Assembly (NCBI GenBank): GCA_024643725.1
Contig: JAHEMJ010000012.1
Location: 62,001 to 126,000 of the forward strand
DNA from: Crocinitomicaceae bacterium
Lineage (GTDB): Bacteria > Bacteroidota > Bacteroidia > Flavobacteriales_D > Crocinitomicaceae
Length of the DNA stretch: 64,000 nucleotides
Reading direction: 5' to 3'
The position numbers were made by a program, and so were the translations under genes. Shown one piece after another: positions 1 through 64,000 of the stretch (the stretch's first letter is position 1; each line of letters opens with the position of its first letter). The notes below the pieces were generated by a model. It did no database searches. It was not told where the DNA came from and worked only from the letters and a program-made list of their open reading frames with translations.

Positions 1-1994
1 TACACATCGATGAACAGACATTTCTAGGTACACATTCCTTCAACACACCGATATCCACACGCATTGGTTTGATTTCCTTTGTGAAAAATGTCCATTTTGG
101 TGCCGGAGCAATTGGAAATGATTTTATTGTCAATCTTTCCCCTTTGAAAGAGGTAGCATCGAACCTTGGTTCATTGATTACACTTGCCCGAGTGGACAAG
201 GTTTCCGATTTGGTTTCCGTTTCCTGCAGTGGTCCGGTGATTGAAAAAAACAACGACATCATTAATACCATCGTTCGTGAACACGAGGTTCAAAGCATTT
301 ACGATAAAAATGAGACAACACGTAAGACAAGTGCCTTCATCAACGACCGTATGGCGTATATCACAGAGGAATTGTCCGATGTGGAAAAAGATGTAGAAGC
401 GTTTAAAACCAAGCACAACATTGTCGATGTCGCTACGCAAGGTGGTGAGTTTGTTGCCAAACAAAGTGCAGCGGAGGAGCAAATCATTCAAGCCTCGGTT
501 CAGTTGAGCCTCAACGATTATTTGCAAGAATACCTGCAAAAACACCAAGATAATACGGAATTATTGCCTTCCAACTTAGGATTCGAGGATGGATCAATTG
601 TGGCCATGACGACCCAGTTTAATAAGTTACTGTTGGATCGTCAACGCTTGCTGCGAAATTCGAGTTTGAAAAATCCAGCATTGCAAAAAATTGATGATCA
701 GTTAGTCGGACTTCGTCATTCCATGGAGGAAGGATTAAAGTCTAATAAATCCCGTTTGAAAATCACGTTAAATTCCTTAAATGTGGTGGACCGACGTTAC
801 AAGGATAAGATTGCATCTGTGCCTGGATTCGAGCGGGAATTTCGGGACATCGAACGTCAGCAGAAAATCAAGGAAACCTTGTATATTTTCTTACTTCAAA
901 AGCGCGAAGAGAATGAAATCCAAACCGCTTCATCCATCGGAAATACGAAAATCATTTTTGAAGCAAGTAGCAACGGCGTTCCAACCTCTCCAAATCGTCA
1001 AAAATATTACATCTTCGCAGTCATTCTTGGATTGTTAGCACCTTTCGGATTGATTTACCTAAAGTACTTATTGGACAGTAAAGTGCACGGACTTCACGAC
1101 CTGATTAAGTTTAAAATTCCAGCCATTGGAGAAATTCCCAAAGGAGAGGAAGATGGAAAAACCATTGTTTCAACCAAAAACGCACGAACACATATCGCTG
1201 AGGCTTTTCGCATGATTCGTACGAACCTTACTTTCATGTTAGATGCTGAAAAGGAAGGGTCAAAAGTCATCATGGTGACATCTTCTATTGCAGGAGAAGG
1301 AAAAACATTTATTTCCATCAACATTGGCCATACCTTGTCGCATAGTGACAAAAAAGTACTGGTCATAGGTTTGGACTTACGCGCTCCTAAAATTGCACGT
1401 TACGTAGATGTGCAAAAATCAATCGGGGTGACCAATTACATCGTAAAAGAAGAATTGACCTTCGACGATATCCTCATTTCCGATCCTGGAAACAAGCAAT
1501 TGGATTACATCATTTCCGGTGACATTCCACCGAATCCATCTGAACTTTTGTTGCGTCCTCGTCTGGTCGAATTAATGGAAATTGCGAAGTCGCGCTATGA
1601 TTATATCATTTTAGATACAGCTCCTGTTGCCTTGGTTGCTGACTCCCTACATGTCAACCGTTTTGCAGACTTGGTAGTGTATGTGGTACGTGCGGAACAC
1701 CTAGACCGACGCATGTTGGGAATACCAGCTGGATTGTATCACGACAAGAAAATCCCAAATATGGCTGTCTTGGTAAACGCAACAGACTTAGCCGGTAAGG
1801 GATATGGTTATGGTTATGGATATGGTTCAGGCTACGGCTACGGCTACGGTTACGGTTACGGATATGGCTACGGCTACGGCTATGGAGGTTCTGGCAACGA
1901 GTATTTCGACAAACCATCTAAAAAGAAACGCAAATGGCGTAAACGCATGGAGCGCCTTTTCCCATTTTTGCGCTTTTTCTTCAAAAAGAAATAA
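1..1994 (+). CDS. Polysaccharide biosynthesis tyrosine autokinase (Wzc/ExoP family), 5'-truncated by window edge
   Basis: The frame is open from base 3 to the TAA at 1992-1994 with no start visible, so the N-terminus (first membrane helix and most of the Wzz chain-length domain) lies outside the window. The TTG at 69 is not a real start. Seen in order: coiled-coil region (about 300-900), a membrane helix (about 1005-1080), then the cytoplasmic BY-kinase domain with Walker A SIAGEGKT (about 1284-1308), Walker A' VIGLDLRAPK (about 1363-1393) and Walker B YIILDTAP (about 1602-1625). The C-terminal tail has 13 Tyr in alternating Gly-Tyr dipeptides (1800-1886), then a Lys/Arg-rich end. Wzc-type kinases autophosphorylate a Tyr cluster at the C-terminus to control polymer length and export; the tail is the expected target. 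The next gene starts on the base after its stop codon. Confidence 0.9.
   Translation, partial: HIDEQTFLGTHSFNTPISTRIGLISFVKNVHFGAGAIGNDFIVNLSPLKEVASNLGSLITLARVDKVSDLVSVSCSGPVIEKNNDIINTIVREHEVQSIYDKNETTRKTSAFINDRMAYITEELSDVEKDVEAFKTKHNIVDVATQGGEFVAKQSAAEEQIIQASVQLSLNDYLQEYLQKHQDNTELLPSNLGFEDGSIVAMTTQFNKLLLDRQRLLRNSSLKNPALQKIDDQLVGLRHSMEEGLKSNKSRLKITLNSLNVVDRRYKDKIASVPGFEREFRDIERQQKIKETLYIFLLQKREENEIQTASSIGNTKIIFEASSNGVPTSPNRQKYYIFAVILGLLAPFGLIYLKYLLDSKVHGLHDLIKFKIPAIGEIPKGEEDGKTIVSTKNARTHIAEAFRMIRTNLTFMLDAEKEGSKVIMVTSSIAGEGKTFISINIGHTLSHSDKKVLVIGLDLRAPKIARYVDVQKSIGVTNYIVKEELTFDDILISDPGNKQLDYIISGDIPPNPSELLLRPRLVELMEIAKSRYDYIILDTAPVALVADSLHVNRFADLVVYVVRAEHLDRRMLGIPAGLYHDKKIPNMAVLVNATDLAGKGYGYGYGYGSGYGYGYGYGYGYGYGYGYGGSGNEYFDKPSKKKRKWRKRMERLFPFLRFFFKKK
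1800..1889 (+). repeat. 6-bp tandem coding repeat (GGN-TAY) encoding a Gly-Tyr tail
   Basis: Within the kinase gene, 13 Gly-Tyr codon pairs run almost uninterrupted, broken once by Gly-Ser at 1824-1829. Synonymous codons alternate (GGA/GGT/GGC, TAT/TAC), so the DNA is an imperfect microsatellite with a period of 6. Gain or loss of a unit would change the number of phosphorylatable Tyr without a frameshift. Confidence 0.9.
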
Positions 1995-2762
1995 ATGAAT
2001 TCTTTACGCGCTTTTTCCCTCCTTTGCTCTTTCCTTTGGATCAGTTCCTTTGGATTTGCTCAACCCAAGGAAAAAGATGAATCCATTAGTACGCCTTTAG
2101 TGGGAATCCACTGGGGTGGAAACCTACCAGGAGGAGATTTGCTTGCCCGGTATGGTTACTTAAATAACCTTGGATTTTCCGCAGGATACAAATTGGAGAA
2201 TCAGTGGTACTTCGGTGTAGATGCCAACTTCATCTTTGGTAACCAGGTTAAAATAAACGGTCTGTTTGATGCTTTACTGGATGACAAAGGAAACATCACC
2301 GATGTCAATGGTACAATCGCGAAAGTATTGGTGTATCCACGTGGATTTAACGCAAATTTTTCTGTCGGACGTCTATTCCCAGTTGGAAAGTCGAACCAAA
2401 ACTCGGGAATTTTAGTCCATGCAGGCGCGGGATACTTGCTACATCACATCCGCATCGAGACAAATGATCAGGTTATACCTGAAATCGAACTACATTACAA
2501 ACGCGGCTATGACCGCATGACAACTGGACTGAATTTCCACCAATTCGTTGGCTACTCCTTCCTTAATAATGGAGGTCCACTCAATTTCTATGCTGGATTT
2601 TACTTCCAACAAGGTCTGACGTATAATCGTCGCACCATCAACTACGACCAACCAAATGTGCCGGTATCTACCGCTATGCGCATTGATCTTCAGACAGGCA
2701 TCCGCCTCGGTTGGTACATTCCCTTTTACTCGAAGAAACCGAAGGATTTTTATTATAACTAG
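1995..2762 (+). CDS. Predicted outer-membrane beta-barrel protein, unknown function
   Basis: 255 residues. The start ATG directly follows the kinase stop codon, so the pair is probably co-transcribed and translationally coupled. Residues 1-22 form a signal peptide ending FGFAQ. The rest alternates aromatic and Gly-rich strands (for example LGFSAGYKLENQWYFGVDA and LQTGIRLGWYIPF), as in small Bacteroidota porin-like barrels. I do not recognise a named family. Its position behind a Wzc-type kinase suggests a role in exopolysaccharide or envelope assembly, but that is inference from context only. Confidence 0.7.
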   Translation: MNSLRAFSLLCSFLWISSFGFAQPKEKDESISTPLVGIHWGGNLPGGDLLARYGYLNNLGFSAGYKLENQWYFGVDANFIFGNQVKINGLFDALLDDKGNITDVNGTIAKVLVYPRGFNANFSVGRLFPVGKSNQNSGILVHAGAGYLLHHIRIETNDQVIPEIELHYKRGYDRMTTGLNFHQFVGYSFLNNGGPLNFYAGFYFQQGLTYNRRTINYDQPNVPVSTAMRIDLQTGIRLGWYIPFYSKKPKDFYYN

Positions 2763-3240
2763 GTTAATGTGCCAGTGTGCTAGTGTGCTAGTGTGCCAAT
2801 TGGGTTATGCCCGGTTCTTCGCTTTGCTCAGATAGGCTAATGTGCTTCCGCCGTGGCGGATTGCCAGTGTGCTAATGTGCCAATTGGGTTATGCCCAGTT
2901 TTTCGCTTTGCTCAGATAGGCTAATGTGCTTCCGCCGTGGCGGAAAGGCGGAGCGAATGGTTTTAGGTAAATAGCAAAGAATAAGCACACAACCAAAAAA
3001 AACGATTCGAAATAAACGAAGAATGACCATGTAGGCGCAGGGCATGCCCTGCGCCTACGAAGATTCCCGTGGGAACCCAAACGTGTAAAAACAGAATAAG
3101 AACCGATCTTCGCTTGCGAAGAGCTAAATCCTATACAGGAGTACATTGGCAAATTAGCATCCCGAAGGGTCGGCTCCGCGACTGCGGAGAGGCATTAGCA
3201 CATTGGCACATTAGCAAATTAGCACATTATCCCTATTTTT
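2763..3240. repeat. Composite intergenic repeat block A (8-bp arrays, 84-bp duplication, palindrome)
   Basis: This 478-bp non-coding stretch carries several layers of repeats. A GTGCTA(A/G)T-type array lies at 2766-2801. Two 68-bp copies, 2793-2860 and 2877-2944, stand 84 bp apart and differ at two bases by eye. A 28-bp perfect palindrome is at 3031-3058. Arrays in the opposite orientation (TTAGCACA type) are at 3143-3160 and 3194-3230. GC-rich inverted bits (CCGCCGTGGCGG) occur at 2849-2859 and 2933-2943. Open frames that cross it are repeat-encoded and not believable genes. The right-hand array runs straight into the waaA promoter region. Confidence 0.85.
3031..3058. repeat. 28-bp perfect palindrome, copy 1
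   Basis: The left half GTAGGCGCAGGGCA is followed by its exact reverse complement. The same 28 bp occurs at 9983-10010. Both copies sit inside array-bearing intergenic blocks. As RNA or single-stranded DNA it would form a 12-13 bp hairpin with almost no loop, which resembles a REP-like element more than a terminator, since no T-run follows. Confidence 0.85.
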
Positions 3241-3241
3241 A
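3194..3241 (+). promoter_or_regulatory. Repeat array abutting the probable waaA -7 box
   Basis: A TTAGCACA-type array ends in CACATTATCCCTA (3223-3235), which leads directly into TATTTTTA (3234-3241). That is one base off the Bacteroidota -7 consensus TAnnTTTG, and lies 14 bp before the GTG start at 3256. The same 13-mer junction occurs before purF and before the HYC_CC_PP-like gene on the other strand. Promoter activity is inferred. Confidence 0.4.
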
Positions 3242-3255
3242 CACAAAACTTCAAC

Positions 3256-4455
3256 GTGTCCATTATCTACACTTTTCTCATTCGATGTTACGGAGTCATG
3301 CTTCGAATGGCGGCGCTGTTTCATCCCAAAGCGAGGGCATGGGTGGAAGGACGCAAGCATTGGCAAGAAAAGTTGAAGGGTGTCCTTCCGGCAGATCGTC
3401 CGATTTTATGGTTTCATTGTGCTTCACTGGGAGAGTTTGACCAAGGAATGCCCTTGATGAAGGAACTAAAGGAGAAAGATCCATCGGTGTTTTTGTTGGT
3501 GAGTTTTTTCTCGCCTTCCGGAATGGAACATTATCAAAAGCGCGAGCCCATCGTGGATGCCGCGTGTTATTTGCCCTTGGATACGCCTACGAATGCACAA
3601 GAATTTATTGACTTGGTTCGTCCAGTGAAAGTGGTGTTTGTGAAGTACGAATTTTGGCCGAATTTTCTTCAGGCTTTGGGACGTCAACACATCGAAACAA
3701 TGGCTGTTTCTGCGATTTTTCGTCCAAAGCAAATCTATTTTCGTTGGTACGGCACATTTTTCCGCAATGCCTTGAAAACGGTGCAACATTTTTACGTGCA
3801 AAATGCCGAAAGTGGACAGTTACTGAGCAGCATCGGCATCGATCAATACAGCATTTCAGGCGATCTCCGGTACAAACGCGTTATGCAGGCAAAGGTATTA
3901 GCCCTTCAATCCTCCAATGAGCGAATTGCAGCTTTTTCGCAAGGACATCCAACTTTAATCCTCGGGAGTTCTTGGCCAAAAGAAGAAGGAATCCTGAAGG
4001 AGGCCCTACCGCAACTCGGAAAAATCAAGGTCATCATCGCACCACACGACGTGAGTGAAAAACACGTAGCGTCCATTCAATCTCTTTTCCCCAATGCCAT
4101 TCGATACAGTCAGCTAAACGAAGAGTACGAGGAAAGTCAACTTGCGGAAGCATCTATTTTGCTCTTAGACACGATTGGACAATTGAGTTCCGCCTACCGT
4201 TACGGAACCATAGCCTTCATCGGCGGTGGATTCACGGGTAATTTACACAACATCCTCGAACCAGCCGTTTATGGATTGCCGCTTTTATTCGGTCCTAAAC
4301 ACAGTAAATTTCCGGAAGCGCAACTATTCCTTCAACAAGGCTTCGCCCTCGAAGTCAATCATGCCTCGGATTTCACCACAGCATTCCATTCTTTACTTGA
4401 AAAGTCGGAAGTCCTCCGCGTGGACATGGAAGCATTTATGCGGTCGAAAGGGTGA
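3256..4455 (+). CDS. waaA: 3-deoxy-D-manno-octulosonic acid (Kdo) transferase, GT30
   Basis: 399 residues, the usual WaaA/KdtA length. The enzyme transfers Kdo from CMP-Kdo to the lipid A precursor at the inner face of the cytoplasmic membrane. Residues 1-22 form the membrane anchor. WFHCASLGEFDQ near residue 55 holds the conserved catalytic Glu region. GGGFTGNLHNILEPA near residue 322 and the LLFGP that follows are the donor-binding C-terminal signature. I chose the GTG at 3256 because the first ATG (3298) would cut the anchor in half. It converges with purF across repeat block B. Organisms with this gene make Kdo-containing LPS. Confidence 0.93.
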   Translation: MSIIYTFLIRCYGVMLRMAALFHPKARAWVEGRKHWQEKLKGVLPADRPILWFHCASLGEFDQGMPLMKELKEKDPSVFLLVSFFSPSGMEHYQKREPIVDAACYLPLDTPTNAQEFIDLVRPVKVVFVKYEFWPNFLQALGRQHIETMAVSAIFRPKQIYFRWYGTFFRNALKTVQHFYVQNAESGQLLSSIGIDQYSISGDLRYKRVMQAKVLALQSSNERIAAFSQGHPTLILGSSWPKEEGILKEALPQLGKIKVIIAPHDVSEKHVASIQSLFPNAIRYSQLNEEYEESQLAEASILLLDTIGQLSSAYRYGTIAFIGGGFTGNLHNILEPAVYGLPLLFGPKHSKFPEAQLFLQQGFALEVNHASDFTTAFHSLLEKSEVLRVDMEAFMRSKG

Positions 4456-4583
4456 TTAGTGCCTAGTGATTAGTGTCTAGTTCCGGTATCTAGATTCATT
4501 GAGGATTTGAGTTTAATCTCTACCGTCTACCGAAAACCATTTGCGGAGCAAACCAATCATTAGCACACTGGCACATTAGCACA
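4456..4583. repeat. Intergenic repeat block B between convergent waaA and purF
   Basis: The left part (4458-4483) is a TAGTGATTAGTG-type low-complexity run related to the stretch at 10243-10262. The right part holds a TTAGCACA-type array (about 4560-4586) that runs into the purF stop codon at 4584-4586. The motif GCAAACCAATCATTAGCAC just before the array recurs in similar form near 6832 and 10180, so it may mark an element boundary. No terminator hairpin is evident. Confidence 0.7.
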
Positions 4584-6485
4584 TTAGTAAGCTCGCTCAT
4601 TCCTTTTCTCCACCCAATTAATGAACGCTTTGTTCACTACCTTGTTTCCACCAGGTGTTGGATAATCTCCAGTAAAATACCAGTCTCCAAGGTGATTTGG
4701 ACAAGCGACATGTAGATTCTCTACCGTTTGGAAGACGATTTCTACTTCTGCATTTATGGTAGATGGAGTCAACAGTTCAGCGATTTTAGCGGAGATTTCC
4801 TCGTTGCTAAATGGCGCATAGATTTCTTTGACGAAATTGCGTACTTGTTCTTTCGGAAGATTCACTTGCTCTAAGCATTTCTCGTATACTTCTTTGATGA
4901 CAGAGTCCATTTTACGGTCGCGCAATAATTGAATCGCTGCTTCGAAGGCAATGAAATCACCCATTTTCGCCATGTCGATTCCGTAGCAATCTGGGTAACG
5001 GATTTGCGGTGCGGATGAAACAACCACAATTTTCTTAGGTGCGAGTCGGTCCAAAATGCGCAAAATACTTTGCTTTAAGGTCGTTCCGCGTACAATGCTA
5101 TCGTCGATAACGATGAGGTTATCCGTTCCTGGACGCACACTTCCATACGTAATGTCATATACATGTGCGACAAGGTCGTCACGTGAATCATCTTGGGTGA
5201 TGAAGGTACGTAACTTCGCATCCTTGATCGCGATTTTTTCAATGCGTGCACGGCGGTTGATGATTTCCGAAATTTGTTCAGCACTAGCCTCGTTTCCAAG
5301 TGCTTGAATTTGTGCAATCTTTTGTTGATTGAGGTTTTCTTCGAGTCCTTTGATCAATCCGTAAAACGAAACTTCAGCCGTATTTGGGATAAAAGAGAAG
5401 ACACTGTTGTCGAAATCGTAATCAACGGTTTTCAACACTTGGTCAACGATTAATCGTCCCAACGCTTTGCGTTCTTTGTAAATATCTGTATCGGATCCGC
5501 GTGAGAAGTAAATGCGCTCGAATGAACATTTTTTAATTTCTCGTGGCGCGTTGATCATCTCCTCTTTGACTTCGCCACTTTTTTTGACAATTAGTGCATG
5601 TCCAGGTTGAAGTTCGTGAATTTGATCACTCGTCAAATTAAATGCCGTTTGAATCACTGGACGTTCAGAAGCTACGACACAAATCTCTTCATCTTCGTAC
5701 CAAAATGCTGGACGAATCCCATTCGGATCGCGTAAAACGAAGGCATCTCCGTGTCCGAGTAAACCGGCCATCGCATATCCACCATCCCAAACTTCAGATG
5801 CTTTCTTCAAGATCTTCACTAAGTTTACCTCTTTGGCAATACGTGCATAAATTTGATCTTTCGAATATCCAAGTGACTTGTAATGCGCGTATAATTCGTC
5901 GTTTTCAACATCGAGGAAATGTCCGATTTTCTCTAGTACCGTAACCGTATCACTTTTCTCCTTCGGATGTTGCCCAAGGTTCACTAAGGCATCGAAAAGC
6001 TCATCAACATTCGTTAAGTTAAAGTTTCCCGCAACGACAAGGTTTCGAGTAATCCAGTTATTTTGACGTAAGAATGGGTGACAACTTTCGATCGAATTTC
6101 GTCCAAAAGTTCCGTAACGCAAGTGTCCGAGGAAAAGTTCACCTGTAAATCCTGCGTTCTTTTTTAAGTAATCGACGTTTTTTAAATTCGCCGGATTCTC
6201 TTGTTGAATTTGCTGAAATTTCGCGTTGATTTGATCGAAAATATCTTGTGTAGGATTTTTCTTAATGGACCGCGTTCGTGAAATATAGCGGTTACCTGGT
6301 TCCATATCGAACTTGATGTTCGCTATCCCAGCTCCATCTTGACCACGGTTGTGTTGTTTTTCCATTAGGAGGTGCATTTTGTTAATGCCATACAGCGCTG
6401 TGCCGTATTTCTCCAAGTAATATTCCATGGGTTTTTTTAGTCTCAATAGGGCTATTCCACACTCATGTTTTATCGGATCACTCAT
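4584..6485 (-). CDS. purF: Amidophosphoribosyltransferase (PurF), long Bacteroidota form
   Basis: 633 residues. It catalyses the first step of purine synthesis, making phosphoribosylamine from PRPP and glutamine. After an 8-residue leader the sequence reads ECGIALL, so Cys9 is the likely N-terminal nucleophile exposed by propeptide removal. HNRGQDGAGI (about 45) and GHLRYGTFG (about 120) are Ntn-amidotransferase signatures. VIDDSIVRGTT (about 455) is the PRPP-binding loop. Many PurF proteins are about 470-500 residues; this one has extra sequence, and I recall similar long forms in Bacteroidota. A -7 box (TATCTTTG) lies just upstream, at the edge of a repeat array. Confidence 0.9.
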   Translation of the reverse strand: MSDPIKHECGIALLRLKKPMEYYLEKYGTALYGINKMHLLMEKQHNRGQDGAGIANIKFDMEPGNRYISRTRSIKKNPTQDIFDQINAKFQQIQQENPANLKNVDYLKKNAGFTGELFLGHLRYGTFGRNSIESCHPFLRQNNWITRNLVVAGNFNLTNVDELFDALVNLGQHPKEKSDTVTVLEKIGHFLDVENDELYAHYKSLGYSKDQIYARIAKEVNLVKILKKASEVWDGGYAMAGLLGHGDAFVLRDPNGIRPAFWYEDEEICVVASERPVIQTAFNLTSDQIHELQPGHALIVKKSGEVKEEMINAPREIKKCSFERIYFSRGSDTDIYKERKALGRLIVDQVLKTVDYDFDNSVFSFIPNTAEVSFYGLIKGLEENLNQQKIAQIQALGNEASAEQISEIINRRARIEKIAIKDAKLRTFITQDDSRDDLVAHVYDITYGSVRPGTDNLIVIDDSIVRGTTLKQSILRILDRLAPKKIVVVSSAPQIRYPDCYGIDMAKMGDFIAFEAAIQLLRDRKMDSVIKEVYEKCLEQVNLPKEQVRNFVKEIYAPFSNEEISAKIAELLTPSTINAEVEIVFQTVENLHVACPNHLGDWYFTGDYPTPGGNKVVNKAFINWVEKRNERAY

Positions 6486-6504
6486 GGTTTGTTGATGTTT
6501 GTGG

Positions 6505-6527
6505 CAAAGATAGGGATAATGTGTTAA
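6505..6527 (-). promoter_or_regulatory. Probable purF -7 box joined to a repeat array
   Basis: Read on the minus strand, CACATTATCCCTA is followed by TCTTTG, forming TATCTTTG (positions 6512 to 6505), a full match to TAnnTTTG, 19 bp before the ATG. The repeat array occupies the place where a -33 box would be; no good TTG is seen at the expected spacing. Confidence 0.5.
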
Positions 6528-6879
6528 TGTGCTAATGTGCTAATGTGCTAATTTGCCAATGTGCTAATTGGTAGTAGTTGGCTCCTCGCTTTGCTCGGAT
6601 AGGATCATAGAATCGATCTAGGCATAGGGAATGTCCTACGTTTGGTTTATAAAAAATTCAACCCCTTCAGGGTTGTGGATAATGGGTAATTGTTTATTGT
6701 ATGGAGGTTTGACCCCTTCAGGGTCGGTAATTCTAGTGAACAGTGCTGGTATCTATTCAAATGGTGAACGGTTGTTAAATTCTACACTCAACAATAAACT
6801 TTTTGCTCCGCCGCTCCGCCTCGGCGGAGGAGCGAACAAATCATTAGCACACTAGCACATTGGCAAATTAGCAAATTGT
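6513..6879. repeat. Composite intergenic repeat block C
   Basis: A forward array of near-perfect GTGCTAAT units (about 6517-6569) comes first. It is followed by a CGCTTTGCTCGGATAGG segment (about 6586-6602), also seen twice in block A. Next is the ~148-bp module with two hairpins (6651-6800), then a CCTCGGCGGAGG palindrome near 6818-6830, and an array in the opposite orientation (6843-6876) that runs into the HMA-gene stop. The layout forward array, palindromic core, inverted array matches block D. Confidence 0.85.
6651..6800. repeat. ~148-bp interspersed module, copy 1
   Basis: It contains CAACCCCTTCAGGGTTG (6659-6675) and GACCCCTTCAGGGTC (6711-6725), two short hairpins with the same core, starting 52 bp apart. 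Copy 2 (10026-10173) keeps both hairpins at the same 52-bp spacing and ends alike in CAACAATAAAC. Between the hairpins the copies share TGTATGGAGGTTTGACC. Neither copy encodes a recognisable protein. Confidence 0.8.
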
Positions 6880-7209
6880 CTAATGTCCATTCGGCTGGCA
6901 ACATTTCGGCAACTTCTCCACATCTTCTTTCGCGGCTTTCACCTCGTCAGCGTCATAGCCAATTTTGGCAATCGTTTGTTTGATCGCAAGCAAATCGATT
7001 TTCTTTGGGTCGTATTTTACTGTGACGATTTTCGTTTGGTCGTCTAACTCTGCGAATTTGATGCCTTTCGTGTAATTCAACTTGCCTTCAATACGCTCCT
7101 TGCAATCACCACATTGTGCATTGGTTTGAATTTGACTGGTCATTGTTTTTTGTCCGAAGGACAGGCTGCTCATCAGCACGAATAATAGGCTTACAATAGT
7201 TGTTTTCAT
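6880..7209 (-). CDS. Secreted heavy-metal-associated (HMA) domain protein
   Basis: 109 residues. A signal peptide (1-19, ending SFGQ) places it in the periplasm, unlike the cytoplasmic CopZ. The HMA fold is seen from about residue 24 to 92, with the metal-binding pair Cys33-Gly-Asp-Cys36, and a second cluster Cys103-Cys104 at the C-terminus. It lies 12 bp downstream of the TonB receptor gene, so the two are probably one transcript. I infer that it binds a soft metal such as copper brought in by the receptor; the metal cannot be told from sequence. Confidence 0.85.
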   Translation of the reverse strand: MKTTIVSLLFVLMSSLSFGQKTMTSQIQTNAQCGDCKERIEGKLNYTKGIKFAELDDQTKIVTVKYDPKKIDLLAIKQTIAKIGYDADEVKAAKEDVEKLPKCCQPNGH

Positions 7210-7221
7210 ATGAAATGGTTA

Positions 7222-9429
7222 TCAGTTATCAGTTTTTTGTTTAATGGCAAATCGCATTCCTGCATAGACATTCCATCCCATAATTGGACCCCAAACGCGG
7301 TTGGCGTCGAACTGTGATCCAAATGGATTCTGTGCATCGATGATAGGATTTACTTGTTTAAAGTTCGCTAAATTTTCACCGCCTAGGTAAAAATTCCATT
7401 TTTTGTAGATATGCGTGATCTGTGCATTGACCATTGGGTAGACTGGACTTTGTTCATCGTGCTGTTCTATGCCTGATGCCTCAAGGATGACCGGCAATCG
7501 TGAGGAACCGTAAACCGTACACGTTGCATCGAATTCCCAGCGTTTGTTGCGCGTGCGATAGGCCACATTGATGAATCCACGGTTCTTTGGAATCATGACC
7601 TGTTGACGCATGACACCATCGTACATGGCTTTGACATCCAAATGTTTGTACGCTAAACGCACATCGAAATTTTTTCGCAACGCATACGACCATTCCACTT
7701 GAAAACTGTTGGAGTAGGAGGAATGGGCTAAGTTCTGGAAGACAATGGCATCCAAGGCAGCATCTCGGTCGACAATCAACTGATTCTGAAATAGGGTATG
7801 ATAGAAGTCCAAGCTAAGATTCCCCGTTTTTTCAAAAAGAGTAAAATCTTTCACCAAAGAAACGCCTGCATTCCACGAAATCTCTGGCTTGATTTCCGTC
7901 GGTGCGATCCACGTTTTTGAATTCGCCAACAAGGAAACATTGTCGATCATGTAATTCGGTACGCGCCATCCTTTACCTGCTGTAACGCGCAAATCAGCTC
8001 GTTGGGTCAATGCATATTTCGCATGAATCCGTGGGGAGAATTGTCCACCATACGTAAGGTGCTGGTCGTATCGTCCACCGATTACGGCATTCATTCGTGC
8101 TCCGCTATACGTATATTCAGCAAAAATTCCTGGGACAATTTCCGTGCGCACTTGTTGCAATAAATCGGCTTTTTGTTCGATCATCAGTCCGACAAAACTC
8201 GCTCCCACCTTGATCTTGTGGTCGCTTGTTCCGAGAATATCGTCGTAAATCGCATTCACATATGCTCGTTTTTCCTTTCCTTCAAACGTCCGATGGCCAA
8301 ACGCACCATTCATTTCTTGGTACTTCAAGTTGTACACCACACCAAAGGAACGCAGTGGTTTTTTGCTGAAAAATCCTGTCTTCGCATACAGGTCGACGTG
8401 ACGTGCGTTCATATGCACACCATAGCCCACAGGACTATCTCGGAAATACGTATTTTGTCCACCCAATTTTCGGTCTTGATACGCATTCACGCCAAATTGC
8501 GCCTCCATTTTTTTACCTTGAAATTGCCAGCGATTCATCAACGCCAAGTTATCGCCCATCGGAATATCTCGAAATCCATCGCCATTGTGATCAATGTTCC
8601 CTAACATGGAGGAAGCGTGTCCGAGTAGTCCAGTGCTCCATTTTTCATTGAGTTTCTTTCCGGAATTCACATTCAATTCTGACCGTCCAAAGCGGTTTTG
8701 ATAGGCATTCACGTAAAGTGCCTCCATCTCCGAAGGTTTTTTGATTTCCAAGTTCACGAGTCCAGCCATGGATTCATATCCATTCACAACGTTTCCAGTT
8801 CCCTTGGTGATTTGGATGGATTCGATCCACGTTCCCGGAATGGACTGAAGTCCAAAAGAGCTTTCGAGTCCACGCAAATAGGGGATATTTTCCAGCTGTA
8901 TTTGCGTATAGACGCCATCGAGACCCATCATCTGAATTTTCTTTGCGCCAGAAACGGCATCTGTGATGTTCACATCCACCGAAGCATTCGTTTCAAAGGA
9001 CTCCGATAAATTGCAGCACGCGGCTTTTCGCAATTCCCCCGCATTGATTTCCTCCACATGCAGTGTTTTCATTTTAGAAATTTGGTGGGATTTTTGACGC
9101 AATTGATACACAATTTCCTGTTTGGTGGAAATTGGGATCATCAGAATGGTCAAGGAGATGAATCGATCTTCCTTGGTCACGGGAATGGAATCGGAGATAT
9201 ATCCCATTGCGCTAATCACCAACGTGTCTGGTAATTGTTTCGGAAGGACTAATTCGAAGCGTCCTTCTTTATTGGAAAACACTCCTTGATTTGCTCGAAT
9301 CAAGCGAATTTTAGCATTTTCCAGCGGAAAGTTTTTCGTCGAATCTTGGCGTAAAACAATTCCTTTTAATTGAGCATTTGTGGTGGATGCCGTGAAGAAG
9401 AGGAGCATCCCCAAAAGATATAATTTCAT
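7222..9429 (-). CDS. TonB-dependent receptor, probably for a metal or metal complex
   Basis: 735 residues. Seen in order: signal peptide (1-19), a carboxypeptidase-regulatory-like beta-sandwich (about 20-105), a plug domain (about 120-225, including IQMMGLDGVYTQIQLENIP and ITKGTGNVVNGYESMAG), then a beta-barrel ending in an aromatic strand. Such receptors import ligands across the outer membrane using TonB energy. The neighbours, a secreted HMA protein downstream and a Cys-rich HYC_CC_PP-like protein upstream, suggest a metal substrate. An AACCN motif at the plug start (about residue 137) might itself bind metal. No regulator is adjacent. Confidence 0.88.
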   Translation of the reverse strand: MKLYLLGMLLFFTASTTNAQLKGIVLRQDSTKNFPLENAKIRLIRANQGVFSNKEGRFELVLPKQLPDTLVISAMGYISDSIPVTKEDRFISLTILMIPISTKQEIVYQLRQKSHQISKMKTLHVEEINAGELRKAACCNLSESFETNASVDVNITDAVSGAKKIQMMGLDGVYTQIQLENIPYLRGLESSFGLQSIPGTWIESIQITKGTGNVVNGYESMAGLVNLEIKKPSEMEALYVNAYQNRFGRSELNVNSGKKLNEKWSTGLLGHASSMLGNIDHNGDGFRDIPMGDNLALMNRWQFQGKKMEAQFGVNAYQDRKLGGQNTYFRDSPVGYGVHMNARHVDLYAKTGFFSKKPLRSFGVVYNLKYQEMNGAFGHRTFEGKEKRAYVNAIYDDILGTSDHKIKVGASFVGLMIEQKADLLQQVRTEIVPGIFAEYTYSGARMNAVIGGRYDQHLTYGGQFSPRIHAKYALTQRADLRVTAGKGWRVPNYMIDNVSLLANSKTWIAPTEIKPEISWNAGVSLVKDFTLFEKTGNLSLDFYHTLFQNQLIVDRDAALDAIVFQNLAHSSYSNSFQVEWSYALRKNFDVRLAYKHLDVKAMYDGVMRQQVMIPKNRGFINVAYRTRNKRWEFDATCTVYGSSRLPVILEASGIEQHDEQSPVYPMVNAQITHIYKKWNFYLGGENLANFKQVNPIIDAQNPFGSQFDANRVWGPIMGWNVYAGMRFAIKQKTDN

Positions 9430-9500
9430 ATTAACGTTTATTCATGAATACTAATTTCGGCACATGGATTTCCATGCACAAAAGGCATCAATGAACTCGT

Positions 9501-9914
9501 TTATAGGCGAAATACACAGTGTTGAATGAGAATGTCTCGTCCGCTTTCCCTGATCGGCGGTGGATCTTCCCATGTTTGAACGATGGAAAGTTCTTTCGTT
9601 TGGGACTTAGGGAAAGAATATACTGCGGTTTTTACTGGACAAACAAATGCAATTGTTGGAACGGAAAGTGCTTGACTCTGCACGTATTTTTCGTCCAACT
9701 GTACGACTGTTTTTTCATCGTGGCAACAATTTTTCTTCTTTTCCTTCTGGCAACAAGGAGGAAGGTTTGATATTTTCTCTTGACAATGCGACTGTTGATT
9801 GATGAAAAACGATGTAAATACACCATCTTCCTCACAGGCATGTGTAAACACAGGAATACCGATGTTCCCAAAGAACAGCAATAGACTTAAAAACAAGAGG
9901 GTGAGTGTTTTCAC
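9501..9914 (-). CDS. Cys/His-rich HYC_CC_PP-like small secreted or membrane protein
   Basis: 137 residues from a GTG at 9914. The open frame runs further upstream to 10034, but that part is encoded by the repeat array and holds no signal peptide, so I reject it. From the GTG there is a strong hydrophobic signal or anchor (TLLFLSLLLFFGN), then HACEEDG, HCQEK, PPCCQK and NCCHDE, a run of Cys and His fitting metal binding. It resembles the HYC_CC_PP family that I recall next to metal-linked TonB receptors in Bacteroidota. A -7 box (TACCTTTG, 9926 to 9919) lies 4 bp upstream of the GTG, so the mRNA would be almost leaderless. Confidence 0.7.
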   Translation of the reverse strand: MKTLTLLFLSLLLFFGNIGIPVFTHACEEDGVFTSFFINQQSHCQEKISNLPPCCQKEKKKNCCHDEKTVVQLDEKYVQSQALSVPTIAFVCPVKTAVYSFPKSQTKELSIVQTWEDPPPIRESGRDILIQHCVFRL

Positions 9915-9918
9915 GAGA

Positions 9919-9940
9919 CAAAGGTAGGGATAATGTGCTA
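9919..9940 (-). promoter_or_regulatory. Probable -7 box of the metal-related operon, joined to a repeat array
   Basis: On the minus strand the array ends CACATTATCCCTA and continues CCTTTG, giving TACCTTTG at 9926-9919. This is the same junction as at purF (6505-6527) and, with one mismatch in the -7 box, at waaA. No clear -33 TTG is seen 19-21 bp upstream, where the array lies. Confidence 0.5.
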
Positions 9941-9982
9941 ATTTGCTAGTGTGCCAATTTGCTAATGTGCTAATTGGTAGAA

Positions 9983-10010
9983 GTAGGCGCAGGGCATGCC
10001 CTGCGCCTAC
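9983..10010. repeat. 28-bp perfect palindrome, copy 2
   Basis: Identical to 3031-3058 over all 28 bases by eye. It is flanked on the left by a GTGCTAAT array and on the right by the hairpin module. Confidence 0.85.
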
Positions 10011-10025
10011 CATTGTTTTTTTTTT

Positions 10026-10173
10026 AAAATTCAACCCCTACAGGGTTGTGGATTATTGGTGCTTGTTTAATGTATGGAGGTTTGACCCCTTCAGGGTCGG
10101 TAATTCTAGTGATCAGTGTCGATATCTATACGAATGGTTGTTGGGTGTTAAATTTCTGCCATCAACAATAAAC
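10026..10173. repeat. ~148-bp interspersed module, copy 2
   Basis: Hairpins CAACCCCTACAGGGTTG (10032-10048) and GACCCCTTCAGGGTC (10084-10098) start 52 bp apart as in copy 1 (6651-6800). By eye the copies agree at roughly three quarters of positions, with small indels between. Confidence 0.8.
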
Positions 10174-10267
10174 CTTTAGCGCAGCAAGCAAATCATTGGC
10201 ACTCCGCCGCGGCGGAAGCACACTAGCACATTAGCACATTAAATTAGTGCCTAGTGCTCAGTGCCGA

Positions 10268-10984
10268 TTAAACCAACGTAAATAAATCTTTCGTACCTAA
10301 AATGCGTGTCACGGTAAATCCTTCGGCGTAATTTGCGCCAATTGGACGTCCATATTGCATCATACGTCCTTTGATGAATTGGAAAAATTCTTCGCCAGAG
10401 ATCGGTGTGTTTGGCTCTGTGGAAGTTGGATCGTAAAATTGGGAACGGAAGGCTTTGATGACTTCGATTTTCTGTTCCATGTACGGACTCACGTCCATCA
10501 CGATGTCCGGATGTGTGTAATGATCTTGAATGTAATGCAAGACCAAGCGTGGACGATGAGCGGGAAGAGAAATGCCGTCGACCTCTGTTTCAATTTTTCG
10601 GAGTCCAGCAAGAAAACATGCGTCGGACACCAATTTTCCACCACGTCCATGATCGGGATGACGGTCGCTCAAGCAATTTGCCATCACGATTTCCGGTTGA
10701 TGAATACGGATTTGTTCAATGATCTTACGTTTGTTTTCTTCGTTGATTTCGAAAAATCCATCTCCCATGTTTAGGTTCTTACGAACAGCTAATCCCATGA
10801 GCTTGCCAGCAGCTGCGGACTCTGCGTAACGGTCTTCAACCGATCCACGTGTCCCCAATTCTCCCTCCGTCAAATCAACGATTCCGATTTTCTTACCAAG
10901 AGCGGCATAATGCAACAAGGTACCAGAAGCGGATAATTCCACATCGTCAGGGTGAGCGGCAAAGGCTAGGATATCTAATTTCAT
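10268..10984 (-). CDS. bshB1: Bacillithiol biosynthesis deacetylase BshB1
   Basis: 238 residues. It belongs to the LmbE/PIG-L family and removes acetyl from GlcNAc-malate in bacillithiol synthesis. The zinc site is seen as AHPDD (residues 10-14) and HPDHG (about 110-114). TEGELGTRGS near residue 40 and the DVSPYMEQKIEVIKAFRSQF region are typical of the BshB1 subgroup. Full length. It stands alone: gcvP upstream ends in a terminator, and a repeat block follows. No other bsh gene is in the window. Its presence implies bacillithiol as the main low-molecular-weight thiol. Confidence 0.9.
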   Translation of the reverse strand: MKLDILAFAAHPDDVELSASGTLLHYAALGKKIGIVDLTEGELGTRGSVEDRYAESAAAGKLMGLAVRKNLNMGDGFFEINEENKRKIIEQIRIHQPEIVMANCLSDRHPDHGRGGKLVSDACFLAGLRKIETEVDGISLPAHRPRLVLHYIQDHYTHPDIVMDVSPYMEQKIEVIKAFRSQFYDPTSTEPNTPISGEEFFQFIKGRMMQYGRPIGANYAEGFTVTRILGTKDLFTLV

Positions 10985-11023
10985 CTTCGTCAGAATTTAC
11001 GTGCTAAACTACGTTAAAAAAGT

Positions 11024-11055
11024 AAAAAGTCCCTTTGGTTTCAAAGGGACTTTTT
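11024..11055 (-). terminator. Rho-independent terminator of gcvP
   Basis: A perfect 14-bp stem, AAAAAGTCCCTTTG (11024-11037) and its complement (11042-11055), with a 4-nt loop. On the minus strand it is followed by T-rich sequence. It lies seven bases past the gcvP stop and before bshB1. Confidence 0.9.
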
Positions 11056-11061
11056 AGTGAT

Positions 11062-13893
11062 TTATGATTGGTAACTTTCAATACTTGGACAAGAGCAAAT
11101 CAAATTGCGGTCTCCAAAGGCATTGTCAACACGTCGAACAGGTACCCAATATTTCCACTCTTTCAAGTATGCTACTGGATAAGCAGCTTCTTGCGGTGTG
11201 TACGGATAATTCCATTCTTTATTGATGATGCAATCCGCGGTATGTGGTGCGTTTTTCAATAAGTTATTCGCTTTGTCTGCTTTACCGTCCTCAATTTGAC
11301 GAATTTCCTCGCGGATTTTGATCATCGCGGTGATGAAACGATCCAATTCTTCTTTGTCTTCAGATTCTGTTGGCTCAATCATCAAGGTTCCAGCCACTGG
11401 GAAGGAAACCGTTGGAGCATGGAAGTTGAAATCGATCAAACGTTTTGCCATATCAGCTACTTCTACTTCTGCCGTTCGTTTGAAATCTCGGCAATCCAAA
11501 ATCATTTCGTGGGCTACCGTTCCGTTTTTACCCGTATATAGAATGTCGTAGTGACCCTTCAAGGATGCAGCGATGTAGTTCGCGTTTAAAATCGCGATTT
11601 CCGTTGATTCACGCAATCCTTTCGCGCCAAGCATTTTGATGTACGCATAAGAAATCAATAAAATCAAGGCGCTTCCGTAAGGTGCTGCGGATACCGCATG
11701 AATGGCTTTTTCACCACCTGATTTAATGACTGGATTCCCTGGTAGGAATGGCAATAAATGAGCTGCCACACCGATTGGACCCATTCCTGGTCCACCACCA
11801 CCATGAGGAATGGCAAATGTTTTGTGTAAGTTTAAGTGACAAACGTCTGCTCCAATGTTTCCTGGATTGGTTAATCCAACTTGTGCATTCATGTTCGCAC
11901 CATCCATGTATACTTGTCCACCGTTTTCGTGAATGATCGCAGTAATTTCGCGAATTCCTTCCTCGTAAACGCCATGAGTGGATGGGTAGGTCACCATTAA
12001 TCCAGCTAACACATCTTTCAGTTCAATCGCTACGCGGCGAAGTTCATCAATATTGATGTTTCCATTTTCATCACAACCGGTAACGACTACGTCAAATCCA
12101 GCCATAACTGCCGACGCTGGATTCGTACCATGTGCAGAAGAAGGAATGATCATTTTTGTTCGTTGCGTATCGCCATTGGATTCGTGGAATGCTTTAATCA
12201 CCATGAGTCCAGCGTACTCTCCTTGTGCTCCGGAATTCGGTTGCAAAGAGACACCTGCAAAGCCAGTGCTTTCGGATAAATCCAAGGACAATTGTCGGAA
12301 CATTTCATGGTATCCAGCAGCTTGTTCTACTGGTGCGAATGGATGCAAATTCGCAAATTGCGGATTCGTGATCGGCATCAATTCCGTTGCGGCATTCAAT
12401 TTCATGGTACAAGATCCAAGTGGAATCATGCTATGCACCAAAGAAAGGTCTTTGTTTTCCAATCGTTTCAAGTAACGCATCATTTTTGATTCGGAATGAT
12501 GGCTATTGAAAACGGGATGTGTCAACACGTCGTCTGTTCGTTTCAATCCTGCGGAAAGTGCAGAAGCGCCATTTCCTACTGAACTTGCGTCGAAACAAGA
12601 AAGAATTGCTGCTACGTCAGCATCCGTATGCGGTTCTCCAAAACTGATGCTCAATTCTGAGTCAGAAATGTAACGGAAATTTAATTTTTGTGCTTCTGCT
12701 TTGGCGCGAACGCTTTGGCAATCCACACCTTTGATCCAAAGGGTATCGAAATATGAATCTGTTCCTAATGCGATTCCTTTTGCTGCTAATCCAGCTGCTG
12801 TTTTTGTCGCTAATCCGTGAACGTGATTCGCAATGGCACGAATGCCATCTGGACCGTGATATACAGCATACATACTTGCCATTACGGACAATAATGCTTG
12901 CGCTGTACAAATATTAGAAGTGGCTTTGTCGCGTTTGATGTGTTGCTCTCTCGTTTGAAGCGCCATGCGCAAAGCTAAGTTGTCATCTGCGTCTTTTGAA
13001 ACACCAATGATTCTTCCAGGAATGTTACGCTTGTAATCTTCTTTTGCAGCAAAGAATGCTGCGTGAGGACCACCGTATCCCATCGGAACACCAAAACGTT
13101 GGGACGACCCAAGTACCACATCCGCACCCATGCTTCCCGGTGATTTTAATACCACCATGGAGAGAATGTCTGCCGCAACCGCTACTTGAATGCCATGAGC
13201 TTTCAATCGGGAAATAATCGTTGTTAAATCACGCACTTGTCCATGCGCACAAGGATTTTGAATGAATGCACCAAAATAAGCGTCTGATCCTTCAAATTGG
13301 TCGATGTTTCCAATTTCTAATTCAATGCCTAAATTAATGGCACGTCCTAACATCACGTCAATGCTCTGTGGTAAGGCATCTTCAGCGACAAAGAATTTAT
13401 TTTTTCCAGCTTGAACTTCTGCTCGTGAACGTGAATTATAAAACATGATCATCGCTTCGGAAGCAGCCGTTCCTTCATCCAATAAAGACGCATTGGCGAT
13501 TTCCATTCCGGTTAAATCCAAAATCATTGTTTGGAAATTTAACAATGCTTCCAATCTTCCTTGTGAAATCTCCGCTTGGTAAGGCGTGTATGCCGTGTAC
13601 CATCCTGGATTCTCTAAAACGTTTCTAAGAATCACACTTGGAACGATTGTCTCGTGATACCCCAATCCAATAAACGACTTAAACACTTGGTTTTTTCCTG
13701 CCAATTCAGCAATGTGTTCCAAGTATTCCTGTTCCGTCATTGCATCTGCAATGTTTAACTCACCGTTCAAACGAATTTGAGCTGGAATAGTGCGGTCGAT
13801 TAAGGCTGAAATAGAGTCGATGCCGATTGTTGCCAACATGGCTTTTTTCTCTGCTTCACTCGGTCCGATGTGTCTTCTAGAAAATGGTGTCAT
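11062..13893 (-). CDS. gcvP: Glycine dehydrogenase (decarboxylating), P-protein of the glycine cleavage system
   Basis: 943 residues from the ATG at 13893. A TTG 24 bp further upstream overlaps the promoter -7 box, so it is not the start. P-protein is PLP-dependent, decarboxylates glycine and passes aminomethyl to the H-protein lipoamide. RRHIGPSE at the N-terminus is the family start. The PLP-binding Lys is in NLHKTFAIPHGGGG (about residue 690). PLGSCTMKLN (about 490) is also conserved. Both halves are fused in one chain, as in E. coli and mitochondria. gcvT and gcvH are not nearby, as is common in Bacteroidota. Confidence 0.95.
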   Translation of the reverse strand: MTPFSRRHIGPSEAEKKAMLATIGIDSISALIDRTIPAQIRLNGELNIADAMTEQEYLEHIAELAGKNQVFKSFIGLGYHETIVPSVILRNVLENPGWYTAYTPYQAEISQGRLEALLNFQTMILDLTGMEIANASLLDEGTAASEAMIMFYNSRSRAEVQAGKNKFFVAEDALPQSIDVMLGRAINLGIELEIGNIDQFEGSDAYFGAFIQNPCAHGQVRDLTTIISRLKAHGIQVAVAADILSMVVLKSPGSMGADVVLGSSQRFGVPMGYGGPHAAFFAAKEDYKRNIPGRIIGVSKDADDNLALRMALQTREQHIKRDKATSNICTAQALLSVMASMYAVYHGPDGIRAIANHVHGLATKTAAGLAAKGIALGTDSYFDTLWIKGVDCQSVRAKAEAQKLNFRYISDSELSISFGEPHTDADVAAILSCFDASSVGNGASALSAGLKRTDDVLTHPVFNSHHSESKMMRYLKRLENKDLSLVHSMIPLGSCTMKLNAATELMPITNPQFANLHPFAPVEQAAGYHEMFRQLSLDLSESTGFAGVSLQPNSGAQGEYAGLMVIKAFHESNGDTQRTKMIIPSSAHGTNPASAVMAGFDVVVTGCDENGNINIDELRRVAIELKDVLAGLMVTYPSTHGVYEEGIREITAIIHENGGQVYMDGANMNAQVGLTNPGNIGADVCHLNLHKTFAIPHGGGGPGMGPIGVAAHLLPFLPGNPVIKSGGEKAIHAVSAAPYGSALILLISYAYIKMLGAKGLRESTEIAILNANYIAASLKGHYDILYTGKNGTVAHEMILDCRDFKRTAEVEVADMAKRLIDFNFHAPTVSFPVAGTLMIEPTESEDKEELDRFITAMIKIREEIRQIEDGKADKANNLLKNAPHTADCIINKEWNYPYTPQEAAYPVAYLKEWKYWVPVRRVDNAFGDRNLICSCPSIESYQS

Positions 13894-13914
13894 GAATGTT
13901 CTTTTTTGAGTGCA

Positions 13915-13945
13915 CAAATATACAAAGCAAAAAAAGAAACATCAA
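13915..13945 (-). promoter_or_regulatory. gcvP promoter, Bacteroidota type
   Basis: On the minus strand TTG (13945-13943), a 20-bp spacer, then TATATTTG (13922-13915), a full match to the TTG-N~20-TAnnTTTG pattern. Transcription would begin about 10-15 bp before the ATG at 13893, which settles the gcvP start. Confidence 0.7.
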
Positions 13946-13982
13946 TGAAAACAGAGCGTAAGTTTTGAACCGAAATATGGAC

Positions 13983-14960
13983 TTATGAACGCTTTTGGCT
14001 CAAATAAACACGAGCCCTCAATTTGGCATTCGATTGAATGTCTTTCCAAAACAAATTCACATCGCCCGTGTGCAATGTTTTCATGGTCCATGAAACAAGT
14101 CCAAGGTAGGAGCAAGGACGTGAAATCCAAATGGCACCATCGATGACGTTCGTTTCAAAGCAATGGCAAAAAGTCTGGTCATTGGAATACAAAAATCCTT
14201 GATGCTGCTCCTTTGTCGCGCTTCCTTCGGAATACCACGTTACTGGATTTACGACCGCTTTTCCTTTATACCATCGGCGAAAAACATCTTCATCGATGGT
14301 CTTCTTAAACGTATTCCAAGTGACGAATCCACCCGTTTGTGTCGGATTGTTCATCAATGGAATGGTGGAAAATTCGGTTTTATCCATACCAATCCCCGGA
14401 ATATACGCTGCTACTAATTGACTTTGCAATGGTTTATTGTCGAAAAAATCACGCAAAATCATGCGCAAATGTGTGCTGCCCTGACTGTGTCCAGCAAGAA
14501 TAATGGGACGTCCATGATTATAATGATCCAAGTAGTATTGAAAAGCATTTTTCACATCTTCATAGGCAAAAAGCAAGGCGTCGCGTCCGCCTTCTTCCAA
14601 CGTGTAATACGAACGAATGTGCGCTTGACGGTAAAAAGGAACATACATTCGTCCGGCATCTGCCCAAGCGCTCGCTTGGTATTTTACAGCGGATTCGATG
14701 ACTTTTTTTTGTTGTTCCCGATCTGCTAAATCAACGTTCCAACGTTCGTCTTTTTTGTCCAATAGTAAGGTTGGATAAACGTAAAAGACATCGACATCTG
14801 CCCACAAGGTGGTGTCGCTTACTTTCGATTGTAATCCACTTGGATATGCTCCCGGTAAAACGGCCCAATTTTGGGTAAGCGAATAATCTACAGTCTGTGA
14901 AAAACAATGACTTGTTAATATGTTCAAGAGGAAAAAGAAGCTGAACCTGAATTTCTCCAT
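13983..14960 (-). CDS. DUF3089 alpha/beta-hydrolase-like secreted protein
   Basis: 325 residues with a signal peptide (1-21, ending CFSQ). The DUF3089 pattern is clear: ADVDVFYVYPT near residue 52, YVPFYRQAHIRSY near 105, and the nucleophile elbow GHSQGS near 157. This family is lipase-like and probably hydrolyses esters in the periplasm or outside the cell; substrates are unknown. It is divergent from the DUF3078 gene, with only 22 bp between starts, so their promoters must overlap the neighbouring coding regions. Confidence 0.85.
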   Translation of the reverse strand: MEKFRFSFFFLLNILTSHCFSQTVDYSLTQNWAVLPGAYPSGLQSKVSDTTLWADVDVFYVYPTLLLDKKDERWNVDLADREQQKKVIESAVKYQASAWADAGRMYVPFYRQAHIRSYYTLEEGGRDALLFAYEDVKNAFQYYLDHYNHGRPIILAGHSQGSTHLRMILRDFFDNKPLQSQLVAAYIPGIGMDKTEFSTIPLMNNPTQTGGFVTWNTFKKTIDEDVFRRWYKGKAVVNPVTWYSEGSATKEQHQGFLYSNDQTFCHCFETNVIDGAIWISRPCSYLGLVSWTMKTLHTGDVNLFWKDIQSNAKLRARVYLSQKRS

Positions 14961-14982
14961 TAATTTTGTGCTTGATTAAATA

Positions 14983-15882
14983 ATGCGCTCCAAAAATACA
15001 TACATTCTTGCTGTTTTTCTGCTTTCGTGGACGATGATTTTTGCGCAGGTGAAAGTGGACTCCATCAAATCGTGGAAGCTCAAATCGCTTTATTCGTTGA
15101 ATGGAACACAATCTTCCTTTGTCAATTGGAATGCCGGTGGACGAAACAACATTTCGTTGATAGGCGCTATTGGTGCAAGCGCATATTACACGCATGATCA
15201 TGTCAAGTGGACCAATGATGCCAGTATTGCTTTGGGAGGAATCAAATATTTAGATCATATCTCCGGAGTTCGCTTGCAAAAAACCGACGACCGAATCGAT
15301 TTATCCAGCACCTTCGGAATGCTCTTGTCGAAGGATTTCTTTCTCACAGTTGCGGCTGGATTCAAGACACAAATGGTGAATGGGTATACCTATCCCAATG
15401 ATTCCGTGGTCGTTTCGACATTCATGGCGCCTGGCTATTTGAATCTTGCACTCGGAACAGATTTGCGGAAAGGAGATCAATTCTCGATTTTTTTCTCCTC
15501 CATTGCCTTTAAATCTACCTTTGTGATGGATAGTGCTTTGTCTTCCATTGGGGCTTTTGGTGTCGAGAAAGGACAAAAATACCGACAAGAATATGGGGCA
15601 TTTGTGAAAATGAAATGGAACAAAAACATAGCGAAGAACATTGAGATGAAATCTAAGCTGGAACTCTTTAGTAATTACTTACATAATCCGCAAAACATTG
15701 ATGTCAATGCTGAATTGCTCTTTGTATTTCGTGTAAATTCTTTATTTTCGGCTACAGCACAGTGGAATTTGGTCTACGATGACGACATCAAGATTCGCGA
15801 CATTTATGGAAACGTAGGTCCTCGAACACAATTTAAATCGGTACTAGGAATCGGTATTTCGTACAAATTGGAAAACAACTAA
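14983..15882 (+). CDS. DUF3078 outer-membrane protein
   Basis: 299 residues. Signal peptide 1-21 (ending IFAQ), then the DUF3078 start pattern WKLKSLYSLNGTQSSFVNWNAGG, followed by repeated amphipathic strands ending in a C-terminal aromatic/Lys strand. DUF3078 proteins are Bacteroidota outer-membrane barrels of unknown function. A -7 box TAATTTTG lies at 14961-14968. The next gene follows after one base, so they form an operon. Confidence 0.85.
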   Translation: MRSKNTYILAVFLLSWTMIFAQVKVDSIKSWKLKSLYSLNGTQSSFVNWNAGGRNNISLIGAIGASAYYTHDHVKWTNDASIALGGIKYLDHISGVRLQKTDDRIDLSSTFGMLLSKDFFLTVAAGFKTQMVNGYTYPNDSVVVSTFMAPGYLNLALGTDLRKGDQFSIFFSSIAFKSTFVMDSALSSIGAFGVEKGQKYRQEYGAFVKMKWNKNIAKNIEMKSKLELFSNYLHNPQNIDVNAELLFVFRVNSLFSATAQWNLVYDDDIKIRDIYGNVGPRTQFKSVLGIGISYKLENN

Positions 15883-15883
15883 C

Positions 15884-16531
15884 ATGAAAAGAAGTCGAAT
15901 TTATTTCTTGATATTGGTCTTTTTCTGTGTGTTTGACACTTCAAAAAGTCATGCCCAATTCGAACAGGCAAAATGGGAATTTTACGGGAAGTACTCCTTT
16001 GGATTCGTAGATAAGACGAATTATTCTTATGTCGGGCTCAATATGGAACGTCAGTTCCATCCGAATTGGACGCTTAATTGGAATTTAGAATTATTAGGTC
16101 GACGAGACGACATTTTCCAATTGCATGGTTCCATGGGATTAATCGGTGGACCAGCCTATATGGGATATGCGTTGAATCAACCAACTTGGGGAAATGGCTA
16201 CATTGTAGGCAACATTATTTTGGGACTAATGATCATGGCTGCCCCAGATGGAATCAGTTACCATTTTCCCATTGCTTACCGCTGGGATCTTTCACCCTAC
16301 GCGAATGTTCTTGGATTTGATTGGGTGCAGTATAATGAAATGGAAGGATTTGCGCACCTCTTTTATTCGGCCTCCGCAGGTGTTCGCTGTTCCTATTGGA
16401 TGACAGATCGCTTTTTTGTGAAGGGATTTATTGAAACGCGAAAAGCTGGACCTTTGGGTTGGAATTATGGCGGTGGTATAGCGCTCGGATGGAGTAAACC
16501 GTTTGAAAACCGCAGGGAAGAAGAGCAATAA
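15884..16531 (+). CDS. Hypothetical outer-membrane protein
   Basis: 215 residues. Signal peptide 1-24 (ending SHAQ), then alternating hydrophobic and aromatic strands such as FYGKYSFGFVDKTNYSYVGLN and WNYGGGIALGWSKPF, which suggests an 8-10-strand barrel. No family is recognised. It is co-transcribed with the DUF3078 gene upstream. Confidence 0.65.
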   Translation: MKRSRIYFLILVFFCVFDTSKSHAQFEQAKWEFYGKYSFGFVDKTNYSYVGLNMERQFHPNWTLNWNLELLGRRDDIFQLHGSMGLIGGPAYMGYALNQPTWGNGYIVGNIILGLMIMAAPDGISYHFPIAYRWDLSPYANVLGFDWVQYNEMEGFAHLFYSASAGVRCSYWMTDRFFVKGFIETRKAGPLGWNYGGGIALGWSKPFENRREEEQ

Positions 16532-16580
16532 TGGGCCTTAAATTGTGGATAACCGCGACTCCAACTGTTCAAAAATCAAC

Positions 16581-16611
16581 TTGATAGCTCCTTCAAAGAG
16601 CCCTAACTTTG
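16581..16611 (+). promoter_or_regulatory. Promoter of the secreted esterase gene; predicted leaderless transcript
   Basis: TTG (16581-16583), a 20-bp spacer, then TAACTTTG (16604-16611). Only four bases separate the -7 box from the ATG at 16616, so the transcript should start at or within a few bases of the start codon. Confidence 0.65.
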
Positions 16612-16615
16612 CGTT

Positions 16616-17308
16616 ATGCGCATTGGGATACTTCTTTTTTCTTGTTTACTATCGCTGTCCAGTTTCGGACAATTGAAAGCCATTTACAATCAAGCGGATT
16701 ATCCTTTTTTACTGCACTTACCTGCAGATAGCATCTTAAAAAATCATCCACCCGTGCTGATTTTCCTTCATGGACGAAGCTTATCTGGTAATAACTTGGA
16801 GTTGGTGAAGAAATACGGCATCATTCACGAAATTGAGAAGGGCCGCGAAATTCCTGCCATCGTCATTGCGCCGCAAGTACCTGCAGGAAAATCATGGGAA
16901 CCATCGAAAGTATTGTCCGTACTTCGTTTTGCACAAGAACATTTCGACACAGACACCAATCGCGTGTACGTAACCGGAATGAGTTTAGGTGGATACGGGA
17001 CCTTAGATTTTGCTGGTCAATACCCAGAAATCGTAACAGCTGCCGTGGCACTTTGTGGCGGAGGAAATCCGAGTAAAGGGTGTAATTTATCGACCATTCC
17101 CGTGTGGATACAACATGGAAACCGCGATAGTGCTGTTCCAATCAGTGAATCTGAAAAAATGGTTCGTTCCATTCGTGCCTGCAATGGTGGTGAAAACTTG
17201 AAGTATACGGTGGTTCCAGGTGCAAGCCATGGAGATTTAGAGCGTGTTTTCCGCACCGATGAACTATATGATTGGCTGTTCCAATTTAGTAAAGCAGATC
17301 AGCATTAA
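16616..17308 (+). CDS. Secreted alpha/beta hydrolase (carboxylesterase/phospholipase type)
   Basis: 230 residues. Signal peptide 1-18 (SSFGQ). The catalytic triad can be placed: Ser in GMSLGG (about 121-126), Asp in HGNRDSAVP (about 167), His in GASHGD (about 205). VLIFLHGRS near residue 45 is the oxyanion-hole strand. The pattern fits the dienelactone-hydrolase/PHB-depolymerase-like esterases acting outside the cytoplasm; the substrate is unknown. It converges with the DUF721 gene, and the two stop codons overlap by 4 bp. Confidence 0.85.
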   Translation: MRIGILLFSCLLSLSSFGQLKAIYNQADYPFLLHLPADSILKNHPPVLIFLHGRSLSGNNLELVKKYGIIHEIEKGREIPAIVIAPQVPAGKSWEPSKVLSVLRFAQEHFDTDTNRVYVTGMSLGGYGTLDFAGQYPEIVTAAVALCGGGNPSKGCNLSTIPVWIQHGNRDSAVPISESEKMVRSIRACNGGENLKYTVVPGASHGDLERVFRTDELYDWLFQFSKADQH

Positions 17309-17610
17309 GAAAACCAAATGTCATTGATTAATTGACATCCTGCTTCTTTATTCACACGCTCAATAATGATTTGTTTGCCATTCAATAACTCTTCCCGCAT
17401 CACCGAAGAATCGATTTTTAAATACAAGGTATTGTGTTTAATGTGGATTTCTTTCGTGCGGTGTGCCACAGCTGGCCCCATTAATTCGGGCCATGCAGCA
17501 ATAATATCGTATTCCTTCATTTTGCCTTCCAAGGAATAAGCCTTAAGGAACTTATCGATGAGGTCCTTTAGTGGTTCCTTATCGGAACTTCGTCGGTTGT
17601 CTTCGCGCAT
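17305..17610 (-). CDS. DUF721/DciA-like protein
   Basis: 101 residues. The DUF721 core runs from about residue 12 to 98: a KEYDIIAAWPELMGPAVAHRT segment, then LYLKIDSSVMREEL, and a short C-terminal strand. DUF721 includes DciA, the replicative helicase (DnaB) loader or operator of most bacteria lacking DnaC. It sits 9 bp behind recF, and the combination with a DNA-maintenance gene fits that role. Whether this short version is the true helicase loader is an inference. Confidence 0.8.
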   Translation of the reverse strand: MREDNRRSSDKEPLKDLIDKFLKAYSLEGKMKEYDIIAAWPELMGPAVAHRTKEIHIKHNTLYLKIDSSVMREELLNGKQIIIERVNKEAGCQLINDIWFS

Positions 17611-17619
17611 GGAATAAAG

Positions 17620-18729
17620 TTAGGATAAAATCAAGGATAATTGCTGTTCCTTCACTTGGAATAGTTTTTTCTCGGTGTGTAAGGAATCGAATAATTGCTT
17701 CATGCGTTCAGGATCTGAATCCGTAACAATCACTTGTCCGAAATAATCGGCCGTCACTAAATCAATTAAGCGCTGTACGCGTTCATTGTCCAGCTTGTCG
17801 AAAATATCATCGAGCAACAACACCGGCTTCAATCCTTTGTGCTGTTTCATCCAATCGTATTGAGCCAGTCGAAGTGCAATCACAAAGGACTTCTGTTGTC
17901 CTTGTGAACCGAATTTCTTCACCGGATGCCCTTTAATCGTGAAAACCAAATCATCCTTGTGCGTTCCAGCATTGGAGTACTGTGTAGCGGCATCTTTTTT
18001 CGCATGGATTTGCAGTAACTCCGCAAAAGAATGTTCATTCAGTTGGGAACGGTATTCCAGTCCAACAGATTCTGAATCCAATCCGATTTCTGAATAAAAA
18101 CGCTGAAAAACAGGAATGAATTCGGCTAGAAATTCCTTGCGTTTCTGATGGATGTAATTCCCCGATGGAATGAGTTGTTCGTTCCACACTTCGATGGAGT
18201 CTACGTCAAATAATCGGTGCTCATACATGTTCTTTAACAAGGCATTACGTTGCTCTAAAACTTTGTTGTAGCGTTGAATTTCTTCTAAGTATACCTTGTC
18301 CAATTGCGATAAAATACCATCCATCCACTTACGACGCATATCGGAACCATCCGCAATTAAGTCACCGTCGTATGGCGAAATAAACACGACTGGAAATTTT
18401 CCGATGTGATCCGCTAACTTTTCGTATTCCTTTTTATTGATTTTAACGGTCTTTTTACCTCCGTTTTTCAAGGCGCAATGCACATTGTAATCTTGCTCTT
18501 CCAAATGCCATTTTCCTTGAATCGAGAAAAATCCTTGGTCAAAACGAATGTTCTGACGGTCAATCGCATTCAAATAGGATTTACACATGCTTAGGTAGTA
18601 AACGGCATCGAGGATGTTCGTTTTTCCACTCCCGTTTTGTCCCACAAGTCCATTGATTCCTGCGCAAAGATCTACTTCTAAATCTTCGTAATTCTTGAAA
18701 TTAATGAGGTGTAATTGTGCTAAAAACAT
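17620..18729 (-). CDS. recF: DNA replication and repair protein RecF
   Basis: 369 residues from the ATG at 18729; the TTG nine bases upstream is less likely. RecF is an SMC-like ATPase that loads RecA at single-strand gaps. Walker A GQNGSGKTN (about residue 31), the signature SQGQQKS (about 270) and Walker B LLLDDIFDKLD (about 300) are all seen. KNYEDLEVDLCAGINGLVG at the N-terminus is typical. It is divergent from pruA and forms a pair with the DciA-like gene downstream. Confidence 0.93.
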   Translation of the reverse strand: MFLAQLHLINFKNYEDLEVDLCAGINGLVGQNGSGKTNILDAVYYLSMCKSYLNAIDRQNIRFDQGFFSIQGKWHLEEQDYNVHCALKNGGKKTVKINKKEYEKLADHIGKFPVVFISPYDGDLIADGSDMRRKWMDGILSQLDKVYLEEIQRYNKVLEQRNALLKNMYEHRLFDVDSIEVWNEQLIPSGNYIHQKRKEFLAEFIPVFQRFYSEIGLDSESVGLEYRSQLNEHSFAELLQIHAKKDAATQYSNAGTHKDDLVFTIKGHPVKKFGSQGQQKSFVIALRLAQYDWMKQHKGLKPVLLLDDIFDKLDNERVQRLIDLVTADYFGQVIVTDSDPERMKQLFDSLHTEKKLFQVKEQQLSLILS

Positions 18730-18841
18730 GTGCTTCAAAGGTAGTATTTATTTCGCGATTGAGACCGAAATACTTCCTTGTGAATCGTACGTTACTTTCC
18801 CGAATAACTATTCTATTATCTTTGTTGAAAATTCAATAGTT

Positions 18842-20470
18842 ATGTCAAACGCTTTTTTTAAAACACCCATTGCCATCAATGAACCTGTAAAAGCTTACGC
18901 GCCAGGATCAGCGGAACGAAATTCCTTAATTCAAACCTATAAGGACATGTGGAGCCAAGCTCCAGTGGATGTTCCAATGTATATTGGTGGAAAAGAAGTG
19001 CGTACGAACACGAAAAAAGCGATGAATCCACCGCATGACCACGCTCATGTGCTTGGACATTTCAATGTAGGGGATGCTAGTCATGTAACGGAAGCGATCG
19101 AATCCGCTTTATCTGCAAGAAAAGCATGGGCGGAACTTCCGTGGGAAGAACGCGCAGCCATTTTCTTAAAAGCAGCAGATTTGTTGGCTGGACCATTTCG
19201 CAACAGAATGAATGCTGCCACGATGCTGGCGCAATCAAAAAATGTGATGCAAGCCGAAATTGATGCCGCATGTGAGTTGATTGACTTTTTCCGTTTCAAT
19301 GTGCAGTACATGACGCAGATTTATAAAGAACAACCAGAGTCTTTGCCAGGGATGTGGAATCGCTTGGAATACCGTCCGTTAGAAGGATTCGTTTTCGCGA
19401 TTACACCGTTCAACTTTACCTCCATTGCTGCGAACTTATGTGCCGCACCAGCGATGATGGGGAATGTTGTCGTTTGGAAACCAGCAGATTCACAAGTATA
19501 TTCGGCGCAAGTCATCATGGAATTATTCAAAGCAGCTGGCGTTCCAGATGGTGTCATCAATATGATTACCGTTGATGGACCTGTAGCTGGTGACATCGTC
19601 TTCAAACACAAAGATTTCGCTGGATTACATTTCACTGGATCAACAGGTGTTTTCCGTCATTTGTGGAAAGAAATTGGTCAAAACTTAGAGCATTACCGTT
19701 CGTATCCAAGAATCGTTGGAGAAACAGGTGGAAAAGATTTTATCATGGTTCACCGTTCAGCAAATGCAGCCGAAGTAGCGACGGCAATGTCCAGAGGGGC
19801 CTTCGAATTCCAAGGACAAAAATGTTCTGCGGCTTCAAGAGCGTATGTTCCATCCAATTTGTGGCCAGAAGTAAAACGCATCTTTGTTGAACAAGTGAAT
19901 TCATTCAAAATGGGAACACCGGAGGACACCAATAATTTTGTGAACGCTGTGATTGACGAACGCGCATTCGATAAAATCGCTGGCTTCATCGATTATTGCA
20001 AAGGACAATCCGATGCAGAAATCATCACAGGTGGATCATATGATAAATCGAAAGGATATTTCATTGAACCAACAACGGTAGTCACTTCCAATCCGAAATT
20101 CCGCACCATGTGCGAAGAGATTTTTGGTCCGGTGTTAACGGTCTTCGTTTACGATGAAAATCAATTTGAAGAAACCTTGGAAATGTTGGACTCAACTTCA
20201 GAATATGCGTTGACTGGTTCGATTATGTCCAACGACCGTTATGCCATCCAACTAGCGACCAAGAAATTAGTGAATGCTGCAGGGAATTTCTACATCAACG
20301 ATAAACCAACAGGAGCAGTTGTCGGACAACAGCCATTTGGAGGAGCGAGAGGTTCCGGAACAAACGATAAAGCAGGTGCTGCAATGAATTTATTGCGTTG
20401 GGCATCGGCTCGTACGATTAAAGAAACATTTGTTCCACCAACAGATTACAAATACCCATTCTTAGGCTAA
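18842..20470 (+). CDS. pruA: L-glutamate gamma-semialdehyde (1-pyrroline-5-carboxylate) dehydrogenase
   Basis: 542 residues from the ATG at 18842. The frame is open back to 18695, but that part overlaps recF and has no better start. The enzyme oxidises glutamate semialdehyde to glutamate with NAD in proline breakdown. Catalytic Glu in VGETGGKD (about 290) and Cys in GQKCSAASR (about 325) are present. FAITPFNFTSIAANLCAAPA is the P5CDH-type cofactor segment. A -7 box TATCTTTG lies at 18817-18824. No proline dehydrogenase gene is nearby. Confidence 0.93.
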   Translation: MSNAFFKTPIAINEPVKAYAPGSAERNSLIQTYKDMWSQAPVDVPMYIGGKEVRTNTKKAMNPPHDHAHVLGHFNVGDASHVTEAIESALSARKAWAELPWEERAAIFLKAADLLAGPFRNRMNAATMLAQSKNVMQAEIDAACELIDFFRFNVQYMTQIYKEQPESLPGMWNRLEYRPLEGFVFAITPFNFTSIAANLCAAPAMMGNVVVWKPADSQVYSAQVIMELFKAAGVPDGVINMITVDGPVAGDIVFKHKDFAGLHFTGSTGVFRHLWKEIGQNLEHYRSYPRIVGETGGKDFIMVHRSANAAEVATAMSRGAFEFQGQKCSAASRAYVPSNLWPEVKRIFVEQVNSFKMGTPEDTNNFVNAVIDERAFDKIAGFIDYCKGQSDAEIITGGSYDKSKGYFIEPTTVVTSNPKFRTMCEEIFGPVLTVFVYDENQFEETLEMLDSTSEYALTGSIMSNDRYAIQLATKKLVNAAGNFYINDKPTGAVVGQQPFGGARGSGTNDKAGAAMNLLRWASARTIKETFVPPTDYKYPFLG

Positions 20471-20471
20471 G

Positions 20472-21194
20472 ATGATGCACCCTATTTTGAAAGTACTTTT
20501 ATGTGTCCTTATTTCTACACAGGCAAATGCTCAGTGGAAATGGACCTTACACGCGGAAACCGGATTAAATAAGCAAGATGTTTCCGCTGTCAGTAGTTTG
20601 GTGCAACAAAATGAATTAGATCCAAAAGTGTATTGGAAGTTTGCGGCAAGTGGCGGTGTTGAGTTGAGTTATACCGTTTTGAAATTCGCGACCATTTATT
20701 CCGGATTAGGGTATGTGAAAACGAATGGACGCTATGTCACCTCTCAAAATGCCTTGAATCCAGATGGAAGTCTTCAGGGGACCTATACCAGTGACAAATT
20801 AACGACTGCCGACATGATTTCCTTGCCGATCGGACTACAATTAAACGCTTGGAAGTTACATGTTGGTGGTGGAATCGAAACAAGGTATCGCGTAGCAGGA
20901 AGTATGACTACGAGTTATTCTTCTGTTGCAGCTTTTGCGTCAAACAGCACAGACCTAGGAACAGTAACTGGAGCTAATACGAATGCGAAATTAGATTATG
21001 GATATTTTGCTTATGCATCATTTAATTTTACGAAACGATTCGGTTGCAAAATTTCGTATTACGAAGGTCAACGAGATCTGAGCAATAATTTTGAATTCGG
21101 AGCCTGGAAAGAATGGATGCAAAATGTTGGAAATTCAATCTTTTCATTGAATAACAAGCAAATGACCATTGGTCTTTATTTGAAAATCAACTAG
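20472..21194 (+). CDS. Hypothetical outer-membrane beta-barrel protein
   Basis: 240 residues. It starts two bases after the pruA stop codon, so the two are co-transcribed. Signal peptide about 1-20 (QANAQ). The rest is made of amphipathic strands (WTLHAETGLNKQDV, ATIYSGLGYVKTNG, FAYASFNFTKRFGCKISYYEGQ), as in small porin-family barrels. No specific family is recognised and no link to proline use is implied. Confidence 0.65.
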   Translation: MMHPILKVLLCVLISTQANAQWKWTLHAETGLNKQDVSAVSSLVQQNELDPKVYWKFAASGGVELSYTVLKFATIYSGLGYVKTNGRYVTSQNALNPDGSLQGTYTSDKLTTADMISLPIGLQLNAWKLHVGGGIETRYRVAGSMTTSYSSVAAFASNSTDLGTVTGANTNAKLDYGYFAYASFNFTKRFGCKISYYEGQRDLSNNFEFGAWKEWMQNVGNSIFSLNNKQMTIGLYLKIN

Positions 21195-21205
21195 TTTAGT
21201 TTTCC

Positions 21206-21643
21206 ATGTTAAAGTTAGCACTTGGTATTTTTTCCATCAGTTACTTGCTGTTTCCATTGAACAGTAGTCCGTCCAAAGAGGGATATGATTTAACAGTAAA
21301 AGTAACGGCATTGCAACACAGCAAAGGGTTAATCGAATTTGCGTTGTACAAAAATCCAGCTTTATTTACGCAAACAGGAAAAACACATCGCTTGGCGCGT
21401 GTAGAGGCAAAAGCACCCGAAGTAAAGTTTCAATTCACGGATTTGGAACCAAGTAATTACGCAATTGTGGTGTATCACGATGACAACAGCAATAAAATAT
21501 GCGATAAAAATATCTTCGGGATTCCAACAGAAGCCTATGCCTTCTCGAACAACATGCGTCCAAAATTGTCGGCGCCAAGTTTCGAAGAATGTGCAGTAAA
21601 ATTGGATAAAGACAAAGTCATCTCCATAAAAATGGTTTACTAA
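21206..21643 (+). CDS. DUF2141 domain secreted protein
   Basis: 145 residues. A hydrophobic N-terminus (1-22) is a likely signal peptide. The DUF2141 core shows LTVKVTALQHSKGLIEFALYK, then YAIVVYHDDNSNKICDKN with FGIPTEAYAFSNN, the hallmark acidic (possibly Ca-binding) loop of the family. Function is unknown; these are small beta-sandwich exported proteins. It overlaps coaE by 4 bp at the convergent stop codons. Confidence 0.85.
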   Translation: MLKLALGIFSISYLLFPLNSSPSKEGYDLTVKVTALQHSKGLIEFALYKNPALFTQTGKTHRLARVEAKAPEVKFQFTDLEPSNYAIVVYHDDNSNKICDKNIFGIPTEAYAFSNNMRPKLSAPSFEECAVKLDKDKVISIKMVY

Positions 21644-22221
21644 ACTTCAAGTTCGGAAAGAACTTTTTCCAATTGTTTCAGAACGGGTTGTTTACCATCA
21701 TTCTCCACACAAAAATCCGTTAAACTTCGTTTTTGCTCATCTGTCCATTGACTTTGTATGCGTTGTTCAACCGATGCTTTGCTGCAATGATCGCGCATCA
21801 TAACACGTTGAATGCGAACATCGATTGGCGCACAAACAAGCAAAACGGCATCGAATTGTTGATAGGCACCAGTTTCAAATAAAATCGCTGCTTCGTTAAA
21901 AATCAAGGTACTTGTTTGTTGTGCCGACCAATCGTCAAAATCCTTGCGAACAATCGGGTGGATGATCTCGTTCACTTTTAAACGCAGGTCTGGATTTGAG
22001 AAAATACAGTCAGAAACATACACACGGTTTAAAGTTCCATCAACATAGGATTCTTCGCCAAGTAAGGCAATGAGCCCTTGACGGATCACGGGATGTTCAT
22101 CACTTAAGAATTTCGCGCGAAGATCGGAGTAGTAGACAGGGTAGGACATCGCTTCCAAGATTTGTGCAATACTTGTTTTTCCTGAACCAATTCCTCCTGT
22201 TAATCCAATGCGTTTTATCAT
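21640..22221 (-). CDS. coaE: Dephospho-CoA kinase
   Basis: 193 residues. It catalyses the last step of coenzyme A synthesis, phosphorylating the ribose 3'-OH of dephospho-CoA. Walker A GLTGGIGSGKTS is at residues 7-18. IIHPIVRKDF (about 87) and the RVMMRDHCSKASVEQRI lid region (about 139-155) are typical. The length is normal. Monocistronic, divergent from the methyltransferase gene. Confidence 0.93.
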   Translation of the reverse strand: MIKRIGLTGGIGSGKTSIAQILEAMSYPVYYSDLRAKFLSDEHPVIRQGLIALLGEESYVDGTLNRVYVSDCIFSNPDLRLKVNEIIHPIVRKDFDDWSAQQTSTLIFNEAAILFETGAYQQFDAVLLVCAPIDVRIQRVMMRDHCSKASVEQRIQSQWTDEQKRSLTDFCVENDGKQPVLKQLEKVLSELEV

Positions 22222-22263
22222 GCATCGAAATTAAACAAAAAATAATTGTCGTACTTTTGTTCA

Positions 22264-22998
22264 ATGTCGAAAAAAGATTGGTTTGTTGATTGGTTTGATA
22301 CCAGTTATTATCATGTATTATATCAGAATCGGGATGAGCAAGAAGCGGAACGATTTATTCGAAACATACTGAATCACCTGAACTTACCTTCCAATGCTCG
22401 ATTATTGGACCTCGCCTGTGGAAAAGGAAGGCATGCGAAATTCTTAAGTGAGTTTAACCATGATGTCATGGGGGTTGACCTTTCACCAAATAGCATTGAG
22501 CGCGCCAATGAATTCGCACATGAAAAACTGCGTTTTCAAACACATGACATGCGAGAAGTGATTGAAAATGAACAATTCGATGTCATTTTCAACCTGTTTA
22601 CGAGTTTTGGCTACTTTGATGATGAATCGGAAAACAAGCGCATGTGTGATTCGATTTCAAAGATGCTCGCTCCCGGTGGTCGTTTACTCATTGATTTTAT
22701 GAATGCGAAAAAAGTCATAGCGAACTTGGTTTTAGCGGAAGAGAAAACCTTGGAAGGACTGCATTTTGACATTAACCGAAATTACGACGGCAAGCACATT
22801 TTTAAATACATCCAAGTTAATGACAACGGACATGTGAGTCAATACATGGAGCGTGTTCAAGCTTTATTTTTATCAGATTTCCTAGCCTTGTTAGAAACAA
22901 ATTTTGAGATTATCGGTACCTTTGGATCTTATGATTTGACCTCGTTTGATGAAGTCAACTCTGATCGATTAATCTTATTAGCACAAATAAAAGAATGA
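22264..22998 (+). CDS. Class I SAM-dependent methyltransferase
   Basis: 244 residues from the ATG at 22264; the frame is open to 22246, but a -7 box TACTTTTG (22252-22259) occupies that stretch, only four bases before the ATG. Motif I is LDLACGKGRHAKFL (about residue 48) and post-I is VDLSPNSIE (about 70); FNLFTSFGYFDDE (about 115) matches the UbiE/Tam-like small-molecule group. The substrate is unknown. Its stop overlaps the ZIP transporter start (ATGA), so they are coupled. Confidence 0.85.
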   Translation: MSKKDWFVDWFDTSYYHVLYQNRDEQEAERFIRNILNHLNLPSNARLLDLACGKGRHAKFLSEFNHDVMGVDLSPNSIERANEFAHEKLRFQTHDMREVIENEQFDVIFNLFTSFGYFDDESENKRMCDSISKMLAPGGRLLIDFMNAKKVIANLVLAEEKTLEGLHFDINRNYDGKHIFKYIQVNDNGHVSQYMERVQALFLSDFLALLETNFEIIGTFGSYDLTSFDEVNSDRLILLAQIKE

Positions 22999-23720
22999 AT
23001 ATTTCCCTCGTTTTTGTTGGACTAATCGCCTCCGTAATTCTCGGTGGAATGGTGGTTACGTATTTAAATGCGACCAACAAAAGTCAATTCATTAAATTGG
23101 CACTTGCCTTTAGTGGTGGATTCCTACTTGCGATTATCTTTCAACACTTGATTCCAGATATTTATGCAGATGGGAAAGCAAAAATGGGCATTTTTATCCT
23201 TCTCGGATTTTTAGTGCAATTGATTCTTGAGTATTTTTCCGGAGGTATTGAGCACGGACACGTACATGTACACAAAGGACAACCACTTCCATGGGTGCTG
23301 TTCATTTCTTTATCTGTTCATTCCATTATTGAAGGAATTCCATTGGGAAATGAATACATGGGCATTGTCAATACGCATGATCACGGACACGGTTCTTTAT
23401 TTTGGGGGATTATTTTTCACCAAGTCCCTGTTGCCATTGCCTTAATGACTTTGTTGATCAACACGAAATTAAGTCAAATTCAATCCTGGTTGGTATTGCT
23501 TTTATTTGCCATCATGACGCCACTAGGTGTCCTACTTGGATTTAACATGTCTCCCGCTGAACTAGGGTTGGATGTCCATGTGATTTTAGCCATTGTGGTC
23601 GGGATGTTCTTGCATATTTCCACCACCATTATTTTTGAAACGACGGAGAACCACAAGTTTAATTTGATGAAACTCATGAGCATTCTAGTTGGTTGCAGCC
23701 TTGCAATGTTGATGTATTAA
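22995..23720 (+). CDS. ZIP family divalent metal transporter
   Basis: 241 residues with about eight membrane helices. The metal-site helices are seen: HSIIEGIPLG (about residue 103, helix 4) and HQVPVAIALMTLL (about 142, helix 5). A His-rich loop (HGHVHVHK, about 82) precedes helix 4, and another His run (HDHGHG, about 126) follows it. ZIP proteins bring Zn, Fe or Mn into the cytoplasm. It overlaps the methyltransferase gene by 4 bp. A strong terminator follows. Confidence 0.9.
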   Translation: MNISLVFVGLIASVILGGMVVTYLNATNKSQFIKLALAFSGGFLLAIIFQHLIPDIYADGKAKMGIFILLGFLVQLILEYFSGGIEHGHVHVHKGQPLPWVLFISLSVHSIIEGIPLGNEYMGIVNTHDHGHGSLFWGIIFHQVPVAIALMTLLINTKLSQIQSWLVLLLFAIMTPLGVLLGFNMSPAELGLDVHVILAIVVGMFLHISTTIIFETTENHKFNLMKLMSILVGCSLAMLMY

Positions 23721-23741
23721 CCCACGAAACTTAAACGCATA

Positions 23742-23777
23742 AAAAAAGGTCCTGACAAATACGTCAGGACCTTTTTT
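23742..23777. terminator. Bidirectional terminator between the ZIP gene and the DUF3127 gene
   Basis: Perfect 15-bp stem: AAAAAAGGTCCTGAC (23742-23756) pairs with 23763-23777 across a 6-nt loop. The A-run and T-run let it end both convergent transcripts. Confidence 0.93.
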
Positions 23778-23790
23778 ATAGATGCTTTAT

Positions 23791-24189
23791 TTAGAACGGT
23801 AAATCGTCATCTTCTTCAGCTGCAGTAATTGGACTACTTGTTGCTGCAGCAGGAGCAGATCCGCCTAATGACATTGCAGAAGGTCCTCCAGCTGGCATTC
23901 CAGCGCTTTGTCCTGGACGTTCAATTCTCCAAGCTTCAATCGTATTAAAATATTTGATTTCACCTTGTGGACTTGTCCACTCACGTCCACGAAGGTTGAA
24001 TGAAACTTCCACTTGGTCGTTCACATTGTAACTATCCAACATGCTACATTTGTCTTGTGTTGCTTGAAACAAAATATCTTGTGGATACATCGAAGTTGTA
24101 TCAGTCACGACGAATTCTCTTTTTGCAAATTTCTCAGTGACTTGTTGTGTGGGTTGGATAACCTTAATGGTTCCGGTGAATTTAAACAT
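23791..24189 (-). CDS. DUF3127 single-stranded-DNA-binding-like protein
   Basis: 132 residues. An OB-fold-like core (about 1-90), with KFAKREFVVTD and WRIERPG, is followed by a Gly/Ala/Pro-rich linker and an acidic tip ending DDDLPF. The tip closely resembles the SSB C-terminal peptide that recruits repair proteins. DUF3127 is Bacteroidota-specific and unproven in function; ssDNA binding is inferred from the layout. It lies 11 bp downstream of the flavin reductase gene in the same direction. Confidence 0.8.
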   Translation of the reverse strand: MFKFTGTIKVIQPTQQVTEKFAKREFVVTDTTSMYPQDILFQATQDKCSMLDSYNVNDQVEVSFNLRGREWTSPQGEIKYFNTIEAWRIERPGQSAGMPAGGPSAMSLGGSAPAAATSSPITAAEEDDDLPF

Positions 24190-24200
24190 TGAATTATATT

Positions 24201-25094
24201 TTAATTGTTAAATGCTAATAAAGTAAGCCAAGCTTCTTCTAGTTTGTTTTCCGCTAAAAGTGCTTTTGCTTTTTGATGGAGTTGTTTTTCCAATTCGACT
24301 GCGTCGTTTTCTAAAGATACAAATAATTCGCTTAATTCAATCAGCTTATATTCGTTTACATCTGTTTCATTCGGCACTTCTTCGATTCCTGCTAATTGTC
24401 CTAAATCATTTCCCGTCAGAACCGTACTATTTTTTACATCAGCCGGCAAGGCATCGAATCCAATACCACATGTCGTGATTGGTTTTTTAATTTCAAACAT
24501 GGACTGGACATCTGCTCGACAATACCAATCTCCACCCATGCGCGAAACCAAATCTATTTTATGTTGATCGATTAGTCCATTCGCGTCGATAAGATCTTCA
24601 CGCACATGAATGCGCAAGACTTCACAGATAATTAAATTTCCTGCTCCACCTTCGTGCCCAAGTTCTTTCACTTCGATCACTTTACATTCAAATTGAACAG
24701 GCGCTTCACCCACGCGAAAAGGTTGAATCGTTTCGGATGGAATAGCCGTTAATCCAGCTTTGTCGAATTCGCTAACCTCTGGAGAATACGGTGAACTGGC
24801 CAAACTCATTTGATGCACTAAATCATAGTTGACCACATTGATGACTACCTCCGGTACGACCTTCACATTCTTATACGTATCCTTCGTTTCATTCGTGCGT
24901 CCTGAACGTGCAGGTGAAAATATGAGAATCGGTGGATTCGCACTAAATACGTTGAAAAAACTAAAAGGCGCCAAATTTGGCTGTCCTGCTTCATTTACAG
25001 TAGAAGCAAAAGCAATCGGTCTTGGACCAATAGATCCAAGTAACAACTGATGTACACGCTGTACCGATATTTCTTGTGGATTAAATGTCAACAT
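24201..25094 (-). CDS. Flavin reductase-like (FMN-binding split barrel) protein
   Basis: 297 residues. The N-terminal domain (about 10-190) has the family signature GSIGPRPIAFASTV followed by LAPFSFFNVFSANPP and the Arg-rich SGRTNETKDTYKNV. It probably reduces or carries FMN; the partner is unknown. The C-terminal part (about 225-297) is an extra helical segment rich in Glu/Leu. A -7 box TAATTTTG (25110 to 25103) lies 8 bp before the ATG. Confidence 0.85.
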   Translation of the reverse strand: MLTFNPQEISVQRVHQLLLGSIGPRPIAFASTVNEAGQPNLAPFSFFNVFSANPPILIFSPARSGRTNETKDTYKNVKVVPEVVINVVNYDLVHQMSLASSPYSPEVSEFDKAGLTAIPSETIQPFRVGEAPVQFECKVIEVKELGHEGGAGNLIICEVLRIHVREDLIDANGLIDQHKIDLVSRMGGDWYCRADVQSMFEIKKPITTCGIGFDALPADVKNSTVLTGNDLGQLAGIEEVPNETDVNEYKLIELSELFVSLENDAVELEKQLHQKAKALLAENKLEEAWLTLLAFNN

Positions 25095-25200
25095 ATGCAG
25101 GTCAAAATTACTTTTTTATCCCTTTTCTTTTGCGTCAATTTTTCAGGAGTTATTCACAGATTTCATCCTTCTTTTCATACATTTACACTAAGTTTTACAT

Positions 25201-26040
25201 ATGTATAAATCCTGGTGCCTCCTTCTTGTTTTGTTCACTTCCGCTGTATCCTTTGCACAGAATAAAAAGGATACGCATGGTAAACGCACCGGAAAATGGG
25301 TGTATACAGGCGCTGACAAACCAAAATCGGGCATTTCCAAAACGGGAAAAGTAGAGGAGGGAATTTACGTAGATGGACGCAAAGAAGGCATTTGGACAAA
25401 ATACCACAAAGACGGAAAAACACCGAAATTAAAAGGAAATTATACAGATAATCGTCCGGAAGGAGCCTATACACGGTTTTACGCGAACGGTCACATCATG
25501 GAGCAGGGTAGCATAGGAAAAAATGGTTACAAGGGAACCTTGGTTCGCTACTTTGAAAATGGACAAGTATCTTACAAAGCGAGTTATAACAACGAGGGAC
25601 AAGAAACAGGAAAGGTGGTTTACTACCATGAAAATGGAAAAATTGCCCTGGAATATACGATGAAGAATGGCACACTGATGGGAAAAGTGAATCGCTACAG
25701 TACGCAGGGCGTTTTAACAGAATCCTTTGAACTTTCCGCGAATGGCTCCATTGTCAATCTTAAAAATTTCGCCAACACTCCAGTTGTTACCCAAACGACC
25801 CGACCTTCTGAATCGGTTATTTATCCACCTAAAATTGCGAATCCACGCATGAAAGGACTCAAATTTGTCGCAAATGGATACAACAAAGTATACAACGATA
25901 ACGATGAAATTTGGATGGAGGGAGAATTTAAAAACGGTCAACTTTGGGATGGAAAAGTATACGATTACGACAACGATGGCATCCTTCAAAAAGTGCGTAT
26001 TTTTAAAGCTGGACGCTATCACTCCGATGGACAGTTATAA
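25201..26040 (+). CDS. Secreted MORN-variant (YwqK-like) repeat protein
   Basis: 279 residues. Signal peptide 1-20 (SFAQ), then 7-8 repeats of about 22 residues of the type G-x-W-x-x-Y-x-x-N-G-K, for example GIWTKYHKDGKTPKLKGNY and GKVVYYHENGKIALEY. Automated pipelines may call such proteins YwqK-type antitoxins; there is no toxin partner here and the signal peptide argues for an envelope or surface role. It is the first gene before fabD, with a 42-bp gap. Confidence 0.8.
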   Translation: MYKSWCLLLVLFTSAVSFAQNKKDTHGKRTGKWVYTGADKPKSGISKTGKVEEGIYVDGRKEGIWTKYHKDGKTPKLKGNYTDNRPEGAYTRFYANGHIMEQGSIGKNGYKGTLVRYFENGQVSYKASYNNEGQETGKVVYYHENGKIALEYTMKNGTLMGKVNRYSTQGVLTESFELSANGSIVNLKNFANTPVVTQTTRPSESVIYPPKIANPRMKGLKFVANGYNKVYNDNDEIWMEGEFKNGQLWDGKVYDYDNDGILQKVRIFKAGRYHSDGQL

Positions 26041-26082
26041 GATTCAGAAGGAATTCTTAATTTTACACCCAAATAAAAAACT

Positions 26083-26970
26083 ATGAAAGCATACGTATTT
26101 CCTGGACAAGGTGCACAATTCACCGGAATGGGTAAAGATTTATACGAACATTCTGATTTGGCAAAATCAATGTTTGCAAAAGCCAATGAAATTCTTGGCT
26201 TTGATATTCAAAAAATCATGTTCGAAGGTAGTGAAGAGGAGTTGAAACAAACAAAAGTGACACAACCTGCGATCTTCTTGCATTCAACCATTCTTGCGGC
26301 TTGCCTTGGTGAGTCGTTTCAACCAGCAATGGTTGCAGGACATTCACTGGGTGAATTTTCAGCATTGGTGGCCAATAAAACCTTAAGTTTCGAAGATGGA
26401 CTTCGCCTAGTTTCACAACGTGCTTTGGCGATGCAGAAAGCTTGTGAAATGCAACCTTCTACCATGGCAGCGATTCTCGGATTGGAAGATGAGGTCGTTG
26501 AAAAAATATGTTCGGAAATTGATGGTGTTGTTGTTCCAGCAAATTATAACTGTCCAGGACAACTCGTTATATCAGGTGCCATTCCAGCGGTGGAAGCTGC
26601 TTGTGCGAAATTGACAGAAGCAGGAGCGAAAAGAGCCATGATTTTGCAGGTCGGTGGTGCATTCCACTCTCCATTAATGGAACCAGCTCGCGAGGAATTA
26701 GCAGCTGCAATCGAAGCAACTCATTTCTCACAACCGTCTTGTCCGGTTTATCAAAATGTCAATGCGCAAGCAGTATCTGATCCATCGGAAATCAAGAAAA
26801 ACTTGGTGTTGCAATTAACGGGGGCCGTGAAATGGACACAAATCATGAACAATATGCTCGCAGATGGCTGCGCAGAAGTGGTGGAAGTAGGTCCAGGCAA
26901 AGTATTACAAGGATTATTTAAAAAAGTAAACCGTGAATTGACGACCAGTAGCGCAAGCATGGAAGCTTAA
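26083..26970 (+). CDS. fabD: [Acyl-carrier-protein] S-malonyltransferase
   Basis: 295 residues. It moves malonyl from CoA to ACP for fatty acid synthesis. FPGQGAQ (residues 5-11), the active Ser in GHSLGE (about 87) and the His in GGAFHSPLM (about 195) are present. Length is normal. No other fab gene is adjacent. A terminator follows directly. Confidence 0.93.
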   Translation: MKAYVFPGQGAQFTGMGKDLYEHSDLAKSMFAKANEILGFDIQKIMFEGSEEELKQTKVTQPAIFLHSTILAACLGESFQPAMVAGHSLGEFSALVANKTLSFEDGLRLVSQRALAMQKACEMQPSTMAAILGLEDEVVEKICSEIDGVVVPANYNCPGQLVISGAIPAVEAACAKLTEAGAKRAMILQVGGAFHSPLMEPAREELAAAIEATHFSQPSCPVYQNVNAQAVSDPSEIKKNLVLQLTGAVKWTQIMNNMLADGCAEVVEVGPGKVLQGLFKKVNRELTTSSASMEA

Positions 26971-26992
26971 CTAAAATCTTTAAATGATGGAA

Positions 26993-27019
26993 GGCTCACA
27001 GAAATGTGGGCCTTTTTTT
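26993..27019 (+). terminator. Rho-independent terminator of fabD
   Basis: GGCTCACA (26993-27000), GAAA loop, TGTGGGCC (27005-27012), then seven T. One G-T pair in the stem. The sequence around it is strikingly like the terminator at 27819. Confidence 0.88.
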
Positions 27020-27080
27020 ATGCATGTTTATGGAATGTTAAACAGGACTACATCTTTAAGGAAATTCAAAAACCATAACT

Positions 27081-27794
27081 ATGAAAAAAATCTTTGCGGT
27101 GTGGATGCTAATTATTGCAGGAAACACGTTTGCTCAATCTGTAACTGGTGACATCATTGGTAAGGTGATGAATTTCAATGACGATAAACCGTTACCAAAT
27201 GCGAAAGCCATCATTGAGGATCAAGGTCGACAGTATTTTGCCATGACGGGTGAAGATGGACGATTCAGAATTTCGAGTGTTCCAGTGGGGAAATATACCT
27301 TGAATATCGTTTACAGAGCAGATTCCCTCAAAGGAATTCCAGTTGATGTTCCAATTGAAGCGTATTGTAATTTGGGCGTGATTCTGATGAATACGAATGC
27401 TGTTCAAACCATGAAAACCGTTGCCGTTGGAACCGAAAGAATTCATTTGGTTTATGGAGAACTACCAGTGAAAGAGTTGACGCAAAAGGACCTCATTCAC
27501 AATCCAAATAAATTCGACATCAAAACACTGGCAACGTCAATGTCCTCTGAAATTAAAGTGGACGACGATGGACAATTAATGTTTCGCGGCGCACGCAAAG
27601 GAGACATGATTTATGTCCTTGATGGCATCAAATGCAACGAAGTTTACAACGTACCAAGTTGTGCCATTGGTAGAATGATGGTGTTCACAGGTGGATTACC
27701 AGCGAAATACGGCGATACTTTGGGTGGCGCAATCGTGGTGGAAACGAAAAGTTACTTCGATTTATACCGTGCTTGGAAAGCAGATCAAGAATAA
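27081..27794 (+). CDS. Barrel-less TonB-plug protein with carboxypeptidase-regulatory domain
   Basis: 237 residues. Signal peptide 1-19 (TFAQ); a carboxypeptidase-regulatory-like domain (about 21-115, DIIGKVMNFNDDKPLPNAKA to GVILMN); then a plug-like region (about 155-230) with MFRGARKGDMIYVLDGIKCNEVY and GGLPAKYGDTLGGAIVVETK. The gene then stops: no 20-plus-strand barrel follows, and the stop is close to a terminator, so this is a natural short protein and not a frameshift. It may be a periplasmic or outer-membrane partner protein. Confidence 0.8.
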   Translation: MKKIFAVWMLIIAGNTFAQSVTGDIIGKVMNFNDDKPLPNAKAIIEDQGRQYFAMTGEDGRFRISSVPVGKYTLNIVYRADSLKGIPVDVPIEAYCNLGVILMNTNAVQTMKTVAVGTERIHLVYGELPVKELTQKDLIHNPNKFDIKTLATSMSSEIKVDDDGQLMFRGARKGDMIYVLDGIKCNEVYNVPSCAIGRMMVFTGGLPAKYGDTLGGAIVVETKSYFDLYRAWKADQE

Positions 27795-27818
27795 AGGCGC
27801 TAAAAGTTCTTTATGGAA

Positions 27819-27843
27819 GGCGGCAGAAATGTCGCCTTTTTTT
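27819..27843 (+). terminator. Rho-independent terminator of the plug-protein gene
   Basis: GGCGGCA (27819-27825), GAAA loop, TGTCGCC (27830-27836), then seven T. The T-run reaches the truA stop codon on the opposite strand. Confidence 0.88.
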
Positions 27844-28591
27844 ATTTGCTAAAGGACTGCGGGTAGTCTATTTTCCACAGAAACAATCCATGTGCGGGAA
27901 CTGAAACAGCCGCCTCGCCACGGTCCTTTGCTTCAATGATTGCATCAATGTCAGTCACTTCGAGTTTCCCCAATCCAACTTCAATTAACGTTCCAACGAT
28001 CGCTCGCACCATGTTGCGCAAAAAGCGATTAGCTGACACTTCAAAGTATAGTTTTGTACCTTCTTGTACCCACCTTGCTTCATAAACGGTACAAATGTTC
28101 GTTTTGACATCCGTGTGTAACTTGGAAAAGGAACCGAAGTCCTTGGTGCCAAGTAGACGTTCAGCGGCAAGGTTCATCGCAGCAATATCCAAGTTCTGTG
28201 GATAATACCAACTTTGATCTTGTTCGAACGGATCTTTTTGTTGATGGATAAAATAGCGATAAGTGCGTTTATTTGCGTCGAAGCGCGCATGAACATCAGC
28301 CGATACTTTGTATGCGTGATACGCACTAATGTCTGGAGGCAACATGCGGTTTAACTTGAAACACAGTTGATTTTCGTCCCAATCTTGTGGTAAATCAACA
28401 TGAAAGAAATACGATTTGGCATGGACACCGGCATCGGTTCGTCCACAACCAACAATGGGAATTTCGGTATTGCCAAATAACTTCGATAAACAGCGTTCAA
28501 TCGTTTCTTGCACACTGGGAGCGTTCGGTTGTGACTGCCATCCATGATAGGCAGTTCCTCGGTAAGCGATTTGGACAAAATAACGTTGCAT
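27842..28591 (-). CDS. truA: tRNA pseudouridine(38-40) synthase
   Basis: 249 residues. It makes pseudouridine at positions 38-40 of the tRNA anticodon arm. The catalytic Asp is in GRTDAGVHA (about residue 52). The start YFVQIAYRGTAYHGWQSQ and the late FLRNMVRAIVGTL motif are family hallmarks. Full length, monocistronic by appearance. Confidence 0.94.
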   Translation of the reverse strand: MQRYFVQIAYRGTAYHGWQSQPNAPSVQETIERCLSKLFGNTEIPIVGCGRTDAGVHAKSYFFHVDLPQDWDENQLCFKLNRMLPPDISAYHAYKVSADVHARFDANKRTYRYFIHQQKDPFEQDQSWYYPQNLDIAAMNLAAERLLGTKDFGSFSKLHTDVKTNICTVYEARWVQEGTKLYFEVSANRFLRNMVRAIVGTLIEVGLGKLEVTDIDAIIEAKDRGEAAVSVPAHGLFLWKIDYPQSFSK

Positions 28592-28646
28592 AAAGAAGCC
28601 ACCAAGTTACAAAACATTGGTGGCTCCCTCAAACTGCTGATAAAAT

Positions 28647-30656
28647 TTATTCTAAATAAAGCTGAATTCCATATTGAGAATCCACGCTATAGTCAAAAGT
28701 GATGGTCTGACTTCCAGAAATTCCTTTCAAGAAGGTCCAGGTGATGATGCCTGTTTTTTCATCGACTTTACCATCCACTAATTCGCCTTGCTTCACTTTG
28801 ATGTCCTCTTGATTGGAAACTGGATACTGGTCCTTCACAATCAATGGAATCATTGCTCCACCATTATTTTTGATTTTAATCTCCCATGTCACATCGAATT
28901 TTTGACGGGAACCAATTGTTTTAATTTTTGATTTTTCCTTCACTCTTGTTCGTTCCACACTCACTTTACTGTCTTTTCCGAAGGAGAATGATAGGGTGTC
29001 CTTGGTGGAGTTCACATCCAAATACGATTTACCCATGAAGGTGCCATCGAAATAAATGTTGGATTCTCCGCTCAATAAATTCAACTTCTCCCATCCAACG
29101 ACTTGTGCGGACAAATACACACTTGGATCAATTTTCGGAATGACATGGTACTCATACGAAGCAGGTAATTCATGTGTCGCAATACTTACTCGGTGATCCA
29201 TGCCATCGGAAGGAATGGACATTTTCGATTGAATGGCGTATTCCACACGCAAATCTTTTTTCGTGATGGTCGTTGCCACCGTGTTTGACTTATATGCAGC
29301 TGTTTCATTTTTAAATTCCATTTTGCGTTTTCTTGCAGTTTGGACCCCAGGAATAGATTTCGCCATATCTGCCGATCTCATGGGCATACGAGCAATGTCC
29401 TCTCTCGTGATGGTGGCGCCAGAAGCATCAGATTCGTATACGCCATCAATATAATAATCACTGGCTTCAGCTCTTGCCCCTCGTACCATCACTTCTTGTA
29501 AAACGACTTCTTGAGGTTCTAAGAAAAATTTCAAATAAGTCGAAGTGATTTGAAGTTGGGCCGTGTTGTATCCCACGAAACTCGCATTCACGTAGTTTTC
29601 TCCTTTTGGAATGGTCAATTCAAACTTCCCATCGAAATTGGTCACTGCCGCGATGTTTGGATTATTGGCAAATTGAACTCGTGCAAAAGGTAATGCTTCA
29701 CCTGTTGACGCATCGATGACTTCTCCTCTCAATTTTTCTCCATCGTAACTCATCTGTGGAAGGCTGCGTGTGCTCTGCGTTTTTTGCTGTGGATAATTGT
29801 TGTAATAGATAATCCACGGTTGCAAGGTTGGTTCTTGTGCATTTTCATAAGGATCATTCGTTGAAAGAACTAAGTCCACATTTTTCCATTCAATACCGGT
29901 GGTTTGACTCACATTCGCTTTGGCCTCTAGACGCACTGGTTTACCGATTCCATCGCTGCGCATGTCGTAATACGCTTTCCATGTCGCATTTGGACTAATG
30001 TAATTAAACTGGAATCCAGCAGTGCACGATTTCGTCACATCGACTTCTACCACCACTTCAGAATAATTAATTACCGGTTTCGAACGTTGACTAATAATCT
30101 CCTGCTCGATTTGATTCATTTTCTTTTGGAGGTCCTCCAGCTCTGCGTATATCGCTGTTTCACGCGTGATGACTTCGGTGAGTTTCGTGTGCATGAATAA
30201 GTAGGCTTCCTTCAACTCGGTCGTTTTTAATCCTTGGTCTTGTCCTTTCAAATCACGGTTTTGCATCAACAGATTTTTATCCATCTCCAGAATGACATAT
30301 TCATCGCGTAAGGCTTGATCTTTCTTATAAAGAAGGTCTTTTTTCGCATTCAAGGCATGAATTTCTTCGTTGCTAATTTTTAGATCTTCGTAGTTTTTAC
30401 GCGTGCGCACCGAAAGAATGGTGACATCGCCCTGCGCCTTGACTTGAACGGTATTCGGATCAACAAAATCGGTGAGTTTTTGAAAAACGATGTCTTGTCT
30501 TCCAGATACCAAGTCGATTTTCGTTTCATGTTGTACTTGGGCTCCAGTAAAGAACACCGTGACTTTTTTAATGGGAGCAACCGAACTTATTTCTTTTTGA
30601 GCGTTCGCGCTAACGAAACTACATCCCACGAGGATGCTGGCAATGATTCTTTTCAT
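28647..30656 (-). CDS. DUF4139 (MuiA-like) mosaic protein with inserted carboxypeptidase-regulatory and plug-like segments
   Basis: 669 residues from the ATG at 30656, which gives a clean signal peptide (1-19, SANAQ); an ATG at 30680 adds eight residues before it. An N-terminal DUF4140-like domain and coiled coil (about 75-185) lead into the DUF4139 body. In the middle (about 310-385) sits a carboxypeptidase-regulatory domain (LRGEVIDASTGEALPFARV), followed by a short TonB-plug-like stretch (ITREDIARMPMRSADMAKSIPGV, cut here). DUF4139 then resumes to the end. Function unknown; probably an envelope protein. Confidence 0.8.
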   Translation of the reverse strand: MKRIIASILVGCSFVSANAQKEISSVAPIKKVTVFFTGAQVQHETKIDLVSGRQDIVFQKLTDFVDPNTVQVKAQGDVTILSVRTRKNYEDLKISNEEIHALNAKKDLLYKKDQALRDEYVILEMDKNLLMQNRDLKGQDQGLKTTELKEAYLFMHTKLTEVITRETAIYAELEDLQKKMNQIEQEIISQRSKPVINYSEVVVEVDVTKSCTAGFQFNYISPNATWKAYYDMRSDGIGKPVRLEAKANVSQTTGIEWKNVDLVLSTNDPYENAQEPTLQPWIIYYNNYPQQKTQSTRSLPQMSYDGEKLRGEVIDASTGEALPFARVQFANNPNIAAVTNFDGKFELTIPKGENYVNASFVGYNTAQLQITSTYLKFFLEPQEVVLQEVMVRGARAEASDYYIDGVYESDASGATITREDIARMPMRSADMAKSIPGVQTARKRKMEFKNETAAYKSNTVATTITKKDLRVEYAIQSKMSIPSDGMDHRVSIATHELPASYEYHVIPKIDPSVYLSAQVVGWEKLNLLSGESNIYFDGTFMGKSYLDVNSTKDTLSFSFGKDSKVSVERTRVKEKSKIKTIGSRQKFDVTWEIKIKNNGGAMIPLIVKDQYPVSNQEDIKVKQGELVDGKVDEKTGIITWTFLKGISGSQTITFDYSVDSQYGIQLYLE

Positions 30657-30715
30657 AATTCGTTGTTTAATTCCTTTCATAGATGCAGATACATTTTGGA
30701 TTCCACAAGGTTCAT

Positions 30716-32080
30716 TTATTTCATAAATGGAAAGGATTTCCCGTTTAAGTCAATTTGGAAAATGTTGTAATTAAACAATCCATCCAGCTCACTGATACCA
30801 GCCATCACTGCTTTTCCAAGGGCTGGATAATATTGAAAATGTGTGTCGTCATTTACCGTATTAAATGCGGCTCCCAAGTTTACCGGCGCGGACCATTGAT
30901 TGCCATTTCGCTTGCAGAAATAAACGTCGTATCCGCCCATTCCTGGTAAAGCATCAGAGCTAAAAAACAACAGGGTTCCGTCCTCCGTGATGAAAGGTGT
31001 CGTTTCTCTTCCTGTTGTATTGATCGCTGTCAAAGCAACAATGGATTCTCCCCAAACGCCATTTGTTTCGGTAGCAACAAAAATGTCCGTTAAACTTTTC
31101 TCTGCTTGACGATCCGACACAAAATACAATTCGCGTTTGTACGTGTAATCGTCCACAAAGAAGGTGTCGCTCATGCATGCAGCACCATCGAAAAAACTTG
31201 TATTTACACCGGGGATTTTCACCATTTTTTGTTCATCCCATTTGAAAGGTATCTCAGCGGTTAATTCAAAAATCTCAGAACTTTCTGTTGTTTTTTCTTT
31301 AGAGGCAGAAGTATTCAATGTACCATATGCCAGTAAACCGTCTGACATAACGCAGTTAATGGCATCAAATCCTTCCGTATTCCAATCTTGGTCTTCTGAA
31401 TAGGTGATTTTATACGATTTTGTCGTGTCGTTCCAGAAGGAAAAATAGATGTCCTCAAAATAACTTTGATCATCTGGATTCATATTGTCTCCCTTCGCAT
31501 CTGGGTTACGCGCTGTGAAATACAATGCTTGTCCGCCTTGCGTTAAAATGGGACCATACTCATCGTATTTTGTATTCAACTCGGTAAAAGGGGTGCGCAA
31601 ATTCATGATCCCTTTCTCTTGCTCTTTTTTTGCATAGGTGCTTTGCTCCAATAATACGGGAACACTATATTCCTTGGCTAATTTTTCTCCGATGATTTTC
31701 GTACAGGCATGGTAATGCGCAATTGCCGAATCTAAGTGATTCAAGTTGTGGTGAATTTGTCCAGCAAGCAAATGTAAATCTCCGTTCAATTTTTTGTCGT
31801 TCAAACGCAAAGCCGCAGAGGCGTGTGTTTCCGCTTCATTGTAGTTTTTTAATTCAAACTCCACGGTTGCCAAGTAATACAAAGCACGGGCAGAATTTGG
31901 ATTGAAAACACTGGCTTGTTTAAATGTCATGTAGGCATCACTGGTTCCACCGAGGTTATATTGCTCAATGCCTTTTTCCACCTGACGAGAAGAGCTAAGA
32001 CGTTTGAAAAATCCAACCTTTGATTGTGCAAATGAAAGGGTGGACAAAAAGGTTAAAAGGGTAAGAGTTCCAATTTTCAT
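30716..32080 (-). CDS. Secreted TPR and PD40 (WD40-like propeller) protein
   Basis: 454 residues. Signal peptide 1-18 (SFAQ). Residues about 35-150 form TPR helices (ALYYLATVEFELKNYNEAETHASAAL). From about 165 there are PD40-type blades such as PILTQGGQALYFTARNP, ELYFVSDRQAEKSLTDIFVA and LLFFSSDALPGMGGYDVYFCKR. The arrangement resembles PorE-type proteins, but the C-terminal OmpA peptidoglycan-binding domain is absent. An envelope or surface scaffold role is inferred. Confidence 0.8.
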   Translation of the reverse strand: MKIGTLTLLTFLSTLSFAQSKVGFFKRLSSSRQVEKGIEQYNLGGTSDAYMTFKQASVFNPNSARALYYLATVEFELKNYNEAETHASAALRLNDKKLNGDLHLLAGQIHHNLNHLDSAIAHYHACTKIIGEKLAKEYSVPVLLEQSTYAKKEQEKGIMNLRTPFTELNTKYDEYGPILTQGGQALYFTARNPDAKGDNMNPDDQSYFEDIYFSFWNDTTKSYKITYSEDQDWNTEGFDAINCVMSDGLLAYGTLNTSASKEKTTESSEIFELTAEIPFKWDEQKMVKIPGVNTSFFDGAACMSDTFFVDDYTYKRELYFVSDRQAEKSLTDIFVATETNGVWGESIVALTAINTTGRETTPFITEDGTLLFFSSDALPGMGGYDVYFCKRNGNQWSAPVNLGAAFNTVNDDTHFQYYPALGKAVMAGISELDGLFNYNIFQIDLNGKSFPFMK

Positions 32081-32253
32081 AAAGTAAGCTTTGCTACAAA
32101 TGAACGCATATTGTGGAATTACAATTGTCCAAGTGCGGTCTTCTTCTCAGCGCTTGATTGTTAAAAACTTACAAAATCGTCGTTCGTACTTGGGAGCAAC
32201 GGAATGGATGATCATTCAGTTGTTTGATGTATTTTTGTTTCCTATTCTCTCAT

Positions 32254-33378
32254 ATGCGTAAAATTTGGAAATCGAATTGGTTTCGTCTCCCGTTTTGGGT
32301 GCTTGTATTTGGCTTTGCGGCCATAGGATTTTTCCTAACGGCTTCTTACGTCGCAATAAAATTTCGTTTGACGGATGAAAAAGGAAGCGTGGATGCCAAT
32401 AACCGTTATTTCGAGGGGATGGAGGATAAGTACAATCAAGCCTATAAACTAAATAACGAGCAGTTAAAAGCGTTGCATTTTGAATCATTGGACCGCATTC
32501 TACTCCTGAAAAAATTCTATCCAAAAAATGCTCAATATATTCTAGATGCTTGGAAAGTATCGAATAATGAAGTGGAAGTAAAACGCATGTTAGATGCCGT
32601 GGATATTCAATTGAAGTCCAATCGCGCTTACCAAACACAAAAGGCAAAACTGAAATTCAAGAAATCTTCACATAGCAGCGAAAACACGTTGAGTGCTTTT
32701 GAGTGGATGAATATTCAAGAATGGTCGGATTTCAAAATTGCTGTAGCCAAAGATGTTGACTTAGTGGATAGCGTGGCAAAGCAAACAGGAGTGGAGGGTC
32801 GTCTCATCGTTTCGTGTTTAGTCGGTGAGCAAATCCGCTTATTCAATTCGGATCGTGAGGCCTACAAAAAGTGGATTAGTCCCTTAAAAATCCTTTCGGT
32901 GGAATCGATGTTTTCTTTTGGTGTCACTGGGATTAAAGAGCAGACAGCGATGCAAATCGAAGGACATTTGAAAAATCCCCAAAGTGTGTATTATTTGGGA
33001 GAAAAATACGAGCATTTGTTGGACTTTAAAACGGCCGATCCGACGCAGGAACGCATCAGTCGCTTAACGGACTTTCACAACCATTATTATTCTTATTTAT
33101 ATGCGGCTATTTTCTTGAAACAAGTGAAAATGCAATGGGAACGAGCTGGATTCCCAATTGACCATCGTCCAGAAATTTTAGTCACATTATTCAATGTTGG
33201 ATACCCCCAATCTGTTCCTAAAGCACATCCAAGAGTGGGTGGATCAACCATTAAAATCAAAGACAAAGCCTACACTTTTGGTGCCGTGGCTTATCAGTTT
33301 TATTACTCCGGTGAACTTTTTGATCTGTTTCCATTTGAAAGAAGAAAATTTGACTGGGAAGATATTGCCTTGCGATGA
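32254..33378 (+). CDS. Membrane-anchored protein with possible lysozyme-like (muramidase) domain
   Basis: 374 residues from the ATG at 32254; a -7 box TATTTTTG (32230-32237) covers the alternative upstream start. Residues about 10-36 form one membrane helix. The region about 180-360 reads like a lytic-transglycosylase-type fold: RLIVSCLVGEQIRLF with a candidate catalytic Glu, FSFGVTGIKEQTAMQIEGHL in the place of the usual SSGAYGLMQ motif, then HNHYYSYLYAAIFLKQ and ILVTLFNVGYPQS. I do not recognise a named family, so the fold is an inference. It overlaps the next gene (ATGA), a glycosidase lipoprotein. Confidence 0.65.
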   Translation: MRKIWKSNWFRLPFWVLVFGFAAIGFFLTASYVAIKFRLTDEKGSVDANNRYFEGMEDKYNQAYKLNNEQLKALHFESLDRILLLKKFYPKNAQYILDAWKVSNNEVEVKRMLDAVDIQLKSNRAYQTQKAKLKFKKSSHSSENTLSAFEWMNIQEWSDFKIAVAKDVDLVDSVAKQTGVEGRLIVSCLVGEQIRLFNSDREAYKKWISPLKILSVESMFSFGVTGIKEQTAMQIEGHLKNPQSVYYLGEKYEHLLDFKTADPTQERISRLTDFHNHYYSYLYAAIFLKQVKMQWERAGFPIDHRPEILVTLFNVGYPQSVPKAHPRVGGSTIKIKDKAYTFGAVAYQFYYSGELFDLFPFERRKFDWEDIALR

Positions 33379-34241
33379 ACATGAAAACAATTTTATTTAG
33401 CTTACTGATATCCATTCTTTTGTCCTCTTGCGGCGGTGGAAAAGCAAGCGCTCAAGACACGGTCGTTGATTACTCCAATTGGACCACTCTAACAAAAGGA
33501 ATGGAGTACCGTGAAATGGATGCGCCAACGAAATCGTTTATTGGCGATTCGAAAATATCACTGTTGCGCATGGATCCTGGGCTTTTTGACTTTAATATTT
33601 TTAGTGCCTCGAAATACGACAGCATCCCTCGTGATTTGCATGCATGGGCAGATACCTTTCACTTAAATGTTGTATTTAATTCAGGAATGTATAGCCAAAT
33701 AAATCCCTTGTCAAGTCGTGCGTATTTGAAAGTAGGATCTCACGTAAACAATGGAACATTATTGGAAAATTTCAACCTCATGATGGCCATGAATCCAACG
33801 GTGAAACAACGTGATGAAGTAGAAATTCTCGATTTGACTTGTGAGAACTTCAATGAAATGAACGATCAGTTTTCCTGTTACGCACAAGGACTCCGAATGA
33901 TCGATTGCAATGGAAGTCCAATGTATTGGAAAAAGAAAATTCAATCGTGTAGCATGATCATTGCTGCGGAAGGTGGAGATGGAAAGTTCTATTTGATTTT
34001 CTGTCGTTCGCCGTACACACACAATCAGATGATTGATTTCATGATAGGAATGCCTTACAAACTACGCAATGCCATTTACCTCGAGGGTGGACCAGAAACA
34101 AGTTTGTTGATTGACGTCAATGGACACTGCATCGAAAAAGTAGGGAGCTGGGTTTCGGATACCTGGGAAAGTGACAAGAACGATCATTTTTGGCGCTTGC
34201 CGAATGTGGTTGGAGTGAGAAAAATAGTTCCTACAAGATAA
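33375..34241 (+). CDS. Phosphodiester glycosidase family (DUF2233/NAGPA-like) lipoprotein
   Basis: 288 residues. A lipobox LSSCGG puts the lipid on Cys19. The body matches the phosphodiester glycosidase (uncovering enzyme-like) family: VVFNSGMYSQ (about 98), YAQGLRMIDCNGSP, and the C-terminal NAIYLEGGPETSLLID (about 232). Such enzymes remove sugars bound by phosphodiester links. It is coupled by a 4-bp overlap to the candidate muramidase, which suggests a shared cell-wall or glycan substrate. Confidence 0.85.
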   Translation: MNMKTILFSLLISILLSSCGGGKASAQDTVVDYSNWTTLTKGMEYREMDAPTKSFIGDSKISLLRMDPGLFDFNIFSASKYDSIPRDLHAWADTFHLNVVFNSGMYSQINPLSSRAYLKVGSHVNNGTLLENFNLMMAMNPTVKQRDEVEILDLTCENFNEMNDQFSCYAQGLRMIDCNGSPMYWKKKIQSCSMIIAAEGGDGKFYLIFCRSPYTHNQMIDFMIGMPYKLRNAIYLEGGPETSLLIDVNGHCIEKVGSWVSDTWESDKNDHFWRLPNVVGVRKIVPTR

Positions 34242-34355
34242 TTTGAATTTCCCATTTACTGATTTCAATCAGGTTTTAAATTGACCAACCTCATTCTATT
34301 TTCTTCCATACTTGCGCACCTTTGTTATGTTCAACGGAGCAATAGTAAATAGTGA

Positions 34356-34456
34356 TACTGAATACACTTGTCAAACAATCGACAGAAAAACTTCACATCA
34401 CAGAGGAACTTAAGAGCATGGGTTTAGTAAACAATATCGTTCCTCTTTATTCAGTA
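34356..34456 (+). ncRNA. Candidate structured RNA: three-way junction upstream of a terminator
   Basis: A 9-bp closing helix (TACTGAATA 34356-34364 with 34448-34456) encloses two hairpins: 34368-34372 with 34381-34385 (5 bp, one G-U) and 34402-34409 with 34439-34446 (8 bp perfect). The second contains a further 4-bp hairpin (34422-34425 with 34429-34432). One base separates the closing helix from the 8-bp helix, allowing coaxial stacking. A terminator follows four bases later. No protein in this stretch is convincing. It could be an sRNA or a remnant leader; the promoter is not clear (a CACCTTTG at 34317-34324 is the nearest candidate). Confidence 0.45.
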
Positions 34457-34459
34457 GGT

Positions 34460-34490
34460 AAAAGCCATTCTTCGGAATGGCTTTTGTTTT
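34460..34490 (+). terminator. UUCG-loop terminator
   Basis: AAAAGCCATTC (34460-34470), TTCG loop, GAATGGCTTTT (34475-34485), then G and a six-T run with the next base. The T-rich side is on the plus strand, so it mainly ends a plus transcript coming through the RNA candidate, but it may also end the convergent SDR gene. Confidence 0.88.
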
Positions 34491-35141
34491 TTATGCCATC
34501 ATGTCTGCATAGCGAAGGACATGTATTCCTTCTTTTTCTTTGCCCAAATTTTGACGCATCGATGCTGCAATTTGGGTGGCTTTGATGCTGTGGTAATCCT
34601 TCATGGATCCTCGCATGAATAAATCAAAAAACGGACAAAGTTTTTGCGCAATGAATTCCATTCGTCTTGACTCTGTTCGTGCCCCTATTAACATCGATGG
34701 TTGATAGATGTAACAATTGGTGAAGTGTAATTCTTTCAAGGCTTCTTCGATTTCTCCTTTTAACTTGGAATAAAAGATGCGTGCGGTGGTTGATGCGCCC
34801 ATTGCACTAATCAAATGAACGGATGAAATGCCATTTTCTTTTGCCAATTTCGCCATGCCAATATTGATGCCGAAATCGATGTTTCGGTAGTCCGTTAAAT
34901 CGGGTGTTTTTTTGCGCGTTGTTCCGACACAACAGTAAATGACATCGCCAACAACCTGTTCTTTGATCACTGCGAGGTCCTGAAAGTCTGTCACAAATTG
35001 CTTCACTTTCGTTGGAAGTCCTTCGATTTGACGTCGGACAAAAATGCGGATTTCACTGACTTTAGGCTCTTGAATGAACTCGTGCAACAAGGCATTGCCA
35101 ATCAATCCGGTGGCGCCAACAATGACTACTTTCTTTTCCAT
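34491..35141 (-). CDS. NAD(P)-binding, atypical SDR family protein
   Basis: 216 residues from the ATG at 35141, which overlaps the upstream stop as TAATG; an alternative GTG lies at 35162. The Rossmann motif VIVGATGLIGNALL is at the N-terminus, CCVGTTRKKTPD (about 80) and YSKLKGEIE (about 130) follow, the latter being the YxxxK of the active site. It resembles the small HTATIP2/TIP30-like group of Rossmann proteins. The substrate is unknown. It is the last gene of the mtnA-esterase-SDR operon. Confidence 0.8.
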   Translation of the reverse strand: MEKKVVIVGATGLIGNALLHEFIQEPKVSEIRIFVRRQIEGLPTKVKQFVTDFQDLAVIKEQVVGDVIYCCVGTTRKKTPDLTDYRNIDFGINIGMAKLAKENGISSVHLISAMGASTTARIFYSKLKGEIEEALKELHFTNCYIYQPSMLIGARTESRRMEFIAQKLCPFFDLFMRGSMKDYHSIKATQIAASMRQNLGKEKEGIHVLRYADMMA

Positions 35142-36514
35142 TACTTCAGGTTTTGAATCCACGTGAGTATATCGTGCATGACCTGCGGACTAAGACTGGT
35201 CTCAATCGTTGCATATTCCATGATATCACATTTCACGCAGGGTTGTAATAAGTGATTTAAATCTTCATATGCGATGAACTTCGAATGAGCGAGTGATTTA
35301 GGACTCATATGTTGTTTAAATCCATGCTGACTTTCACTCCAACGTACTTGGATGTCTTTTTTTCCATTGATAACAAGGATGGGTAATTCAACATCTTTTA
35401 GAAAATCCGCTGCTCGGTAAGTTAAAAATTCTCGCGCCCAATCATTGTTCATAAAGGCACTCATCTCATCCGCCATTTCCTTTTCCGTTTTTCCTTCCTT
35501 AATGGAATCCGGGAGTTCTTTCCAAATGGTATTTAACCAAGCTGAATAGCTGGCGATAAATGTTTTAACTTCTGTTTTCAAGGTAATTTTAGCTGCTTCA
35601 TCAAACAAACGTTGATTCCAAGTAGATAATTCCTCACTCATTCCACTCGCAAGCGGGATATCGTATTGTTGATGAATTAAGACTTCTTTACCTGTTGTTC
35701 CAACGGATGCAGCTTCGATTAAAAACGACAAATCCTTGAACTGTGTAGCTGCGCGAAGGCCAATCATTCCTCCTTCGGAATGTCCGTAAATGCCAAGCGG
35801 ATGTCCCGGATAGGTTTTCTGAAAATGTCGAAGGATCACCAAAACATCGGAGCTAAAATCCGTCTCAGTTGAGGATGAGAAATCTCCGGTACTTTTGGAA
35901 ACGCCGCGGTCATCATAGCGAAAAACGCCTATTCCGTTTTTTGATAAATAATCCGCTAGGACCCAAAACGGTTTGTGCCCCATGATTTCACAATTGCGAT
36001 CTTGCGCTCCGGAACCGGAAACGAATATAACAATGGGATACGTTTCATTTACACCTTTGGGATAGGTAAACGTCCCCGCGATTTTTACTTTTTTATTTTT
36101 AATAATGAGTTCGCTTTCGGCATAACTAAAGGGTCCAACGGGATCTTGTGGACGTCCTTCCGAAATGGCATCCTGCGCTGATTTGGTGAACGTTACAGGC
36201 CAGGTTAATCCGCTTTGACTCATGCTTCCACGCAAACTATCATTGTTCAATTTACCAGAAAAACTCAATCCTATGCGCGTCCAACGGAAAAATAAACTAT
36301 CCTTGAAAATCGCATACTCACTCATTTCTTCGGGTTTCATTTTTGGCTGATCTGGAATGGAAACGGTCACAGACCCATCACGACCAATGCCCTTGATGTC
36401 CAAATCCATTAACAAGGATTTTCCAGCCACCTTGAAGGAACTATGCCAAATGCCTTCCAATTGTCCAAAAGCAACATTGGAAAGCAGGATAAAAAGTACA
36501 CTTAAGAATTTCAT
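35141..36514 (-). CDS. Secreted alpha/beta hydrolase with N-terminal beta domain
   Basis: 457 residues. Signal peptide 1-17 (AFGQ). Residues about 18-125 form a beta-rich domain with LEGIWHSSFKV and LRGSMSQSG. The hydrolase domain follows: VSGSGAQDRNC (oxyanion hole), YDDRGVSKSTGDFSS, and nucleophile elbow GHSEGG (about 245); the Asp and His are likely in NGKKDIQVRW and EDLNHLLQ near the C-terminus. It fits the secreted esterase/peptidase-like group common in Bacteroidota. It overlaps mtnA by 4 bp. Confidence 0.85.
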   Translation of the reverse strand: MKFLSVLFILLSNVAFGQLEGIWHSSFKVAGKSLLMDLDIKGIGRDGSVTVSIPDQPKMKPEEMSEYAIFKDSLFFRWTRIGLSFSGKLNNDSLRGSMSQSGLTWPVTFTKSAQDAISEGRPQDPVGPFSYAESELIIKNKKVKIAGTFTYPKGVNETYPIVIFVSGSGAQDRNCEIMGHKPFWVLADYLSKNGIGVFRYDDRGVSKSTGDFSSSTETDFSSDVLVILRHFQKTYPGHPLGIYGHSEGGMIGLRAATQFKDLSFLIEAASVGTTGKEVLIHQQYDIPLASGMSEELSTWNQRLFDEAAKITLKTEVKTFIASYSAWLNTIWKELPDSIKEGKTEKEMADEMSAFMNNDWAREFLTYRAADFLKDVELPILVINGKKDIQVRWSESQHGFKQHMSPKSLAHSKFIAYEDLNHLLQPCVKCDIMEYATIETSLSPQVMHDILTWIQNLK

Positions 36515-37599
36515 GCTTCGTTGTATTCGGGGAACAAGGATAAAATGCCAGCTTCATTTGCCGGACAAACGCCGCGTTCGGTGATAAGTGCGGTAACTAA
36601 TCGAGCTGGTGTCACATCAAAACCGTAATTCGCTGCTGGTGTTGTTTCGGGACAAATCAACACGCGGTCAATTTGACCATCTTCGCGTTTTCCTTGAATG
36701 TATTTTACTTCGTTTTGATCGCGCTCTTCAATGGGAATTTCGGTCAATCCGTCGCGGATACTCATGTCTAACGTCGTCGAAGGCAAGGCTACGTAAAATG
36801 GAATGTGGTTATCATTTGCCGCCAAGGCTTTCAGATAGGTTCCAATTTTATTTGCAACATCCCCATCTCGTGTGGTGCGATCCGTTCCAACGATGACCAT
36901 GTCGACCATTCCGTGCTGCATCAAGTGTCCACCGGTATTATCTACGATTAAGGTATGATCAATTCCGTGACGCGTAAGTTCGTATGCAGTTAAGTTGGAT
37001 CCTTGGTTACGTGGACGCGTTTCGTCCACCCAAACATGAACCTTGATGCCTTTTGCTTTGGCTTGATAAATCGGTGAGGTAATTGTTCCCCATTCAATGC
37101 ATCCAAGCATGCCCGCATTGCAGTGTGTTAAGATGTTTACGGTTTCTCCGTTTTTTGCTTTCGAAAGTTCTTCAATGATCGGAAGTCCATGCACACCAAT
37201 CATGCGACATGTTTCGATATCTTCTTCAACAATGCGTCCGGCTTCGTCCCAAGCGGTTTGAAGAAAATCGTCTGCTTCATCCAATGCTGTACGCATGCGA
37301 TCCAAGGCCCAGAATAAATTTACCGCAGTTGGACGCGAAGCACGTAAAACTTCGAAGGCTTCATCCAAGAATGCACCGTCGTGTTGTGCTTCGATCAATT
37401 CGCGTACCGCCAGGTAAATTCCGTAGGCCGCAGTTGCTCCAATAAGTGGCGCACCGCGAACGGTCATATTGCGAATCGCTAAATCGGCATCGCGGTAATT
37501 CATCAATTTTACATGGACTAATTCGTGCGGTAACACGCGTTGATCGATGACTTCTACAAATCGATCTTCTGTGGTCCAAATGGTTCTAAAACTTGACAT
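36511..37599 (-). CDS. mtnA: S-methyl-5-thioribose-1-phosphate isomerase
   Basis: 362 residues. It isomerises methylthioribose-1-phosphate to the ribulose form in methionine salvage. RNMTVRGAPLIGATAAYG (about 42), the catalytic Cys in LTHCNAGML (about 160) and Asp in GTDRTTRDGDVANKIGT (about 238) are all present. Length is normal. metK lies upstream on the same strand, beyond a terminator; the two link SAM use and methionine recycling. No other mtn gene is in the window. Confidence 0.93.
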   Translation of the reverse strand: MSSFRTIWTTEDRFVEVIDQRVLPHELVHVKLMNYRDADLAIRNMTVRGAPLIGATAAYGIYLAVRELIEAQHDGAFLDEAFEVLRASRPTAVNLFWALDRMRTALDEADDFLQTAWDEAGRIVEEDIETCRMIGVHGLPIIEELSKAKNGETVNILTHCNAGMLGCIEWGTITSPIYQAKAKGIKVHVWVDETRPRNQGSNLTAYELTRHGIDHTLIVDNTGGHLMQHGMVDMVIVGTDRTTRDGDVANKIGTYLKALAANDNHIPFYVALPSTTLDMSIRDGLTEIPIEERDQNEVKYIQGKREDGQIDRVLICPETTPAANYGFDVTPARLVTALITERGVCPANEAGILSLFPEYNEA

Positions 37600-37617
37600 C
37601 TTTAAAAAGGTTTAATC

Positions 37618-37648
37618 GAAAAAAAATCCCGATTCAGTGAACCGGGAT
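37618..37648 (-). terminator. Terminator of metK
   Basis: ATCCCG (37626-37631) pairs with CGGGAT (37643-37648); an inner TTC/GAA pair extends the stem past one mismatch. On the minus strand a run of eight or more T follows. Confidence 0.85.
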
Positions 37649-37657
37649 CTTTATATG

Positions 37658-38914
37658 TTACAAGCCAAATGCGGCTTTTACTTTATCTACGTAGTCTAAT
37701 TTTTCCCAGGTAAACAATTCTACTTCTTTGGAAATAGTTGTTCCGTCTGGTGCTTTAAACGATTTCGTTACGATTTCGTTTTTACGCCCCATGTGTCCGT
37801 AAGCTGCAGTCTCTTGGTAAATTGGATTTCTCAATTTCAAACGTTGCTCAATGAAGTAAGGACGCATGTCGAAGATTTCGCTGATTTTTTCAGCAATCTC
37901 TCCATCCGTCATATTTACTTTAGATGTTCCATACGTGTTCACATATAAACCACATGGTTTTGCGACACCAATCGCGTAAGAAACTTGCACGAGGATTTCA
38001 TCGCAAAGTCCTGCTGCAACGACATTTTTCGCAATGTGACGTGTCGCGTACGCTGCTGAACGGTCCACTTTTGATGGATCTTTTCCAGAGAATGCACCAC
38101 CACCGTGAGCTCCTTTTCCACCGTAAGTGTCCACGATGATTTTACGTCCTGTTAAACCTGTATCTCCGTGAGGACCACCAATCACAAATTTCCCTGTTGG
38201 ATTAATGTGATACGTAATTGCGTCGTTGAACAAGGCTTGAAGCGCTGGAGTCAATTTCGCTTTCACGCGTGGAATCACGATTTCCACGATGTCTTTTTTA
38301 ATTTTCGCCAACATCGTTGCCTCTGTATCGAAATCGTCATGTTGTGTGGAAACAACAATCGTATCGATGCGTTGTGGAACGTTGTCGTCAGAGTATTCAA
38401 TGGTTACTTGAGATTTTGCATCAGGACGCAAATACGGAATCAAGTTTGGTTCGTTGTTACGAATGTAAGACAACTCTTGCAAAATTTTGTGTGCAAGGTC
38501 CAATGCCAATGGCATGTAGTTATCTGTTTCAATCGTTGCGTAACCGAACATCATTCCTTGGTCACCAGCACCTTGATCTTCTGGATTCGTACGCTCAACT
38601 CCTTGGTTGATGTCAGATGACTGTTCGTGCAATGCAGAGAAAATTCCACATGAGTTCGCATCGAACATGTATTCTGATTTTGTATAACCAATTTGACGAA
38701 TCGTTTCACGTGCAATTGCTTGTACGTCTAAGTAAGAAGTAGATTTTACTTCCCCAGCCAAAACGACTTGTCCAGTCGTAACCAAGGTTTCACAAGCTAC
38801 TTTTGAACTTGGATCAAAGGCCATGAAATGATCGATGAGTGCATCAGAAATTTGATCTGAAACTTTATCTGGGTGTCCTTCAGAAACGGATTCTGATGTA
38901 AATAAGTAAGCCAT
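37658..38914 (-). CDS. metK: Methionine adenosyltransferase (SAM synthetase)
   Basis: 418 residues. It makes S-adenosylmethionine from methionine and [16 protein letters not shown] at the N-terminus, [10 protein letters not shown] (about 125) and [19 protein letters not shown] (about 272) are the three signature segments. A -7 box TATTTTTG (38940 to 38933) lies 19 bp before the ATG. The 64-bp upstream gap is too short for a SAM riboswitch, and none is seen. Confidence 0.96.
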
Positions 38915-38978
38915 TTATAATAATTTAGAGTGCAAAAATAACAATATTCAATGGGAAAGTAAAGTGTTTAGCGTCTGA

Positions 38979-40142
38979 CTATGAATAAAATTTACGACCG
39001 GATTTCACCATGCGTTTCAAGAGGGCATTTGGACGATAACGATCTTCACCGTATTCCTCGAAAAGCGCATTGGATTTATCCAAAACCCAGTCTAGTCCGA
39101 GTTCATCAGCCCATGCCAATAATCCTTTTGGATAATTCACGCCTTTTGTCATCGCTAAATCAATGTCTTCTATCGATGCCACTTGCATGAACACGGCGTC
39201 AATGGCCTCATTGATTAACATGACCAAAACGCGTTCGAAGAGCTGTTTCCCGAGGGCTTCATTCATGGTTGGACCAGGAACAACGGCGTTTTCGCTGTAA
39301 TCATAAAATCCACGTCCCGTTTTGCGACCATAAAATCCGGCTTCACTATGACGCTTTTGCGTGAAAGATGGTTTAAAACGTGGATCATAGTAAAAGGCTT
39401 GAAAAACAGATTCAGTAACAGCGTAATTCACGTCGTTTCCAATGTAATCCATCAAGGTAAATGGACCCATTTTAAATCCACCGAAATGGGTCATCGCCCA
39501 ATCGATCGTTGCAAAATCGGCCAATCCTTCTTCGTACATGCGCAAGGCTTCTCCGTAAAATGGACGCGCAACCCGATTGACAATAAATCCTGGGGTATCC
39601 TTACAAACCACCACGGTTTTTCCCCAGCTTTTGATCAAGGTCACTGCTTGATGGGTTGTTTCTTCATTCGTTTGAACGGATGGAATGATTTCCACCAAAG
39701 GCATAATCGTCGCGGGATTAAAAAAGTGAATGCCAATGATGCGATCTGACTTTTTCAACGACGAACCAATCGATGCGATGGATAGGGAAGAGGTGTTACT
39801 CGCAAGAATACAATCCGGCGAAACGATGTTCTCCAAACTGGAAAAAACACTGTGCTTCACCTCCATCTTTTCGACAATTGCTTCGATGATTAGATCACAT
39901 GACGCAAGTGCATCAAGCGCACTGACATAGCTCACGGATGCTTCTATGGATTTTTTCTGATCCTCGGTAAACTTTCCTTTCTCAACTAATTTCGTCAAGG
40001 ATTTCTCCAATCCTGATTTGGCACGCTCGAGTTGTTCCGTGTTTGCATCCATTAAAAAAACGGGATGTCCACATTGAGCGGCTACTTGAGCAATACCTGA
40101 ACCCATCGTTCCGGCACCAATAACTCCAATTATTTTACTCAT
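38979..40142 (-). CDS. paaH: 3-hydroxyacyl-CoA dehydrogenase (PaaH-like)
   Basis: 387 residues. The NAD-binding start VIGAGTMGSGIAQVAA, the SNTSSLSI and GIHFFNPATIMPLVEI motifs (about 116-150) and TPGFIVNRVARPFYGEALR (about 187) are typical. Two C-terminal dimerisation domains are present, as in PaaH. It oxidises 3-hydroxyacyl-CoA (3-hydroxyadipyl-CoA in the phenylacetate pathway) with NAD. It overlaps paaG by 4 bp. The ring-oxidising paa genes are not in the window, so a general beta-oxidation role is also possible. Confidence 0.85.
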   Translation of the reverse strand: MSKIIGVIGAGTMGSGIAQVAAQCGHPVFLMDANTEQLERAKSGLEKSLTKLVEKGKFTEDQKKSIEASVSYVSALDALASCDLIIEAIVEKMEVKHSVFSSLENIVSPDCILASNTSSLSIASIGSSLKKSDRIIGIHFFNPATIMPLVEIIPSVQTNEETTHQAVTLIKSWGKTVVVCKDTPGFIVNRVARPFYGEALRMYEEGLADFATIDWAMTHFGGFKMGPFTLMDYIGNDVNYAVTESVFQAFYYDPRFKPSFTQKRHSEAGFYGRKTGRGFYDYSENAVVPGPTMNEALGKQLFERVLVMLINEAIDAVFMQVASIEDIDLAMTKGVNYPKGLLAWADELGLDWVLDKSNALFEEYGEDRYRPNALLKRMVKSGRKFYS

Positions 40143-40912
40143 CTTCCTTTAAATTCTGCTGGACGCTTTTGAATGAAGGCATTTACTCCTTCGGTGAAAT
40201 CGTCTGTTTCGCCAGCTTCTGTTTGTAAACTTTCTTCTAAATCTAATTGATCTTCCAAAGAATTGAACAAGCCCAAATTCACGGCTTTTTTCGTTAATCC
40301 AAGTCCGCGTGTAGGCATTTTAGCTAATTGCTCTGCCAATTTCATGGATTCTTCTTCGAATTGCTCGTCCTCGAAAACCTTGTAAATCATGTTCATGCGT
40401 TCTGCTTCTTCTGCTGAAACTTTGTCGCCTGTCATCATCAATGCCATGGCTTTTTGCATCCCGATTAAACGCGGTAAAAAATACGTTCCTCCGGAATCTG
40501 GAATGAGTCCAATTTTGGAAAAGGCTTGAATAAACGATGCCGATTTTTTTGCAACTACGATGTCACAGGCCAAAGCAATGTTTGCGCCTGCACCTGCGGC
40601 AACGCCATTTACTGCGGCGATGACCGGTTTTTCCAATTCGCGAATTTTCAAAATGATCGGATTGTAGTGATCCTTCACGATGGAGCGCAAAGCTGGACCT
40701 TCCGGGTCAATAGCCTCTGCTAAATCTTGTCCAGCGCAGAACGCTTTTCCTTCACCGGTCAGATACACGGCACGAATGTCTTCATTGATAGCACAATCGT
40801 CCAACACTTCTTGCAATTGCAAGGCCATTGTTTTATTGAAGGAATTAAAGACACTTGGTCGATTTAAGGTAATTCGGCAAACGCCGTTTACAATTTCTTT
40901 ACCTATTTCCAT
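40139..40912 (-). CDS. paaG: Enoyl-CoA hydratase/isomerase (PaaG-like)
   Basis: 257 residues of the crotonase fold. FCAGQDLAE (about 58) and AAGAGANIALACDIV (about 98-112) form the oxyanion hole; FIQAFSKIGLIPDSGGTYFLPRLIG (cut by design at the family core, about 118-142) matches the PaaG subgroup, where Asp in PDSGGT is catalytic. PaaG isomerises ring-epoxyphenylacetyl-CoA to the oxepin. It lies 7 bp downstream of the WYL regulator and overlaps paaH. Confidence 0.83.
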   Translation of the reverse strand: MEIGKEIVNGVCRITLNRPSVFNSFNKTMALQLQEVLDDCAINEDIRAVYLTGEGKAFCAGQDLAEAIDPEGPALRSIVKDHYNPIILKIRELEKPVIAAVNGVAAGAGANIALACDIVVAKKSASFIQAFSKIGLIPDSGGTYFLPRLIGMQKAMALMMTGDKVSAEEAERMNMIYKVFEDEQFEEESMKLAEQLAKMPTRGLGLTKKAVNLGLFNSLEDQLDLEESLQTEAGETDDFTEGVNAFIQKRPAEFKGR

Positions 40913-40919
40913 GAGTTTT

Positions 40920-41939
40920 CTATTTATTCTTTTTGTACAAATTACTTAATTGAAGGGCTCGTTCTCGAATGGAAGTTCTTAAACTTTTTGGCTCGAGGAC
41001 CTCTATTTCTCCTGCGTAACCGAGTAAATTTCGGATAAATTCCTCAGATACCAATACCTTCAGCTCAAAGGTGCTAAAATCTGCTTTTTCTTCGATGAGC
41101 TGCTGTGACTGATGAAAGGGTTGAGAGGAGATGTATTTCGCAGCAATGTGATTCGCTTTGAGGACAATCCGTTCGGTTTTTCCTTTGTAGGATGTGATCC
41201 CAACTGTATCTTGAAAATACGATGCTGGATCAAAGTCCACCGGTAGACTTGCTTCATCTTCCAACACCCTCGGCTCCTGCATGCGATCTAACGCGTACGT
41301 GATGATGTCATTTTTTAGTTTATCGAAACAAATCAAGTACCAACGATTGCGGTATTCTTTCAGAAACAAAGGTGAAACTTTTCGGGGTTTTTCAACTCCT
41401 TTAACGAAACTTGCATAAATGAACCAGAGCATTTTCTTGCCGCGAATGGCCTCCAAGATAAGTGGCAAATATTCATTTCCACCACTCGAAACTACAGACT
41501 CAAATTGCACGTATTTTTGAATGTCTTCATCCTCTGGATTTCCGCCAATGGAAACGCGGTCAACGATTTTATCAATGGCATTTCCAAACTGTTGAAAGAA
41601 TGGCACTTCTTTAAATTGCTGCAAGGTTTTTACGGCAAATTTGATGGAACTCAATTCGTCCTCCGACAAAGGAATGTCGTTGATGCTGAAATCTGGATCT
41701 TCGTAATAATATCCTTTGTGACGTTTGCTATATCGAATAGGGGCATCGTGTTCCATTTTCATGTTGAACATATCCTTTTCAATCGTAGAATCACAAATAT
41801 TGTTGCCGTCATCCGTTCCATAAAGGGATTCTTCACAAGCGGCACGCATTTCTTCTTTACTGGGAAATGGTTTGTATTTGTTGCGCAACATCCGGTCGAT
41901 GATGCGGAAACGAATCAACGCATTTTTAATGTGAGGCAT
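40920..41939 (-). CDS. WYL-domain transcriptional regulator
   Basis: 339 residues. An N-terminal winged-helix (about 1-75) is followed by a WYL domain (about 150-240; the motif reads WFIYASF, RKVSPLFLKEYRNRWYLICFD) and a C-terminal WCX-like region with LLGYAGEIEVLEP. WYL regulators sense ligands, often nucleic-acid-related, and control DNA repair, defence or metabolism. It lies in one operon with the MbnP/MbnH-like genes upstream and paaGH downstream; its target cannot be told from sequence. Confidence 0.87.
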   Translation of the reverse strand: MPHIKNALIRFRIIDRMLRNKYKPFPSKEEMRAACEESLYGTDDGNNICDSTIEKDMFNMKMEHDAPIRYSKRHKGYYYEDPDFSINDIPLSEDELSSIKFAVKTLQQFKEVPFFQQFGNAIDKIVDRVSIGGNPEDEDIQKYVQFESVVSSGGNEYLPLILEAIRGKKMLWFIYASFVKGVEKPRKVSPLFLKEYRNRWYLICFDKLKNDIITYALDRMQEPRVLEDEASLPVDFDPASYFQDTVGITSYKGKTERIVLKANHIAAKYISSQPFHQSQQLIEEKADFSTFELKVLVSEEFIRNLLGYAGEIEVLEPKSLRTSIRERALQLSNLYKKNK

Positions 41940-43357
41940 TAGTTCAGTACCGCTTTTTTCTGGTATCCAAATAACTCAAAAAACTTGATGGCTTGCACCA
42001 CTTCATACGGAACATCGTCCTCCCAACTTGCTGCACCTGCTTTGATTTTACTCAATACATCGTCTGATAAAATGTGCAATAAGCGCTCGTCGTATTCTGG
42101 AATCGCCGCAATTTTATCATTTGCTTGCATGTAGGTCAAAAGTCCCGTTAAGTTTTCAGGTAATTTGATGTTATGAAGTCCATATAATTCACCACTGTCC
42201 ACATTGATTGCAGGATAAACATACAACTTCACATTGTGTCCAAATCCTCGGCCAAATGCTTCCAAAAGTCCGCCCGGTAAATTATCGTAATACTTCTCAT
42301 CGAAAATAATGTGCAGGTTGTATACCCCCATAATGACGCCAACTAGATTCCCTTTCGCAATGGCGGAAAGGTATTCGAGCATTTTGTAATGTTTCAAATA
42401 ATTAGAAATCATCACAGTATATCCAAGCGAACCTAATAATTCCGCTCGATCGAGGAAGTCTTTATCCGAAATTTTTCCATCCGCCGTTAAATCTTTCAAG
42501 GTCAATTCAAAGACAACTTCTAGGTTCTCTTCTTTCACACGGTTTTCTTTTAGGAATTCCTTGCGTGCTTTTTCAATCATGTCGATGTGTACTTTCGTCA
42601 CTGGACGAAATCTTCCGCGCATCAATAAGATGTTCTTTTTATAGAGCGCAGTTGATGGTTGCATGACATTTTTCGCTAAATCAAACATGGTCGCATTGGT
42701 GATTCCACGACGCACTAAATTCAAGGCGATAATGCGATTATCCATTTCCTCAAAGTCAGGACCAGAGATGCGTAACATGTCAATTTCCATGCGGTCTCTT
42801 GGTAGTCGATGCACAATTCCATCGATGAATTCATCAATGCTTTGCGACTGGAAATAACAAGCGTAAACAAGGTTTACACCCAGAATTCCAAGTGCTTCTT
42901 GTTGTGCTTTATGGCTATTGTCATGCATTTTGATGTGCAAAATAACCGTATTCGGCTTGGAATCTAATCCCAATTGGAAGCGCATTCCAACCCAACCTTG
43001 TCCTTGGTTTGTTTTGTGGTAATTCAGTGATTCTACCGTATTACAGAAAGCAAAGAATCGCGCTTCTCTATTTTTCACCGGTAAAATTTCCTGTAAGTGT
43101 TGGAATTCAGTCTCCAACATGGTGGAAAGTCTTTCTTCACATACGTAACGCACCGTTTCACCGTACATGGAATCAGATACTTTCATGTCGTATGCAGACT
43201 GCGTATAGGCAATGGTCCCTGAGCTACCTCCAGCTTTAAAAAAATTAGCTGCCACTTCTTGTCCAGCACCAATCTCTGCAAAACACCCGTAAATGTCAGG
43301 GGTTAAGTTGATTTTTAAGGCCTTTTCCTCTGTGGTTAATCTCGTACTTTCTCCCAT
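41939..43357 (-). CDS. Conserved Bacteroidota protein of unknown function
   Basis: 472 residues, no signal peptide, no membrane helix. Conserved-looking blocks: INLTPDIYGCFAEIGAGQEVA near the N-terminus, GGSSGTIAYTQSAYDM, GWVGMRFQLGL (about 122), LLMRGRFRPVTKVHIDM (about 240), and NLHIIFDEKYYDNLPGG (about 345). I recall relatives carrying misleading database names such as TonB-dependent receptor or NMN adenylyltransferase; neither fits what is seen, since it is a soluble cytoplasmic protein. It shares a base with the genes on both sides, so it is part of the six-gene operon. Confidence 0.75.
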   Translation of the reverse strand: MGESTRLTTEEKALKINLTPDIYGCFAEIGAGQEVAANFFKAGGSSGTIAYTQSAYDMKVSDSMYGETVRYVCEERLSTMLETEFQHLQEILPVKNREARFFAFCNTVESLNYHKTNQGQGWVGMRFQLGLDSKPNTVILHIKMHDNSHKAQQEALGILGVNLVYACYFQSQSIDEFIDGIVHRLPRDRMEIDMLRISGPDFEEMDNRIIALNLVRRGITNATMFDLAKNVMQPSTALYKKNILLMRGRFRPVTKVHIDMIEKARKEFLKENRVKEENLEVVFELTLKDLTADGKISDKDFLDRAELLGSLGYTVMISNYLKHYKMLEYLSAIAKGNLVGVIMGVYNLHIIFDEKYYDNLPGGLLEAFGRGFGHNVKLYVYPAINVDSGELYGLHNIKLPENLTGLLTYMQANDKIAAIPEYDERLLHILSDDVLSKIKAGAASWEDDVPYEVVQAIKFFELFGYQKKAVLN

Positions 43358-44430
43358 TAATTTGGATCTTTAAATGATGGATTCGTAATAAAATTGTAGT
43401 CGCTTAGGGTTAATAGGAATTTCTTTAATAAGTATTTTTCTTGTGTATCTAATTGAACACCGCCTTGATTGGCGTATTCAATTTTTGGATCAATTGTCGG
43501 ACTCATGTGGATGCCGCTCGAATAATGTTCAATCACAGCGTCCAATGTGGCGAAACGTCCATCATGCATATACGGAGCGGTGAATGCAATATTGCGCAAT
43601 GTGGTCACCTTGAATTTTCCATAATCTTCTGGATTCTGGGTAACTGCTCCACGTCCCAAATCAGTAAACGTCGCATCGAGTCCATTGTTACTAAATTTCT
43701 TCACGCGCATCAATGGACCATTATGGCAATGGAAACAATCGGCACCATTCAAACTTTTGAATAAATCATAGCCAGCCCAATCATCTACGTCAATGGTCGC
43801 TAAAATACTTTGTTCTGTTGCCGTCATGGCCATGTTGTTTTCGAATTTGTACATGACATCAAACTTCGATTCACTTGAAATCATTGTACGAATGAACTGG
43901 GCAATGGCTTTTGCTGCTTTGATGGAATCTACCCCCTCTTCACCGAAGGCTTTGAAAAAACGGTTACGGTAGGTGACATCGGAATTAAGTTTGTGAACTG
44001 CATCTTTCCAAGATTGATGCATTTCAATGGGATTAATCACAGGTTCAATAATCTGTTTTTCCAACGTGGTTCGACGTCCATCCCAAAAGAAATAATCTTC
44101 CCATCCTAAGTTAATCAAGGCCATCGATTGACGATTTCCGTAAACCCCATCGATGCCAACAGAAAACTGACTGGAATCGGAGAAGGAATGTTGCGGCATG
44201 TGACAAGATGCACATGAAATCGAATTGTCTCCACTTAATTGTTTTTCATAAAACAAAAAACGCCCCAATTCAACGCCTTCGACCGTCATCGGATTGTCCG
44301 ATGGAATCAACATATCCGGAAAATGTGATGGGATTTTAAGTTGATAGGGAGTAGGGGTATAGTCTGCTTTATCCTTACGACAAGCAGTAAAAACGAATAG
44401 AACGAAAATTGGCAGAAGGAATTTCATCAA
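43357..44430 (-). CDS. Di-heme cytochrome c peroxidase/MbnH-like lipoprotein
   Basis: 357 residues. Lipobox FTAC gives an N-terminal lipid on Cys17. Two heme c sites are seen: CASCH (about residue 77) and CFHCH (about 230). RQSMALINLGWEDYFFWDGRR (cut at family core, about 100-118) and TLRNIAFTAPYMHDGRF (about 270-286) are hallmarks of the CcpA/MauG family. The upstream overlapping gene is MbnP-like, and MbnH enzymes oxidise a Trp of MbnP. This pairing makes an MbnH-type role more likely than peroxide removal. Confidence 0.87.
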   Translation of the reverse strand: MMKFLLPIFVLFVFTACRKDKADYTPTPYQLKIPSHFPDMLIPSDNPMTVEGVELGRFLFYEKQLSGDNSISCASCHMPQHSFSDSSQFSVGIDGVYGNRQSMALINLGWEDYFFWDGRRTTLEKQIIEPVINPIEMHQSWKDAVHKLNSDVTYRNRFFKAFGEEGVDSIKAAKAIAQFIRTMISSESKFDVMYKFENNMAMTATEQSILATIDVDDWAGYDLFKSLNGADCFHCHNGPLMRVKKFSNNGLDATFTDLGRGAVTQNPEDYGKFKVTTLRNIAFTAPYMHDGRFATLDAVIEHYSSGIHMSPTIDPKIEYANQGGVQLDTQEKYLLKKFLLTLSDYNFITNPSFKDPN

Positions 44431-45173
44431 TATACCGTTAATGCATTTTTAAAATTCTGAATGACTTTTTGCGTGAGCGACTCTTGTCCGGCCGCCGTAT
44501 GTGTTAAGTGCTCCGTTTTTAAGTCAATCGGTGTTGTTGGATTACCTAAAAAGTAAGCCAAGTCCAATTTTAACGGAAGCTCCCAAACTTTATTGCCTTT
44601 GTCTTGCCAAGTTACATTCGTAAAGTTGAAGTCCTGCAAATAGGCATCTGTTCCGATATGGAAACTGAAACTTAAGTCCAGGTTATCGGTTCCGTCTACA
44701 ATCGTATCCACTTTACCTTCCAGGTTGACAAAGATATATCCTGGATTCCAGCCCCAGTGCATAGGACCAGCATTGCTAATATTTAATGGGCTACTATTTG
44801 CGAAAGCAGATGGATCCAAGTGATTTAGACTTGAATCTACACCAATTTTACCGGAAAGATTGGTGAATTTTGTGTGATCACCGTTTTGACTCACTAAGGT
44901 ACTTCCCGTTTCTCGGAAGTCGAACAATGCAGCTTCAATCAGGTTCGCAGTTTCACTTTTAATCAACGAAAAATAGCAAATCAATTCGGTGAATTTCACT
45001 TTATAACCCTCAGATGTGGTATAAACGGAATCCATCCAAAAAGTTTGTGCGCCATACGTTGGTGTGATGCTCACTTTGACTGTTTCAGCTACCGGATCAA
45101 CTGGTGTTGGCTTATCTGGTTTACAGCTCCACATCAAGGGAAGCAAGATGAGTAATTGACCGATTTTCTTCAT
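44427..45173 (-). CDS. MbnP-like copper-binding lipoprotein
   Basis: 248 residues. Lipobox MWSC lipidates Cys16. The MbnP family pattern is seen: KVSITPTYGAQTFWMD, YKVKFTELICYFS, and AGPMHWGWNPGYIFVNLEG (about 135-153), in which Trp residues stand in the place of the family's reactive region. In methanotrophs MbnH converts an MbnP Trp to kynurenine to form a copper site. A -7 box TAAATTTG (45185 to 45178) lies only four bases before the ATG. First gene of a six-gene operon. Confidence 0.83.
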   Translation of the reverse strand: MKKIGQLLILLPLMWSCKPDKPTPVDPVAETVKVSITPTYGAQTFWMDSVYTTSEGYKVKFTELICYFSLIKSETANLIEAALFDFRETGSTLVSQNGDHTKFTNLSGKIGVDSSLNHLDPSAFANSSPLNISNAGPMHWGWNPGYIFVNLEGKVDTIVDGTDNLDLSFSFHIGTDAYLQDFNFTNVTWQDKGNKVWELPLKLDLAYFLGNPTTPIDLKTEHLTHTAAGQESLTQKVIQNFKNALTVY

Positions 45174-45264
45174 AAAACAAATTTAACCCAAAACAATCAA
45201 ATTTTGTTCTTAATTTTAAAAAATCCACAAATAAACTTTCAGTAAAAATTCAGCGTCCAAAGAC

Positions 45265-48200
45265 ATGATAACCATGGATCGAAATATACACCCACTAAAG
45301 ATATTAAGTGCCTCAGCGGGATCGGGTAAAACACATCAATTGGTGCTGGAATACTTGACAATTTTACTGAAGGATCTTCAATACAAACGAAAGTACAAGA
45401 GCATTGTTGCCATGACCTTCACCAACAAGGCGGCAAGTGAAATGAAAGAACGCATTCTTTCCACATTATTTGGCCTTGCTTACGAAGATCCATCCAACAC
45501 AAAAATTGCCCATATGAAGGCTGAGTTGGAAAAAGAAACTGGACTTTCCTCTGTTGAATTGGCAAAACGTAGCAAGTTAGCGTTGGAAGGAATTTTACAT
45601 GCATACGAGGACTTTCATGTGTCCACGATTGACAAGTTTAACTTGCGTCTCATCCGCTCTTTTTCTAGAGACTTGGACTTGCCAGCAGATTTTGAGGTGA
45701 TTTTAAATGAAAAACAAGTCACTGAAGATGTCGTTGATCTACTCATGAATCAACTGGGGGCTTTTGGTTACGACGACTTGACAGAATGGATGTTTCTCTA
45801 TGCGAAAGCGAATTTAGAGGAGGGGAATAGCTGGAATTTTCGTCATCAATTGGTTCAATTTTCGACTGTATTAAGTCAGGAACGCAATGCGGAATTAATT
45901 GATCATTTGCTTCAATTGGAATTGACTAAGGACAGCTACCATCGTTTAATCGAAGACCGAAAAAACATCGTTAAACCAATCGCAGAAGAGAGTAAACGTC
46001 TCCACGACGCGTTCTTTGCGTTGAGTCTAGATGAATCACAAGTGCCTGGAAAATCACAAACCTTGAATGCGCTTCGAAAACTCAATGTGAAAGATGAAAT
46101 GCCTCCATTGAATTCGAATGGTGATGGACTCTTCTCGGCAACCTTGGTGAAGAACATGGAAATTGGTTCGAAAATGCCCATTCCGGATGAAATGAAAAGA
46201 GATTTTCTCGCCTTGAATGATCGTTTCATGGGTGAGTTGGCTAAATACAATTTGATCGAATTATATCGCAAAAACTTTTTTAATATGGCGCTGCTTCAAT
46301 ATGTTGGAAAACAGTTGAAGAGCATGATGAACGATGAGCAATTGATTCGCATTTCAGAATTTAATAAGTTGATAAGTCAACTCGTTCGCGATGAGGAGGC
46401 TCCATATATTTATGAGCGATTGGGCGTCCGCTTTGAACATTTTTTATTGGATGAATTTCAAGATACGTCGCGCCTGCAATGGTTAAATTTAATCCCGTTG
46501 TTGCTAGAATCCTTGGGACATAACCGATGGAATTTGATTGTGGGAGATGCGAAACAATCGATTTACCGTTTCAACAATGGACTTGCAGAACAATTTGTGA
46601 GTTTGCCCGCCATTTACAATCCAGAAAATGATGCGCAATTAGCGAAGAAAAGTGCAAATTTGGCTTCGCGGGGTAAAAAGAAAAACTTGGAATCAAATTT
46701 TCGTTCTTCTCCAGTAATTGTAAATTTTAACAATCAATTATTCGAGTCCCTCCGCCAAAAACTTCCGTCAGAAATGGCGCATTTTTACGAAGGATTGACA
46801 CAAACTCCGGTTCAATCCAAACCTGGATACATCCGTATTGAATCTCAAAGCGAAAAACTGGACTTCGATGCGCGTTTAGAGAAGGTCATTGGATTTATTG
46901 AAAAATGTCTTGCAGATGGATTCCAAGCCGGGGATATTTGTATTTTAACAGAAACCAATCGTCTAGGAAATGATTTAGCCATTGGATTGACCGAGAGAAA
47001 ATACCAAGTCGTCTCCCAGGATTCCTTGTTGGTACACAAAGACATGCGAGTTCAGCTGATTTTATCGTATTTAAAACGTCGGGCAGCACCGAAAAAAACA
47101 ACGGAAATGAAGCGTTTTGCTGAGTTGTATTTTCGCATGCATGAGTCCTTGAACACCTCTGATTATTTATCCTATTTTGAACAAATTCAAACGCCAGATA
47201 AAACAACGAGAATTTTTAATGATAAGCGATTTTTAGCGGATCATTTCGGCGGTGAGTCCACCTTTTTCACATCGTATGAAAGCGTGTACGACCTTGTTCA
47301 GAAGTTCATGCTCCTCATGGGTTGGAAAGAAACGAAGGAGCCGTATTTACATCACTTTATGGATGTAATTTATAGTTTTCAATTGGCGCGTCAGGCCGAC
47401 ATTCATCATTTCTTGGAGTACTTTGAAGCGCAAAAAGATAAACTTGCCTTACAAATGCCCGATACGCAATCAGCCATTAAAATCATGACCATTCATAAAT
47501 CCAAAGGATTAGAATTTCCAGTGGTTATTATGCCGAGTTTTGATTTTACCATTGCACTGAAACCAAACTCAAAGTTTTTGTTTGAGGCGAGAGATAAAAT
47601 CGTTTATGCTTTTCCAGCAAAAAGTCTGAAAGTTCCGGAAATTGATGACTTTGCAAAAGCAGAAAGCAATGCCGTTCTATTGGATAAAATGAATTTGTTT
47701 TATGTAGGAATGACTCGTCCAGAATTGCGGTTATATGCCATAAACGATTTCGATCCGAAGAAATTTGGTGGTATGATTCACGAGCAATTGCAGGACCTCT
47801 TTCCGACGATGGGGGAAGATGGTATTCTTGAATTAGGAGAAGCTGGTCCAATTTCATCCAAGCAAGTCAATAATGGCGCCTTGTATGAACCTGAAGATTT
47901 TACCAATTGCCTGTGGTATCCGGACATCGTTTTTAGAAAAATTCAACAGGAAGAATCGGAAGAACAATTGGAAGAACAGCGATTTGGCAATGATTTCCAT
48001 TTGTTGATGTCGAAAAGTGCGAACGCTGCGGACATCGATACTATTCTGAAGGAATTGCTTTCAGATGGATTAATTGAGGAAAAGAATGAAAGTCCTTTGC
48101 GTGAAATAGCACATTCGTTTTGGGAAAAAATGTCAGAAGGGAATTACTTGGAAGGAAAGGAGAAAATCCTGAATGAACAACTGATTTTAGCTGGGGAAAA

Positions 48201-48393
48201 TGAGTTAAAGAAACCAGACAAGGTATTTATCAAAGCAAATGAGGTCTTGGTCATTGATTTCAAAACTGGAAAGGTGGACCAAAAACACATGGAGCAAATC
48301 GTAGCTTATGGAAACCTGTTGGAAGAAATATACGCAAGACCAAGCAGGTGTTTACTTTATTACAGCAGCTTAAACCAATTGACTGAACTTTGA
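45265..48393 (+). CDS. AddA/RecB-like UvrD-family helicase-nuclease
   Basis: 1042 residues. SF1 helicase motifs in order: Walker A SAGSGKTHQLVLEYL (about 16), TFTNKAASEMKERI (about 52), DEFQDTSRLQW (about 396), GDAKQSIYRF (about 428), TIHKSKGLEFPVVIMP (about 742) and YVGMTRPELRLY (about 813). The C-terminal part has VLVIDFKTGKVDQKHMEQIVAYG (cut at core, about 1000), a PD-(D/E)XK nuclease motif. It would process double-strand ends for recombination. An AddB partner is not next to it. Another ATG at 45274 is possible. Confidence 0.88.
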   Translation: MITMDRNIHPLKILSASAGSGKTHQLVLEYLTILLKDLQYKRKYKSIVAMTFTNKAASEMKERILSTLFGLAYEDPSNTKIAHMKAELEKETGLSSVELAKRSKLALEGILHAYEDFHVSTIDKFNLRLIRSFSRDLDLPADFEVILNEKQVTEDVVDLLMNQLGAFGYDDLTEWMFLYAKANLEEGNSWNFRHQLVQFSTVLSQERNAELIDHLLQLELTKDSYHRLIEDRKNIVKPIAEESKRLHDAFFALSLDESQVPGKSQTLNALRKLNVKDEMPPLNSNGDGLFSATLVKNMEIGSKMPIPDEMKRDFLALNDRFMGELAKYNLIELYRKNFFNMALLQYVGKQLKSMMNDEQLIRISEFNKLISQLVRDEEAPYIYERLGVRFEHFLLDEFQDTSRLQWLNLIPLLLESLGHNRWNLIVGDAKQSIYRFNNGLAEQFVSLPAIYNPENDAQLAKKSANLASRGKKKNLESNFRSSPVIVNFNNQLFESLRQKLPSEMAHFYEGLTQTPVQSKPGYIRIESQSEKLDFDARLEKVIGFIEKCLADGFQAGDICILTETNRLGNDLAIGLTERKYQVVSQDSLLVHKDMRVQLILSYLKRRAAPKKTTEMKRFAELYFRMHESLNTSDYLSYFEQIQTPDKTTRIFNDKRFLADHFGGESTFFTSYESVYDLVQKFMLLMGWKETKEPYLHHFMDVIYSFQLARQADIHHFLEYFEAQKDKLALQMPDTQSAIKIMTIHKSKGLEFPVVIMPSFDFTIALKPNSKFLFEARDKIVYAFPAKSLKVPEIDDFAKAESNAVLLDKMNLFYVGMTRPELRLYAINDFDPKKFGGMIHEQLQDLFPTMGEDGILELGEAGPISSKQVNNGALYEPEDFTNCLWYPDIVFRKIQQEESEEQLEEQRFGNDFHLLMSKSANAADIDTILKELLSDGLIEEKNESPLREIAHSFWEKMSEGNYLEGKEKILNEQLILAGENELKKPDKVFIKANEVLVIDFKTGKVDQKHMEQIVAYGNLLEEIYARPSRCLLYYSSLNQLTEL

Positions 48394-49068
48394 TTTAGAA
48401 AGCTCAAGTGCCATTTTTAGGAACGTATAGATTAAGGGATGTGGCAAGTCACGTGTGGAGGAGATTTGTGGACAAAAACTACAAGCCACGAAAAACGGGT
48501 GGTTTTTCAGCGAAACAATTTCTGGGTCATCAAATTGGTTTGTGGCTTCAATTTCAATCAAGTAACCCGTTAATTGTTCCATTAATTGCGGATATAAACT
48601 AAATCGTGCAGAACTCAATTCTGTTGAATTGCAATTCTCATATAGTTTTTCGAATTCTTTGGTTTGAGGAAAAATCGTTACGCGTTCAAATTGACTTCCC
48701 TCAATGAGGTTATCTGAGATCAATTTTTCACCATAAGGATTCAGTTGATGCGTGGAAATCAAATACTCAAAGAAGTATTTATATCCTTCTCCCGTTAGTA
48801 ACACAGGAACATTCGATTCCATGACTAACTTATAAACGCCATTTAAAAAGAAATGATTGAGAAAAGGTCCAGGAGCAATCCAAATACCGTCAAACTGTTC
48901 GAAATAAACGCGTTTGTGCTGAATCGCTTCGTTGATTTTTATCCAGTAATAATTGACTTCAATTTCTAAAAAATCCGAAGCATGGTCCAACGATAAATTT
49001 GTCGCGTGATGCGAATTGTAGGTGAAGTTGTAATCGCCAATAATAGCTATTTTAAGGACTTCACTCAT
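48370..49068 (-). CDS. CTP-synthase C-terminal-like amidotransferase homologue without catalytic Cys
   Basis: 232 residues, related to the glutaminase domain of CTP synthase as a stand-alone protein. IAIIGDYNFTYNSHHATNLSLDHAS (cut at core, about 7-25) and FDGIWIAPGPF (about 59) match this group. At the nucleophile elbow, where active enzymes have GTCGGFQ and some relatives carry Cys or selenocysteine, this protein reads TGEGYKYFFEY, so no Cys is there. CSFCPQ near residue 197 is conserved in the group. It is probably not a glutaminase. It overlaps the helicase gene by 24 bp tail to tail. Confidence 0.75.
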   Translation of the reverse strand: MSEVLKIAIIGDYNFTYNSHHATNLSLDHASDFLEIEVNYYWIKINEAIQHKRVYFEQFDGIWIAPGPFLNHFFLNGVYKLVMESNVPVLLTGEGYKYFFEYLISTHQLNPYGEKLISDNLIEGSQFERVTIFPQTKEFEKLYENCNSTELSSARFSLYPQLMEQLTGYLIEIEATNQFDDPEIVSLKNHPFFVACSFCPQISSTRDLPHPLIYTFLKMALELSKSKFSQLV

Positions 49069-49077
49069 CGAGTTGGC

Positions 49078-49728
49078 TTACCTTTTGAACCAAGCTCTAT
49101 ACTTGGCGTTGGTAATGTCTAAAGAAGTTTCGACACTTGTTTGAGGATCTACATACCATACTTTACATGAAAATGTCGCTTCAAATAAAGAGTAGTCACC
49201 CGTTCCGTCTGAAGCTTGCTTCAAAATCGTGAAGTTAGCCACTTGTCCAGGATCTGTTTCGCGAGAGTACCAAACCTTACCAGTATTGTCTGTGTAAGTC
49301 ACTTGAACACCATCGACACTTTGAGCAACCATGGTCGCTTGGTCTTTAAATAAGATTGGTGTTCCAGAGTTGGTCATGTGCCAATCGTTAAACATTGCCA
49401 ATGTTGGCTCTGTGTTTGCCGTCGCATCAAAATCAAGCGTTCCAAAAGTCAATGTTAAGGATTGAGCATTTTGCGCTGAATAAATAGTGGAGGAATAAAT
49501 CACTTTAGATAAAGCTGGGGAAGCCAAAATCACCGTAGTATCGGATGTGGTTGCTTTGTAACCATTTACGTTTTGAGTCAACTCAAATTGAGTTCCATTC
49601 ACGTATCCGACCAAACTTGCGTTCAAGTCAACTTTATTTGTTGGTGGTGGAATCACTTCATGCTCAATGCAAGAACTGAATAAAGATACCAAAGCAAAAG
49701 CAATAACGGCGAACTTGAATGTTTTCAT
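49078..49728 (-). CDS. Hypothetical lipoprotein
   Basis: 216 residues. Lipobox FSSC lipidates Cys20. The mature part is a Thr/Ser-rich all-beta sequence (NKVDLNASLVGYVNGTQFELTQ, DNTGKVWYSRETDPG), typical of outer-membrane-anchored Bacteroidota proteins. No family is recognised. It has its own promoter at 49759-49790, so it is separate from the operon to its right. Confidence 0.7.
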   Translation of the reverse strand: MKTFKFAVIAFALVSLFSSCIEHEVIPPPTNKVDLNASLVGYVNGTQFELTQNVNGYKATTSDTTVILASPALSKVIYSSTIYSAQNAQSLTLTFGTLDFDATANTEPTLAMFNDWHMTNSGTPILFKDQATMVAQSVDGVQVTYTDNTGKVWYSRETDPGQVANFTILKQASDGTGDYSLFEATFSCKVWYVDPQTSVETSLDITNAKYRAWFKR

Positions 49729-49758
49729 AGTTTACAATAGATTAGGCAATTTATGAAT

Positions 49759-49790
49759 CAAATTTATGTTTATTAACGGAGAAAAACAAA
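49759..49790 (-). promoter_or_regulatory. Promoter of the hypothetical lipoprotein gene
   Basis: On the minus strand TTTG (49790-49787), 20-bp spacer, TAAATTTG (49766-49759): both boxes match the Bacteroidota consensus. The leader would be about 25 nt. Confidence 0.7.
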
Positions 49791-49813
49791 AAAAGATGCC
49801 TTGACCGTTTATT

Positions 49814-50284
49814 TTATTTCAAATCAAAGGCTTGAGCGTAATGATTAAAATACGTTTCGTCGCATTTTTGACTCCCTTTTTGAATTAAATCCCAGACCTC
49901 TTCCGCTTTGTTTTTGATGCTGTTTTTTTGTCCTTTGTAAAAGGATAATTTGTCTGAATGTTGAATGAAAGCTTCTTTCAATGCCACTTCATTTTCTAAT
50001 GAAATACCGCTTGGACTTTGGATGTGAAATGCTTTCAATGGATCAAATCGGACATCGAAAAATGAAACGAGGTTGTCGCTAAAATGCACTAAATAAGAAA
50101 GTTCATTGAAGATTTTCTCAAACACCACATCGCTAAATAATTCGATGAACTTTTCTGCTCTATCCGGTTCTTCCTGTGCTAGTTTGCGCCATTCTTCATC
50201 GTACAATTCATGGATAATCAGGAATTGTTTGAATTCTGTTTCTAAGGATAACAACTCCTCTGTCGTCAAACGTCGAAAACGCAT
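49814..50284 (-). CDS. DUF6495 family protein
   Basis: 156 residues from the ATG at 50284, one base past the gldH stop; the TTG at 50293 lies inside gldH. It starts MRFRRLTTEELLSLETEF and contains FIELFSDVVFEKIFNELSYLVH (cut at core), a mostly helical, acidic cytoplasmic protein. I recall this as a small Bacteroidota family often next to gldH; function unknown. Last gene of the radA-to-gldH operon. Confidence 0.78.
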   Translation of the reverse strand: MRFRRLTTEELLSLETEFKQFLIIHELYDEEWRKLAQEEPDRAEKFIELFSDVVFEKIFNELSYLVHFSDNLVSFFDVRFDPLKAFHIQSPSGISLENEVALKEAFIQHSDKLSFYKGQKNSIKNKAEEVWDLIQKGSQKCDETYFNHYAQAFDLK

Positions 50285-50285
50285 G

Positions 50286-50747
50286 TTATTCAATTGCTCG
50301 TTTGACTTCCATGGAAATATCTAGCACTTCATCCACTGTTTTCTGTGTGATGGCTTGCTCAAAAGTGAAGGTATAAACTCCTTTGTACGGAACTTTTCGA
50401 CGCTTGAAAACCAATTGATGTTCGACAACGGTTCCGGTTTTATTACCTATCCAATTTCCATCGGGATAAGTCGTCTTAATTTCATACGGCTCGCGTACTT
50501 CTTGTCCGTGTGGTGGTTTTGTATTTAAAAAGATCCAGAGATTATTGTACGCGTAATCCGTAGTGGTGCGTACCGTCACAACAAAGTCGTACAAAACACT
50601 CGTATCTTGAATCGATACTTTAAAAACCGGTTTAACATCTTGTTTCCAAACTTGGTGTGAAAATGAAAACGATTTCGTGTAAAAGGAATCATCCTTACAC
50701 GAAAAAAGCAATAAGCCTAAACATAAAAATAAACTAGCTATTCGCAT
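50286..50747 (-). CDS. gldH: Gliding motility lipoprotein GldH
   Basis: 153 residues from the ATG at 50747. The open frame extends to 50849 but that part overlaps ricT out of frame and would bury the signal peptide. Lipobox LLFSC lipidates Cys17. YDFVVTVRTTTDYAYNNLWIFL and LPPGQEVREPYEI-like segments followed by GVYTFTFEQAI fit GldH. GldH is needed for gliding and type IX secretion-linked functions in Flavobacterium. It overlaps the end of the PSP1 gene by 14 bp. Confidence 0.88.
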   Translation of the reverse strand: MRIASLFLCLGLLLFSCKDDSFYTKSFSFSHQVWKQDVKPVFKVSIQDTSVLYDFVVTVRTTTDYAYNNLWIFLNTKPPHGQEVREPYEIKTTYPDGNWIGNKTGTVVEHQLVFKRRKVPYKGVYTFTFEQAITQKTVDEVLDISMEVKRAIE

Positions 50748-52068
50748 TTTTATCGCCTTGTGGATTCGTGTTTTTGTTTGGTCCTTTCTGACCGTTACCT
50801 CTTGGTGGATGGTTTCCTTTTTTCTGTCCGGCATTTGCGGGATTCCCACCTTTCGGTGCTTGATTCGGATTTGCCGCTTTCTGCGCTTGATTGGGATTCG
50901 AAGCTGGTTTCACGCCTTGTGCCGTTGCAGCTGGATTTGCATTGTTGCTCGGGCGTTTTTTGTTTGGACGTTTTTTCTTCACAAAACTTTTTTCGAAACG
51001 ATTTACGCTATCTTGGCCAACCACATTTTGGTAGCCAATTTCCACCACTTTTTCGACTTTTGTGAATTCCAACAAATCTTTCGGTTTAACACCGTCTTTG
51101 TTCAATTTTTTAATTTCTGCCACACGTTCTGGACTCAGGGCAATTGTCCCCATTTCGCCTGGGTATGCGTACCAAATAATGCGTTTGAATACATCCGTTT
51201 TAATGTGGAAAGCATCTCCTTTTTCTGTGTGTAACTTGGTGTCTGTTTTTGGAAAGGATTTAATCGCATCCAAATACATATCTAGTTCATAATTCAAACA
51301 ACACTTCAATTTTCCACATTGTCCAGCAAGTTTTTGTGGATTCAAGGAAAGTTGTTGGTAGCGTGCTGCTGACGTAGAAACAGAACGGAAGTCTGTCAAC
51401 CAAGTTGAACAGCACAATTCACGTCCACAAGAACCAATACCGCCTAAACGAGAGGACTCCTGACGAGATCCGATTTGGCGCATTTCAATGCGGACTTTGA
51501 ATTTATCCGCCATGTCCTTGATTAATTGACGGAAGTCCACGCGTCCTTCAGCCGTATAATAAAACGTTGCTTTACTTAAATCACCTTGGTATTCCACATC
51601 GGAAATTTTCATATCCAAGTTGAGGTTCATAGCCAAGGTGCGTGATTGAGACATCAAATCTTTCTCAAGGGAGCGACCTTTAATCCACTTGTCAATTTCT
51701 TCTTGATTGGCAATGCGAAGAATTTTCTTTGCTTCCATCGCCTTGAAATTTGGTGCTTTCTTTTTTACTTGAATACGCGCTAATTCACCTGTTACGGAAA
51801 CAACCCCCACATCGTAACCTGGTGCTGTATCGACAATAACTAAATCACCAATTTGCAAGGATAGATGTGATGCATTTCGGTAAAATGCTTTTCTGGAATT
51901 TTTGAATCGAACTTCTACAATATCGTATGGGGCTTGTCCGGCTGGTAAGGCAATATTCGCTAACCAATCGTACACTTCTAATTTATTACAACCGCCGCTG
52001 CTGCAAGTACCATTGTTCTTACAACCCTTCGGTGTTCCACCGCCACTACTGCATGATGAGCAACCCAT
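50734..52068 (-). CDS. ricT: PSP1-domain (RicT/YaaT-like) protein with Cys-rich start and basic low-complexity tail
   Basis: 444 residues. The PSP1 core (about 45-290) shows LGGIGSCGRELCCSTWL (about 208) and GKLKCCLNYELDMYLD (about 250), the Cys pairs known in RicT to hold Fe-S with its partners. The N-terminus (CSSCSSGGGTPKGCKNNGTC) is Cys/Gly-rich. The last ~75 residues are Lys/Asn/Pro-rich repeats (NPNQAQKAANPNQAPKGGNP), likely disordered and perhaps RNA-binding. RicT in Bacillus joins an RNase Y regulator complex; whether that holds here is unknown. Confidence 0.87.
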   Translation of the reverse strand: MGCSSCSSGGGTPKGCKNNGTCSSGGCNKLEVYDWLANIALPAGQAPYDIVEVRFKNSRKAFYRNASHLSLQIGDLVIVDTAPGYDVGVVSVTGELARIQVKKKAPNFKAMEAKKILRIANQEEIDKWIKGRSLEKDLMSQSRTLAMNLNLDMKISDVEYQGDLSKATFYYTAEGRVDFRQLIKDMADKFKVRIEMRQIGSRQESSRLGGIGSCGRELCCSTWLTDFRSVSTSAARYQQLSLNPQKLAGQCGKLKCCLNYELDMYLDAIKSFPKTDTKLHTEKGDAFHIKTDVFKRIIWYAYPGEMGTIALSPERVAEIKKLNKDGVKPKDLLEFTKVEKVVEIGYQNVVGQDSVNRFEKSFVKKKRPNKKRPSNNANPAATAQGVKPASNPNQAQKAANPNQAPKGGNPANAGQKKGNHPPRGNGQKGPNKNTNPQGDKNANS

Positions 52069-52111
52069 AATTTAATTTTAGGTAAAGTTAATCATTTCAG
52101 TTAAACGAACT

Positions 52112-53230
52112 TTAAGCTTGATGGATGAAACGCATCGTCTGAAAACACATCTGTGTGAACAAAATGCGGGAATTCGCATTGCGGTCAATGTGATAGTACG
52201 CATCATCAAAGGTTTCGATGAATTCACGAATGTTATTTCCAGAGATAAATGGTGCGAAATTCTTTAAAAATTGTTCCTCTTCAGTTGAAATCCGCAGCAG
52301 AACATCTCCCATGTAATTGGAAAGCAAACTTTGACGAAACATGTGCAAGGCATATTGAATGAACAATTTTTGTCGTTCTTTTCCTTCCGCTGCCATGCCA
52401 TCCGCCCATTGCATCATTCCCAAAACGTCTTTCTTGTATGAAGTCCGCATCAATTGAATGAAATGTTCACGGTAAATTCCTTTGTCGTCTGAGGCATTTA
52501 AAAAGTCACAAGCTTGAATGAAATTCCCCTCGGAAAATGCCGTAATGGACTCAGCTTGCGTTTTATCTAACTTAAAGCGTTCACTTAACTCTCTCGTTAA
52601 AAAATCGCTTTCAATTTTCGGTATTCGCACGAATTGTGTGCGTGATTGTATGGTCACCAAAAGTTGTGATGGATTCTCAGAAACCAATAAAAACAAGGTG
52701 TTCTTTGGCGGTTCTTCTAGAATTTTCAACAGCTTATTGGAACATTCCGCGTTCATCGCTTCGGGAAGCCAAATCAGCATCACTTTGTAGCCACCCTCGT
52801 AGGACTTCAAGTTCAACTTGCGGATGATTTCCTTGCTTTCTTCCGTTCCAATAATCGGTTTTCGTTCCTTGGAATCGATGCGTTTTGTCCATGTGTAAGC
52901 ATCAAAGTATGGTTCTTCTTTGATCTGAGTTCGCCAATCCTCTAAAAAGGAATCGGAAACTTTGCTAATCGCTTGTACCACTGGATAGACAAAATGTAAA
53001 TCGGGATGCTGTAAATCTTGAACTTTCAAACAGGATGGACAAACGCCACAACTGTCTTCATCACTTGGGTTTTTACAAAACAAATATTGTGTAAATGCCA
53101 ACGCTAATGGGAGTCCACCAAATCCAAGTTGACCCATAAAAAGTTGCGCATGGGCAATTTTCCCATGTTTGATTTCTTGGATGAAATCCTTTTTTAGTTC
53201 GGTCTGACCAATAACGTTTTTGAAAAGCAC
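52112..53230 (-). CDS. holB: DNA polymerase III subunit delta'
   Basis: 372 residues from the GTG at 53230; a TTG at 53236 is also possible. The clamp-loader AAA+ fold starts FKNVIGQTELKK. The Walker A region is degenerate (GQLGFGGLPLA), as expected for delta', which does not hydrolyse ATP. A zinc module CGVCPSC is near residue 62. LLKILEEPPKNTLFLLVSENP (about 165, cut at core) matches the family. It sits in the radA-rsmI-holB order. Confidence 0.88.
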   Translation of the reverse strand: MLFKNVIGQTELKKDFIQEIKHGKIAHAQLFMGQLGFGGLPLALAFTQYLFCKNPSDEDSCGVCPSCLKVQDLQHPDLHFVYPVVQAISKVSDSFLEDWRTQIKEEPYFDAYTWTKRIDSKERKPIIGTEESKEIIRKLNLKSYEGGYKVMLIWLPEAMNAECSNKLLKILEEPPKNTLFLLVSENPSQLLVTIQSRTQFVRIPKIESDFLTRELSERFKLDKTQAESITAFSEGNFIQACDFLNASDDKGIYREHFIQLMRTSYKKDVLGMMQWADGMAAEGKERQKLFIQYALHMFRQSLLSNYMGDVLLRISTEEEQFLKNFAPFISGNNIREFIETFDDAYYHIDRNANSRILFTQMCFQTMRFIHQA

Positions 53231-53259
53231 CCTCAAAAATAATGGAAATTGCTCGGATT

Positions 53260-53934
53260 TTAGTCCTCTGAACCCCTAATTAATAAAACGATTTCTCCTT
53301 TGGGTGGATTTGCTTTGAAATAGGCCAACTGTTCCTGCACATTTCCTCGGTGATACGTTTCAAAATGCTTGGTCAATTCACGCGCTACGACCACTTGACG
53401 TTCCGCTTCAAAAAAGTCAAGCATTTGCTCCAAGGTTTTCACCAAACGATGTGGGGATTCATACAAAACCATGGTGCGTGTTTCTTGTGCCAATAATTTT
53501 AAACGCGTTTGACGTCCTTTTTTATGTGGTAAGAATCCTTCGAAAATAAATTTATCACAAGGAAATCCACTTGAAACCAAGGCAGGCACAAAGGCTGTCG
53601 GTCCGGGTAAACACTCCACTTCAATGCCGCGTTCAACACAAGCTCGAACCAAAAGAAAACCTGGATCCGAAATTCCCGGTGTTCCTGCATCTGAGACCAG
53701 AACGGTACACTGTTGCTGTTCGATGATTTCAATGCTTTTTTCTAAAAATCGGTGTTCATTGTGGGCATGAAAAGGAAGTACTTTTTTCGAAATCTCGAAA
53801 TGCTTCAATAATTTGTGTGTTACTCGGGTGTCCTCTGCAAAAAGTAAGTCCGCTTCCTTCAAGTAGCGCAAACTGCGCAGTGTGATGTCTTCTAGGTTTC
53901 CTATAGGTGTTGGGACAAGTACTAATCTAGGCAT
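53260..53934 (-). CDS. rsmI: 16S rRNA (cytidine(1402)-2'-O)-methyltransferase
   Basis: 224 residues. It methylates the ribose of C1402 in the ribosomal decoding centre. LVPTPIGNLEDITLRSLR (about 6), VSDAGTPGISDPGFLLV (about 78) and FEGFLPHKKGRQTRL (about 131) are signature segments. The length is at the short end of the family, whose members often have a C-terminal extension. It lies 15 bp downstream of radA and 29 bp before holB. Confidence 0.93.
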   Translation of the reverse strand: MPRLVLVPTPIGNLEDITLRSLRYLKEADLLFAEDTRVTHKLLKHFEISKKVLPFHAHNEHRFLEKSIEIIEQQQCTVLVSDAGTPGISDPGFLLVRACVERGIEVECLPGPTAFVPALVSSGFPCDKFIFEGFLPHKKGRQTRLKLLAQETRTMVLYESPHRLVKTLEQMLDFFEAERQVVVARELTKHFETYHRGNVQEQLAYFKANPPKGEIVLLIRGSED

Positions 53935-53949
53935 GATCTTTTTTCTTTT

Positions 53950-55305
53950 TTAGGCAAAAACTGCACGAACAACTTCTTCAATTTTTGCACAAGGTACAAT
54001 TTGTATGTGCTTGTGTTTCTTTTCAATTCCTTTCGAATAGGAGGAAACGATGATTTTTTCATAGCCCATTTTTTCCAATTCAGAGAGGCGTTGTTCCAAG
54101 CGATTTACAGGACGTAATTCACCGGACAAACCGATTTCCGCCGCGAAAGAAACCGTTTTCGGAATGGCTAAATCTGCGTTAGAGGATAGAATGGCCATCG
54201 CTACGGCTAAATCGATCGCTGGATCGTCTACTTTGATTCCACCTGCGATGTTTAAAAAGACATCCTTTGCCGCCAAGCGGAAACCACATCTTTTTTCCAA
54301 TACAGCGAGCAACATGTTGAGTCGTTTGACATCAAATCCGGTCGATGATCGTTGAGGTGTACCGTATGCAGCAGAACTAACGAGCGCTTGGACCTCGATT
54401 AAAATAGGACGAATGCCATCTACCATGGATGCCACTGCAACTCCGCTCAAATCCTCGTTGCCGGAAACCAGCACTTCGGAAGGATTTTCCACTGGGACAA
54501 GTCCTTGTCCTTGCATGGAATAAATTCCCAATTCGTTTGTTGATCCAAAACGATTTTTAATGGAACGCAACAAACGGTAAATGTGATGACGGTCACCTTC
54601 AAACTGAAGTACTGTATCAACCATGTGTTCGAGTACTTTTGGACCAGCAATCGTTCCATCTTTTGTGATGTGTCCAATCAGGAACACAGGAATATTTGTT
54701 TGTTTCGCAAAGCGCAGCAGGTTCGCGGTACATTCGCGTACTTGAGCCACACTTCCAGGTGAACTTTCAATCGTATTGGTATGTAAGGTTTGAATGGAGT
54801 CAATCACCAACAATTGTGGTTGAACTTCATTCGCTTGGACAAGTATCTGTTGTAAATTTGTTTCGGTCAGTAGGTAACATTGGTCATTTTCAAGTCCTAG
54901 TCTTTCCGCCCGCATCCGAATCTGTTGATCACTTTCTTCTCCAGATACGTAAAGAACTTTCAAACGTTCTTTAATGGCAAGTTGCAGAAGTAGGGTGGAT
55001 TTTCCAATTCCGGGATCTCCACCTAGTAATGAAATGGATCCGAGTACGATGCCTCCTCCCAAAACACGGTTTAATTCAAAATCCTGTAAAGTAATGCGAC
55101 TTTCCTCACCTTGTTCCACATCTTGAATAAGCAAAGGCTTACTTGCTTTCGTTTCTTTTGAAAACGAAACAACGTGTTTCGTGGTTTTCTCCAATACTTC
55201 CTCTACGAAGGTATTCCATTCTTGACATGAGGGACATTTTCCAAGCCATTTCGGGGCTTCGTGACCACAATTTTGACAGAAAAATGCTGATTTTGTTTTG
55301 GACAT
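53950..55305 (-). CDS. radA: DNA repair protein RadA (Sms)
   Basis: 451 residues. A four-Cys zinc finger (CQNCG and CPSC, residues 10-29) precedes the RecA-like core with Walker A GGDPGIGKS (about 94) and the RadA-specific KNRFG (about 245). The Lon-like C-terminal domain runs from about 280 to 450. RadA drives branch migration in recombination. A -7 box TACATTTG (55336 to 55329) lies 23 bp before the ATG; it is the first gene of the operon. Confidence 0.95.
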   Translation of the reverse strand: MSKTKSAFFCQNCGHEAPKWLGKCPSCQEWNTFVEEVLEKTTKHVVSFSKETKASKPLLIQDVEQGEESRITLQDFELNRVLGGGIVLGSISLLGGDPGIGKSTLLLQLAIKERLKVLYVSGEESDQQIRMRAERLGLENDQCYLLTETNLQQILVQANEVQPQLLVIDSIQTLHTNTIESSPGSVAQVRECTANLLRFAKQTNIPVFLIGHITKDGTIAGPKVLEHMVDTVLQFEGDRHHIYRLLRSIKNRFGSTNELGIYSMQGQGLVPVENPSEVLVSGNEDLSGVAVASMVDGIRPILIEVQALVSSAAYGTPQRSSTGFDVKRLNMLLAVLEKRCGFRLAAKDVFLNIAGGIKVDDPAIDLAVAMAILSSNADLAIPKTVSFAAEIGLSGELRPVNRLEQRLSELEKMGYEKIIVSSYSKGIEKKHKHIQIVPCAKIEEVVRAVFA

Positions 55306-55509
55306 GCTTAAAGATATGGATTCAGATACAAATGTAGGAACAAGTTCTCATTAATTTTTCTACCGGAAAAATATCGCTTGTTTATTCAATAACAGCGGGT
55401 TAAAAATTTCTTCAGATTCATCTTGAAAAAATATTTTTAATAATTTAGTCGAGATTGATTCTTGGAAAAACAAAAAATTTAATTTTGCCCTATAATTATT
55501 CATCAAACT

Positions 55510-55866
55510 ATGTCGAAGAGAAGAGCCATTATCAGTTACGATAAATTATCAATTGACCAGAAAAAACAGATTCTCAAGGATTACCCAGATGGGTACATAA
55601 ACCATTTGACGACCATTAAAACACCAACGGGTGAAACCTTGGATGCGTTAATTTGGGAGACGGATGAGGTCATCTATTTGGTAAAAGTCAATAAAGTGAT
55701 GCCAAAGGCGAAACCGGTTTCGGAGGATGATGAAGATGATTTCGAGGATGACTTCGACAAAGTACCTGGCATCAAGGATGATGAAGAGGAAGAAGAGGAC
55801 GATGACTTCGATGATTCTTTTGACGACGATGCGGATGCAGATGACGATGATTCCGATGAAGAATAA
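55510..55866 (+). CDS. Small protein with a long acidic tail, function unknown
   Basis: 118 residues. Residues 1-68 form a compact domain (SKRRAIISYDKLSIDQKKQIL, PTGETLDALIWETDEVIYLVKV). From about 71 to the end nearly every residue is Asp or Glu, in runs of up to about seven. The layout recalls the RNA polymerase delta subunit of Firmicutes, though no sequence homology is claimed. A -7 box TAATTTTG lies at 55480-55487, with a TTG 22 bp upstream. Confidence 0.7.
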   Translation: MSKRRAIISYDKLSIDQKKQILKDYPDGYINHLTTIKTPTGETLDALIWETDEVIYLVKVNKVMPKAKPVSEDDEDDFEDDFDKVPGIKDDEEEEEDDDFDDSFDDDADADDDDSDEE

Positions 55867-55912
55867 GTAGACACCTTCGTTCTTTTTTCTACTTTTGAGC
55901 TAAGGAAAATAC

Positions 55913-56827
55913 ATGACAGCTCAAAATACTCCATATTCTACGATACCCACTTCACCAACCATCGATAAAGTTGGTGTGGAAGAACGTGTGGCACGATTTC
56001 AAACACGCAGCATTAAAGGTCCGGCAAAAATGCAAGGACTTTCCATGGTGCTCTCGATGATTGATTTAACCACTTTAGAAGGAAAGGATACGCCAAATAA
56101 AGTGCGTCAAATGTGTTACAAGGCACAACACTTACATGATGTTCAGGAAGGATTACCCACTGTTGCGGCTGTTTGTGTTTATCCAAGTATGGTTGCAGTA
56201 GCACGTGAAGCATTAAAGGATAGCTCCATTAAAATTGCTTCGGTCTCGACCGCTTTTCCATCTGGACAGGCTCCATTTGAGGTAAAAAAAATGGACACGC
56301 AATTTGCCATCGAATCTGGAGCAGATGAAATTGACATGGTTATCTCCAGAGGGAAATTTTTTGCAGGTGAGCACAATTTTGTGTTTGATGAAATTGCAGC
56401 CGTCAAAGAAATCTGTGGTTCAAAGCGTCTAAAAGTCATTTTGGAGACTGGGGAATTGGCTAGTTTGGATCAAGTGCGTCGTGCAAGTGACATTGCGATT
56501 CATGCAGGAGCAGATTTCATTAAAACATCCACTGGAAAAATTCAGCCGGCAGCGACAATGCAGGTTACCTATACGATGTTAATGGCCATCAGAGATCATT
56601 TTGACCGAACTGGTAAAATGGTTGGAATGAAACCAGCGGGTGGAATTTCTACTTCCAAATTGGCCTTGCATAATTTGGTTATGGTGAAGGAAATCCTTGG
56701 TGATGCTTGGTTAAGTAACGAATGGTTCCGATTTGGAGCGAGTAGCCTTGCCAATGACGTATTGATGCAATACATGAAACAAGTGACAGGAAAATACCAA
56801 TCTGTTGATTATTTTACGATCGATTAA
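55913..56827 (+). CDS. deoC: Deoxyribose-phosphate aldolase
   Basis: 304 residues. It splits deoxyribose-5-phosphate into glyceraldehyde-3-phosphate and acetaldehyde. The Schiff-base Lys is in FIKTSTGK (about 202), the second Lys in GMKPAGGIS (about 240), the Asp in GADEIDMVI (about 140). This long N-terminally extended form differs from the ~220-residue type and resembles the E. coli/eukaryotic type. A -7 box TACTTTTG is at 55890-55897. The aldehyde dehydrogenase gene follows after two bases. Confidence 0.93.
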   Translation: MTAQNTPYSTIPTSPTIDKVGVEERVARFQTRSIKGPAKMQGLSMVLSMIDLTTLEGKDTPNKVRQMCYKAQHLHDVQEGLPTVAAVCVYPSMVAVAREALKDSSIKIASVSTAFPSGQAPFEVKKMDTQFAIESGADEIDMVISRGKFFAGEHNFVFDEIAAVKEICGSKRLKVILETGELASLDQVRRASDIAIHAGADFIKTSTGKIQPAATMQVTYTMLMAIRDHFDRTGKMVGMKPAGGISTSKLALHNLVMVKEILGDAWLSNEWFRFGASSLANDVLMQYMKQVTGKYQSVDYFTID

Positions 56828-56829
56828 TT

Positions 56830-58275
56830 ATGACAGAATCAAACAATAAATGGGAGTATGCGCCTTCGTTAGAAAGCACCTCCCACATTCAATTGAAGGA
56901 ACGATATGATTTGTTTATCGATGGAAAATGGGTCAAACCAAGTGATAATCGATATTTTTCATCCATTAATCCAGCAACTGAAGAGAAAATAGCCGAAATT
57001 GCTTGGGCTTCCGATGCGGATGTCGATTTAGCCGTGAAAGCTGCGCGCAAAGCATACACAGAAGTTTGGTCGGTCATGAAACCATCAGAACGCGCGAAGT
57101 ACATTTTTCGCATCGCTCGACTCATGCAGGAAAAAGCCCGCGAATTAGCTGTGATTGAAACCTTGGATGGAGGGAAACCCATTCGTGAGTCAAGGGACAT
57201 CGACATTCCTTTGGCATGTAACCATTTTTTCTATTATGCGGGATGGGCCGATAAATTGCAAGATGCTTTTCCACAAAGAAATATACAATCGCTTGGTGTT
57301 GCCGGACAAATCATCCCTTGGAATTTTCCATTATTGATGGCTGCATGGAAAATTGCACCAGCACTGGCTGCGGGTAATACCGTGGTATTGAAACCAGCGG
57401 AAAGCACATCGTTGACAGCATTAAAATTAGCAGAAATCATTGAGGCTTCCGGATTACCCGCAGGAGTAGTAAATATCGTGACAGGTCATGGCGATACAGG
57501 TGCCGCGATTGTCAATCATCCGGATATTGACAAAATCGCATTCACAGGTTCAACTTCGGTTGGTAAGTTGATTCAAAAAGCGGTGGCGGGAACAGCGAAA
57601 AAAGTGAGCCTAGAATTGGGCGGAAAATCTGCAAACATTGTCTTGGAAGATGCGCCAATTGATCAGGCGGTGGAAGGAATTGTGAATGGGATCTTTTTCA
57701 ATCAGGGACATGTTTGCTGTGCGGGATCACGCCTATACGTGCAAGAATCCATTGCGGATGAGGTCGTTCGAAAATTAAAACAGCGCATGGAGAGTTTATA
57801 CCTTGGAAATCCATTGGACAAAAACACGGATATCGGCGCCATCAATTCAAAAGAACAATTGCAGACGATTGAAAAATACGTGGAAATCGGTAAAAAAGAA
57901 GGTGCGGACATGTATCAAGTTACCTGTGAATTACCTGCGAAAGGGTTCTATTGTCGACCGACTATTTTTACGAATGTCGCACAGTCCAGCGTGATTGCGC
58001 AAGAAGAAATCTTTGGTCCTGTGTTGACCGTTCAAACGTTTAGAACCATTGACGAAGTGATTCAAAAAGCGAATAATTCTCCCTACGGACTCGCAGCGGG
58101 TGTTTGGACAGACAAAGGATCGCGTATTTTTAATTTGACTTCCAAACTACGCGCTGGTGTTGTTTGGGCGAATACGTACAATAAATTTGATCCAGCTTCA
58201 CCTTTTGGCGGATACAAAGAAAGTGGTTTTGGACGCGAAGGCGGACTCCATGGTCTAGAAGCATACTTAAAATAA
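56830..58275 (+). CDS. Aldehyde dehydrogenase (NAD(P)-dependent), deoC-linked
   Basis: 481 residues, complete. GQIIPWNFPLLMAAWKIAPALAAGNTVV is the cofactor-binding core (about 160-187), Glu is in LELGGKSA (about 258), Cys in GHVCCAGSR (about 292). It is directly behind deoC, so it likely oxidises acetaldehyde from deoxyribose breakdown, or a related aldehyde. The second, shorter homologue follows after a 47-bp repeat array. Confidence 0.9.
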   Translation: MTESNNKWEYAPSLESTSHIQLKERYDLFIDGKWVKPSDNRYFSSINPATEEKIAEIAWASDADVDLAVKAARKAYTEVWSVMKPSERAKYIFRIARLMQEKARELAVIETLDGGKPIRESRDIDIPLACNHFFYYAGWADKLQDAFPQRNIQSLGVAGQIIPWNFPLLMAAWKIAPALAAGNTVVLKPAESTSLTALKLAEIIEASGLPAGVVNIVTGHGDTGAAIVNHPDIDKIAFTGSTSVGKLIQKAVAGTAKKVSLELGGKSANIVLEDAPIDQAVEGIVNGIFFNQGHVCCAGSRLYVQESIADEVVRKLKQRMESLYLGNPLDKNTDIGAINSKEQLQTIEKYVEIGKKEGADMYQVTCELPAKGFYCRPTIFTNVAQSSVIAQEEIFGPVLTVQTFRTIDEVIQKANNSPYGLAAGVWTDKGSRIFNLTSKLRAGVVWANTYNKFDPASPFGGYKESGFGREGGLHGLEAYLK

Positions 58276-58284
58276 TTTCATTTA

Positions 58285-58322
58285 ATTAGCACACTAGCAC
58301 ACTAGCACATTAGCACATTAGC
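58285..58322. repeat. 8-bp array directly against a start codon (block E)
   Basis: Four to five units ACA(C/T)TAGC with period 8 end immediately at the ATG at 58323, between two genes of one operon. It is the same family as blocks A-D and in the same orientation as the waaA-side array. Any ribosome-binding context of the next gene is therefore repeat-derived. Confidence 0.85.
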
Positions 58323-59195
58323 ATGAACATTTTAAAAACATACAAAATCTACATCGGCGGACAATTTCCAAGAACGGAATCTGGACGCACGTATGTCGTA
58401 AAGAACTCCTCGGGAGATCCCATCGCCAATGTTTGTCAGTCCTCGAAAAAGGATATTCGCAATGCCGTGCAAGCGGCTCGAAAAGCCTTTGGAACTTGGT
58501 CCGAGCGCAGTGCCTTTAATCGAGGACAGATTTTATACCGTATGGCAGAAATGTTGGACGGACGAAAAGCACAGTTCATCGAAGAATTGATGCAGCAAGG
58601 TTCATCTGCGGATGCAGCCGCTCAGGAAATAGAACGATCCATTGATCGCATCGTTTATTACGCAGGATGGTGCGATAAATACCAACAACTTTTGAGCGCT
58701 GTGAATCCCGTGAATTCATCGCATTTCAATTTTTCGGTGTCTGAATCAACAGGTGTTGTTGGAATTGTAGCAGATGAAGCGTCCAGTTTAATTGGAATCA
58801 TTTCTCAACTGATGCCGGTTATTGCTGGTGGGAACACGGCTGTATTGATTGCTTCGGAATCACTTCCATTATGTTCCATCAGCTTCGCTGAAGTGTTGGA
58901 AACATCTGATTTGCCAGCAGGAGTGGTGAACATTTTAACAGGATCTGCCGACGAAATGCTTCCGACTTTAGCGGAGCACATGGATGTTAATGCCTTATTC
59001 CTTTCAAATGCTTCCAAGGAAATGGTAAAATCCACACAGCTTGCAGCAGTTGATAATTTGAAAAGAGTGTTGGTTTTAAACGAAGATTGGACCGATGAAT
59101 CTGCACAAGGAATCAGATTTATTTCCTGTTTTCAAGAAATCAAAACAACATGGCATCCCATTGAACAGATTGGCGGAGCGACGAGTACGTATTAA
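58323..59195 (+). CDS. Truncated aldehyde dehydrogenase-like protein without catalytic domain
   Basis: 290 residues. It aligns by eye with the N-terminal NAD-binding part of aldehyde dehydrogenases (YKIYIGGQFPRTESGRTY, RKAFGTWSERSAFNRGQILYR, GIVADEASSLIGIISQLMPVIAGGNTAVLI (cut at core), LPAGVVNILTG). The ELGGK Glu and the catalytic Cys segment are absent. The frame ends cleanly and no leftover catalytic domain follows, so it is either a stable half-protein, perhaps a subunit of the complete enzyme upstream, or a decaying gene. Confidence 0.78.
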   Translation: MNILKTYKIYIGGQFPRTESGRTYVVKNSSGDPIANVCQSSKKDIRNAVQAARKAFGTWSERSAFNRGQILYRMAEMLDGRKAQFIEELMQQGSSADAAAQEIERSIDRIVYYAGWCDKYQQLLSAVNPVNSSHFNFSVSESTGVVGIVADEASSLIGIISQLMPVIAGGNTAVLIASESLPLCSISFAEVLETSDLPAGVVNILTGSADEMLPTLAEHMDVNALFLSNASKEMVKSTQLAAVDNLKRVLVLNEDWTDESAQGIRFISCFQEIKTTWHPIEQIGGATSTY

Positions 59196-59259
59196 TGATG
59201 CGAAAGAATGTTGTTTGACAATAATTCTTATCTTTAGTTAAACTTTAAAACTATTTACA

Positions 59260-59871
59260 ATGAAGAAAGTATTATTATTATCAGTGAGTGCAATGTTTCT
59301 AATTGCCTCTTGTACCGTTGAGAAAAGACTTTATAGAAACGGGTTTAACGTTCAGTGGCAAGCAATGAACGGGATTTCCAAAAAAGACAAAAATGTAGAG
59401 GTAGAAACACCTGCTGATGAAATGCTTGTTGCTAAAACAATCCTTGCACCAAAAACAATAGTAAAAACGACAGAAGCGTATGTTGCACCTGTTCAAGAAT
59501 CGAATTCAGTTGAACAAACATTGGATGTTGCTTCCGTTTCAGTTGCTCCTGTATCCGCAGAATTGAATCAAGTAACAGCAAAAGTGACAGGAATCGCCGC
59601 TCAAACCATTTCGAATCAGCATAAAAATCACCAAGCGGTGAAAAAGGCAAAACAAGAAGTGAAAGCCTTGAAAAAAGAAATGAAACAAGAAAAGAGCGAT
59701 GACGTTCCAGTTGGATTATTGTATGTATTGTGCTTTTTCATTCCTTTTGTTGCTGTTGGACTAGCGACAGATTGGGATATTACAACTGTTCTTATCAATA
59801 TCCTTTGGACGATGTTGTGTGGAATCCCTGGTATTATTCATGCATTTATTATTGTTGGTAGAAATACTTAA
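59260..59871 (+). CDS. Lipoprotein with C-terminal YqaE/Pmp3-like membrane domain
   Basis: 203 residues. Lipobox IASC lipidates Cys18. A Lys/Glu-rich helical stretch (about 122-148, KKAKQEVKALKKEMKQEK) precedes a two-helix hydrophobic module with LYVLCFFIPFVAVGL and GIPGIIHAFIIV; the PGxIHA sequence is the Pmp3/YqaE hallmark. Pmp3 proteins affect membrane potential in stress; the lipoprotein fusion is, as I recall, found in Bacteroidota. Next gene 3 bp downstream. Confidence 0.8.
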   Translation: MKKVLLLSVSAMFLIASCTVEKRLYRNGFNVQWQAMNGISKKDKNVEVETPADEMLVAKTILAPKTIVKTTEAYVAPVQESNSVEQTLDVASVSVAPVSAELNQVTAKVTGIAAQTISNQHKNHQAVKKAKQEVKALKKEMKQEKSDDVPVGLLYVLCFFIPFVAVGLATDWDITTVLINILWTMLCGIPGIIHAFIIVGRNT

Positions 59872-59874
59872 TCC

Positions 59875-60174
59875 TTGAAATATATTGTTTTTAGCGGGTT
59901 AATAGTCATGCCAATTGTGCTGTGGTTATTGCCTGCTTCTTTTTTTGATTACGGACAATCACTCTGTTTGTCGGTACTATTATTTGACAAAGAATGCTAT
60001 GGCTGTGGAATCACAAGAGCCATTCAACACGCCATTCACTTTGATTTTCAAACCGCATGGAACTATAATAAATTGGTTGTAATTGTGGCCCCAATTCTGT
60101 TTTTTGTGTGGTTGAAATGGGTGAGGGATGCTTGGAGAAAAATGAAAGGCACATTCATTTCTCATCAAAAATAA
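59875..60174 (+). CDS. DUF2752 membrane protein
   Basis: 99 residues from a TTG start; an ATG at 59908 would remove part of the first helix. Two or three membrane helices flank the DUF2752 motif CYGCGITRAIQHAIHFDF with a following AWNYNKLV. Function unknown. It lies 3 bp after the Pmp3-like gene and is probably co-transcribed. Confidence 0.78.
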   Translation: MKYIVFSGLIVMPIVLWLLPASFFDYGQSLCLSVLLFDKECYGCGITRAIQHAIHFDFQTAWNYNKLVVIVAPILFFVWLKWVRDAWRKMKGTFISHQK

Positions 60175-60229
60175 TACAAACGTATTCAAGAAAAACTTCC
60201 TTAAATTTAAACGTTTGAAACTAAATTAT

Positions 60230-60529
60230 ATGAAAAAGATTTTTTTAGGTCTGTTTGTTTTAGTTGCACTTACTTCTTGTATGATGACTAAAACCCCTGT
60301 TGGTGCCTACTTAGAAACCCCGGGAAAAGAAGTAACCTTTGATAAGGGAAAACAATTTTGGGTGTTTTGGGGATTGATTCCGGTTGGAAGAACCCACGTA
60401 AATACTCCAAGTAATGGAAATTGTCAAGTCGTGACAAAATACAAATTTAGCGATGTGCTAATTACTGGTTTAACTGGAGGTATAGTTTCCTGCTACTCCA
60501 TTAAAGTAGAAGTGAAAAAAGAAAAATAA
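60230..60529 (+). CDS. Small lipoprotein, Bor-like
   Basis: 99 residues from the ATG at 60230; a TTG at 60215 precedes it. Lipobox LTSC lipidates Cys17. FWVFWGLIPVGRT, a lone Cys pair region (GNCQ, VSCYS) and DVLITGLTGGIV resemble the Bor-type lipoprotein pattern. A terminator follows at once. Confidence 0.7.
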   Translation: MKKIFLGLFVLVALTSCMMTKTPVGAYLETPGKEVTFDKGKQFWVFWGLIPVGRTHVNTPSNGNCQVVTKYKFSDVLITGLTGGIVSCYSIKVEVKKEK

Positions 60530-60531
60530 TG

Positions 60532-60556
60532 AAAGAGGCTTCGGCCTCTTTTTTTT
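60532..60556. terminator. UUCG-loop terminator
   Basis: AAAGAGGC (60532-60539), TTCG, GCCTCTTT (60544-60551), with the T-run continuing to 60556. It sits between convergent genes; the T-run favours the plus transcript. Confidence 0.92.
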
Positions 60557-60559
60557 GCC

Positions 60560-60982
60560 TTAAAGTTTTTCCTTCATCTCACTCCATTCCTGCATCGCAG
60601 AATGAATCATATCGGAAGCATTCAATTCAAATCGAGATAGTGCATAAGTGCCCGTTTCAGTTGGACGCAATACATTCATGCGGTTGAAGAAGTCAATGGA
60701 GAGTTGACCTCCAGCATCTTTCACAAAATGATTGATTTTGTCCATCGAACATCCAGAAGCTTTCACAGCATGTTCGTTGGCTACAATTACAATCGCCGCA
60801 TCGTGCAGCACGAATCCAACAGCATCCAGCGATTTTCCATGTGTTTGCCACGAAGAAACGAAGCTGGTTAATGCCTCATTCAACCAAGAGATTTCGGTAG
60901 CGGTCATGCTTCGGTCACCGACAAAAACCCATAATCGGGCATCTTGCGGGAAATGAGCGGGAATATTATAGGTCTGCTGCAT
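60560..60982 (-). CDS. Conserved small cytoplasmic protein, unknown function
   Basis: 140 residues from the ATG at 60982, overlapping the upstream Fe-S gene by 17 bp; the TTG at 60988 is less likely. It begins MQQTYNIPAHFPQDARLWVFVGDR and has WQTHGKSLDAVGFVLHDAAIVIVANE (cut at core). I recall similar proteins listed as ABC transporter ATPase, but there is no Walker motif. The conserved linkage to the two Fe-S genes suggests a shared role. Confidence 0.72.
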   Translation of the reverse strand: MQQTYNIPAHFPQDARLWVFVGDRSMTATEISWLNEALTSFVSSWQTHGKSLDAVGFVLHDAAIVIVANEHAVKASGCSMDKINHFVKDAGGQLSIDFFNRMNVLRPTETGTYALSRFELNASDMIHSAMQEWSEMKEKL

Positions 60983-61748
60983 GTGCAATCAATTCAGCTA
61001 CATCCATCACTTTGACTTCACCTTCTTTTTCGAAGTTTTTCACGCCATCTGTCATCATGGTGTTACAGAACGGACAACCAGTAGCAATAATTTCTGCTTG
61101 TGTTCCCAAGGCATCTTCTGTGCGCTCCACATTGACCTCTTTGTTGCCTTTCTCCGCTTCTTTGAACATTTGTGCACCACCAGCTCCACAACAGAGTCCT
61201 TTGGTCTTACAACGTTTCATTTCCACTAATTCTGCATCCAATTTTTCAATCAATGACCTTGGTGCTTCGTACACATCATTTGCACGTCCCAAATAACAAG
61301 GATCGTGGAAGGTAATTTTCTTTCCTTTGAATGTTTCGCCACCTTCCAACGCGAGTTTCCCTGTATTGATTAAGTCTTGAATCAATTGGGTATGATGGAT
61401 TACTTCGTAGTTTCCACCCAGTTCAGGGTATTCGTTTTTCAAGGTGTTAAAACAGTGCGGACAAGCCGTCACGATTTTCTTTACTTCATACGCATTCAAG
61501 ACCTCGATGTTCATCATGGCCTGCATCTGAAAGGTGAATTCATTTCCAGCGCGTTTTGCCGGATCTCCTGTACAACTTTCCTCAGTTCCAAGTACCGCAA
61601 AGTTCACCTGACACTTGTTTAATATCTTCACAATTGCTTTGGTGATTTTTTTTGCACGGTCGTCAAAACTTCCAGCACATCCGACCCAAAATAAAATTTC
61701 AGGTGTCTCGCCATTTGCCATCATCTCGGCCATTGTAGGAACTCTCAT
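60966..61748 (-). CDS. CCG-domain (heterodisulfide reductase-like) Fe-S protein
   Basis: 260 residues. Two CCG domains are seen: CTGDPAKRAGNEF with CPHCFNTLKNEYP (about 60-115), and HDPCYLGRANDVY with GLCCGAGGAQMF (about 150-195) and GCPFCNTMM near 230. Each domain usually binds an Fe-S cluster or reacts with thiols, as in HdrB and GlpC/LutA. It lies 31 bp behind the membrane Fe-S protein, which probably hands it electrons. Confidence 0.87.
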   Translation of the reverse strand: MRVPTMAEMMANGETPEILFWVGCAGSFDDRAKKITKAIVKILNKCQVNFAVLGTEESCTGDPAKRAGNEFTFQMQAMMNIEVLNAYEVKKIVTACPHCFNTLKNEYPELGGNYEVIHHTQLIQDLINTGKLALEGGETFKGKKITFHDPCYLGRANDVYEAPRSLIEKLDAELVEMKRCKTKGLCCGAGGAQMFKEAEKGNKEVNVERTEDALGTQAEIIATGCPFCNTMMTDGVKNFEKEGEVKVMDVAELIAHAADL

Positions 61749-61779
61749 AATCAGTTTTTTGTGCGAAATTAAAATACGA

Positions 61780-63108
61780 TTAATCTTCGTTTGCCCAATT
61801 CAAACGTTCCGTTTGAGCGAATTGCCATGGGGCGCCATTGTTTTCAATGTTCGTTAACATGCCTGCTAATTCACTTGGGACTTTCGATTCTTCCATCACC
61901 AAATAGCGACGTAGATCGACAATAATGGACAAAGGATCGATATTCACGGGACATTCTTGCACACATGCATTACAACTTGTACATGCCCAGATTTCTTCTT
62001 CTTTGATGTAATCTCCAAGTAGGCTTTTTCCATCATCAAATCCTTTTCCGTGCTTGCGGTAATTTTCACCGACCTCCACCAAACGATCTCGGGTGTCCAT
62101 CATGATTTTACGTGGAGAAAGTTCTTTTCCAGTAATGTTCGCTGGACAAGAAGAGGAGCAGCGTCCACATTCTGTGCAAGTGTACGCATCCAATAGATTC
62201 TTCCATGTAAGATCGGTCACATCTTTCGCACCAAAACGTTTTGGTGCTTCATCCGGATTGGCAAGAGCAGCGTAAGGATCTGCATTTGGATCCAACATCA
62301 ACTTGACTTCATTTGTCACAGATTCCATGTTGGTGAACTTTCCTTTTTGTTCTAAATTGGAGAAATAAGTATTCGGGAAAGCCAACAAAATATGGAAGTG
62401 TTTGGAGTAGGGTAGGTAGTTTAAAAATGCAAATACCATGAGAATGTGTCCCCACCAACCAACGCGCTCAATGACATGCAAGGCATCAATGCTTAAATCG
62501 TTAAATAATAGTGGACCTAAACAAGAAGAAATCGCGAAATCGAAATGTCCTTTGGCGAACTCCACATGTGATCCACCGCGGCTATACAAAACTTCGTCTG
62601 CTCCGTTCATGCTGAAAATACAGCAGATTAAAACGATTTCCATCAATAAAATGAAGTTCGCATCCTTCGTCGGCCAGCCCATCAATTCTTTCATGGTAAA
62701 ACGTGGAAGTTTTAGCAAGTTGCGTCGTGCCAAGAAGGCTAAAGTTGCGACAAAAGCAAGCACAGATAAAATTTCAATGAAGCTAATCATGAAGGTATAG
62801 AATCCACCTAGTTTGAAATAGAAAAAACGGTGATTCCCACTTAATCCATCAATGGCGATTTCAATCAACTCAATCTGGGTGATGACAAATGCCACATATA
62901 AGGCCAAATGCAGTAATGCTGGAATTGGACGAGTGAACATTTTCTTTTGTCCAAATGCAACCAAAAGCATCGTTTTGATGCGTTCTCCTTTACGGTCTGA
63001 ACGATCTAGGTCTTGTCCAAGTACAATATTGTAACGCACCTTCCAAGCGTTATACGCAAAGAATCCTAATCCAGCGCTTAATAGAATGGCAAATAATATG
63101 ATTTCCAT
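61780..63108 (-). CDS. Membrane 4Fe-4S dicluster protein (NarI/HdrE-like plus ferredoxin)
   Basis: 442 residues. About five membrane helices in the first 280 residues, with His residues that could bind heme b, are followed by two 4Fe-4S motifs: CTECGRCSSSCPAN (about 315) and CTSCNACVQECPVN (about 378). The pair with the CCG protein downstream forms a split Hdr-like or GlpC-like electron-transfer unit, probably linked to quinones. Partner and substrate are not identified. Confidence 0.87.
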   Translation of the reverse strand: MEIILFAILLSAGLGFFAYNAWKVRYNIVLGQDLDRSDRKGERIKTMLLVAFGQKKMFTRPIPALLHLALYVAFVITQIELIEIAIDGLSGNHRFFYFKLGGFYTFMISFIEILSVLAFVATLAFLARRNLLKLPRFTMKELMGWPTKDANFILLMEIVLICCIFSMNGADEVLYSRGGSHVEFAKGHFDFAISSCLGPLLFNDLSIDALHVIERVGWWGHILMVFAFLNYLPYSKHFHILLAFPNTYFSNLEQKGKFTNMESVTNEVKLMLDPNADPYAALANPDEAPKRFGAKDVTDLTWKNLLDAYTCTECGRCSSSCPANITGKELSPRKIMMDTRDRLVEVGENYRKHGKGFDDGKSLLGDYIKEEEIWACTSCNACVQECPVNIDPLSIIVDLRRYLVMEESKVPSELAGMLTNIENNGAPWQFAQTERLNWANED

Positions 63109-63119
63109 GAATGTCTTTT

Positions 63120-64000
63120 TTAGTCAGGAATGGTGTCCAACCATTTTTTGAATTTCACTTCTTCTTTTTCACTTAAGATCAATCCTTCCGATTTGCGTCC
63201 AATGATGGAGAAATGAACATAGCGACTTGGATTGGCTTGTAAATCGGTTACCAAGTTTTGCAATTCGTTGTTCGTTTCTACCAATTCATTGTAGAGTTTT
63301 TCGTCGTGGATTAATTTACCCAAGGTTCCATGTCCGTTTTCCACGTCCTCTAAAGTCAAATTGAGTTTTTTCACGGTAGTTTGAGCGTCAAGTAGGATGG
63401 ACTTGAAATCTGCGCTTACGAAGTCATCCGTGATTTTACGCGTATTCCCAATGATTTTTGATAATTCATCGTTACTACGACGAATATTCAAGGTAATGGA
63501 TTCCACATTCGTCATGATTTTACTGAACTGTGCACGCTCTGCCGCCACGAATCCTTCAATTTCATTGGCAACTCTTCCCAAGCGTTTAATCGTTGTTTTG
63601 ACTTCTCGCAAACTCCCTTCGATTTCAGAAGTAGCTGTCGTGTCCCAAAACGAGGACAAGGAGATCACCATGCGATCGATGGAACTCATCATTTTTTGTA
63701 AGCGTTGAGAAATGGGATCAGCATACGCTTTGACCTGTGTCACCATGTCAATCGATACTTTTCCTGGAATGACACTTTTCGGTTTGTAGTAGCCTTTTGA
63801 AATGTCTAACGGTGTGTGAATAATTAAACATTTATTAATAAAATCTAAAGATCCGATTTCCACAAATGAGCCCTTTGGCAGTTTGATCCCTTCTTCTTGA
63901 ATGTTGAAGGTCATCTTTACTTTCTTGTTGACGGGGCCATTTGGCACCGATTTTATCCCAGTAACTTTTCCAACGGTAACACCATTCAAGGTTACATTGC
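63120..64000 (-). CDS. MlaD/MCE-domain protein, 5'-truncated by window edge
   Basis: The frame is open to the end of the window, and the TTG at 63989 is not the start. The visible 293 residues begin inside the MCE domain (NVTLNGVTVGKVTGI; FVEIGSLDFINKCLIIHTP), followed by a long helical region with many Asn/Ser/Lys heptads (about 95-245), then a C-terminal tail. MlaD-type proteins carry lipids between the membranes. The N-terminal anchor is outside the window. The Fe-S gene starts 12 bp downstream of its stop codon. Confidence 0.88.
   Translation of the reverse strand, partial: NVTLNGVTVGKVTGIKSVPNGPVNKKVKMTFNIQEEGIKLPKGSFVEIGSLDFINKCLIIHTPLDISKGYYKPKSVIPGKVSIDMVTQVKAYADPISQRLQKMMSSIDRMVISLSSFWDTTATSEIEGSLREVKTTIKRLGRVANEIEGFVAAERAQFSKIMTNVESITLNIRRSNDELSKIIGNTRKITDDFVSADFKSILLDAQTTVKKLNLTLEDVENGHGTLGKLIHDEKLYNELVETNNELQNLVTDLQANPSRYVHFSIIGRKSEGLILSEKEEVKFKKWLDTIPD

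Follow-up and report, generated by a model that had tools for sequence, protein, structure and literature searches.

Why should three genes share one 13-nt word, CACATTATCCCTA, at the very point where an array of 8-bp repeats gives way to a -7-like promoter box? The genes, waaA, purF and a HYC_CC_PP family gene (hereafter HYC), lie in the window, the whole 64,000-nt stretch of Crocinitomicaceae bacterium DNA analyzed here, and an earlier note had proposed that the element either brings a promoter fragment with it or is directed to promoters, and that slippage in 8-bp steps could switch expression through the -33 region. Our analysis indicates that the arrays probably belong to a gene-boundary repeat and not to a mobile promoter switch, the arm of a hairpin meeting a promoter that belongs to the gene. 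This reading draws on the anatomy, orientation, folding potential and distribution of the array-bearing islands between genes and on the occurrence of the purF box without an array, all of which were observed.

The 13-mer and the arrays it joins

A pattern search located CACATTATCCCTA exactly at the three genes (Table 1), each copy with a -7-like box next to it as the note had reported. The promoter link was to be abandoned if most copies lay farther than about 40 bp upstream of genes; all three lie ≤40 bp upstream of presumed start codons, a result that is no independent test since these are all the copies in the genome. When ≤2 mismatches were allowed, the window still yielded just the same three matches, and shuffles searched in the same way gave a mean of 1.18 matches with 11 of 100 reaching three, so that the weight rests on all three copies being exact. 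The whole genome (2,712,947 bases in 17 contigs) contained those three exact copies and no others, compared with a rough, hand-worked expectation of <0.1 under uniform bases, and a reversed control pattern had 0 matches in it. The 8-bp arrays were far beyond chance, as ATTRGCAMATTRGCAMATT with ≤3 mismatches matched the window 30 times versus a shuffle mean of 0.56. Chance likeness of the three places was ruled out by the genome count, the window shuffles and the array excess.

At waaA the 13-mer is made up of CAC from the last unit, ATTATCCC, which is a degenerate final unit of the 8-bp array, and the TA of the -7-like box; the ATTAT of the degenerate unit sits where the promoter class tends to be AT-rich. 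Among array-bearing genomes the exact word was present in 1 of 9 at purF, 3 of 9 at waaA and 2 of 10 at HYC, and the tail differs between orthologues (TCCC, TACC, TCAC and TAAC at purF; TCCC, TCCA and TTCC at HYC). Transposition of the 13-mer itself was ruled out, there being three copies and a longer probe having matched, elsewhere, orthologous genes only. The 13-mer is probably a junction and not an element, and it does not form a separate promoter module.

Table 1. Positions in the window of the arrays, 13-mers, -7 boxes and islands (islands include the flanking stop and start codons).
Feature	Position	Strand	Remarks
Stop-facing arrays (2769-2800, 2861-2884) past stop TAG of 255-aa gene	2769..2884	-	Left arm of waaA island
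waaA island, 255-aa gene to waaA	2760..3258	+	
Start-facing array upstream of waaA	3194..3225	+	4 units ATTRGCAM
13-mer at waaA	3223..3235	+	Exact match
-7-like box of waaA, TATTTTTA	3234..3241	+	Last base off consensus (A for final G); from sequence and orthologues
Array towards purF stop	4559..4590	+	Stop TAA is first three bases of unit (TAATGTGC, gene strand)
-7 box of purF, TATCTTTG	6505..6512	-	From sequence and orthologues
13-mer at purF	6511..6523	-	Exact match
Start-facing array upstream of purF	6521..6568	-	6 units
Stop-facing array towards stop of HMA-domain gene	6843..6874	+	Other arm of purF island
purF island, HMA gene to purF	6483..6882	-	
-7 box of HYC, TACCTTTG	9919..9926	-	From sequence and orthologues
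13-mer at HYC	9925..9937	-	Exact match
Start-facing array upstream of HYC	9935..9974	-	5 units
Array towards stop of PIG-L gene	10222..10237	+	Other arm of HYC island
HYC island, PIG-L gene to HYC	9912..10270	-	
Lone array between two co-directional ORFs	58285..58324	+	Ends ATTAGC-ATG (presumed start codon)

Array orientation at gene boundaries

The 8-bp unit reads TAATGTGC when leaving a gene and ATTAGCAC when entering one. Orientation was analyzed in stretches of G000, G014 and G247 that had been picked for holding arrays, and the gap fractions below are therefore not genome-wide; gene calls were simple ORF calls with presumed starts, and misassembly of repeats is possible because each genome is split over many contigs. 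Among gaps with both array orientations, 25 were outward ('-+') versus 1 inward ('+-'), and 23 of the 25 outward ones were co-directional gaps. Arrays were aimed at the nearer gene edge in 129 of 163 cases and not so aimed in 34. With inner island arrays included, a distance of ≤10 nt from the edge faced was found for 35 of the 85 arrays that face a stop and 11 of the 78 that face a start, and these numbers rose to 51 and 27, respectively, at ≤40 nt. By gap type, 16 of 41 stop-stop (convergent) and 4 of 34 start-start (divergent) gaps in the sampled stretches held arrays. The inner flanks of the two arms also differed, a CAAATC type being found in 23 of 85 stop-facing versus 4 of 78 start-facing arms, and another type in 7 of 85 versus 16 of 78.

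The unit often supplies the stop itself. In the array stretches, the stop of an ORF ran straight into the unit (TA[AG]T[GTC]TGC) in 7 of 117, 7 of 67 and 10 of 80 cases, versus 0 of 311 background ORFs of the own genome. The register of the unit was kept at 24 of 49 stops, at least 4 of them trivially, the ORF there extending into the array itself; in both the continuation and the register counts, orthologues were counted more than once. Some array ends run into ATG or TTG, and the outer ends as a whole vary (ATTAAC, ATTATCCC, ATG, others). The lack of arrays inside genes was dropped as evidence, since ORFs had been cut at arrays and the zero was built in.

The -7 boxes and their occurrence in relatives

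The Bacteroidetes sigma-A promoter has the -33/-7 elements TTTG/TAnnTTTG, according to the available parts of three reports (PMC6847099, PMC7366714, PMC9723704). The purF and HYC boxes match TAnnTTTG exactly, and this box was commoner on the coding strand than on the opposite strand across 289 upstream regions of the own genome (78 versus 22), and positions -8 to -4 relative to it favored A, A/T, A/T, A/T and T in turn. The waaA box departs from the class in its final base, A and not G, which leaves 5 of 6 fixed bases, and exact TAnnTTTG was found in 0 of 9 waaA orthologues of the array group. A further difference is that, at all three arrays, the unit lying 24 to 17 bp ahead of the box contains neither TTTG nor TTG (ATTAGCAA at waaA, ATTAGCAC at purF, and ACTAGCAA at HYC), the -33 TTTG being missing from all of them. 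For F. johnsoniae, the part of PMC6847099 at hand describes AT-rich motifs with centers at -18 and -28 and a -33 element that is much less evident in RNA-seq data.

Reading from sequence, we could confirm that arrays adjoin a Bacteroidetes-type -7 box at the three genes and that the 8-bp register is identical in all of them. The array-box register was 0 at five loci (the three genes and one more each in G014 and G247), a number above that expected if the boundary were placed at random. About five other array-box loci were out of register, and a G229 look-alike of the G247 locus was at phase 1; a strict register rule was dropped for a tendency because further pairs were out of register, and the tendency could be explained by an AT-rich block upstream of the box. 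A TAnnTTT[GA] box lay ≤45 nt past the array in 18 of 164 cases (3 of 45 own, 4 of 48 G014, and 11 of 71 G247), of which 12 were taken as start-side boxes and six G247 cases were left out by judgement, the box being inside an array or repeat or on the stop side. Promoters as the target of the arrays, as suggested earlier, are at odds with a box past only 3 of 45 own arrays and with the gap-type fractions.

Relatives without an array at purF had TAnnTTTG within 45 nt in 15 of 24 genomes, among them all four members of the sister group (G007, G010, G012, G015), while the exact box was missing in 9 of 24; on the strength of those 15 genomes, the purF box is older than the array. At HYC, all 5 genomes without an array directly upstream have TAnnTTT[GA], 3 of them as exact TAnnTTTG. 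The idea that the element brought the box therefore fails at purF and, with fewer data (5 genomes), at HYC. At waaA the island and the -7-like box occur together. The gap between the upstream gene and waaA is 493, 87 and 609 nt in three array genomes; of 16 genomes lacking an array there, 15 have a gap of -1 to +11 nt, so that waaA almost touches its upstream neighbor in most arrayless relatives. Such a gap is not unique to islands, since arrayless G007 has 1317 nt upstream of waaA. Orthologous waaA arrays vary in unit number.

At purF, the third, fourth and fifth units counted from the box are each ATTAGCAC, and unit gain or loss there leaves the -33 region unchanged; at waaA and HYC, by inspection, the loss of one unit would swap TTAG or CTAG for TTGG at -33, so slippage may have an effect at those two genes. 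The switching of expression that slippage might bring about is unsupported.

Explanations for the islands

A promoter-bearing or promoter-seeking element that switches expression by 8-bp slippage via -33 is, in our assessment, very improbable. What speaks for it is the -7-like box adjoining 3 of 3 copies of the 13-mer, the joint occurrence of island and box at waaA, the variable unit number among waaA orthologues, and the TTGG that unit loss would place at -33 of waaA and HYC; these points are outweighed by the boxes without arrays at purF and HYC, the small share of own arrays that precede a box, the preference of arrays, within the stretches sampled, for the 3' ends of genes, the constant purF -33 region, and, within the available part of PMC6847099, the weak -33 element of F. 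johnsoniae. The shared word at three promoters would then mark where a repeat has run into a promoter that predates it, and would be no evidence for a mobile promoter or switch.

Two other accounts take the islands as units in their own right. They might be RNA structures whose arms pair in co-directional gaps, bring the upstream stop and the downstream start or promoter to the foot of one hairpin, and thereby terminate, stabilize or couple expression, which we consider unlikely. Predicted folds are strong, with hairpin z-scores versus shuffles of -7.6 (purF island), -8.4 (waaA island) and -6.9 (HYC island), 0 of 100 shuffles folding as well at each, and the outer arrays pairing with each other; this folding is no evidence of selection, however, because opposite copies of one repeat pair by construction. 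The outward arrangement of 25 of the 26 gaps with both orientations, 23 of these 25 being co-directional, and the unlike inner flanks also favor a role in RNA, and core pieces hold one orientation relative to gene direction, a constancy not called for under a neutral account and hinting at a transcript-level role. Against such a role are the arrays in 16 convergent and 4 divergent gaps and an Rfam search for known RNA families that gave no match for the islands. MITEs are non-coding, intergenic elements with inverted ends, constant termini and a target-site duplication, and the islands resemble them in being non-coding, lying between genes and having inverted ends. A MITE-like mobile element with the arrays as its terminal inverted repeats, inserted at TA sites (TAA/TAG stops, -7 boxes), is favored by stop and box both starting with TA at the array edge, by the purF and HYC cores matching at 85% over 155 bp, and by gaps standing where the genes of relatives are almost contiguous. 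Such an origin is improbable, however, since the array ends vary, the cores are mosaic, and the two cores used as queries gave pieces only, with no full-length recurrence elsewhere in the DNA searched. A search for plasmid copies of the purF island found none.

Under the gene-boundary reading that we prefer, the islands would be non-coding repeats that most likely spread and vary in length through slippage, through recombination and through modules being copied from one gap to another, while selection at the borders of genes presumably sets where they end. The 8-bp arms point outward where both orientations occur, and the outermost ones often end at a feature that must be kept, namely the stop or start codon of a gene or its -7 box. 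At waaA, purF and HYC the start-facing arm ends at a -7 box that the gene presumably uses, and the last ATTA of the arm overlaps the AT-rich block tending to precede the box, which would fix both register and sequence. At waaA, the island parts the gene from a neighbor that is almost contiguous with it in most relatives, with the -7-like box now in front. A bolder version, to which we give little credence, is that a lineage of Flavobacteriales rebuilt many gaps as hairpins whose functional feet are one gene's stop, often supplied by the unit, and the next gene's -7 box or start, the arms acting on transcripts or DNA ends and not as inert filler.

Two described repeat classes are close to these islands. 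REP elements tagged GTAG/CGTC are, in the available part of PMC3733652, dispersed palindromic repeats near gene ends, and the island cores also hold short palindromes; from what is described there, the islands differ in that a tandem 8-bp array supplies the stop, inverted pairs occur in many gaps, and starts and -7 boxes are adjoined as well. TAACTGA heptamer direct repeats, in the portion of PMC4679880 available, are patchily distributed in Beggiatoaceae, cyanobacteria and five Bacteroidetes, stand mostly directly upstream of start codons in the Beggiatoaceae genome, are mostly forward with respect to starts, and have some Bacteroidetes relatives with shorter, repeat-free gaps. Like the islands, as far as that description goes, they are short, patchy tandem intergenic repeats of non-triplet period. 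The islands, in contrast, use the 8-mer TAATGTGC/ATTAGCAC and not a 7-bp unit, lack tandem TAACTGA, and have outward pairs of both orientations with a unit that supplies stops. Literature searches with the unit sequence returned no title on such repeats, and keyword searches returned no outward gene-boundary arrays in titles and abstract openings.

The islands occur in gaps between genes of a Flavobacteriales group, where they split genes nearly touching in most relatives, and are densest in one subclade. Nine array-rich genomes form one group in the PurF tree (support 95/97), and the group of four genomes beside it had no array by pattern search. This close set of genomes, with fast-changing island cores beside conserved genes and four arrayless neighbors, poses the questions of how short repeats get into the gaps between bacterial genes, what makes them point outward and how gene pairs survive being split. 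Outside the subclade, G211, G111-G113 and G143 had 8 to 29 array matches.

Arrays at gene boundaries

The 8-bp tandem arrays are best read as the arms of an intergenic island repeat that halts at whatever a gene boundary must keep, and their adjacency to promoters is real but secondary. In stretches sampled from three genomes, mostly picked because arrays were present and with genes taken from simple ORF calls with presumed starts (own genome in 17 contigs, other genomes including drafts), 25 gaps with arrays in both orientations had the left array pointing left and the right array pointing right, with one failing; a further 48 gaps held arrays of a single orientation. The nearer gene edge was faced by 129 of the 163 arrays and not by the other 34, and the strand leaving a gene reads TAATGTGC TAATGTGC. 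Open-access searches returned no prior description of such outward gene-boundary arrays, which are undescribed as far as that literature shows.

Where an array meets the 3' end of a gene, its first unit often provides the stop codon. Stops ran on as TA[AG]T[GTC]TGC in 7/117 ORFs in array stretches of the own genome, 7/67 in G014 and 10/80 in G247 (both relatives), and in 0/311 ORFs of the own background; in nine array-bearing genomes examined, the stop codon of purF (TAA in some species, TAG in others) runs straight into a unit or close variant. At 5' ends some arrays run into ATG or TTG and some stop at the -7 box. The edge faced was at most 10 nt away for 35/85 stop-facing and 11/78 start-facing arrays, and at most 40 nt away for 51/85 and 27/78, respectively. 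Of the 45 arrays with two or more units in the own stretches, only 3 were followed by a box. The earlier note's suggestion that arrays target promoters runs opposite to the gap distribution in the sampled stretches, where arrays occupied 16/41 convergent versus 4/34 divergent gaps (co-directional, 54/265).

The start of the second tandem repeat (Table) coincides with the waaA stop codon or closely follows it, except in G229, where the repeat starts at the stop codon of the gene preceding waaA; it looks like a sister repeat of the same habit. The glycosyltransferase coding sequence that seemingly begins inside an array reads, by eye, TTG at its start position in G247 and TTA/ATC in the own genome, and would have either a start codon of an unusual kind or an altered start.

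Table. Positions of the junction word and of accessory features
Feature	Location	Strand	Remarks
13-mer, waaA	window 3223-3235	+	
13-mer, purF	window 6523-6511	-	
13-mer, HYC_CC_PP family gene (HYC)	window 9937-9925	-	
GYGYGY run	window 1803-1882		encoded by repeats, near C-terminus of tyrosine-kinase-like polysaccharide export protein
Tandem pair	window 2778-2944		two 84-bp copies, 95% matches, island upstream of waaA
Second tandem repeat	window 4452-4481		TAGTGCC/TAGTGAC-like; similar near waaA in G247, G227, G229 (L125, L126, L124)
tRNA-Glu call (ARAGORN)	window 6635-6728		inside purF island core
Higher-order repeat, ~52 bp	own contig 7, 49332-49815 (L040:9332-9815)		arrays alternate with palindrome CCCGAAGGRTCGGGA; directly before carbamoyltransferase gene
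Glycosyltransferase start, own genome	contig 7, ~51990-52030 (L040:11990-12030)		
Glycosyltransferase start, G247	L167, near 8888	-	
Small genes in gaps beside waaA, other species	L112:3973-4377; L111:1473-2100		four-helix-bundle protein; nucleotidyltransferase/HEPN pair (judged by eye)

The junction word and the promoter boxes

The 13-mer CACATTATCCCTA, which the earlier note saw joining arrays to -7-like boxes (consensus TAnnTTTG), was confirmed by exact match at waaA, purF and HYC, with the box following at 3/3 places; a search of the own genome found no exact copy outside these three. In register it comprises CAC (the end of an 8-bp unit), one degenerate unit, ATTATCCC, differing from ATTAGCAC at two bases, and the TA with which the box begins. 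Because the exact word recurs in few orthologous upstreams of array-bearing species (waaA 3/9, HYC 2/10 and purF 1/9 genomes) and purF tails vary among orthologues (TCCC, TACC, TCAC, TAAC), the identity at three genes is partly an accident of this species, over a looser shared pattern. In a scan of 84,980 genomes, from which records very near the window's genome are possibly omitted, the longer probe GCAMATTRGCAMATTATCCCTA matched in front of two waaA orthologues and one HYC_CC_PP orthologue, three loci in all; the probe mismatches the own purF copy, so that purF orthologues may escape it. Judging from identical upstream regions, the draft genomes that hold these loci are apparently G227, G247 and G239 themselves. 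The HYC upstream region of L110 (CAMAPI010000041.1), from a draft labelled Chryseobacterium gleum, is that of G239, and the label is probably wrong.

That the element brings part of a promoter fails at purF, where upstreams without an array carry TAnnTTTG no more than 45 nt from the start in 15/24 cases (absent in 9/24); the array-free sister group (G007, G010, G012, G015) has it in 4/4. The purF upstream of G111 is ATTATAAG-TATCTTTG, and TATCTTTG is present in 9/9 array-bearing upstreams. Where HYC lacks an array directly upstream, TAnnTTT[GA] occurs in five genomes (two array-group members and three others), exact TAnnTTTG in 3/5. The case of waaA differs, in that a -7-like box and the island occur together. 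Measured to the start nearest the aligned start, the distance from the upstream neighbour's stop was -1 to +11 nt in 15 of the 16 genomes whose gap holds no array (the exception, G007, has 1317 nt) and 493, 87 and 609 nt in the three measured with one; in one more genome this neighbour was missing from the locus. Array-group waaA upstreams hold TAnnTTTA in 9/9 and exact TAnnTTTG in 0/9.

An AT-rich preference upstream of the box could explain the keeping of ATTA and its register without a promoter-carrying element, since the tail ATTAT, at -20 to -16 if the box is -12 to -5, coincides with AT-rich promoter positions. In an F. johnsoniae RNA-seq study (PMC6847099), AT-rich motifs are centred at -18 and -28 and the -33 element is much less evident. 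The 289 upstream regions taken from 412 kb of own sequence contained 78 copies of TAnnTTTG on the coding strand and 22 on the opposite one, with A, A/T, A/T, A/T and T favoured at -8 to -4 before the box. Array and box were in register 0 at five loci and out of register at others. As to the proposed slippage, loss of a unit would alter the -33 region at waaA and HYC but not, among units 3-5, at purF; expression switching finds no support in this analysis.

Distribution among genomes

Allowing one mismatch, the array pattern was found in 43/240 family genomes, of which fourteen of the own genus (own included) had 19 to 160 matches; 25 of the other 29 had 1 to 3, and G111, G112, G113 and G143 had 12, 8, 8 and 29 (reversed control, at most 1 per genome). 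Nine array-rich own-genus genomes formed one group (support 95/97) in a PurF tree of 29 rows, from which four array-rich genomes, their PurF missing or partial, were absent. An array-free group of four was its neighbour, and G211 (19 matches), G111 and G143 fell outside. At up to two mismatches the own genome held 146 matches (reversed control, 2), 106 of them in the first 73 kb of contig 7 and 1 in 360 kb of other own sequence. Among the ten proteins tested from this array-rich part are UDP-sugar dehydrogenases, glycosyltransferases, an epimerase and an ABC transporter, a content resembling that of a polysaccharide cluster.

Island folding and cores

RNA fold z-scores of the three islands in the window were -7.64 (purF), -8.36 (waaA) and -6.89 (HYC), with 0/100 shuffles folding as well for each, and the outer arms form the stem base, with 33, 37 and 35 pairs, respectively, between the first 60 and last 100 nt. 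Because inverted copies of one repeat pair anyway, this predicted folding is potential and not evidence of selection; the islands may play a role in transcript structure. The cores of the purF and HYC islands are 85% alike over 155 bp and share pieces with other gaps. In own contig 7, core matches follow the direction of the neighbouring ORF (simple ORF calls), palindromic pieces excepted. The tRNA-Glu call is probably spurious: it sits in CCCTTCAGGG-type palindromes, found again in the HYC island, and Rfam at gathering score gave no tRNA there. The 84-bp tandem pair is likely a recent duplication within its island.
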